From: Solirubrobacterales bacterium
GTDB lineage: Bacteria > Actinomycetota > Thermoleophilia > Solirubrobacterales > Thermoleophilaceae
NCBI GenBank assembly: GCA_012718975.1
Contig: JAAYBF010000128.1
Location: 1 to 32,455 of the forward strand
Reading direction: 5' to 3'
Length of the DNA stretch: 32,455 nt
A program made the position numbers and the translations under genes. The notes beneath the pieces are model-generated. The model saw only the letters and a program-made list of their open reading frames with translations. It ran no database searches and was not told where the DNA came from. Position 1 is the first letter of the stretch, and each line of letters opens with the position of its first letter. Below, in pieces: positions 1 through 32,455 of this stretch.

Positions 1-1
1 G

Positions 2-382
2 AACCACTCGATCGTCCGCGTCGCGGGAACCTCCTACCACCAGCCCGCACTTGTCGAGGCGACGGACCCGCCGCTCATGGGCAGCTTCCGGTACGAGTGC
101 GTCGCGACCCTGGTACCCGAGCCAGACAACCCCCACGACGAATGGGCTGTGAAGGTCATGATCGGCCCCCATCACGTCGGGTACCTCGCGAGCAACAGGA
201 GGCTCAAGCGCAAGCACCAGACGATCCGCGACATGCGGGCCGCGGGCGACCGTACGGACTACATCGGTTTCGTGCGACGACACGTGTTCGAGGAGACCGA
301 CGTCGCACCACTGCGGATGTCGCTGCGGATACCGCGTGACGGGAAGCTGTACAAGCCCGTCCCGAGCCGCTCGTCGGCGTAG
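2..382 (+). CDS. HIRAN-domain protein, 5' end cut by window edge
   Basis: The reading frame is open from base 2 and stops at TAG 380-382, so the N-terminus lies outside the window. An internal ATG at 77 would remove the first strand of the domain and is not a convincing start. The visible 126 residues fit a HIRAN domain: an initial IVRVAGTSYHQ strand, then the hallmark EPDNPHDEWAVKV, then HHVGYLA and a basic helix with NRRLKRK. HIRAN domains occur in Rad5/HLTF-type helicases, where they bind DNA ends, and as short bacterial proteins of uncertain role. No helicase motif is visible, but upstream sequence could hold more domains. Base composition is less GC-rich than the housekeeping genes to the right, and a NYN nuclease gene follows, which fits an accessory region. 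The fold call is fairly firm; the function is unknown. Confidence 0.72.
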   Translation, partial: NHSIVRVAGTSYHQPALVEATDPPLMGSFRYECVATLVPEPDNPHDEWAVKVMIGPHHVGYLASNRRLKRKHQTIRDMRAAGDRTDYIGFVRRHVFEETDVAPLRMSLRIPRDGKLYKPVPSRSSA

Positions 383-549
383 GTCCCGCAGTGCTACTGG
401 ATCTACGGTCGCGCCGCTCCGCCGGCCCCCGGCAGCTCCCCGTACTTGCGGCGGGCGCGGAGCCGGCTCAGAGGAGCGGGTGTCTCGGTGTTGAGCACGG
501 CGATGCCGGTGGGTGGTCGGAGGCGGCTCGTGAGTGGTGCGCCGCGCGC

Positions 550-555
550 TAGGCT
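550..555 (+). promoter_or_regulatory. -10-like hexamer TAGGCT before the NYN gene
   Basis: TAGGCT lies 9 nt before the ATG at 565. No Shine-Dalgarno site is seen, so the mRNA is probably leaderless or nearly so. The same hexamer precedes the MFS gene at 17791. No clear -35 element. Confidence 0.4.
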
Positions 556-564
556 CGCTGGCCC

Positions 565-1233
565 ATGACTGCCGGCGGGCCGCGCACCTATGTCTACGTG
601 GACGGGTTCAACCTGTACTACGGTGCGCTGAGGGGCCGGGCCGGGACGCGGTGGCTCGACTTGCCGGCGTTGTCGCAGCGGCTGTTGCCGAACAACGCGA
701 TCGCCCGGATCGTCTACTGCACCGCGCTGGTCAAGGACCGACCCGGCAAGCCGGATCAGCTCGCCCACCAGCGGCTGTATCTCGCGGCCCTGGCGACGCT
801 CCCGAACTTCGAGTTGCACAAGGGCGCCTACCTCGAGAAGAAGGTCCGGCGGCCGTTGGTCGCAGGCCAGGACGGCTCGACCCCGGAGTGGCCACGCGTG
901 GCCTACTTTCACGACAGTGAGGAGAAGGGCTCCGATGTCAACCTCGCTACCCGACTGCTCGTAGACGGCTACAACGGCCACTACGAGGCCGCCGCGGTGA
1001 TCTCCAACGACGGGGATCTCAAGATGCCGCTGGAGGTCGTCCGCCGGGATCTCGGTCTGCCGGTCACGGTCATCAACCCGCACCCTCGGCGCAGTACCGC
1101 CCTGTCGCCGAACCCGCTACCCGAGAACGCGAAGTACGTCCGGCTCCGCCCGGCGGACGCTCGCGCCTGCCAGTTCCCGAACACCGTCACGACCCGCGCT
1201 GGACGGACGATCACCAAGCCCGCGAACTGGTAG
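565..1233 (+). CDS. NYN-domain (LabA/DUF88-like, PIN-fold) putative ribonuclease
   Basis: This 222-residue protein has the NYN-domain layout: an N-terminal strand ending in VDGFNLYYG (D13, N16), a middle acidic motif EKGSDVNLA (D124), and a late strand ISNDGDL (D149, D151). These acidic residues form the metal-binding site of PIN-like nucleases, so RNA or DNA cleavage is predicted, though the substrate is unknown. The region after about residue 175 is not obviously part of the domain. The ATG at 565 starts right before the first core strand and sits 9 nt after a TAGGCT box. It follows the HIRAN gene by 182 bp on the same strand and is followed by a hairpin at 1252-1273. GC content at third positions looks lower than in the genes from 1785 on, consistent with acquisition. 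It could belong to a defence or RNA-processing module, but no partner proves it. Confidence 0.82.
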   Translation: MTAGGPRTYVYVDGFNLYYGALRGRAGTRWLDLPALSQRLLPNNAIARIVYCTALVKDRPGKPDQLAHQRLYLAALATLPNFELHKGAYLEKKVRRPLVAGQDGSTPEWPRVAYFHDSEEKGSDVNLATRLLVDGYNGHYEAAAVISNDGDLKMPLEVVRRDLGLPVTVINPHPRRSTALSPNPLPENAKYVRLRPADARACQFPNTVTTRAGRTITKPANW

Positions 1234-1251
1234 AGCGACCCTGGAAATGCA

Positions 1252-1273
1252 GAGGCCGCCTTGCGGCGGCCTC
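1252..1273 (+). terminator. Hairpin downstream of the NYN gene
   Basis: GAGGCCGCC, loop TTGC, GGCGGCCTC: a perfect 9-bp stem 18 nt after the NYN stop. No T-run follows, so it is a stem-only candidate, as is common in very GC-rich genomes. Confidence 0.5.
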
Positions 1274-1506
1274 GCGCCCTACCGGCGAAACGGCAGGGGG
1301 GGTATGCGGGCAAGGCTAGCGCAGCCGCGCCGCATGCGTCAATACCGACGCCAGCGCTCAGCCAGCCCGGCCGTCCTCGCCATCAACTGCGGCGAGCACG
1401 ACGGCGGGGGGAACAGGTCGCGCGCGCCCGCTGGGATCGGGGATGCTGTCGCCCCAGGTGTTGCCCCGTGCGGTCGGAGAGGCTCTCGCCCCGGCCCCAG
1501 AAACGA
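1274..1506. other. Gene-free stretch between NYN gene and tRNA-Met terminator
   Basis: No open frame here shows family motifs or convincing codon use, and no second tRNA is seen. The stretch lies at the 3' side of the minus-strand tRNA, where integrated elements usually begin. Confidence 0.5.
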
Positions 1507-1535
1507 CGAAACCCCGCTCCGAGAGCGGGGCTTCG
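1507..1535 (-). terminator. Terminator of tRNA-Met
   Basis: A 13-bp stem (arms 1507-1519 and 1523-1535) with a 3-nt loop. On the minus strand the single imperfect pair is a G-U wobble, while on the plus strand it would be an A-C mismatch, so it reads best as minus-strand RNA. A short CGTTTCT follows the stem. It begins 6 nt after the tRNA end. Confidence 0.72.
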
Positions 1536-1540
1536 TTAGG

Positions 1541-1614
1541 TAGCTGGGGGCGGACTCGAACCGCCGACCTCACGATTATGAGTCGTGCGCTCTAACCAGC
1601 TGAGCTACCCAGCC
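1541..1614 (-). tRNA. tRNA-Met (CAU), elongator type
   Basis: The reverse complement folds as a complete 74-nt cloverleaf: acceptor GGCTGGG/CCCAGCT, D stem GCTC/GAGC, anticodon stem CACGA/TCGTG around loop CTCATAA, variable loop AGGTC, T stem GGCGG/CCGCC around TTCGAGT, discriminator A. The anticodon is CAU. The anticodon stem lacks the three G-C pairs of initiator tRNA, so this is the elongator or, less likely, a tRNA-Ile whose CAU is modified to lysidine. The first acceptor pair is G1-U72. CCA is not encoded. It is followed by its own terminator. Confidence 0.93.
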
Positions 1615-1772
1615 GCGGCCGTGGCGATTCTAGTTGGTCGCCCGCCGATCGCGGCTCGATGAGTGATTCTTCCGTCCTGGACGGCACGATTGCTCATCGA
1701 GGCTGCTGGCGGTCCGGCCCGGAGTCGGGCAATGACTGATCGAGTCGGCTGGCGGGCGGGCGCGCGGTCGGG

Positions 1773-1778
1773 CAGGAT
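1773..1778 (+). promoter_or_regulatory. -10-like hexamer CAGGAT before the formiminotransferase gene
   Basis: CAGGAT ends 6 nt before the GTG at 1785, with no Shine-Dalgarno site, which fits a leaderless start. It is a weak hexamer and -35 is not obvious. Confidence 0.3.
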
Positions 1779-1784
1779 GGGCGC

Positions 1785-2678
1785 GTGACCGACGACCCGG
1801 CGCCAGAACTGCTGACAGCCGTCCCGAACGTCAGCGACGGCCGCCACCGGCAGGCGCTCGAGCGGATCGAGACGGCGTTCGCGCCGGCGCGGTTGCTCGA
1901 CCTGCACGCCGACCCCGACCACAACCGCTCGGTGTTCACGCTCGCCGGCCGCCAGGGCGAGCTCGCCGACGGCCTCGTCTCCGGGGCGCGGGCAGCGGTC
2001 GCGGCGATCGACCTGACCGTCCACGGCGGCGTCCACCCCTACGTCGGCGCGCTCGACGTGCTGCCGGTCGTCTACCGCAGCGAGGCCCAGCGCGGGCCGG
2101 CGTGCGCGGAGCTGCTGACCGCCGCCGGGCGGATCGGGACCGAGCTGGAGCTGCCGGTGATCCTCTACGGCGAGCTGGCGACCCGGCCCGAGCAGCGCGA
2201 GCGCGCGGCGCTGCGCGAGGGCGGACCGGCGCGGCTGGCCGAGCGGATCGCCGCCGGCGAGGTCGTCCCCGACTTCGGGCCGGCACGCGCCCACCCGACC
2301 GCGGGCGTCGTGCTCGCCGCCGCCCGGGCGCCGCTGGTCGCCTTCAACGTCGACCTGGCGGTGCCCGACCTGGCGCTCGCCCGCCGGATCGCCGCCGAGA
2401 TCCGCGAGGCCGGCGGCGGACTGCCGGGCGTGCGGGCGATCGGGCTCTACCTCGACCACCGCGGCTGCGCCCAGGTCTCGACCAACGTCCACGACCACCG
2501 CGCGACCCCGCTGGCCGAGATCGTCGCCGCGGTCCGCGCGCGGGCACCGGTCGCCGAGGCGGAGCTGGTGGGCCTCGCGCCGGCCGCGGCGTTCGACGGC
2601 TTTCCCGCCGACGTCCCGCTGCGCGGCTTCAGCGCCGAGCGCCACCTGCTCGAGAACGCGCTCGCGGCGCTCGGCTGA
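1785..2678 (+). CDS. ftcD: Glutamate formimidoyltransferase, single-domain
   Basis: The 297-residue protein matches the formiminotransferase family: VPNVSDGR near the N-terminus, then HADPDHNRSVFTL (residues 41-53), then HGGVHPYVGALDVLP (80-94), which carries the conserved histidine pair and the GALDVLP segment of the active site. The enzyme moves the formimino group between N-formimino-glutamate and tetrahydrofolate in histidine degradation and one-carbon metabolism. Unlike the animal enzyme there is no C-terminal cyclodeaminase domain; single-domain versions are normal in bacteria. The GTG start puts the first core strand at residue 9 and sits 6 nt after a -10-like box. The neighbours are not histidine-utilisation genes, so its pathway here is unclear. 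It could be a paralogue of related function. Confidence 0.85.
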   Translation: MTDDPAPELLTAVPNVSDGRHRQALERIETAFAPARLLDLHADPDHNRSVFTLAGRQGELADGLVSGARAAVAAIDLTVHGGVHPYVGALDVLPVVYRSEAQRGPACAELLTAAGRIGTELELPVILYGELATRPEQRERAALREGGPARLAERIAAGEVVPDFGPARAHPTAGVVLAAARAPLVAFNVDLAVPDLALARRIAAEIREAGGGLPGVRAIGLYLDHRGCAQVSTNVHDHRATPLAEIVAAVRARAPVAEAELVGLAPAAAFDGFPADVPLRGFSAERHLLENALAALG

Positions 2679-2692
2679 CCCGCCCGCTGGGA

Positions 2693-2698
2693 TACCCT
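2693..2698 (+). promoter_or_regulatory. -10-like hexamer TACCCT
   Basis: TACCCT ends 7 nt before the ATG at 2706. The gap GCGGGGG is not a usable Shine-Dalgarno spacing, so leaderless transcription is likely. It would give the 2706-6815 block its own promoter. Confidence 0.4.
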
Positions 2699-2705
2699 GC
2701 GGGGG

Positions 2706-3104
2706 ATGGCCCAGACGAAGAGCAAGCGGCGCCGCAAGCACCGCGGCACGGCCGCCGGAACGATCGAGCGGGCGGGACGCACCGGCAAGCCCGCGACCCG
2801 CCAGGACGCCAAGGCGGTCGCCCGCCAGCGCCGCGCCGAGCGGCTCGACCGCCCGCCGGAGTGGAAGAGCACGATCAACCGCGCCGCGATCGCCGCGCTC
2901 GTCTTCGCCGTGCTGGTCGTCGTCCTGTTCGGACGTCCGGTCACCGCCGGCGTGCTGCTCGGCGCGATCATGTTCGCGATCTACGTGCCGCTCGGCTACA
3001 TGACCGACTCGGCGATCTACCGCTTCCGCCAGAAGCGCAAGCAGGCGGCGGCGATCGACGCCCAGGCGCGCAAGCGCGGCGGCAAGGGCGGGGAGGGGAG
3101 CTAG
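2706..3104 (+). CDS. Small basic membrane protein of unknown function
   Basis: The protein has 132 residues. Residues 1-45 are strongly basic, with MAQTKSKRRRKHRG at the start and many Arg, Lys and Ala. Two hydrophobic helices follow at about 59-77 (RAAIAALVFAVLVVVLF) and 79-97 (VTAGVLLGAIMFAIYVPLG), then a basic tail, RFRQKRKQ, and a Gly/Lys-rich end. The two charged tails probably both lie in the cytoplasm with a short hairpin in the membrane. I do not recognise the family. The N-terminal basic segment could bind RNA or the ribosome, but nothing proves it. The stop is 3 nt before the hydrolase start, so the two genes are co-transcribed and probably coupled with hisS and aspS. Confidence 0.75.
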   Translation: MAQTKSKRRRKHRGTAAGTIERAGRTGKPATRQDAKAVARQRRAERLDRPPEWKSTINRAAIAALVFAVLVVVLFGRPVTAGVLLGAIMFAIYVPLGYMTDSAIYRFRQKRKQAAAIDAQARKRGGKGGEGS

Positions 3105-3107
3105 CCG

Positions 3108-3746
3108 GTGGAGGTGCGGATGCTCACCGTCGGGCCGATCCAGGAGAACTGCTTCCTGCTGCGCCGCGACGGCTCCGACCGGGCGCTGATCGTCGACCCG
3201 GGCGAGGAGGCCGACCGGCTGCTCGCCGCGCTCGAGGAGTGGGGCGCGACGCTCGACGGCATCCTGCTGACCCACACCCACTTCGACCATGTGGGCGCGG
3301 TCGCGCCGCTCGCGCGGGCGACCGGCGCCGAGGTCTGGGTGCCCGAGCTGGAGAAGGGCGTCCTCGCCGACATCAACAGCTACGTCAGCTGGCCGGAGCT
3401 GGGGCCCTTCGAGAGCTGGGACGCCGAGCACACCGTCGCCGGCGGCGAGCGGCTCGAGCTCGCCGGCCTCGAGATCGACGTGCTGTTCACGCCCGGCCAC
3501 AGCCCCGGCCACGTCACCTTCCACGTGCCCGACGAGCAGGCGGTCTTCTCCGGTGACGTGCTCTTCCAGGGCTCGGTCGGCCGCACCGACCTGCCCGGCG
3601 GGGACCCGCGCGTGCTGATGGAGACGCTGCGCACCCTCGCCGAGACCCTCCCCGACGAGACGGTCGTCCACCCCGGCCACATGGGCATCACGACGATCGC
3701 CGCCGAGCGCGCCACCAACCCGTTCCTCGCGCAGCTGGCCGGGTAG
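3108..3746 (+). CDS. Metallo-beta-lactamase-fold hydrolase (glyoxalase II-like)
   Basis: The 212-residue protein carries the full MBL metal site: THTHFDH (HxHxDH, residues 55-61), GHSPGHVTF with a third histidine, SGDVLFQGSVGRTDLPGGD with the bridging aspartate, and a last histidine in VVHPGHMG. The layout is that of the short YcbL/glyoxalase II-like group, which hydrolyses thioesters such as S-lactoylglutathione; the true substrate is unknown, and actinobacteria mostly use mycothiol rather than glutathione. The GTG at 3108 is preceded by a GGGGAGGGGAG stretch ending 7 nt upstream; GTG 3114 and ATG 3120 are alternatives. The gene lies 1 nt before hisS, a conserved neighbourhood in many bacteria. 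Confidence 0.88.
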   Translation: MEVRMLTVGPIQENCFLLRRDGSDRALIVDPGEEADRLLAALEEWGATLDGILLTHTHFDHVGAVAPLARATGAEVWVPELEKGVLADINSYVSWPELGPFESWDAEHTVAGGERLELAGLEIDVLFTPGHSPGHVTFHVPDEQAVFSGDVLFQGSVGRTDLPGGDPRVLMETLRTLAETLPDETVVHPGHMGITTIAAERATNPFLAQLAG

Positions 3747-3747
3747 C

Positions 3748-4989
3748 GTGGCGGGCCGCAAGCTCCAGGCCCCGCGGGGCACCTTCGACGTGCTGCCCGA
3801 CGACGGCGCGGCGCGGCGCGAGCTGTACCGGCGGGCGGGCTCGGTGCTCGGCCGCTACGGGTACCGCCCGTTCGAGACGCCGGTCTTCGAGGACACCGAC
3901 CTGTTCGCGCGCGGCGTCGGCGAGTCGACCGACATCGTCCGCAAGGAGATGTTCACCTTCGAGGACCGCGGCGGGCGGTCGCTGACGCTGCGCCCCGAGG
4001 GCACCGCCGGCGTCTGCCGCGCCTACGTCGAGCACGGCATGCACAAGCTGCCCCAGCCGGTGAAGGTCTGGTACTGGGGGCCCTTCTTCCGCCACGAGCG
4101 CGCCCAGGCGGGCCGCTACCGGCAGTTCTCGCAGGTCGGCACCGAGGCGCTCGGCTCCGACGACCCGACGCTCGACGCCGAGTCGATCCTGCTGCTCGCC
4201 GAGCTGCTCGAGGCGGCCGGCGTGCGCGAGGTGCGGCTGCGGCTGGCGAGCCTCGGCGGGATCGAGGCGCGCGCCGCCTACCTCGACCGGCTGCGCGGCT
4301 TCCTGCGCGAGCGCGAGGGCGAGCTGTCCGAGGACGTGCGCGACCGGATCGACTCCAACCCGCTGCGCGCCTTCGACGCCGACCATCCCGGCACCCGCGC
4401 CGCGATGGAGGGCGCGCCGCGGCTGCTCGACCATCTCGCGCCCGACGACGCCGAGCACTTCGCCGAGGTGCGGGCGCTGCTCGACGGGGCGGGCCTCTCC
4501 TACGACGTCGACCCGACGCTGGTGCGCGGGCTCGACTACTACACCCGCACCGTCTTCGAGTTCGAGAGCGCGCGGCTCGGCGCGCAGAGCGGCGTCGGCG
4601 GCGGGGGCCGCTACGACGGCCTGGTCGAGCAGCTCGGCGGGCCGGCGACGCCGGGCGTCGGCTGGGCGGCGGGGATCGAGCGGATCCTGCTCGCCGGCGA
4701 CGGCAAGCTCGGCGGCTTCCCGGCGCCGGTGTATGTGGCGCTCGCCGGCGGCGACCGGCGCGCGGCGTTCGCGCTCGCGACCGCGCTGCGCGAGGCCGGG
4801 GTGCGGACCGAGCTCGAGCAGGCGGGAAGGTCTTTGAAGGGCCAGCTCAAGCACGCCGACAGGCTGGGGGCGAAGGCCGTGGCGATCGTCGGCGAGGAGA
4901 TCGAGTGGAAGGACATGGCGACGGGGGAGCAGCGGCCGGTGAACAACGTGGCGGAGGCGGTCCGGATCGCCGTGGGGCTGGACGCGTGA
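3748..4989 (+). CDS. hisS: Histidyl-tRNA synthetase
   Basis: The 413-residue length is normal for bacterial HisRS. Class II landmarks are present in order: motif 1 around PFETPVFEDTDLF, motif 2 with RHERAQAGRYRQFSQ, the histidine-specific loop LVRGLDYYTRTVFEF, GGGRYDGL, and motif 3 GVGWAAGIERILLA. The C-terminal anticodon-binding domain follows to the end. It joins histidine to tRNA-His in the cytoplasm. The GTG start at 3748 follows the hydrolase stop by 1 nt, and GTG 4986 of aspS overlaps its stop, so translation is coupled through the block. N-terminal KLQAPRGTFDVLP is the usual start of the family, which supports the chosen start. Confidence 0.97.
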   Translation: MAGRKLQAPRGTFDVLPDDGAARRELYRRAGSVLGRYGYRPFETPVFEDTDLFARGVGESTDIVRKEMFTFEDRGGRSLTLRPEGTAGVCRAYVEHGMHKLPQPVKVWYWGPFFRHERAQAGRYRQFSQVGTEALGSDDPTLDAESILLLAELLEAAGVREVRLRLASLGGIEARAAYLDRLRGFLREREGELSEDVRDRIDSNPLRAFDADHPGTRAAMEGAPRLLDHLAPDDAEHFAEVRALLDGAGLSYDVDPTLVRGLDYYTRTVFEFESARLGAQSGVGGGGRYDGLVEQLGGPATPGVGWAAGIERILLAGDGKLGGFPAPVYVALAGGDRRAAFALATALREAGVRTELEQAGRSLKGQLKHADRLGAKAVAIVGEEIEWKDMATGEQRPVNNVAEAVRIAVGLDA

Positions 4990-6815
4990 GCGGCGGGGCG
5001 AACCCCACCGATCCCGGCGCGGCCGGCCAGGTGCTCGCGGGGGGCGCGAACCCGCCGATCTCCTTCTCCAACGAGTACCGCGACAGCTGGTGCGGGCTGG
5101 CACGGCCCGACCGCGTCGGCGAGCGGATGCGCGTCGCCGGCTGGGTGCACCGCCGCCGTGACCACGGCGGGCTGATCTTCATCGACCTGCGCGACCGCGA
5201 GGGCGTGCTGCAGCTGGTCTTCCACCCCGACCAGGCGCCGGAGGCGCACGCGGCCGCCCACCGGCTGCGCTCCGAGGACGTCGTCAGCGCGGTCGGGACG
5301 CTGGTCGCGCGCGAGGAGGGGACGGTCAACCCGGAGATGGCGACCGGGGCCGTCGAGCTGGAGGTCGAGTCGTTCGACCTGCTCGCCGACGCCGAGACGC
5401 CGCCGTTCCAGGTCGACGACGACGACCGCGTCAGCGAGGAGCTGCGGCTGCGCCACCGCTACCTCGACCTGCGCCGCCGCTCGATGGCGGAGGCGATCCG
5501 CCTGCGCCACGCGGTGGTCGCCGAGATCCGCCGTACGCTCGAGGCCCAGGGCTTCCTCGACATCGAGACGCCGATCCTGACCCGGTCGACGCCGGAGGGC
5601 GCGCGCGACCACCTGGTGCCGAGCCGCGTCCAGCCTGGCTCGTTCTTCGCGCTGCCGCAGTCGCCGCAGCTGTTCAAGCAGCTGCTGATGGTCGCCGGCT
5701 TCGAGCGCTACTACCAGATCGCCCGCTGCTTCCGGGACGAGGACACGCGCGCCGACCGCCAGCCGGAGTTCACCCAGCTCGACGTCGAGATGTCGTTCGT
5801 GGTCGAGGAGGACGTGATCGCGGTCGTCGACGCGCTGATGCCGCGGCTGCTGGCGCTCGGCGGGATCGAGGTCGCCACGCCGATCGAGCGGATCGGCTAC
5901 GACGACGCGCTGCTGCGCTACGGCACCGACCGGCCCGACCGGCGCATCCCGATCGAGATCGCCGACCTCGGCGAGGTGTTCGCCGCCTCGGAGTTCAAGG
6001 TCTTCAGCGGCGCGCTCGCGGGCGGCGGGACGATCCGCGGCTTCAGCGCCGCCGGCGAGTTCCCGCGCCGCCGCTTCGACGAGCTGACCGAGCAGGCCCA
6101 GGCGCTCGGCGCGAAGGGGCTGGTCTGGGGGGTCGTCGAGGAGGACGGGAGCTGGCGCTCGCCGGTCGCGAAGTTCCTCACCGAGGACGAGATCGGCGGG
6201 CTGATCTCGGCGACGGGCGCCCGGGCGGGCGACGCGATCCTCGCGGTCGCCGACGACCCCGCCGTGGCGGCGCGCGTGCTCGGCGAGCTGCGGCTGGCGG
6301 TCGGCGTGCCGGAGGACCGCCACGACCTCGTCTGGGTCGTCGACTTCCCGATGTTCGGCTGGAACGAGGACGAGTCGCGCTGGGACGCCCTCCACCATCC
6401 GTTCACAGCGCCCAGCGGCGACCTCGACGGCGACCCCGGTAGCTGGCGCAGCCGCGCCTACGACCTCGTCTGGAACGGCACCGAGATCGGCGGCGGCTCG
6501 ATCCGCATCAGCTCGCCAGACGTCCAGCAGCGTGTCTTCGACGCCCTCGGCCTGGGGCCCGACGAGGCCCGCGAGCGGTTCGGCTTCCTGCTCGACGCGC
6601 TCGCCTACGGCGCCCCGCCGCACGGCGGCATCGCGTTCGGCATCGACCGCATCGTCGCGATCCTCGGCGGCCGCGACTCGATCCGCGACGTGATCGCCTT
6701 CCCCAAGACCGCCTCCGGCCTCGACCCCCTCACCGGCGCCCCCGCACCCGTCGACGAGGTCCAGCTGCGCGAGCTCGGCATCCAGGTCAGGCCCGGCGTG
6801 GCGCCGGCCGGCTGA
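4986..6815 (+). CDS. aspS: Aspartyl-tRNA synthetase, bacterial type
   Basis: Domains in order: OB-fold anticodon domain (AGWVHRRRDHGGLIF), class II core with SPQLFKQLLMVAGFERYYQ and FRDEDTRADRQPEFTQLD, the GAD insertion typical of bacterial enzymes, then FPMFGWNEDESRWDALHHPF, GGSIRI and motif 3 GIAFGIDRIVAILGG. I chose GTG 4986, which overlaps the hisS stop in a GTGA, giving 609 residues; GTG 5031 is the alternative. Either choice leaves an N-terminal extension before EYRDSWCGL that most AspRS lack and that contains two GGANP copies. The histidine in GWVHRRRDHGG is the residue associated with non-discriminating AspRS in Pseudomonas, so this enzyme may also charge tRNA-Asn with Asp for GatCAB; that is inference. 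Confidence 0.95.
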   Translation: MSGGANPTDPGAAGQVLAGGANPPISFSNEYRDSWCGLARPDRVGERMRVAGWVHRRRDHGGLIFIDLRDREGVLQLVFHPDQAPEAHAAAHRLRSEDVVSAVGTLVAREEGTVNPEMATGAVELEVESFDLLADAETPPFQVDDDDRVSEELRLRHRYLDLRRRSMAEAIRLRHAVVAEIRRTLEAQGFLDIETPILTRSTPEGARDHLVPSRVQPGSFFALPQSPQLFKQLLMVAGFERYYQIARCFRDEDTRADRQPEFTQLDVEMSFVVEEDVIAVVDALMPRLLALGGIEVATPIERIGYDDALLRYGTDRPDRRIPIEIADLGEVFAASEFKVFSGALAGGGTIRGFSAAGEFPRRRFDELTEQAQALGAKGLVWGVVEEDGSWRSPVAKFLTEDEIGGLISATGARAGDAILAVADDPAVAARVLGELRLAVGVPEDRHDLVWVVDFPMFGWNEDESRWDALHHPFTAPSGDLDGDPGSWRSRAYDLVWNGTEIGGGSIRISSPDVQQRVFDALGLGPDEARERFGFLLDALAYGAPPHGGIAFGIDRIVAILGGRDSIRDVIAFPKTASGLDPLTGAPAPVDEVQLRELGIQVRPGVAPAG

Positions 6816-6987
6816 GGATTGGGCCCGGCTGGGGTGGCGTTCCGCTCGGGGCGGGCGGGCGAGGGTCGTGGCGGGTCTCGTTCGGCTGGGTAGGGAGGCG
6901 AGCGGTCCGGAACGGCGCTTCGCCGGACCCTCGTCCCGTTGGCCGGGGCCGGCGAGGCATCGTCGCCGCTCCATCCATCGTCCCGGC

Positions 6988-7324
6988 CCGCCGTTCGCCG
7001 GTCTCGACCCGGCCGGCCCGCTGTTTCCAGGCGGTTTCAGGGTCCGTACATCATCTCCCGGCTATTCCTTGGCCTGTCCATCGTTTGCCGTGCATAGAGC
7101 GGCAAACGTCGGGCCGGGCGCGGGGGCGCTGGAGAAGGTCAGGTTTGCGCCGCGCGGACCGGAAACGTTGGACCGGCGCCGGGGCGGCCCGACAACGTCG
7201 GGTTGGGCGCGCGGGCGGGTCGGAAAACGCCGGACCAGTCGCGGGCAGGACCGGGCAAGATTCGTTCGGTGGCGGGAGCCGGCAAACGCCGGACCCGAAC
7301 CCCAAGGTTGAGCCGACGTTCCAG
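6988..7324 (-). repeat. Degenerate array with 30-bp period, core CCGACGTTYTCC
   Basis: On the minus strand seven successive 30-bp units (plus-strand starts 7101, 7131, 7161, 7191, 7221, 7251, 7281) each contain a 12-nt core resembling CCGACGTTYTCC next to about 18 nt of GC-rich, less conserved sequence. Examples on the plus strand are GGCAAACGTCGG (7101), GGAAACGTTGG (7161), GACAACGTCGG (7191), GGAAAACGCCGG (7222) and GGCAAACGCCGG (7281); 7131 and 7253 are degenerate. Cores in the opposite orientation flank it at 6988 (CCGCCGTTCGCC), 7017, 7078 (CCATCGTTTGCC) and 7313 (CCGACGTTCC). The same unit occurs twice, 30 bp apart, at 26271. Confidence 0.6.
7082..7108. repeat. Perfect 9-bp inverted repeat at the array junction
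   Basis: CGTTTGCCG (7082-7090) and CGGCAAACG (7100-7108) are exact reverse complements around a 9-nt loop. They form where plus-oriented and minus-oriented cores of the 30-bp array meet. Confidence 0.7.
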
Positions 7325-7515
7325 GCTCCCGCTCTCCCCCAAGGAGCGGCCGGCGCGTAGCGCCCCTCCACGTTGGCCTCCGCGGGTGGCGACGGTGTCG
7401 ACCTTCGCGCGCAGGCGAAGCGCGGAGCTACTCCCGAAGACACTTACACGGAAGCCGGCACCACGCCGATCGGGAGAGCGCTAAGCGAAGCCGAGCACGA
7501 AGGCTCGTCACCGGA

Positions 7516-7605
7516 GACAGGACCCGCGGGGAACAAGCGCCAGGACCCGCGGGCAACCAACGCCAGGACCCGCGGGCAACCAACGCCAGGACCCGCGCAA
7601 CCACC
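7516..7605 (+). repeat. 23-bp tandem repeat, about four copies
   Basis: Copies start at 7516, 7539, 7562 and 7585. Copies 2 and 3 (7539-7561, 7562-7584) are identical; copy 1 has a few substitutions and copy 4 lacks 2 nt. All share CAGGACCCGCG followed by an AAC-rich part. It lies 210 bp before mnmA. The period is not a multiple of three, so it is not a peptide repeat. Confidence 0.88.
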
Positions 7606-7801
7606 GCGAGAGGTGCTACGTTGACCCCAGCCCTGGCTTGTGCGCCAGTCGGTCCACATGTTGAGCCAACACCAACGGGATGGGCGTCCCACTCGGGCCG
7701 CGGCAGGCGTTTCGCCGCCAGCCGACGGTCCGGAGGATGCCCACGGTGCCAGATATCGGCCCAACCCGGTCACCGACAGCGGCAAGCCAGGGTTTACCCC
7801 G

Positions 7802-7807
7802 TAGAGT
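7802..7807 (+). promoter_or_regulatory. -10-like hexamer TAGAGT before mnmA
   Basis: TAGAGT ends 7 nt before ATG 7815, the distance expected for a transcript starting at the start codon. A GGAG lies only 3 nt from the ATG, too close for normal ribosome binding. It would drive the whole mnmA-sigma-lipoprotein operon. Confidence 0.45.
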
Positions 7808-7814
7808 GGAGCCG

Positions 7815-9302
7815 ATGCGTAGTTCGGAGGTGGCGGCGCAGGCCCTGATCGAGCAGCACCTGCGGCACCCGTACGGCCGGGGCCGGCTGGCGGACGCGCC
7901 GGCGACGGGGGCGGCGGGCGGTGCGGCGTGCGGCGATCTGGTGCGTCTGTCGCTGCGGCTGGACGGCGACCGGGTGGCCGCGACGGGCTTCGAGGCGGAG
8001 GGGTGCGCGGCGGTCCGGGCGGCGGGGAGCGCGGCAGCGGAGCTGGTGGACGGGATGCCGCTGCTGGCGGCGGCGCTGGTGTCGCCGGCGGTGATCTCGG
8101 AGGAACTGGGCGGTCTCGCGGCGAGCCACATGCATGCGGCGGAGCTGACCTGCGACGCGCTGCACCGGGCGCTGGGCGCGGCGGCGCGCGACGGCGAGGC
8201 GCGGCTGGCGCCTGCGGCGACCCGGACGCTGGTGGCGATGAGCGGCGGCGTCGACAGCGCGGCGGCGGCGCAGCTGGCGTTGGACGCCGGCGACGAGGTG
8301 GTGGCGGTGACGTTGGAGCTGTGGGCTGACTCGGCGGGCGACGGGGAGCAGAGCTGCTGCTCGCCGCAGGCGGTGCGTGGCGCGCGCGGGCTGGCGCAGC
8401 GGATGGGGCTGCCGCATTTCACGTTGGATCTGCGCGACCGTTTCCGCGCGGACGTGGTCGACGACTTCCTGGCGGGCTATGCGGGCGGCGCGACGCCGAA
8501 TCCGTGCGTGCGCTGCAACGGGCTGGTGCGCTTCGACGCGATGGTGGAGCTGGCGGACCGGCTGGGGGCGGCGCGGCTGGTGACCGGCCACTATGCCCGC
8601 ATCGACGAGGACGCGACCGGTCCGGTGATCCGGGCGGCGGTCGATCCGCGCAAGGACCAGAGCTATGCGCTGGCCCGGGTCGGGACGGACACGCTGCGGC
8701 GGCTGAGCTTCCCGCTGGGCGGCTACGCGAAGCCGGAGGTGCGCGAGCTGGCGCGCCGGGCGGGGCTGCCGGTGGCGGAGAAGCCGGAGAGTCAGGATCT
8801 GTGCTTCCTGGCGGGGACCGGCCGTGACGCGTTCGTGGCGCGTCATGGCGGCCCGGACGCGGAGCCGGGCGAGGGCGAGATCGTCGACGGGGAGGGCCGT
8901 GTGCTGGGCCGTCACGGCGGCCACCACCGCTTCACGGTCGGCCAGCGGCGCGGGATCGGCGTGGCGGGGCCGGAGCCGCTGTACGTGCTGGCCAAGGACG
9001 CGGCGAGCAACCGGGTGGTCGTCGGTCCGCGGGCGGCGCTCGCGACCGACCGGGTGGTCTGCGGCGCCGGGCGGCTGCACCGTCGCGCCGCCGAGGTCGA
9101 CGCGGTGCGGTTGCGCTACCAGGGCGCCGTCGTCGGCTGCCGGGTGGCCGGCGACCTGCCGGCGGGCGAGCATGACGGGCTGGCGCTGGAGCTCGAGCGT
9201 GCGGTGGCGGCGCCGGCTCCGGGCCAGGTGGCGTGCCTGCTGCGCGGTGAGCATGTGGTGGGTTGGGCGTTGATCGCGGAGCGGGAGGACGGCGGTGGCT
9301 GA
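7815..9302 (+). CDS. mnmA: NifU/IscU-like scaffold domain fused to MnmA tRNA-uridine 2-sulfurtransferase
   Basis: Residues 1-120 resemble an IscU/SufU scaffold: HPYGRGRL, ACGD (C39), FEAEGCA (C64), then SHMHAAELTCDALH. The third scaffold cysteine is displaced: alanine occupies its usual place after His and a cysteine (C113) stands five residues later. From 137 on the protein is MnmA: PP-loop SGGVDS (143-148), CCS (181-183), NPCVRCN (C231, C234), GHYARI, KDQSYAL and ESQDLCFL (C330). MnmA adds sulfur to U34 of tRNAs for Lys, Glu and Gln in the cytoplasm. The CxxC plus C330 set can bind a [4Fe-4S] cluster, as described for Fe-S dependent tRNA thiolases, so the fused scaffold plausibly supplies the cluster or sulfur. 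Start 7815 is set by the scaffold domain and the -10 box. The stop overlaps the next gene by 8 nt. Confidence 0.92.
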   Translation: MRSSEVAAQALIEQHLRHPYGRGRLADAPATGAAGGAACGDLVRLSLRLDGDRVAATGFEAEGCAAVRAAGSAAAELVDGMPLLAAALVSPAVISEELGGLAASHMHAAELTCDALHRALGAAARDGEARLAPAATRTLVAMSGGVDSAAAAQLALDAGDEVVAVTLELWADSAGDGEQSCCSPQAVRGARGLAQRMGLPHFTLDLRDRFRADVVDDFLAGYAGGATPNPCVRCNGLVRFDAMVELADRLGAARLVTGHYARIDEDATGPVIRAAVDPRKDQSYALARVGTDTLRRLSFPLGGYAKPEVRELARRAGLPVAEKPESQDLCFLAGTGRDAFVARHGGPDAEPGEGEIVDGEGRVLGRHGGHHRFTVGQRRGIGVAGPEPLYVLAKDAASNRVVVGPRAALATDRVVCGAGRLHRRAAEVDAVRLRYQGAVVGCRVAGDLPAGEHDGLALELERAVAAPAPGQVACLLRGEHVVGWALIAEREDGGG

Positions 9303-9693
9303 CGGAGCGGAGCGGATCGAGTTGAGCGTCCCGCTGGACGACGCGTTCGGCGGGGTGATCCGCCTGGTCGCGGGCGGGATCGCCGAGCAGGCGAGCTTCG
9401 GCTTCGAGGCGATGGACGACCTGCAGCTGGCGTTGGAGCGGCTGCTGGCCGAGACCGGCGAGCAGGAGCGCGTGGAGATCGCGTTCGAGATCGGCGACGA
9501 CGGCGTTCGGGCGCTGATCGGCCCGGTCGCGGAGGGACGATTGTCGACGGTGCTGGGCGAGCCGGACGGCGGGACGGGAACGTTGGGGCTGCGCCGGGTG
9601 CTGTCCGCGGTCGTCGACTCGTTCGGCGTCGAGCCCGCGGGCGACGGGCAGATCGTCGTGCGGCTGGAGAAGCTGGGAACCGCGCGCCTGTGA
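9295..9693 (+). CDS. RsbW/SpoIIAB-like anti-sigma factor, degenerate ATPase
   Basis: The 132-residue protein aligns with RsbW from GGVIRLVAGGIAEQASFGFEAMDDLQLALE on, the segment that builds the HATPase helix, and ends with GTLGLRRVLSAVVDSF, like the GGLGL lid region. RsbW proteins hold a SigB/F-type sigma factor and phosphorylate an antagonist (RsbV). Here the N-box asparagine position reads as Ala (ERLLAE instead of EAxTNA), and the G1 aspartate motif is replaced by GPVAEG, so kinase activity is doubtful although binding may remain. The next gene is exactly the expected sigma factor. GTG 9295 is preceded by GGGAGGAC and overlaps the mnmA stop, and its own stop overlaps the sigma gene. No RsbV homologue lies in the window. 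Confidence 0.8.
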   Translation: MADGAERIELSVPLDDAFGGVIRLVAGGIAEQASFGFEAMDDLQLALERLLAETGEQERVEIAFEIGDDGVRALIGPVAEGRLSTVLGEPDGGTGTLGLRRVLSAVVDSFGVEPAGDGQIVVRLEKLGTARL

Positions 9694-10451
9694 CGGGCGG
9701 CGAGAGGGACGGTCGGTCCGGGCGTCAGCGCGAGGACCGCGAGCTGCTGCGCCGCTACCGCGAGGACGGCGACACCGACGCGCGCGACCGGCTGATCGCG
9801 AGCCATCTGCCGCTGGTGCGGTCGCTGGCGCGCCGCTACGCAGGCCGGGGCGAGCCGTTGGAGGACATCGAGCAGGTCGGCGCGATCGGCTTGATCAAGG
9901 CGATCGACCGTTTCGACCTCTCGCGTGACGTGTCGCTGGCGACGTATGTGACGCCGAACGTGGTGGGGGAGATCAAGCGCCACTTCCGCGACAAGGGCTG
10001 GTCGATCCGGGTGCCGCGCTCGCTGCAGGAGCTGAGCGCGCGGATGTCTGCGACGATCGACGAGCTGACCGCGCGGCTGGGCCGCTCGCCGAGCGTGGCG
10101 GAGATCGCCGAGGCGCTCGGCACCTCGAAGGAGGAGGTGCTGGAGGCGATGGAGGTCGGCTCGGCGTACACGGCGCTGTCGCTGGACGCCGGCCCGGGCG
10201 GCGACGAGGACGGCACCGACCCGCTCGAGACGATTGGCGACGAGGACGCCGGGTTCGACCGCAGCGAGGACCGCGCGACGTTGGAGCCGGCGCTGGGGCG
10301 GCTGCCGGACCGCGAGCGCGAGATCCTGCGGATGCGCTTCGAGGAGGGGCTGCCGCAGACCCAGATCGCCGAGCGGGTCGGGCTGTCGCAGATGCACGTC
10401 TCGCGCCTGATCCGGCGTTCGCTGGCGACGATGCGGGAGGAGCTGGAGTGA
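9690..10451 (+). CDS. SigB/SigF/SigG-subfamily RNA polymerase sigma factor
   Basis: The 253-residue protein has regions 2 to 4 of group 3 sigma factors. Region 2 runs through LIASHLPLVRSLARRYAG, LEDIEQVGAIGLIKAIDRFD and ATYVTPNVVGEIKRHFRDKGW; SIRVPRSLQEL is the SigB/F signature. Region 3 holds ELTARLGRSPSVAEIAEALG, and region 4 ends in the helix-turn-helix TQIAERVGLSQMHVSRLIRR. It directs polymerase to a stress- or development-type regulon, probably restrained by the RsbW-like protein just upstream. GTG 9690 overlaps the anti-sigma stop in a GTGA. It differs from FliA/WhiG at the region 2-3 junction, so it is unlikely to read the GCCGATA promoter at 26380. Confidence 0.93.
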   Translation: MTGGERDGRSGRQREDRELLRRYREDGDTDARDRLIASHLPLVRSLARRYAGRGEPLEDIEQVGAIGLIKAIDRFDLSRDVSLATYVTPNVVGEIKRHFRDKGWSIRVPRSLQELSARMSATIDELTARLGRSPSVAEIAEALGTSKEEVLEAMEVGSAYTALSLDAGPGGDEDGTDPLETIGDEDAGFDRSEDRATLEPALGRLPDREREILRMRFEEGLPQTQIAERVGLSQMHVSRLIRRSLATMREELE

Positions 10452-11995
10452 GGCGGGCCGCCGTCGCGGCGGCCGCGCTGGCGCTGGCGGCGGCGGCGGT
10501 GGGCTGCAGCGACGACGGCGACCCGCGCGCGGAGGCGCGCGCCGGCGGCTCGATCGTGGTGGCCGAGGCGGCGCCGCCCGGCTCGCTGGACCCGGCGCTG
10601 GTCGACTCCCCTGCCGGTCTGCGGGCGGCCTGGCTGGCGTACACGCCGCCGTTGACCTACCGCCGCGCGGAGGGCGCGGCGGGCACCGAGCTGGTCGCTG
10701 CGCTGGCGGAGGAGCCGCCGACCTCCGAGGACGGCGGTCGCAGCTACGCGCTGACGTTGCGCGACGGGTTGTCCTATCCGAACGGGACGCCGCTGCGCGC
10801 GAGCGACGTCGAGCGGGCGATCGCCCGCGCGCTGCGGCTGTCGCCGCGGGGATCGGAGCTGTTCGGGGGGATCGTCGGGGCGCGCGCGTACGCGCTGTCG
10901 GAGCGGCCCGGGGTGGACATCGAGGGCATCGCCGTCGACGACGCGGCCGGCACGGTCGAGATCGACCTCGAGACGCCTGACCGGATGTTCCCGTATGCGC
11001 TGGCGGACGTGGCGGCGGCGCCGGTGCCGCCGGGCACGCCGCTGGCGGACCGCACGCGGCGGCCGCCGCCGGGCATCGGCCCGTACCGGGTGTCGCAGGT
11101 GCGCGAGAACGGCGACGTGGTGCTGACGCGGCGCCCCGACTGGCGGCTGGCCGCGGTGCCGGCGGGCCATGCGCGCGAGATCGTGACGCGGACGATCCCG
11201 GAGCGGGAGCGGCGGGTGCGCGCGGTCCGCGACGGCCGGGCGGACATCGTCGAGGGCGAGGCGCCGCTGCGGATCCTGCCCGACGTCCGCTCCGGCGGCG
11301 ACGGCAGGTACGCGGAGTACCCGCTGCCGGCGACGCTGCAGGTCTCGATCGACGCGTCGCGCGAGCCGTTCCGCGCCGCCGACGTGCGGCGCGCGCTGGC
11401 GTTCGCGCTCGACACGCGGGTGCTGGCCCAGCTGCACGACGGCTTCATGCAGCCGACCTGCAACATGCTGCCGCCGGCGGTGGCCGGCTACCGGCGGCTG
11501 GACCCGTGCCCGTTCGGCGACCGGTCGGGCGACGCGGACCTGGTGCGGGCGAGCGAGCTCGTCGAGGCGGCAGGCGTGGACGGGGCGCGGGTGACGGTCG
11601 GCGGCGGCCCGACCGCGCGGGCGCGCCGGCTGGCGCGCTATCTAGCCGAGACGTTGCGCAAGATCGGCCTCGACGCCCGCCTCGGCGCGCGCGAGCGCGC
11701 CCAGGTCGCGTTCGAGGCGGTCGCGCCGGCGCTGCCGCATCCGGCGGGCTTCCTGCGCGACGACGACGACCCGGTGCTCTCGGCGCGGGTGGCGCTGCTG
11801 ACCCAGGAGGCGGCGCCGGCCGACGCGGCGGAGCAGTGGGCCGAGGTCGACGCCGACCTGGTCGAGAACGCCTACGCCGCCCCTTACGGGGTGCCGACGG
11901 CGGGGGTGCTGGCATCCGAGCGGGTGGACCTCGAGGGCTGTGGGCGGTTCCACCCGGTGTTCGGGATGGACTACTCGAGCGTCTGCCTGCGCTGA
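10448..11995 (+). CDS. ABC transporter solute-binding lipoprotein (family 5)
   Basis: The 515-residue protein starts with a lipoprotein signal (LALAAAAVGC, Cys20 as the lipid site). The mature part fits family 5 binding proteins for oligopeptides, dipeptides or nickel: GGSIVVAEAAPPGSLDPAL, SYALTLRDGLSYPNGTPL and later PFRAADVRRALAFALD. It ends in HPVFGMDYSSVCLR, and that C-terminal motif with its cysteine pair recurs in the paralogue at 12235. GTG 10448 overlaps the sigma factor stop (GTGA), so it is the last cistron of the mnmA-rsbW-sigma operon, an unusual place for a binding protein. It may be an accessory substrate receptor for the importer downstream or a sensor. Its ligand cannot be read from sequence. 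Confidence 0.88.
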   Translation: MRRAAVAAAALALAAAAVGCSDDGDPRAEARAGGSIVVAEAAPPGSLDPALVDSPAGLRAAWLAYTPPLTYRRAEGAAGTELVAALAEEPPTSEDGGRSYALTLRDGLSYPNGTPLRASDVERAIARALRLSPRGSELFGGIVGARAYALSERPGVDIEGIAVDDAAGTVEIDLETPDRMFPYALADVAAAPVPPGTPLADRTRRPPPGIGPYRVSQVRENGDVVLTRRPDWRLAAVPAGHAREIVTRTIPERERRVRAVRDGRADIVEGEAPLRILPDVRSGGDGRYAEYPLPATLQVSIDASREPFRAADVRRALAFALDTRVLAQLHDGFMQPTCNMLPPAVAGYRRLDPCPFGDRSGDADLVRASELVEAAGVDGARVTVGGGPTARARRLARYLAETLRKIGLDARLGARERAQVAFEAVAPALPHPAGFLRDDDDPVLSARVALLTQEAAPADAAEQWAEVDADLVENAYAAPYGVPTAGVLASERVDLEGCGRFHPVFGMDYSSVCLR

Positions 11996-12099
11996 CCGGG
12001 GCGGCTCTGTTCGCAGGGTCCGCCGGCCTGGACATCCTGCGCCGCTGTGTACAACCTCGGCGCACGAGACTGTGCATTTCGTCCTAAGTCGTTAAAGGA

Positions 12100-12127
12100 A
12101 CCACTGACGGTTGGCCGAAACAGTGGT
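12100..12127. repeat. 7-bp inverted repeat in the leader of the importer operon
   Basis: ACCACTG (12100-12106) and CAGTGGT (12121-12127) around a 14-nt loop. It could be an operator or leader hairpin. The AT-richer patch just upstream (about 12045-12100) probably holds the promoter, but no convincing hexamer pair is seen. Confidence 0.4.
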
Positions 12128-12185
12128 CGGGGGCGCCCGTAGGGGGTGTGGTCTCGGAGGGTTCCGCAGACGCCGACCGGCAGGT

Positions 12186-12207
12186 GGCTGTGGCCCGACC
12201 CACAGCC
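12186..12207 (+). promoter_or_regulatory. Leader hairpin before the importer binding-protein gene
   Basis: GGCTGTGG, loop CCCGAC, CCACAGCC: a perfect 8-bp stem ending 12 nt before the Shine-Dalgarno site. It may modulate translation or mRNA stability. No known riboswitch core is recognised. Confidence 0.45.
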
Positions 12208-12219
12208 GGTCACCACTAC

Positions 12220-12225
12220 GGAGGA
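12220..12225 (+). promoter_or_regulatory. Strong Shine-Dalgarno GGAGGA
   Basis: GGAGGA sits 9 nt before ATG 12235 and fixes that start over in-frame upstream codons. It is one of the few classical ribosome sites in the window, as expected for a highly made binding protein with a long leader. Confidence 0.85.
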
Positions 12226-12234
12226 CTTCTGCAA

Positions 12235-13890
12235 ATGACAGTCAAGAGCAGCTACCCGACCGCACTGGCCCTGGCGCTGGCCGCGCTGCTGGCGGTCGGC
12301 TGCGGCAGCAGCGGCTCCGACGACGACGGCGGTGGTGCGTCCGCCGGCCAGCAGGGCGGCGCGATCACGATCGCCCAGGGCTCCCAGCCCGACGCGCTCG
12401 ACCCCGCACTCGCCTACACCTCCAACTCCTGGGAGCCGCTCTGGCTCGTCTACACGGCGCCGCTGACCTACAAGCGCGCCGAGGGCACCGAGGGCGCCGA
12501 GCTGATCCCGGGCGTCGCGACCGACCTGCCGGAGATCTCCGAGGACGGCCGCACCTACACCTTCACGATCCGCGACGGGCTCGAGTACTCCGACGGCACG
12601 CCGGTGAAGGCGAGCGACTTCGAGCACGCGATCAAGCGCGTGCTCAACCTCGAGTCCGGCGGCACCTACCTCTTCGAGGGAATCGAGGGCGCGACCGAGT
12701 ACATCGAGGCCGGCGACCCCGAGGGTGACATCGCCGGCATCGAGGCCGACGACGCCACCGGCGAGGTGACGGTCCGCCTGACCGCCGCCGACGGCAGCTT
12801 CAGCAACGTGCTCGCGACGAGCTTCGCCGGCCTGGTGCCGTCGAGCACCCCGTTCCGCAACATGACCGAGGACCCGCCGCCGGGCGTCGGGCCCTACGCG
12901 ATCACCGAGTCGGTGCCCAACCGCCAGTTCGTCATGGAGAAGGTCGACGGCTTCGACATCCCCGGCATCCCGGCCGGCAACCTCGACACGATCACCACCG
13001 AGATCGTCAAGTCGCCGGCGCGTGCGGCCCAGGACGTCATCGACGGCCGGCTCGACTACATGCAGGACCCGCCGCCGACCGATCTCGCCGCCGAGATCCG
13101 CGAGGCGCACGCCGATCGCTACAAGGAGTGGCCGACGCTCTCGGTCAACTACTTCTTCCTCAACCAGTCGCTGCCGCCCTTCGACGACGAGAAGGTGCGT
13201 GAGGCGGTCAACGTCGGCCTCGACTCGACGGCGATCGCGCGCATCCTCGGCGGCCGGCTGTCGGGCAGTTGCAACATCGTCCCGGACGGGATCCCCGGCC
13301 ACTCCGAGCGCGAGTGCCCGTTCGGCGACCCCGACGGGCCCGGTGACGTCGAGGCCGCCAAGAAGCTGATCGAGGAGGCCGGCGCGACCGGCGAGAAGGT
13401 CACCGTCTGGGCCAACAACGACGCGACCCGGCCCGAGATCGGCCAGTACTACACCGGCCTGCTCGACGAGATCGGCCTCGACGCCGACCTCAAGGTCATC
13501 GACGGCGCGATCTACTTCGACACGATCGGCAACGTCAAGACGCGCGCCCAGACCGGCCTCGCCAACTGGTACGCCGACTTCCCGCACCCGGCGACGTTCC
13601 TCCAGCAGGTCGACGGGACCGCGATCCAGCCGACCGCCAACGGCAACTACGGCATGGTCGACGACCCGGAGATCAACGAGGAGATCGCCGAGCTGCTGAC
13701 CGAGACCGACCTGCCGTCGGTGGCCGACCGCTGGGAGGCGCTCGACGAGCGGGTCATCGACCGTTCCTACATCGCCCCCTATGGGTCCGAGGAGCTGACT
13801 ACCTTCCTCTCCGACCGGATGGACTTCGAGAACTGCTCGCTGGTCCATCCGCTGTACGGAAACGACTACTCGAGCTTCTGCCTGAAATAG
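12235..13890 (+). CDS. ABC importer solute-binding lipoprotein (family 5)
   Basis: The 551-residue protein has a lipoprotein signal (TALALALAALLAVGC, Cys23) followed by a Ser/Gly/Asp linker. Family 5 features follow: GGAITIAQGSQPDALDPALAY, GRTYTFTIRDGLEYSDGTPV and PFDDEKVREAVNVGLD. It is anchored outside the cytoplasmic membrane and hands substrate, probably a peptide or similar small molecule, to the permeases encoded right after it. It is clearly paralogous to the protein at 10448: both have CN(I/M) followed by a CPFG motif, and both end in HP(L/V)(Y/F)GxDYSSxCL. The ATG at 12235 is chosen because of the GGAGGA site and the lipoprotein signal; in-frame extension to 12148 would bury the signal. 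The first permease starts 14 nt after the stop. Confidence 0.92.
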   Translation: MTVKSSYPTALALALAALLAVGCGSSGSDDDGGGASAGQQGGAITIAQGSQPDALDPALAYTSNSWEPLWLVYTAPLTYKRAEGTEGAELIPGVATDLPEISEDGRTYTFTIRDGLEYSDGTPVKASDFEHAIKRVLNLESGGTYLFEGIEGATEYIEAGDPEGDIAGIEADDATGEVTVRLTAADGSFSNVLATSFAGLVPSSTPFRNMTEDPPPGVGPYAITESVPNRQFVMEKVDGFDIPGIPAGNLDTITTEIVKSPARAAQDVIDGRLDYMQDPPPTDLAAEIREAHADRYKEWPTLSVNYFFLNQSLPPFDDEKVREAVNVGLDSTAIARILGGRLSGSCNIVPDGIPGHSERECPFGDPDGPGDVEAAKKLIEEAGATGEKVTVWANNDATRPEIGQYYTGLLDEIGLDADLKVIDGAIYFDTIGNVKTRAQTGLANWYADFPHPATFLQQVDGTAIQPTANGNYGMVDDPEINEEIAELLTETDLPSVADRWEALDERVIDRSYIAPYGSEELTTFLSDRMDFENCSLVHPLYGNDYSSFCLK

Positions 13891-13904
13891 CCGACAGCGC
13901 GCGC

Positions 13905-14873
13905 GTGGGGCAGAGCCCGTGGCGGCTCGCCCTGCGCCGCCTGCGGCGCGACCGGATCGCCCTGGCGTTCGGCGCGCTGTTCGTGGTCCTCGCGCTGTTG
14001 GCACTCGCCGCCCCGCTCTGGGCCGACGTCGCCGGCCGCGGCCCGAACGCCACCAACGAGACCGGCACGATCGATGTCGGCGGCGAGCAGGTCGACGTCG
14101 TCTCGCTCGACGGCGTTCCGATCGGGCCGCAGTGGCGCGGCGAGTACTTCCTCGGCGCCGACGCCAACGGCCGCGACGTGATGGTGCGGCTGCTCTACGG
14201 GGCGCGCAACTCGCTGCTGATCGGGATCGCGGCGGCGCTGCTGACGACGCTGCTGGCGACGCTCGTCGGCCTGCTCGCCGGCTTCTACGGCCGCTGGGTC
14301 GACGCGGTCGCCCGCTCGGCGCTCGACGTGATCTGGGCGTTCCCGGTCGTGCTGCTGGGGGTCGCGCTCGGCACCGCGCTGGCGCTCGGCGGCCTGACGG
14401 TCGGGCCGATCGACCTCGCCGCCGGCTCGATCGCGATCTCGATCGCGGTGATCGCCGTCGTCTACGTGCCGTACATGGCGCGCCCGATCCGCGGCGAGGT
14501 GCTCGCGCTGCGCGAGCGCGACTTCGTCGCCGCCGCGCGCGCCCAGGGCGCCTCGGCGACCCGGACGATGGCCGGCGAGCTGCTGCCCAACCTCGCCCCG
14601 ACGATCGTCGTGCTGGCGCCGCTGATGGTCGCCAACGCGATCCTGCTCGAGGCGGCGCTGTCGTTCCTCGGCGTCGGCGTCGTGCCGCCCGACCCCTCCT
14701 GGGGCAACATGATCGACGCCGGGGTCGAGAGGCTGGTGACCGCGCCGCACCTGGCGATCGCGCCGGGCCTGATGCTCGTGCTGAGCGTGCTGGCGCTCAA
14801 CGTCTTCGGCGACGGGGTCCGCGACGCGCTCGACCGCCGCGGCGGCGCCGCATGGGAGGCGGAGCGGCCGTGA
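13905..14873 (+). CDS. ABC importer permease, DppC/OppC-like
   Basis: The 322-residue membrane protein starts with a short cytoplasmic segment, WRLALRRLRRDRIA, and a first helix ALAFGALFVVLALLALAAPL. An extracytoplasmic stretch with GEYFLGADANGRDVMVRLLYGAR follows, the usual DppC signature. About five further helices come next, with the EAA coupling loop around REGDFVAAARAQGAS-like residues (LRERDFVAAARAQGAS, about 200-216) that contacts the ATPase. It ends with NVFGDGVRDALDRR, typical of the family. The GTG start lacks a clear ribosome site and probably depends on translation from the preceding gene. Its stop overlaps the second permease. DppC precedes DppB here, the reverse of the common order. 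Confidence 0.93.
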   Translation: MGQSPWRLALRRLRRDRIALAFGALFVVLALLALAAPLWADVAGRGPNATNETGTIDVGGEQVDVVSLDGVPIGPQWRGEYFLGADANGRDVMVRLLYGARNSLLIGIAAALLTTLLATLVGLLAGFYGRWVDAVARSALDVIWAFPVVLLGVALGTALALGGLTVGPIDLAAGSIAISIAVIAVVYVPYMARPIRGEVLALRERDFVAAARAQGASATRTMAGELLPNLAPTIVVLAPLMVANAILLEAALSFLGVGVVPPDPSWGNMIDAGVERLVTAPHLAIAPGLMLVLSVLALNVFGDGVRDALDRRGGAAWEAERP

Positions 14874-15819
14874 CCCGCTTCGTCGCCGGCCGCCTCGGCC
14901 AGATGGTGGTCGTGCTGTTCGCGGTCTCGGTGCTGACCTTCCTGATCTTCAACGTGATCCCCAACGGCGACCCGGCGTCGCGGATGGCGGGCAAGTCGCC
15001 GACCGAGACCCAGGTCGAGGCGATCCGCGCCGAGTGGGGCTTCGACGAGCCGCTGCCGGTCCAGTACCTGCGCACGATGGAGCAGGTGCTCGGCGGGCAG
15101 GCGATCTCCTACTTCACCCAGCTCAACGTCCGCGACGAGATCCTGCGCGGGCTGCCGCGCACGCTGGCGCTGGCGGTCGGCGCGGCGATCCTCTGGATGG
15201 CGTTCGGGATCGCGCTCGGGCTGCTCGGCGCGCTGCGCGCCGGCCGGCTGTCGGACCGGCTGCTGACCTTCGCGGCGCTCGCCGGGGTGTCGCTGCCGGT
15301 CTTCTGGCTCGGGGCGATCCTCAGCCACTTCCTCGGCTACGAGTGGGGGCTGTTCCCCAACGGCGGCTACGTGCCGTTCGCCGAGGACCCGCTCGACTGG
15401 GCCTACCACCTCGTCCTCCCGTGCGCGACGCTCGCGGTGCTGTTCACCGGCTTCTACTCGCGCCTGGTGCGCTCGAACGTGCTCGACACGATGGGCGAGG
15501 ACTTCGTCCGCACCGCGCGCGCGAAGGGGCTCTCCGAGCGCCGGGTGCTGCTCGCCCACGTGCTGCGCAACTCGCTGATCCCGGTCGTGACGCTCTGGGG
15601 GCTGGACTTCGGCGCGGTGGTCGCGGGCGGGGCGATCCTCACCGAGACCGTCTTCGACATCCAGGGGGTCGGCCAGTACGCGGCCGAGTCGGTCGGCCAG
15701 CTCGACGTGCCGCCGGTGCTCGCCGTGACGCTGTTCGGCGCGTTCTTCATCGTCGTGCTCAACACGGCGGTCGACATCGCCTACGCGCTGCTCGACCCGC
15801 GGATCAGGGTGGGGGAGCG

Positions 15820-15823
<4 letters not shown>
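14870..15823 (+). CDS. ABC importer permease, DppB/OppB-like
   Basis: The 317-residue protein begins with TRFVAGRLGQMVVVLFAVSVLTF, the DppB-type first helix, then IPNGDPASRMAG and GFDEPLPVQYLRTM, which is the conserved segment between helices 1 and 2. The EAA loop is seen at MGEDFVRTARAKGLSERRVL. It ends with the family tail NTAVDIAYALLDPRIRVG. It forms the membrane channel together with the DppC-like protein. GTG 14870 overlaps the dppC-like stop by 4 nt, and its stop overlaps the ATPase gene in the same way. A longer open frame reaching far upstream is a shadow of dppC and is not used. Confidence 0.94.
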
Positions 15824-17448
<1,625 letters not shown>

Positions 17449-17450
17449 CC

Positions 17451-17485
17451 GCCCGCGCCGGCTGGCCCAGGCCGCCGGCGCGGGC
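17451..17485 (+). terminator. Terminator-like hairpin after the importer operon
   Basis: GCCCGCGCCGGC (17451-17462) pairs perfectly with GCCGGCGCGGGC (17474-17485) around an 11-nt loop, 2 nt after the stop codon. No T-run follows. Confidence 0.65.
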
Positions 17486-17489
17486 AGGT

Positions 17490-17700
17490 GCGGGCGGTCC
17501 TCTGAGACGGCCTATCGGCTGAATCTCCTGCTGACTGCACGATTTGTTGCGCTGAAACTCGCGCATAGACGACGTATGTGCCATCCTCTTGCTTGAGAGT
17601 TGCACGATCTTGCCTACCCAAGTCAGTGCAGAGACGAGGGATTTCCCACCTTCAGGGAGGTATGAGAATGCCGTCGCGTCGCTAGAGCAGTAGAACGCAG
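17490..17700. other. AT-richer gene-free patch between importer operon and MFS gene
   Basis: This stretch has visibly lower GC than everything around it, with TGAATCTCC, GATTTGTTGC and GTATGAGAATG runs. It contains a small hairpin (CGCATA/TATGTG) and a loose direct repeat (GCACGATTTG near 17537, GCACGATCTTG near 17602). On the minus strand a short frame of about 50 codons has natural-looking composition (TLKQEDGTYVVYARVSAQQ) but no start site or family. It could be a decayed gene remnant, an untranslated RNA ending at the hairpin 17704-17728, or a foreign scrap. No call is supported. Confidence 0.45.
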
Positions 17701-17703
17701 TGT

Positions 17704-17728
17704 GGGGCCGCGCCAAGTGCGCGGCCCC
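17704..17728. terminator. Strong hairpin, terminator-like
   Basis: GGGGCCGCGC, loop CAAGT, GCGCGGCCCC: a perfect 10-bp stem. On the plus strand TCTCGTTCC follows, slightly T-rich, so it reads best as a plus-strand terminator for whatever is transcribed from the AT-richer patch. Confidence 0.65.
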
Positions 17729-17790
17729 TCTCGTTCCGGGGTTCGGGCGCACGGTTTCCTTCCGGCGCGCCGCCCGCCGCCGCGCCGGGC

Positions 17791-17796
17791 TAGGCT
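17791..17796 (+). promoter_or_regulatory. -10-like hexamer TAGGCT before the MFS gene
   Basis: TAGGCT ends 15 nt before ATG 17812, leaving room for a leader of roughly 8 nt. No Shine-Dalgarno site is visible. It is identical to the box before the NYN gene. Confidence 0.4.
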
Positions 17797-17811
17797 GGCC
17801 GACCTGGCGTC

Positions 17812-19062
17812 ATGAGAGAGGCGATCGACCTACTGCGCAGCGAGCCCCGCGGGAGGATCTTCTTCCTCGCGCTGGCCCAGTCGTCGCTCGGCACGGGCGC
17901 CGGCTACATCGCGCTGCTGCTGATCGCCGAGAGCCGCTTCTCCTCGCCGTGGGCGATCAGCCTCGTCCTGATCGCCGACCTCGTGCCCGCGATGCTGTTG
18001 GGCCCGCTGTTCGGCGCGATCGCCGACCGCTGGTCGCGCAAGTGGTGCCTGATCGTCGCCGACCTCGTGCGCGCGGTCGCGTTCGCCGGGATCGTCGTGG
18101 TCGACTCCTTCGAGGCGACCGTCGCCCTGGCGATGCTCGCCGGCGCGGGAACCGGGCTGTTCACCCCGGCGGCGCTCGCCGCGCTGCCGAGCGTGGTCGA
18201 CGAGCCGCGGCGCGTCCCCGCGGCGACCTCGCTCTACGGCGCGGTCGGCGACCTCGGCTTCACCGTCGGTCCCGCGTTCGCGGCGCTCGTGCTCGTCTTC
18301 GGCGGCGAGGACACGCTGCTCTGGGTCAACGTCGCGACGTTCGCGGTCTCGGGCGCCATCCTGGTGCCGCTGCGCTTCGGCGCGGCGCCCGCGCACCCGC
18401 CCGACAAGCCGCGGCCGTCGCTGCTCGGCGAGACGCGCGACGGGCTGCGCGCCACCGCCGGCATGCCGGCCGTCCGCCTGGTGCTGCTCGCCTCGGGGGC
18501 GGCGCTGTTCTGCGCCGGGCTGCTGAACATCGCCGAGCTGTTCCTCGCCACCGACGTGATCGCCACCAGCGAGGCGGGCTTCGGCGTTCTGGTCGCGTTC
18601 TTCGGCCTCGGATTCATCGCCGGGTCGCTGTCCGGCGCCAAGGGGGGCAGCCCGCCGGAGCTGAAGCGGCGCTACCTGATCGGGCTCGCGGTGCTCGGCG
18701 TCGGCCTGGTCGCGATCGGGCTGACCGGCAACCTCTACGTCGGCTTCGCGACCTTCGCGCTCGGCGGCTTCGGCAACGGGCAGCTGCTCGTCTACGAGCG
18801 GCTGCTGATCCAGGAGGCGTGCCCGGACGAGCTGTTCGGCCGCGTCTTCGGGATCAAGGACGCGCTGACCGCGTGGGCGTTCGCGGTCGCCTTCCTGGTG
18901 GGCGGCGGCGCGGTCTCGGCGGCGGGTCCGGCCGCGGTGATCGCCGGCGCGGGCGCGCTCTGCCTGCTGGTCGCCTGGGTCGTGGCGCTGCTGCTGCGCG
19001 GCCACTGGACGACCGACGCGCCCGACACCGCGGCGCGGGACTCCGCCGCGGTCTCCGGCTGA
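17812..19062 (+). CDS. Major facilitator superfamily transporter (MFS_3/EntS-like)
   Basis: The 416-residue protein has about twelve hydrophobic helices with the MFS halves joined by a loop near residue 200. Between helices 2 and 3 it has GPLFGAIADRWSRKW, the MFS loop motif G-x3-D-R-x-x-R-K. The overall pattern, including LVLIADLVPAMLLGPL and the helix 4-5 region AAATSLYGAVGDLGFTVGP-like residues (VPAATSLYGAVGDLGFTVG), is that of the enterobactin exporter EntS and macrolide-efflux group. Transport of a drug or secondary metabolite out of the cell is likely, but the substrate is unknown. It stands alone: a terminator hairpin follows 12 nt after the stop and the next gene converges. ATG 17812 gives the standard short N-terminal tail before helix 1. 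Confidence 0.88.
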   Translation: MREAIDLLRSEPRGRIFFLALAQSSLGTGAGYIALLLIAESRFSSPWAISLVLIADLVPAMLLGPLFGAIADRWSRKWCLIVADLVRAVAFAGIVVVDSFEATVALAMLAGAGTGLFTPAALAALPSVVDEPRRVPAATSLYGAVGDLGFTVGPAFAALVLVFGGEDTLLWVNVATFAVSGAILVPLRFGAAPAHPPDKPRPSLLGETRDGLRATAGMPAVRLVLLASGAALFCAGLLNIAELFLATDVIATSEAGFGVLVAFFGLGFIAGSLSGAKGGSPPELKRRYLIGLAVLGVGLVAIGLTGNLYVGFATFALGGFGNGQLLVYERLLIQEACPDELFGRVFGIKDALTAWAFAVAFLVGGGAVSAAGPAAVIAGAGALCLLVAWVVALLLRGHWTTDAPDTAARDSAAVSG

Positions 19063-19074
19063 TCGAGTGGAGCC

Positions 19075-19098
19075 TTCTTGGGGGTGGACCCCCAAGAA
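19075..19098. terminator. Bidirectional terminator between convergent genes
   Basis: TTCTTGGGGG, loop TGGA, CCCCCAAGAA: a perfect 10-bp stem lying between the MFS stop (19062) and the HD-GYP stop (19135), serving both strands. Confidence 0.82.
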
Positions 19099-19134
19099 CA
19101 CTCCGCTTGGTAGCGGCGGGGCGCTGGAGGGAAG

Positions 19135-20535
19135 CTAGGCGGTGGCGCCGATGCGGCCGGCGACCTGGTTGTCGGCGAGCACCTTGCGGATGTCGTCGAC
19201 GGCGAAGTCGTGCTGGGGCTCCCAGCGCTCGATGACCCGCTCGAGCGCGTGGACCACGCGCGGGTCGAACTGGCTGCCGGCGTTCTCGCGCAGCTCCGCG
19301 AGCGCCGCCTCGACCGACATCGCCGGGCGGTAGACGCGGTCGGTGGTCATCGCGTTGTAGGCGTCGCAGGTGAAGACGATCCGCGCCGCCAGCGGGATCT
19401 GCTCGCCGGCGAGGCCGTCGGGGTAGCCCTTGCCGTCCCAGCGCTCGTGGCAGGAGCGGACGATCTCGCCGACCGAGCCCAGCAGGCCGCCGACGCGGTC
19501 GAGCATGTACTGGCCCTCGATCGTGTGCTTCTTCATCACGTCGAACTCGGCGTCGGTGAGCTTGGACGGCTTGTTGAGGATCTCCTTGGGGATCGCGATC
19601 TTGCCGACGTCGTGGAGCATCGCCGCGAACTCGAGCGTCTGGCGGTCGCGCGCGTCGAAGTTCAGCTCCTCGGCGACCGCGTGGGTGAGGTCGACGACCG
19701 AGCGGCTGTGGTCGGCGGTGTACTGGTCGTCGAACTCGACGACGTCGGAGAGCAGCATCACCGTGCCGCGGTAGGCGCGCTGGAGCTCGAGCGCCTTGGC
19801 GTAGCGCTCCTGGCGCTCGCGGGCGAAGGTGACGAGCATCCAGACGATCGGGGCGATCGCCAGCAGCCAGAGCGGCTCGGAGGCGGCGACCAGCGCGACC
19901 GCGATCGCGATCGGCGTGAGCATCGCGTCGAAGCGGGCGACGCCGGCGTAGTCGCGCCAGAGCTCGCGGAACGGGACGCGGTCGGCGAAGGGGAGGCTGT
20001 CGAGGATCCGCCCGCGCAGCGTCGCCCACGCCAGGTCGCCGGCGATCTGGGCGCCGAAGGCGGCGGCGTAGGCGCCGATCGCGCCGATCGTCGGCACGCC
20101 GGGCGCGAGCCACTCGAGCACCAGCACCGGGCCGATGCAGAACCACGAGTCGGCGAAGGCGCTGACCCAGCGGTCGTGGTGCCAGGTGCCGCGCACGAAG
20201 TCGGGAAGCTGGCCGAGCAGCGCCGCGACGACGACGACGACGGGGACCAGCGGCAGCGGCAGCAGCAGCAGGGTCGGGATGAACGCGAGCTGCTCGGGGG
20301 TGACGTAGGTGCTGCCGAACTCGAACCGCACGCGCGAGACGAGCGCGTAGCCGGCGATCAAGCCCAGCACCAGTAGCGGGTCGGCGCTGCGCTCGTTGGG
20401 CAGCAGCAGTGCGATCGCGACGACGACGGCGACGAAGACCGCCGCCGAGCCGGCGTTGACGATACGCTCGAGGCGCGACATGCGCTTGCGCCGGCGCTCG
20501 CGCGCCTCGCCCACGAGTTGCTCTGCTAGCAGCAT
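19135..20535 (-). CDS. Membrane HD-GYP domain phosphohydrolase
   Basis: The 466-residue protein has an N-terminal membrane sensor region with about six to seven helices (residues 25-245) and a short linker. The C-terminal HD-GYP domain has H276, the HD pair H308-D309 in LHDVGKIAIP, H337 in KKHTIEG, then CHERWDGKGYPDGL (362-375) and D391 in CDAYNAM. HD-GYP enzymes hydrolyse cyclic di-GMP in the cytoplasm. The usual HHE before the GYP motif is CHE here (C362), so one metal ligand is changed; this variant seems frequent in actinobacterial relatives, and activity may be altered. ATG 20535 is used, and Met19 (20481) is an alternative. It is divergent from alaS. Cyclic di-GMP and type IV pili are often linked, and pilus genes lie about 6 kb away. 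Confidence 0.9.
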   Translation of the reverse strand: MLLAEQLVGEARERRRKRMSRLERIVNAGSAAVFVAVVVAIALLLPNERSADPLLVLGLIAGYALVSRVRFEFGSTYVTPEQLAFIPTLLLLPLPLVPVVVVVAALLGQLPDFVRGTWHHDRWVSAFADSWFCIGPVLVLEWLAPGVPTIGAIGAYAAAFGAQIAGDLAWATLRGRILDSLPFADRVPFRELWRDYAGVARFDAMLTPIAIAVALVAASEPLWLLAIAPIVWMLVTFARERQERYAKALELQRAYRGTVMLLSDVVEFDDQYTADHSRSVVDLTHAVAEELNFDARDRQTLEFAAMLHDVGKIAIPKEILNKPSKLTDAEFDVMKKHTIEGQYMLDRVGGLLGSVGEIVRSCHERWDGKGYPDGLAGEQIPLAARIVFTCDAYNAMTTDRVYRPAMSVEAALAELRENAGSQFDPRVVHALERVIERWEPQHDFAVDDIRKVLADNQVAGRIGATA

Positions 20536-20608
20536 CTGCAGTTCATGATCAGCACGGGGTCAGCGGTCGGACCACTTTGTCCGGCGATTGCAGAGGTTCC
20601 AGGGTCGA

Positions 20609-20631
20609 ATGCTGCACCGGGAGCGCAGCAT
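20609..20631 (+). other. Hairpin in the HD-GYP/alaS divergent spacer
   Basis: ATGCTGC and GCAGCAT form a 7-bp stem around 9 nt in the 235-bp spacer between the divergent genes. It lies upstream of the proposed alaS start of transcription, so it is more likely an operator-type element than a leader structure. No T-box signature is present. Confidence 0.3.
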
Positions 20632-20757
20632 CGCGGTCCGCGGGGACGGAATTTGCAGCAGGCAGGCCCAAATGCTCAGCTATACGCGCCGGCGCGGCTT
20701 CCTCCTGCAAGCACCGTCCCGGCCGGGGGCGGGAGCGCTCCGCTCTGCACGGGTTCC

Positions 20758-20763
20758 TAGACT
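20758..20763 (+). promoter_or_regulatory. -10-like hexamer TAGACT before alaS
   Basis: TAGACT ends 7 nt before GTG 20771, so transcription probably begins at or next to the start codon. No Shine-Dalgarno site is seen. Confidence 0.5.
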
Positions 20764-20770
20764 GCATCCG

Positions 20771-23404
20771 GTGAAGGCAGCGGAGATACGCGAGCGGTAC
20801 CTGTCCTACTTCGAGTCGCGCGGCCACCGGCGGATGGCCTCGGCGTCGCTGGTGCCGGCCAGCTACGACCCCAGCGTGCTGCTCACCACCGCCGGCATGC
20901 AGCCGTTCAAGCCGTACTTCCGCGGTGAGGAGCGGCCGCCCGCGCCGCGGCTGACCTCCTGCCAGAAGTGCTTCCGCACCACCGACATCGAGAACGTCGG
21001 CCTCACCGCGCGTCACCTCACCTTCTTCGAGATGCTCGGCAACTTCTCGATCGGCGACTACTTCAAGGAGGAGGCGATCGCCTTCGCCTGGGAGCTGGCG
21101 ACCGGAGCCGACGGCTTCGGCTTCGCGCCCGAGGCCGTCTGGGTGACCGTCTTCGGCGGCGACCCCGAGCTGGGACTCGACGAGGACGCCGAGGCGGTCG
21201 GCTTCTGGCGCGCGATCGGCGTGCCCGACGAGCGGATCGTGCGGCTCGGGCGCGAGGACAACTTCTGGCAGTCGGGGCCGACCGGGCCGTGCGGGCCGTG
21301 CTCGGAGCTCTACCTCGACCGCGGCGGCGAGTTCGGCTCCGACGACGAGCGGCCCGGCAGCGACGGCGAGCGGTTCCTCGAGTTCTGGAACCTCGTCTTC
21401 ATGCAGTACGAGCTGCACGGCGACGGCAGCCTGACCGAGCTGCCGTCGCGCAACATCGACACCGGGATGGGCCTCGACCGGATGGCGGCGATCCTCCAGG
21501 ACGCCCCGTCGGTCTATGAGACCGACCACTTCCGGCCGCTGATCGAGTTCGGCGAGCGGCGCTCGGGCCGCGCCTACGGCGACGACTTCGCGACCACGCG
21601 CGCGCTGCGCGTGCTCGCCGACCACGGCCGCGCCGCCGCGTTCCTGATCGCCGACGGCGTCGTGCCCTCCAACGAGGACCGCGGCTACATCCTGCGCCGC
21701 ATCCTGCGCCGCGCGATCCACCAGGGCCGCGTGCTCGGCATCGAGGAGGGGTTCCTGCCCGACCTCTGCGCGGTCGTCGTCGACGCGCTCGGCGACGTCT
21801 ACCCGGAGCTGCGCGCCGAGGCCGAGACGATCCGCCGCTGGACGGCCGCCGAGGAGGAGGGCTTCGGCCGCACGCTCGCCCACGGCCAGCGGCTGCTCGA
21901 CGAGCTGGTCGACGCCGCCCGCGCGGCGGGCGAGCGCGAGATCGCCGCCGCGGACGCGTTCAAGCTCCACGACACCTTCGGCTTCCCGTTCGAGCTGACC
22001 CGGGAGCTGCTCGGCGAGCGGGACCTGACCGTCGACGCGGCCGGCTTCGAGGAGCTGATGGAGCGGGCGCGGGCGACGGCGCGGGCCGGCGCGCGCGAGC
22101 ACGACGGCGACGACGGCGAGCGGATCGCCGAGCTGGTCCGCGGCGCCGGCTTCACCACCGACTTCGTCGGCTACGAGCGGACCGACGCCGAGACCGTCGC
22201 GCGCGCCGTCGAGCCGCTGAACGGCCGGCTGCTGGTCAAGCTCGAGCAGAGCCCGTTCTACCCGCAGGGTGGCGGCCAGGTCTCCGACGGCGGCCTGATC
22301 GAGACCGCCGGCGGCGCCCGCGCGCGGGTCGTCGACGTGGTGCGCGTCGGCGACGACCAGGCGGTCGCGGTCGAGCCCGAGGCGGGCGAGCTCGCCGCCG
22401 GCGACGCGGTGCGGGCGCTGGTCGCCCGCGACGAGCGGCTGGCGACGATGCGCAACCACACCGCCACCCACCTGCTGCACGCCGCGCTGCGCGAGCGGCT
22501 CGGCACCCACGTCCGCCAGGCGGGCTCCTACGTCGGCCCGGACAAGCTGCGCTTCGACTTCACCCACGGCGAGCGGCTCTCGGCCGAGGACGTCGCCGCC
22601 GTCGAGGAGCGGGTCAACGGCTGGATCGCGGCCGCGCTGCCGGTGCGGGCGATCGAGACGACCCTCGACGAGGCGCGCTCGCTCGGCGCGATGGCGCTCT
22701 TCGGCGAGAAGTACGGCGACTGGGTGCGGATGGTCGAGGTCGCCGAGGTCTCGCGCGAGCTGTGCGGCGGGACCCACGTGCGCGGCACGGCGGAGATCGG
22801 GCTCTTCCACATCGTCGCCGAGACCTCGTCGGCCTCGAACGTGCGGCGGATCGAGGCGGTCACCGGCCCGGCGGCGACGGCGCTGTTCGAGGAGCGGACC
22901 GCGCGGCTGCGCGAGCTCTCGCGGCTGCTGCGCGCGCCGGAGGCGGAGCTGGCGCGGGCGGCGGAGCGGCTCGTCGAGCAGGCGAAGGCGGCCAAGAAGC
23001 GGCCCGCGTCGGCGGCCGCCGACGCCGGCGCCGAGCTCGACACGCTCGTCGCGGCGGCCGAGGACATCGACGGCGTCAGCGTCGTCACCGCGGTGTCGGC
23101 CGCAGCGGCCGACGCGAAGGCGCTGCTGGCGCTCTCGGACCGCGCCGCCCAGAAGCTCGGCACCGCCGTGGTGGTGCTCGGGGCGAACCTCGACGGGCGC
23201 GCCCAGCTGGTCGCCCAGGTCACCCAGCCGGCCGTCGAGCGCGGCGTCAAGGCGGGCGAGGTCGTGCGCGCGGCGGCGGCGGTCGTCGGCGGCGGCGGCG
23301 GCGGGCGCGACACGATGGCCCAGGCGGGCGGCCGCGACCCCGACCGGCTCGACGACGCGCTCGCGGTCGCGCGTGACACCGTCCGGGAGGCGCTCGGCGG
23401 CTGA
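20771..23404 (+). CDS. alaS: Alanyl-tRNA synthetase
   Basis: The 877-residue length is normal for a bacterial AlaRS. The class II catalytic core begins at once (AAEIRERYLSYFESRGH, TTAGMQPFKPYF, TSCQKCFRTTDIENVG, HLTFFEMLGNFSIGDYFK). The editing domain carries NHTATHLLH (562-570) and CGGTHV (C665, H669), the four zinc ligands that clear Ser and Gly from tRNA-Ala. The C-Ala domain ends with a glycine-rich GGGGGGRDTMAQAGG. GTG 20771 is chosen because the family starts a few residues before EIRERY and a TAGACT box lies 7 nt upstream; an in-frame extension to 20588 is non-coding in character. It heads the operon alaS-ruvX-mltG-aroE; its stop shares a base with the ruvX start. Confidence 0.97.
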   Translation: MKAAEIRERYLSYFESRGHRRMASASLVPASYDPSVLLTTAGMQPFKPYFRGEERPPAPRLTSCQKCFRTTDIENVGLTARHLTFFEMLGNFSIGDYFKEEAIAFAWELATGADGFGFAPEAVWVTVFGGDPELGLDEDAEAVGFWRAIGVPDERIVRLGREDNFWQSGPTGPCGPCSELYLDRGGEFGSDDERPGSDGERFLEFWNLVFMQYELHGDGSLTELPSRNIDTGMGLDRMAAILQDAPSVYETDHFRPLIEFGERRSGRAYGDDFATTRALRVLADHGRAAAFLIADGVVPSNEDRGYILRRILRRAIHQGRVLGIEEGFLPDLCAVVVDALGDVYPELRAEAETIRRWTAAEEEGFGRTLAHGQRLLDELVDAARAAGEREIAAADAFKLHDTFGFPFELTRELLGERDLTVDAAGFEELMERARATARAGAREHDGDDGERIAELVRGAGFTTDFVGYERTDAETVARAVEPLNGRLLVKLEQSPFYPQGGGQVSDGGLIETAGGARARVVDVVRVGDDQAVAVEPEAGELAAGDAVRALVARDERLATMRNHTATHLLHAALRERLGTHVRQAGSYVGPDKLRFDFTHGERLSAEDVAAVEERVNGWIAAALPVRAIETTLDEARSLGAMALFGEKYGDWVRMVEVAEVSRELCGGTHVRGTAEIGLFHIVAETSSASNVRRIEAVTGPAATALFEERTARLRELSRLLRAPEAELARAAERLVEQAKAAKKRPASAAADAGAELDTLVAAAEDIDGVSVVTAVSAAAADAKALLALSDRAAQKLGTAVVVLGANLDGRAQLVAQVTQPAVERGVKAGEVVRAAAAVVGGGGGGRDTMAQAGGRDPDRLDDALAVARDTVREALGG

Positions 23405-23796
23405 TGCGCGTGCTCGCGCTCGACCACGGCTCGGCGCGCTGCGGCTGCGCGGTCTCGGACCCGTCGGGGACCCTGGCGACGCCGCTGGCGGTCGTCGAGC
23501 GGCCCGACACGCGCAAGGGCCTGAACAGGATCGCGACGCTCGCCGGCGAGCTGGAGGCCGACCGGGTCGTCGTCGGGCTGCCGCTGACCCTGGCGGGCGA
23601 GGAGGGCGCGCAGGCTGCGGTCGCGCGCGAGTTCGCCGACGGGCTGCGCCGGCGGCTGCGGATCCCGGTCGAGCTCTACGACGAGCGGCTGACCACGCGG
23701 ATGGCCGAGGCGACCGGCGCCAGCGCGGACCCCGACTCGGTCGCGGCCGCGCACCTGCTCGAGAGCTACCTGACCGCCCAGCGGGGCGGCCTGTGA
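23404..23796 (+). CDS. ruvX: RuvX/YqgF-family RNase H-fold nuclease
   Basis: The 130-residue protein shows the YqgF pattern: MRVLALDHGSARCGCAVSD (first catalytic Asp at D7), VVVGLPLTLAGEEG (the GLP strand), then ELYDERLTTRMAE with the conserved DERLTT, and a C-terminal helix with an Asp (DPDSVAAAHLLESYL). The family was proposed as a Holliday-junction resolvase; members act in 5' processing of pre-16S rRNA. It lies between alaS and mltG, its standard place in many bacteria, with TGATG overlap upstream and GTGA overlap downstream. Confidence 0.93.
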   Translation: MRVLALDHGSARCGCAVSDPSGTLATPLAVVERPDTRKGLNRIATLAGELEADRVVVGLPLTLAGEEGAQAAVAREFADGLRRRLRIPVELYDERLTTRMAEATGASADPDSVAAAHLLESYLTAQRGGL

Positions 23797-25475
23797 GCGA
23801 GCGGACCCCCGAGGAGCGCGAGCGCGCGCGCTGGGAGCGGGCGGCCAAGCGGGCCGCCGACCGCGGCGAGCCGCCGCCCCCGCTGCCGCCGGAGCTGGGC
23901 GGCGCGGCCGACGCCCCGGAGCGGCGGGGCGAGCCGCCGCAGCGCCCCGCGCCCGCCGCCGGGGCGCCGGCCGATCGGCCGGATGAGCCGCCGGCCGGCG
24001 AGACGGCGCCGCAGCAGCCCCATTCGCCGCCTCCGCCCGACACGTCCCCGGCGGCGCCGGAGCAGCCCGCCGAGCAGCCGTCTCCGGCCGACGCGACGCC
24101 GGCGCAGCCGCGGCCGCACGAGCGGGCGGCGGGCGAGACGCAGGAGTGGTCGGTGACCGAGGAGTGGGCCGCCGAGGCGGCCGCCGAAGTCGCCGAGCCC
24201 GAGCCGTTCGCCGAGCCCGAGCCCTACGAGGAGCCGCACGGCGACCACGGCGAGCCCTACGACCCGCGCGACGCGCCTTACGACCCGCGGGCCGAGGTCG
24301 CCCCGCCCGAGCCGCCGCCGCCGTTCGAGCAGCGGCGCGCGGCGCCGAAGCGCGGCCGATCGAGCGCCGCCCAGCGTCGCGCGGCAGCCGCCGGCTACCT
24401 CGGGGGCGGCGCCCGCGGCGGCGGGAACCGCCCGCGCCGCGGCCGGCTGGCGGCCGTCGCGATCGTCAGCGGGCTGGTGCTGGTCGTCGCCGCCTGGTTC
24501 CTGATGTCGCTGTTCCAGCCGCTCAAGGGCGACGGGACCGGCGAGGTGGCGGTCACGATCCCCGAGGGGTCGGGCACGGCGGAGATCGCCGACATCCTCG
24601 AGCGCGAGGGCGTGGTCTCCTCGGCGACGTTCTTCCGCCTGCGCGCCAGCCTCTCCGGTGACGGCGGCGACTTCAAGGCCGGTGACTTCACGCTGCGCGA
24701 GGACATGAGCTACGCGGCAGCGATCGACGCGCTCGTCCAGGCGCCGGTGCCCGACACGGTCACCGTCACGATCCCCGAGGGGCTGTCGCGCCGCGAGGCG
24801 GCCGCGACGGTCCGCCAGAGCGGCGTGCGCGGCGACTACATGGCCGCCACCCGCGCGGCGCCGCGGTTCCCGCTCGCGGAGTACGACGCGCAGGATGCCC
24901 GCAATCTCGAGGGGTTCCTCTTCCCGGCGACCTACGAGCTCGACCCCGGCCAGCGCGTCAAGGCGCTCGTCGACCAGCAGCTCGCCGCCTTCCAGCGCGA
25001 GTTCGCCAAGGTGGACATGCGCTACGCGAAGAGCAAGAACCTGACGCCCTACGAGGTCGTGATCATCGCCTCGATGATCGACCGCGAGGCGATGATCCCG
25101 CGCGAGCGGCGGCTGGTCGCCTCGGTGATCTACAACCGCCTCAATCAGGGCATCCCGCTCGGGATCGACGCGACGATCCGCTTCGCGACCAACAACTGGA
25201 GCGAGCCGCTCAAGCAGTCCGAGCTGGCGATCGACTCCGGCTACAACACGCGCCTCAACCAGGGCCTGCCGCCCGGGCCGATCGGCAACCCGGGGCTGGC
25301 GGCGCTGCGCGCGGCGGCCAACCCGGCCGAGACCGACTTCATCTACTACGTCGTCAAGCCGTGCGCGGAGGGCGCGCACGCCTTCTCCTCCAGCGACGCC
25401 GAGTTCCAGCGCGACGTCGACCGCTACAACGCCGAGCGCGAGCGCCAGGGCGGCCAGTCGCCGACCGAGTGCTGA
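23793..25475 (+). CDS. mltG: Endolytic murein transglycosylase MltG with long disordered N-terminus
   Basis: Residues 1-215 are Pro/Glu/Ala/Arg-rich and look disordered and cytoplasmic. One membrane helix follows (about 219-240, AAVAIVSGLVLVVAAWFL). Outside is a LysM-like part (VAVTIPEGSGTAEIADIL) and the YceG catalytic domain: NLEGFLFPATYEL, then ASMIDREAMIPRERRLVASV with the catalytic Glu at E432, YNRLNQGIPLGIDATI and GLPPGPIGNPG. The enzyme cuts nascent glycan strands near the divisome. The cytoplasmic extension is much longer than in E. coli MltG; related actinobacterial proteins also carry such tails, perhaps as a docking region. GTG 23793 overlaps the ruvX stop. The end overlaps aroE by one base. 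Confidence 0.94.
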   Translation: MSERTPEERERARWERAAKRAADRGEPPPPLPPELGGAADAPERRGEPPQRPAPAAGAPADRPDEPPAGETAPQQPHSPPPPDTSPAAPEQPAEQPSPADATPAQPRPHERAAGETQEWSVTEEWAAEAAAEVAEPEPFAEPEPYEEPHGDHGEPYDPRDAPYDPRAEVAPPEPPPPFEQRRAAPKRGRSSAAQRRAAAAGYLGGGARGGGNRPRRGRLAAVAIVSGLVLVVAAWFLMSLFQPLKGDGTGEVAVTIPEGSGTAEIADILEREGVVSSATFFRLRASLSGDGGDFKAGDFTLREDMSYAAAIDALVQAPVPDTVTVTIPEGLSRREAAATVRQSGVRGDYMAATRAAPRFPLAEYDAQDARNLEGFLFPATYELDPGQRVKALVDQQLAAFQREFAKVDMRYAKSKNLTPYEVVIIASMIDREAMIPRERRLVASVIYNRLNQGIPLGIDATIRFATNNWSEPLKQSELAIDSGYNTRLNQGLPPGPIGNPGLAALRAAANPAETDFIYYVVKPCAEGAHAFSSSDAEFQRDVDRYNAERERQGGQSPTEC

Positions 25476-26269
25476 TGCCGGGCCCGACGATGCTCGGGGT
25501 CGCGGGCTGGCCGGTCGGCCACAGCCGCTCGCCGCGGATGTTCGCGCCCGCGCTGGCGGCGGCGGGGCTCGACTGGCGCTACGTCCACCTGCCGCTGGCG
25601 CCGGAGCGGTTCGTTGCGACCGCGCGCGTGCTCGGGGCCTCCGGCTACCGCGGGATCAACGTGACGCTGCCGCACAAGGAGGCCGCCCACGACCTCGCCG
25701 ACGAGCTGAGCCCCGCGGCGGCGGCGATCGGGGCGGTCAACACGCTCACCTACGGCGACGGGGCGATCCACGGCGACAACACCGACGCCGGCGGCTTCCT
25801 CGACGCGCTCGGCGCCGACCCCGCCGGCTGGCGCTGCCTGGTAATCGGGGCCGGTGGCTCGGCGCGCGCTGTCGTCTGGGCGCTGCGCGAGGCCGGGGGA
25901 GAGGTCGCGGTCTGGAACCGGACCGCGGCGCGGGCGGCCGCGCTGGCGGCGGACCTCGGGGTCGGCCAGGCGGCCGAGCCGTTCGCCGCGGACCTGCTCG
26001 TCAACTGCACCTCGGTCGGGCTCGACCAGGCGGTCGAGCCGGGGGAGGCCGCCGCCGCGGTCGGGCTCGCGGGCCTGGAGCCGCCCGCGGTGCTGTTCGA
26101 CCTCACCTACGGGGCGGGCCCGACGCCGCTCTGCCGCTGGGCGGAGGCGGGCGGGGCGCGGGCGGTCGACGGCGCCGAGATGCTCGTCCGCCAGGGCGCG
26201 CGCAGCTTCGAGCGCTGGACCGGCCGTCCGGCCGACCTCGACGCCATGCGCGCCGGCTTCCGCGCCTGA
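25475..26269 (+). CDS. aroE: Shikimate dehydrogenase
   Basis: The 264-residue protein has the substrate motif GHSRSP (15-20), the catalytic lysine in NVTLPHKEAA (K68), GDNTDAGGF with the catalytic aspartate (D104), the nucleotide-binding turn GAGGSARAV (125-133), NRT at the start of the NADP-binding loop, and the C-terminal DGAEMLVRQGARSFERWTG. It reduces 3-dehydroshikimate to shikimate with NADPH in aromatic amino acid synthesis. ATG 25475 overlaps the mltG stop (TGATG), placing it last in the alaS operon; aroC, which often follows in actinobacteria, is absent. A 30-bp repeat pair begins 1 nt after the stop. Confidence 0.95.
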   Translation: MPGPTMLGVAGWPVGHSRSPRMFAPALAAAGLDWRYVHLPLAPERFVATARVLGASGYRGINVTLPHKEAAHDLADELSPAAAAIGAVNTLTYGDGAIHGDNTDAGGFLDALGADPAGWRCLVIGAGGSARAVVWALREAGGEVAVWNRTAARAAALAADLGVGQAAEPFAADLLVNCTSVGLDQAVEPGEAAAAVGLAGLEPPAVLFDLTYGAGPTPLCRWAEAGGARAVDGAEMLVRQGARSFERWTGRPADLDAMRAGFRA

Positions 26270-26270
26270 T

Positions 26271-26330
26271 CCGACGTTCTCCGGCCCCTCCGGCGCCCGC
26301 CCGACGTTCTCCGCTCATTGAACGGGTTTC
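26271..26330 (+). repeat. Second locus of the 30-bp repeat, two units
   Basis: CCGACGTTCTCC occurs at 26271-26282 and again at 26301-26312, exactly 30 bp apart, with a GC-rich spacer. Its spacer resembles that of the 7161-7200 unit on the minus strand, including CCGGCGCC. It lies between the aroE stop and the pilus block. Confidence 0.75.
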
Positions 26331-26379
26331 CGCGGGCTGGTCGTGGGGCGGCGTGGTTTCGGCGGGCGCCCTGCGGCTG

Positions 26380-26406
26380 TAAGGGTCTGCCGTGGCCTGC
26401 CGATAG
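26380..26406 (+). promoter_or_regulatory. Sigma-28/WhiG-like promoter of the type IV pilus block
   Basis: TAAG (26380-26383), a 15-nt spacer, then GCCGATAG (26399-26406). The sigma-28 (FliA/WhiG) consensus is TAAA, 15 nt, GCCGATAA. The ATG at 26415 lies 8 nt after the box, so the mRNA would start at or near it. AAGGAGG touches the ATG directly, an unusable spacing. Confidence 0.5.
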
Positions 26407-26414
26407 GAAGGAGG

Positions 26415-27011
26415 ATGCCCGTCATCTCCCGTCCCCTCCTGGTCGTGCTCGCGTTGGCGGTCGTGGCGCTCGTCGGCTTCTACGCCACCCAGGGCTCGCG
26501 CGATGCCGCCAGCGACGGCGACCCGCCCGCCGCCGAGAGCGCCGCGCTGCCACCGGCCAGCTCCGATCAGGCTGCGCCCGAGCCCGCAACGCCGGACGCG
26601 GCAGCTCGCGAGGCGGCCGGCCGCGGCGACGGCAAGCAGGCCGCCCCGAAGGCCGACCGCGACGATGCAGAGCAGGCCGCTCCGGACACCGACCGCGCCG
26701 CGGCCGGGATGCCCGCCCCGGTCCGCCGTGCGCTCCGCCGCGGCGACACCGTCGTCCTGTTCCTGGGAACCGGCACGTCGGCCGACGACCGCGCGACCGC
26801 CGCCGCCGTCACGGCCCTGCGAGGCGAGCGCGGCGTCGCGGTCTTCACCGACCGCCTCGCGCGGATCGGGCGCTACCGCGCGCTGGTCGGATCGCTCGGG
26901 ATCGCCCAGGCGCCGGCCGTGGTGATCGTCGGGCGCGACCGCCAGGCCCAGGTGCTCGAGGGCTACATCGACCCGGGCACGCTCGCCCAGGACGTGGCGG
27001 ACGCGCGGTGA
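26415..27011 (+). CDS. Membrane-anchored thioredoxin-fold protein lacking CXXC
   Basis: The 198-residue protein has one N-terminal membrane helix (RPLLVVLALAVVALVGFY), then an Ala/Pro/Asp-rich linker of about 70 residues. A C-terminal domain follows from about 100 with strands VVLFLGTG, VAVFTDRL and APAVVIVGRDRQAQVLEGYID, the order and cis-proline-like APAVVIV of a thioredoxin fold. No CXXC is present, and the site reads GTSADD, so it cannot act as a disulfide enzyme. It is the first gene of the type IV pilus block: its stop overlaps pilB (GTGA). A structural or assembly role at the membrane is a guess. ATG 26415 is chosen because the membrane helix starts a few residues on; the frame is open upstream to 26343 but that stretch is promoter. 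Confidence 0.72.
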   Translation: MPVISRPLLVVLALAVVALVGFYATQGSRDAASDGDPPAAESAALPPASSDQAAPEPATPDAAAREAAGRGDGKQAAPKADRDDAEQAAPDTDRAAAGMPAPVRRALRRGDTVVLFLGTGTSADDRATAAAVTALRGERGVAVFTDRLARIGRYRALVGSLGIAQAPAVVIVGRDRQAQVLEGYIDPGTLAQDVADAR

Positions 27012-28792
27012 GCGGCCCGTTCGGCAGCGACGGGGCGGGCGGCCCGCCGCACCTGCGCCCGGTGCCGATCGACTCCGCCGTGCCAGCGGCCGAGCCGGAT
27101 CCCGGTGACGGCCTCACCCCGCCGCTGCCCGGCGGACGGCGCGGGCGCTTCGTCTCCGACGTGATCGCCGAGCTCGGCTACCTCGAGCGCGAGCGCGTCG
27201 ACGCCGCCGTCGCCGAGGCGCGCGCCTCGGGCCGCACCGCCGAGCAGGTGCTGGTCGAGTCGGGTGCGCTGACCGCCGACCAGCTCGCGCGCGCGACCGC
27301 CGAGCGGTTCGGCCTCCACCACGTCGACCTGAGCGTCTACAAGGCGGATCTCGCCGCCGCGAACCTGATCCCGTCGCAGGCCGCGCGCCGCTACGGCGCG
27401 GTCCCGATCGGCTTCGACGACGAGGTCCTCCTGGTCGCGATGTCCGACCCGGCGAACGTCCTCGCCCTCGACGACATCAAGCTGCTGACCGGGCGTGAGC
27501 TGCGCCCGGTGGTCGCCTCGCCGGACGACATCGCGGGCCTGATCTCGCGGATGTCGCGCCTCGACGACGCGGTCGCCGAGGCGGTGCAGGAAGAGGAGGA
27601 GGAGTCCGGCGCGGCGGTGACCGACATCCGCGAGTCCGCCGAGGACGCACCGGTGATCAAGCTGGTCAACTCGATCATCGCCCAGGCGGTCGAGGAGGGC
27701 GCCTCCGACATCCACTTCGAGCCCGCCGGACGCGAGATGCGCGTCCGCTTCCGCATCGACGGGGTGCTCAGCCAGACGACGTCGATCCCGCGGCGCATGG
27801 TCGCCGGCGTGGTGTCGCGCGTGAAGATCATGGCCGACCTCGACATCTCCGAGCGGCGCCTGCCCCAGGACGGGCGCGTCGGGCTCAAGGTCGACGGCCA
27901 CGGCGTCGACATCCGCATCGTGACGATGCCCTCCGTCGAGGGCGAGGGCGTGGTGATGCGCCTGCTCGACAAGGACCAGGCGCTGCTGACCCTCGACAAG
28001 CTCGGCATGGCCGGAGAGGGGCGCGACCGCTTCGAGCACGCGTTCCGCCAAGCCTACGGGGCCGTCCTGGTGACCGGCCCGACCGGCTCGGGCAAGTCGA
28101 CGACGCTCTACGCCGCCCTCAACGCGATCAACTCGATCGACCGCAACATCATCACGATCGAGGATCCCGTCGAGTACCAGCTCGAGGGGGTCAACCAGAT
28201 TCAGATCAACGACCGCGCCGGCCTCACGTTCGCGCGCGGGCTGCGGTCGATGCTGCGCGCCGACCCGGACGTGATCATGGTCGGCGAGATCCGCGACTCC
28301 GAGACCGCGCGGATCGCGGTCGAGTCGGCGCTGACCGGCCACCTCGTCCTCTCGACGCTGCACACCAACGACGCGCCGTCGGCGGTCACGCGCCTGACCG
28401 AGATGGGCATCGAGCCCTTCCTGACCGCCTCGGCGGTCGACTGCGTGGTCGCCCAGCGGCTCGCGCGCCGGCTCTGCCCGAACTGCAAGACGCGCACGAT
28501 CCTCGACGTCGGCGCCCTGCGCGAGGCCGGCTTCGCCGCCGCCTTCGACGTCGAGGCCTACGCGCCGGTCGGCTGCGCCCGCTGCGGCGGGACCGGCTAC
28601 AAGGGACGGGTCGGGATCTACGAGGTGATGGTCGTCAGCGACGAGATCCGCGACCTCACGATCGCCCGCGCCGCGGCCGACGAGATCGCCAAGGTCGCCA
28701 CCAGCCAGGGCATGCGCCCGCTGCGCGACGACGGGCTCGAGAAGGTCCGCCAGGGGCTCACCTCGATCGCCGAGGTAACGCGCGTCGCCTGA
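27008..28792 (+). CDS. pilB: Type IV pilus assembly ATPase PilB (GspE family)
   Basis: The 594-residue protein has a GspE N-terminal domain (FVSDVIAELGYLERERVDAA, about 48-67, on to 115) and the catalytic core: ASDIHFEP, RFRIDGVL, Walker A GPTGSGKST (357-365), Asp box ITIEDPVEY, Walker B IMVGEIRDSETA and the His box LSTLHTNDA. A tetracysteine zinc site follows (C490, C493, C523, C526; CPNC and CARC). This is the extension ATPase that drives pilin polymerisation from the cytoplasm. GTG 27008 overlaps the preceding stop. An acidic run (QEEEEESG) separates the N-domain from the core. Homology to GspE of type II secretion is unavoidable, but the pilT next door favours pili. Confidence 0.94.
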   Translation: MSGPFGSDGAGGPPHLRPVPIDSAVPAAEPDPGDGLTPPLPGGRRGRFVSDVIAELGYLERERVDAAVAEARASGRTAEQVLVESGALTADQLARATAERFGLHHVDLSVYKADLAAANLIPSQAARRYGAVPIGFDDEVLLVAMSDPANVLALDDIKLLTGRELRPVVASPDDIAGLISRMSRLDDAVAEAVQEEEEESGAAVTDIRESAEDAPVIKLVNSIIAQAVEEGASDIHFEPAGREMRVRFRIDGVLSQTTSIPRRMVAGVVSRVKIMADLDISERRLPQDGRVGLKVDGHGVDIRIVTMPSVEGEGVVMRLLDKDQALLTLDKLGMAGEGRDRFEHAFRQAYGAVLVTGPTGSGKSTTLYAALNAINSIDRNIITIEDPVEYQLEGVNQIQINDRAGLTFARGLRSMLRADPDVIMVGEIRDSETARIAVESALTGHLVLSTLHTNDAPSAVTRLTEMGIEPFLTASAVDCVVAQRLARRLCPNCKTRTILDVGALREAGFAAAFDVEAYAPVGCARCGGTGYKGRVGIYEVMVVSDEIRDLTIARAAADEIAKVATSQGMRPLRDDGLEKVRQGLTSIAEVTRVA

Positions 28793-28817
28793 CGGGCTCA
28801 GGTGCCCGCCCGGCGCT

Positions 28818-28825
28818 GCCGATAG
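28818..28825 (+). promoter_or_regulatory. GCCGATAG box before pilT
   Basis: CTGCCGATAGGA here is identical over 12 nt to the box at 26397. The upstream -35 region (TCAG, 16 nt away) is weaker, so an internal sigma-28-type promoter is possible but less certain. Confidence 0.35.
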
Positions 28826-28832
28826 GACGCCC

Positions 28833-29906
28833 ATGGACTTCGACTTCGCCGACGTGCTGCTGGAGGTGATGGAGCGCGGCGCGTCCGATCTCCACCTGAC
28901 GGCGGGCTCCCCGCCGATGGTGCGCGAGCGGGGCCAGCTGGTCGCGCTCGACTACCCCCAGCTCGACGGGCCGATGGTCCGCGAGGTCGTCTACTCGATC
29001 CTCAGCAACGACCAGCGCCAGCGGCTGGAGACCGACTGGCAGGTCGATCTCGCCTACTCGATCCCGGGCAAGGCCCGCTTCCGCGTCAACGCCTACTTCC
29101 AGCGCGCGTCGCTCGCGGCCGCGTTCCGGCTGATCCCGCAGGAGATGCCCCGCCTCGACGACCTCGGGCTGCCGTCGACGCTGCGCGAGTTCATCCGCAA
29201 GCCGCGCGGCTTCGTCCTGGTGACCGGCCCGACCGGCTCGGGCAAGTCGACGACGCTCGCGGCGATGATCGACGAGATCAACCAGCAGCGCTCCGAGCAC
29301 ATCATGACCATCGAGGACCCGATCGAGTTCCTCCACCGCCACAAGCGCTGCATCGTCAACCAGCGCGAGGTCGGCGGCGACGCGGCGACGTTCTCGCTCG
29401 CGCTCAAGGCAGCCCTGCGCCAGGACCCCGACGTGATCCTCGTCGGTGAGATGCGCGACCTCGAGACGATCGGCACCGCGCTCACCGCGGCGGAGACCGG
29501 CCACCTCGTCTTCGCGACGCTGCACACCCAGGACACCGCCCAGACGATCGACCGCATCGTCGACGTGTTCCCACCTGCCCAGCAGCACCAGGTCCGCGTC
29601 CAGCTCTCGGTCGCGCTGCAGGGCATCGTCACCCAGCAGCTGCTCCCGACCGCCGACGGCGCGGGCCGCGTCTGCGCCTGCGAGGTGCTCGTCCCGACCG
29701 CGGCGGTGCGCAACCTGATCCGCGAGGGCAAGACCCATCAGATCTACTCGGCGCTGCAGACCGGCGCCACCCACGGCATGCAGACGATGGACGCCTCGCT
29801 CGCCGACCTCGTCCGCCGTCACAAGATCACCCGCGAGCTGGCCGAGTCGCGTTCGAGCTCGCCGGAGGAGCTGCGCCGTCTGATGGGGACCGTGAGGGTC
29901 GCCTAG
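28833..29906 (+). CDS. pilT: Type IV pilus retraction ATPase PilT
   Basis: The 357-residue length is typical of PilT. Motifs: SDLHLTAGSPPMVRERG at the N-terminal domain, Walker A GPTGSGKST (132-140), Asp box MTIEDPIEF, Walker B ILVGEMRDLETI, His box FATLHTQDTAQTIDRIVDVF, and the C-terminal VRNLIREGKTHQIYSALQTG that PilT shares with twitching motors. No N-terminal GspE domain and no zinc cysteines, which separates it from PilB. It depolymerises the pilus and is needed for twitching and DNA uptake. It lies 40 nt after pilB and 3 nt before pilC. Confidence 0.95.
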   Translation: MDFDFADVLLEVMERGASDLHLTAGSPPMVRERGQLVALDYPQLDGPMVREVVYSILSNDQRQRLETDWQVDLAYSIPGKARFRVNAYFQRASLAAAFRLIPQEMPRLDDLGLPSTLREFIRKPRGFVLVTGPTGSGKSTTLAAMIDEINQQRSEHIMTIEDPIEFLHRHKRCIVNQREVGGDAATFSLALKAALRQDPDVILVGEMRDLETIGTALTAAETGHLVFATLHTQDTAQTIDRIVDVFPPAQQHQVRVQLSVALQGIVTQQLLPTADGAGRVCACEVLVPTAAVRNLIREGKTHQIYSALQTGATHGMQTMDASLADLVRRHKITRELAESRSSSPEELRRLMGTVRVA

Positions 29907-29909
29907 CCG

Positions 29910-31124
29910 ATGGCCACCTTCGCGTTCAAGGCGCTCGACGTCGGAGGCGCCCCCACGCGCGGCGAGATCGACGCCGACGACAAGCAGGTCGTCGTCTCGC
30001 AGCTGCGCGCGCGCGGGCTGATCGTCCTCGACGTCGAGGAGCGCAAGCCGACCGACGTCGGCGACATCCTCGCGCGCTTCAAGCGGGTCAAGGCCGAGGA
30101 CCTCACCGTCGCCACGCGCCAGCTCTCGACGATGGTCTCGTCGGGCATGACGCTGCTGCGCGCCTTCTACGTGCTCGAGGAGCAGACCGAGAACGACAAG
30201 CTGCGCGAGACCTTCGTCGCGGTTCGCAAGGACGTCGAGGCGGGCCTGTCGCTGTCGGCCGCGCTCGAGCGCCATCCCGACGTCTTCAACGACCTCTACG
30301 TCGCGATGGTGACCGCGGGCGAGACCGGCGGCATCCTCGAGTCGACCCTGCTGCGCGTCGCCGACCAGCTCGAGAAGGACGACGCGCTGCGCCGCCAGAT
30401 CAAGGCGGCGATGATCTACCCCGGCCTGATCGCCAGCTTCGCGGCGATCGTGCTGATCGCGCTTGTCAGCTTCCTGGTCCCGGTGTTCGAGAACATCTTC
30501 AACGACTTCGGCGGCGACCTGCCGGCGATCACCCAGTTCACCGTCTGGCTGTCGCACATGTTCACGCAGCGCTGGTACGTGGTGATCCTCGCGGTCGTGG
30601 CGGTGGTGTGGGCGTTCCGCAGCTGGAAGAAGACCGAGCGCGGACGGCTCCAGTGGGACACGTTCAAGCTGAAGGTGCCGATGAAGATCGGCGACATCGT
30701 CCAGAAGGTCGCCCTGGCGCGCTTCTCGCGCACTTTCTCCGGCCTGGTGGCGGCCGGGGTGCCGATGCTCGAGGCGATCGACATCACCGGCCGCACAGCC
30801 GGCAACCGCGTCGTCGAGCTGGCGATGCAGGAGGTCGAGCGCTCGGTCAAGAAGGGCGGATCGCTCGCGGCGCCGATGCGCTCGGCGCCGGCCGCCTTCC
30901 CGGTGATGGTCGTCCAGATGATCGGCGTCGGCGAGGAGACCGGTGCCCTCGAGCAGATGCTGGCCAAGATCGCCGACTTCTACGAGGACCAGGTGGCCGC
31001 GGCGCTGAAGGCGCTGACCTCGATCCTCGAGCCGCTGATGATCATGATGGTCGGCGCGATCGTCGGGTTCATCGTGATCTCGATGTACCTGCCGATGTTC
31101 CAGGTCTACGACCAGATCCGCTGA
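29910..31124 (+). CDS. pilC: Type IV pilus inner-membrane platform protein PilC
   Basis: The 404-residue protein has the N-terminal signature TFAFKALDVGGAPTRGEIDAD, then two T2SSF domains: the first with LTVATRQLSTMVSSGMTLLRA and ALERHPDVFNDLYVAMVTAGE, the second with KVALARFSRTFSGLVAAGVPMLEAID and FPVMVVQMIGVGEETGALEQML. Three membrane helices lie near 175-195, 225-240 and 375-395. PilC links the motor ATPases to the growing pilus in the membrane. It is the last pilus gene in the window; no pilins or prepilin peptidase follow, so those must be encoded elsewhere. Confidence 0.95.
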   Translation: MATFAFKALDVGGAPTRGEIDADDKQVVVSQLRARGLIVLDVEERKPTDVGDILARFKRVKAEDLTVATRQLSTMVSSGMTLLRAFYVLEEQTENDKLRETFVAVRKDVEAGLSLSAALERHPDVFNDLYVAMVTAGETGGILESTLLRVADQLEKDDALRRQIKAAMIYPGLIASFAAIVLIALVSFLVPVFENIFNDFGGDLPAITQFTVWLSHMFTQRWYVVILAVVAVVWAFRSWKKTERGRLQWDTFKLKVPMKIGDIVQKVALARFSRTFSGLVAAGVPMLEAIDITGRTAGNRVVELAMQEVERSVKKGGSLAAPMRSAPAAFPVMVVQMIGVGEETGALEQMLAKIADFYEDQVAAALKALTSILEPLMIMMVGAIVGFIVISMYLPMFQVYDQIR

Positions 31125-31163
31125 CCTTCCAACCTTCGCCCCCCGCGTGCGTCGTTATGGGCG

Positions 31164-31358
31164 ATGAAGGCGACGACGATCCGGTTCACGCCCGAGCTGT
31201 GGGCGCTGCTGCAGCGCGAAGCCGACCGCGAGGGGGTGAGCGTCGCCCAGTACGTGCGCGACGCGGCGCTCTTCCGCGTCGCCTACAGCGCCGGCGCGCG
31301 GCGCGAGGGCGAGCTGCCCGAGCAGGTCGTTGCCGCGCTCGGTGCGCCGCGGCGCTAG
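31164..31358 (+). CDS. Ribbon-helix-helix (CopG/Arc-type) small protein
   Basis: The 64-residue protein starts with the RHH pattern: a beta strand KATTIRFTPELWALLQ, then a helix-turn-helix EADREGVSVAQYVRDAALF. This fold binds DNA as a dimer through the strand and is found in antitoxins and small repressors. No toxin gene lies next to it: pilC precedes by 39 nt and a sigma factor follows 45 nt downstream. It may therefore regulate the pilus block or the sigma gene rather than act in a toxin pair. No Shine-Dalgarno site is seen; CGTTAT lies 5 nt before the ATG. Confidence 0.8.
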   Translation: MKATTIRFTPELWALLQREADREGVSVAQYVRDAALFRVAYSAGARREGELPEQVVAALGAPRR

Positions 31359-31391
31359 CGGAGCCGCTACCAGCTCCGACCGCGGGGACGC

Positions 31392-31397
31392 GATAAT
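31392..31397 (+). promoter_or_regulatory. -10-like hexamer GATAAT before the sigma-ZAS gene
   Basis: GATAAT matches the sigma-A -10 consensus at five of six bases and ends 6 nt before GTG 31404, with no Shine-Dalgarno site, so the transcript is probably leaderless. No -35 is clear. Confidence 0.5.
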
Positions 31398-31403
31398 GGC
31401 CCC

Positions 31404-32455
31404 GTGGCGCGGCTCCGCGACGCCAGGCTGGTCGAGCGCGCTCGTCGTGGCGACGAGGCGGCGTTCGAGCGCCTGGTCGAGCGTCACAGCGCGGCGATCC
31501 TTATGTTCTGTCGCCACCTCACCGGCACCCGCGAGGACGCCGAGGACGCCGCCCAGCACGCCTTCGTCGCCGCCTACCGGGAGATCTGCGAGCGCGGGCG
31601 CCGGGTCGAGCTGCGGCCCTGGCTGTTCGCGGTCGCACGCAACCGCTGCGTCTCGCTGCTGCGGGCGCGGCGCGAGCTGCCGGCGGGAGCCGCCGATCGC
31701 GAGCCGGCGACCGCCGACCTGGTCGCCGACGTCGAACGCCGCGAGGAGCTGCGCGACCTGCTGCGCGACCTCGCCCGGCTGCCCGACGACCAGCGGGCCG
31801 CGCTGGTCCTCTCGCAGCTCGACGCGCTGAGCCACCGCGAGATCGCGCTGGTCCTGTCGGTCCCGCCGGCCAAGGTGAAGGCGCTCGTCTTCCAGGCGCG
31901 CAGCTCGCTGCTGTCGACGCGGGAGGCGCGCGAGACGCCCTGCGTCGAGGTGCGGGCCACGCTCGCCACTGCGAGCGGCTCCGCGCTGCGTCGGCGCCTG
32001 CTACGCCGCCATGTGCGCGACTGTCCCGGCTGTCGCGCCTACGAGGCGTCGGTCGCGCGCCAGCGGCGCGACCTCGCCCTGGTCCTGCCGACCGTGCCCG
32101 TCGTCGGCCTCGGACGCGCGGTGCTGGGGGAGGCGGCCGGCAGGGAGGGGGCGGCCGCCGCGGCCGGTGGAGGCTCGGCGGCCGCGGTCGGCGCCGGCGG
32201 TGGCGCGGCCGGGCAGCTGGGCGGCTTCGCCGGGCTGGCGGGGCTGGTCGGCGCGCCCGCGGGGGCGAAGCTCGCAACGGTGGCGGCGGTCGCCGTCGGT
32301 GGCGTCGCGAGCGGCGCCGCCGCCGGGGTTCCGAGCCCGCTGCCGGCGCTGGCCGGTGCCCTGCCCGGATCGCCGGCCGGGGAGCTTCGGCCGGCGGGGC
32401 GCGGCGAGGCCGGCGGCGGGCCGGGCGCTCGGCGCGGCCCGGCGGGCAGCCCCGA
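31404..32455 (+). CDS. ECF-like sigma factor fused to a zinc anti-sigma (ZAS) motif, 3' end cut by window edge
   Basis: The frame is open from GTG 31404 to the right edge (350 codons) without a stop. Region 2 is seen in DEAAFERLVERHSAAILMFC, EDAEDAAQHAFVAAY and RPWLFAVARNRCVSLLRARR. Region 4 runs from LARLPDDQRAALVLSQLDAL to SHREIALVLSVPPAKVKALVF. After about residue 178 comes a zinc-finger anti-sigma motif: C180, then RHVRDCPGC with H203, C207 and C210 (HxxxCxxC). A Gly/Ala-rich linker and a weak hydrophobic stretch near 289-308 follow, with a Pro/Gly/Ala tail. The protein thus carries a sigma factor and its likely inhibitor in one chain. Such self-regulated ECF factors are known in actinobacteria but are not well characterised. 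Start choice rests on the domain and the GATAAT box. Confidence 0.85.
   Translation, partial: MARLRDARLVERARRGDEAAFERLVERHSAAILMFCRHLTGTREDAEDAAQHAFVAAYREICERGRRVELRPWLFAVARNRCVSLLRARRELPAGAADREPATADLVADVERREELRDLLRDLARLPDDQRAALVLSQLDALSHREIALVLSVPPAKVKALVFQARSSLLSTREARETPCVEVRATLATASGSALRRRLLRRHVRDCPGCRAYEASVARQRRDLALVLPTVPVVGLGRAVLGEAAGREGAAAAAGGGSAAAVGAGGGAAGQLGGFAGLAGLVGAPAGAKLATVAAVAVGGVASGAAAGVPSPLPALAGALPGSPAGELRPAGRGEAGGGPGARRGPAGSP

Follow-up and report, generated by a model that had tools for sequence, protein, structure and literature searches.

C-type MnmA, described by Shigi (reviewed in PMC11784392 and PMC8584467), carries a [4Fe-4S] cluster in Thermus (PMC8584467; PMC11784392), and for the enzyme of E. 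coli both the source of the sulfur and the chemistry involved, cluster or persulfide, are disputed (PMC11784392). The supply of sulfur to MnmA is the task of separate proteins in B. subtilis (YrvO) and in E. coli (the IscS-TusABCDE relay). Among scaffold-type proteins, human ISCU2 receives the persulfide on Cys138, the third scaffold Cys (PMC8617193), whereas SufU, the Zn-dependent persulfide acceptor of SufS, employs the Cys of its CGD motif, which is Cys40 in the Mtb protein, where zinc swaps partner to a His of SufS, and likewise the CGD Cys in B. subtilis (PMC10216065).

With MnmA of the Thermus thermophilus type the product of the gene described here has in common the complete PP-loop, CC-CxxC-C and tRNA-binding domains, and 2-thiolation of U34 would be expected of it, but an extra IscU-like domain is present at the N-terminus. 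This domain resembles IscU/NifU (e.g., A. fulgidus 4eb5_C) in fold and in the positions of CGD, GC and His, and its relatives show an iscS/mnmA operon origin; it differs in having Ala for the third Cys, in being fused and in occurring alongside a SufU. The acceptor Cys of SufU is kept, and the SufS of the genome is like the partner of B. subtilis SufU; however, the domain is NifU-like by score, lacks the third Cys and is covalently joined to the acceptor enzyme. Unlike YrvO-MnmA and the Tus relay, it is a fused domain, and neither TusA nor a dedicated IscS was found in this genome. A literature search, with most subscription papers outside its reach, returned no description of such a fusion. 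A donor-side domain joined to C-type MnmA, with relatives at the stages of operon, fusion and loss, makes both questions about MnmA testable in one polypeptide, and a NifU_N domain should not be equated with Fe-S scaffold function.

An IscU-fold domain and a complete MnmA in one chain

The window (the whole stretch of DNA that was analysed, 32,455 nucleotides) contains the following features, given with the basis for each assignment.

7815..9302, + strand: fused CDS, IscU/NifU-like domain plus MnmA, 495 aa (translation, Pfam, NCBIfam)
7848..8177, + strand: IscU/NifU-like domain, residues 12-121 (Pfam NifU_N, PDB 4eb5_C, IscU fold of the model)
7929..7937, + strand: C39-G40-D41, CGD motif, C39 being the best-conserved scaffold residue (alignments)
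8004..8006, + strand: C64, second scaffold Cys (kept in 44/52)
8133..8138, + strand: H107-A108, His retained and Ala in place of the third scaffold Cys (alignment against IscU 'HCS')
8151..8153, + strand: C113, private Cys, Ala in same-genus genome L006 (alignment)
8178..8222, + strand: linker, residues 122-136 (model confidence low around 130-132)
8223..8813, + strand: MnmA PP-loop (HUP) domain, residues 137-333, SGGVDS at 143-148 (PF03054, tRNA_Me_trans, 7e-62)
8355..8360, + strand: C181-C182, 'CC' of the C-type MnmA motif (invariant in alignment)
8505..8516, + strand: C231-x-x-C234 (PNPCVRCN), putative catalytic or [4Fe-4S] Cys (alignment)
8802..8804, + strand: C330 (ESQDLCF), putative persulfide or cluster Cys, equivalent of E. 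coli C199 (alignment)
8868..9026, + strand: MnmA central (PRC-barrel) domain, residues 352-404 (PF20259, tRNA_Me_trans_M, 1.5e-16)
9105..9275, + strand: MnmA C-terminal beta-barrel, residues 431-487 (PF20258 below cut-off; TIGR00420 reaches residue 487)
9295..10451, + strand: RsbW-like anti-sigma factor, then SigB/F-type sigma factor (the first overlaps the fusion by 8 nt)

The 495-residue frame at 7815-9302 on the forward strand has no internal stops. Its N-terminal part (residues 12-121) is matched by Pfam NifU_N (E 7.5e-20, 71.8 bits against a cut-off of 22) and, in a phmmer comparison with the PDB that also returned MnmA, by A. fulgidus IscU (4eb5_C, 6e-17). The AlphaFold model of the full chain has a mean pLDDT of 87 and a pTM of 0.71, with residues 11-120 mostly above 85, and Foldseek matches it both to IscU structures (4eb5_C, TMt 0.81; 7c8o_A, TMt 0.91) and to MnmA structures (2hma and 2det, TMt 0.86). 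The alignment behind the model consists of separate NifU and MnmA homologue rows, none of them paired, with the domain of this protein itself in one copy, and for this reason the model does not inform on how the two domains lie relative to each other.

A complete MnmA spans residues 137-487 (Pfam, NCBIfam) and passes two MnmA equivalogs, NF001138 with 319 bits (cut-off 284) and TIGR00420 with 253 (cut-off 237). C181, C182, C231, C234 and C330 are invariant across 32 sequences of fused relatives, and the presence of CC, CxxC and C330 together places this half of the protein in the C-type.

An IscU-like domain and a complete C-type MnmA in one chain thus constitute a genuine fusion, as an earlier note on this DNA had claimed from its letters. 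The NifU_N and tRNA_Me_trans domains that it expected were both matched, ACGD (C39), EGCA (C64), C231, C234 and C330 lie where it had placed them, the CxxC-type MnmA that it named has all five C-type Cys (181, 182, 231, 234 and 330), and the N-terminal part is predicted to adopt the IscU fold, the point on which it had considered itself open to refutation. A fusion made by a frameshift, its other concern, or by the assembly was rejected, since in about 80 of the 149 genomes sampled from the class both domains share a single frame, which rules out an assembly error; no frameshift was seen in the relatives checked, and those with two genes have nifU and mnmA adjacent after iscS. The fusion is also the only MnmA detected in its own genome, where the sole protein match is the fusion itself.

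Spread, probable origin and losses of the fusion

In a sample of 149 genomes of the class, the survey suggested by the earlier note shows that about 80 (counted by hand from the match table) carry the fusion, aligning to the query across both domains. Within the families coded f1 to f10, of which f1 is that of the window, the gene is fused in f1-f5, f9, f10 and most of the f8 loci examined; nifU and mnmA are separate and adjacent in f6, f7 bears a shortened N-terminal remnant on MnmA, and at two f8 loci (L072 and L073) the N-terminal domain is entirely absent. At the level of the phylum, fusions predominate in f21, where three cases are unfused, and they also occur in f14, f53 and f71. A protein scan of contigs for named relatives gave partial ones only. 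Viral contigs in IMG/VR, 124-152 kb long, also bear MnmA homologues (L123, L147, L149, L153 and L156).

The order iscR-iscS-nifU-mnmA is found in f49 and at f6 locus L068, and iscS-nifU-mnmA at the remaining f6 loci and in f27 (iscR was checked in part of the loci); iscS followed by the fusion is seen in f10 and most of f21, and no iscS adjoins mnmA in f1-f5, f7, f8 and f9, of which f1-f5, f8 and f9 carry the fusion. The iscR-iscS-nifU-mnmA operon of the separate-gene relatives is the likely source of the fusion. Capture of a SufU as the source of the domain is less likely, given that NifU models score higher and that unfused relatives have nifU after iscS.

A tree of the MnmA half (computed without L094) groups f1-f5 with f7 and f10 (SH-aLRT 96-97), f7 adjoining f10 (99), and nests the domain-less L072 and L073 within f8; from these positions, remnant and absence alike appear to be derived. 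The whole tree needs seven changes between fused-or-remnant and not, and is compatible with one or several fusions.

These losses lead to the idea that the domain is vestigial, a scaffold left jobless by the fusion and now decaying. Ligands were lost stepwise, f7 is truncated, L072 and L073 have no domain at all, and the fused domain is less conserved than MnmA, the opposite of f6. Nevertheless, the frame is open in about 80 genomes, C39 is universal in the complete domains of the class and selection on the domain appears similar to that on the MnmA half, so that this explanation is regarded as improbable. In ten informative close pairs, the Nei-Gojobori dN/dS of the domain is 0.07-0.5, and its ratio to the value for the MnmA half lies between 0.7 and 1.6; these values are rough, several dS being near saturation (an eleventh pair is nearly identical and uninformative), and suggest purifying selection about as strong as on MnmA. 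The separate NifU of f6 is more conserved than its MnmA (82 vs 62%). Among fused families MnmA is the better conserved part in every one but f10 (one pair compared), a reversal that fits a scaffold once shared and now an accessory domain.

The remnant of f7 (L055-L062), of approximately 60-80 aa, lacks the Cys part of the domain and still shows 56% mean identity and, in the one pair tested, a dN/dS of 0.19 indicative of purifying selection. This favours the notion of a docking or structural module devoid of sulfur chemistry, in which the IscU fold would recruit the desulfurase so that the persulfide goes straight to MnmA, or would aid tRNA binding or folding; direct transfer from desulfurase to MnmA is known for YrvO of B. 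subtilis (PMC5372745). Pure docking, however, does not demand C39, which all 52 complete fused domains of the class have, even those that have lost the metal site. We consider such a module rather unlikely, but it is the nearest rival to the persulfide relay proposed below.

Ligand sites and the proposed route of the sulfur

Five ligand positions were tabulated for the complete fused domains (n=52) of f1-f5, f8, f9 and f10, eight families of the class. C39 is present in 52/52, C64 in 44/52, D41 in 42/52, the His in 37/52 and the third Cys in 5/52. The 37 fused genes of f1-f5, the five nearest families, always keep C39, D41, C64 and H107, with Ala, Gly or Val for the third Cys; the third Cys is present in three of the five f8 and both f10 domains, which lack the His; and in f9 (n=8) C39 is the sole survivor of the metal site (8/8), D41 being replaced by A and C64 by S. 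The separate NifU of f6, f27 and f49 has the canonical C-D-C-H-C in 12/12. C39 is not invariant beyond the class: f71 has Asp at this position, and two of the three f14 rows lack the Cys. The pattern of f1-f5, third Cys lost, recurs in f21 in both fused (8) and unfused (3) domains, so such a loss needs no fusion. The unfused f21 NifU (L090, L091 and L092), beside iscS and mnmA, has in addition gained a Cys after GC (GCxxC).

In the protein of the window C39, D41, C64 and the His are present, and the scaffold set of three Cys and Asp (C-D-C-HC) is incomplete, the column of the third Cys being occupied by Ala108. The earlier note took C113 for a displaced third Cys, which does not hold: C113 is private to this gene and absent from the congener, and was rejected as a shifted third ligand. 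Its suggestion that the scaffold may be specialised is supported. Two curated models are not passed, NifU/IscU TIGR03419 (65 bits, cut-off 187.9) and SufU TIGR01994 (37 bits, cut-off 92.5).

C39 aligns as the equivalent of Mtb SufU Cys40. With the third Cys lost and the CGD Cys kept, the acceptor of IscU is gone and that of SufU retained in the fused domain. The explanation that we consider best, at somewhat under an even chance, is that a former IscU persists in cis to MnmA as a module for docking and for accepting persulfide, not as a general scaffold. The IscU/NifU of an iscS-nifU-mnmA operon would have become fused to MnmA and lost its general role in Fe-S assembly; the domain would dock on the cysteine desulfurase of the cell, most likely SufS in this genome; Cys39 would accept the persulfide, possibly gated by a metal on Asp41, Cys64 and His107; and the sulfur would be passed in cis to the active site of MnmA (C330, C231, C234 or the [4Fe-4S] cluster that these may hold), to be then added to the adenylated U34 of the tRNA. 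That the domain docks, that Cys39 is the acceptor and that the sulfur goes to MnmA we infer from conservation and gene content. The series from operon to iscS next to the fusion, and from there to a fusion with no adjacent iscS, counts in favour of this relay, as do the ligand pattern, the constraint on the domain and the gene content described below; the orientation of the domains in the model, which cannot be trusted (pTM 0.71, unpaired rows), counts against it.

A further possibility, the reading of the earlier note, is an in-cis Fe-S scaffold: the domain would assemble or carry a cluster and supply it to the [4Fe-4S] site of C-type MnmA. Such a site exists in Thermus (PMC8584467), and the remaining C39, D41, C64 and H107 might still bind a metal or a labile cluster, but the third Cys is lost in 47/52, f9 also lacks D41 and C64, C113 is private and a separate SufU exists, all of which leaves this possibility doubtful at best. 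Direct delivery of cluster or sulfur to U34 thiolation had been suggested: with C39 in 52/52 and the third Cys in 5/52, persulfide delivery fits the conservation better, and cluster delivery, the first reading, is the poorer fit, the third Cys being mostly missing and Cys39 standing alone in f9.

Sulfur supply and genomic neighbourhood

The genome has separate SufS and SufU genes on contig C64, in answer to the earlier note, which had asked whether a SufU was present; this SufU passes TIGR01994 (95.5 bits against 92.5). The SufS aligns well with that of B. subtilis, both having an HPHD stretch, whose distance from the active Cys is the same as for Mtb His354 (PMC10216065). TusA was sought in the genome with no match (controls positive 11/14), and at a threshold of E 1e-40 just 2 of the order's 33 genomes have an IscS-type match, in one case a DndA/SspA-like protein beside DndD, as do 2 of about 29 f7 genomes (hand counts); the assembly being approximately 94% complete, single absences are weak and the pattern across the order is stronger. 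Taken together, the lack of a TusA match, the rarity of IscS-type enzymes in the order and the likeness of the SufS to that of B. subtilis count for the persulfide relay. The other IscS-like enzyme of the genome, a DndA/SspA-like cysteine desulfurase (L076, contig C192:34623-35741), could be an alternative supplier of sulfur. L076 adjoins a DndD-like ORF, in what is likely a DNA phosphorothioation locus.

Docking on SufS is not a given, because the domain scores as NifU/IscU-like (TIGR03419 65 vs SufU 37 bits). In f8 and f9, iscS and nifU are located elsewhere in the genome, f5 has a more distant homologue, and NifU_N matches occur in 148/149 genomes of the class, fusions included. A simple link from loss of IscS to loss of the third Cys was rejected, since the unfused NifU of f21 has lost that Cys beside an iscS gene; the pattern does not go with the use of SufS. 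Nearly all f7 genomes have no IscS match either, and there the Cys part is gone and MnmA is kept, which shows that the domain has been dispensable over evolution. For the class as a whole it is proposed tentatively, with less confidence than the relay itself, that an Fe-S scaffold was made into an in-cis persulfide relay for U34 thiolation, that sulfur from SufS freed many members of a dedicated IscS and Tus proteins, and that some lineages may later have shed the metal site or the domain.

Genes aspS and alaS lie near most mnmA loci of the class, and rsbW and sigma genes follow mnmA also in most f8 and several f7 relatives. Elsewhere in the window, 1785-2678 encodes an FtcD-like formiminotransferase just below the NCBIfam cut-off (211 vs 221.25). 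Between aspS and the fusion there is about 1 kb (6816-7814) with no convincing gene and no match in an Rfam search, in which 16-24 nt repeats are scattered and a 23-nt unit is present in three tandem copies (7518-7597). The corresponding gap contains iscS and iscR in f6, and a secreted-looking ORF in some other relatives (for example L038 of f5; L045 and L046 of f8).
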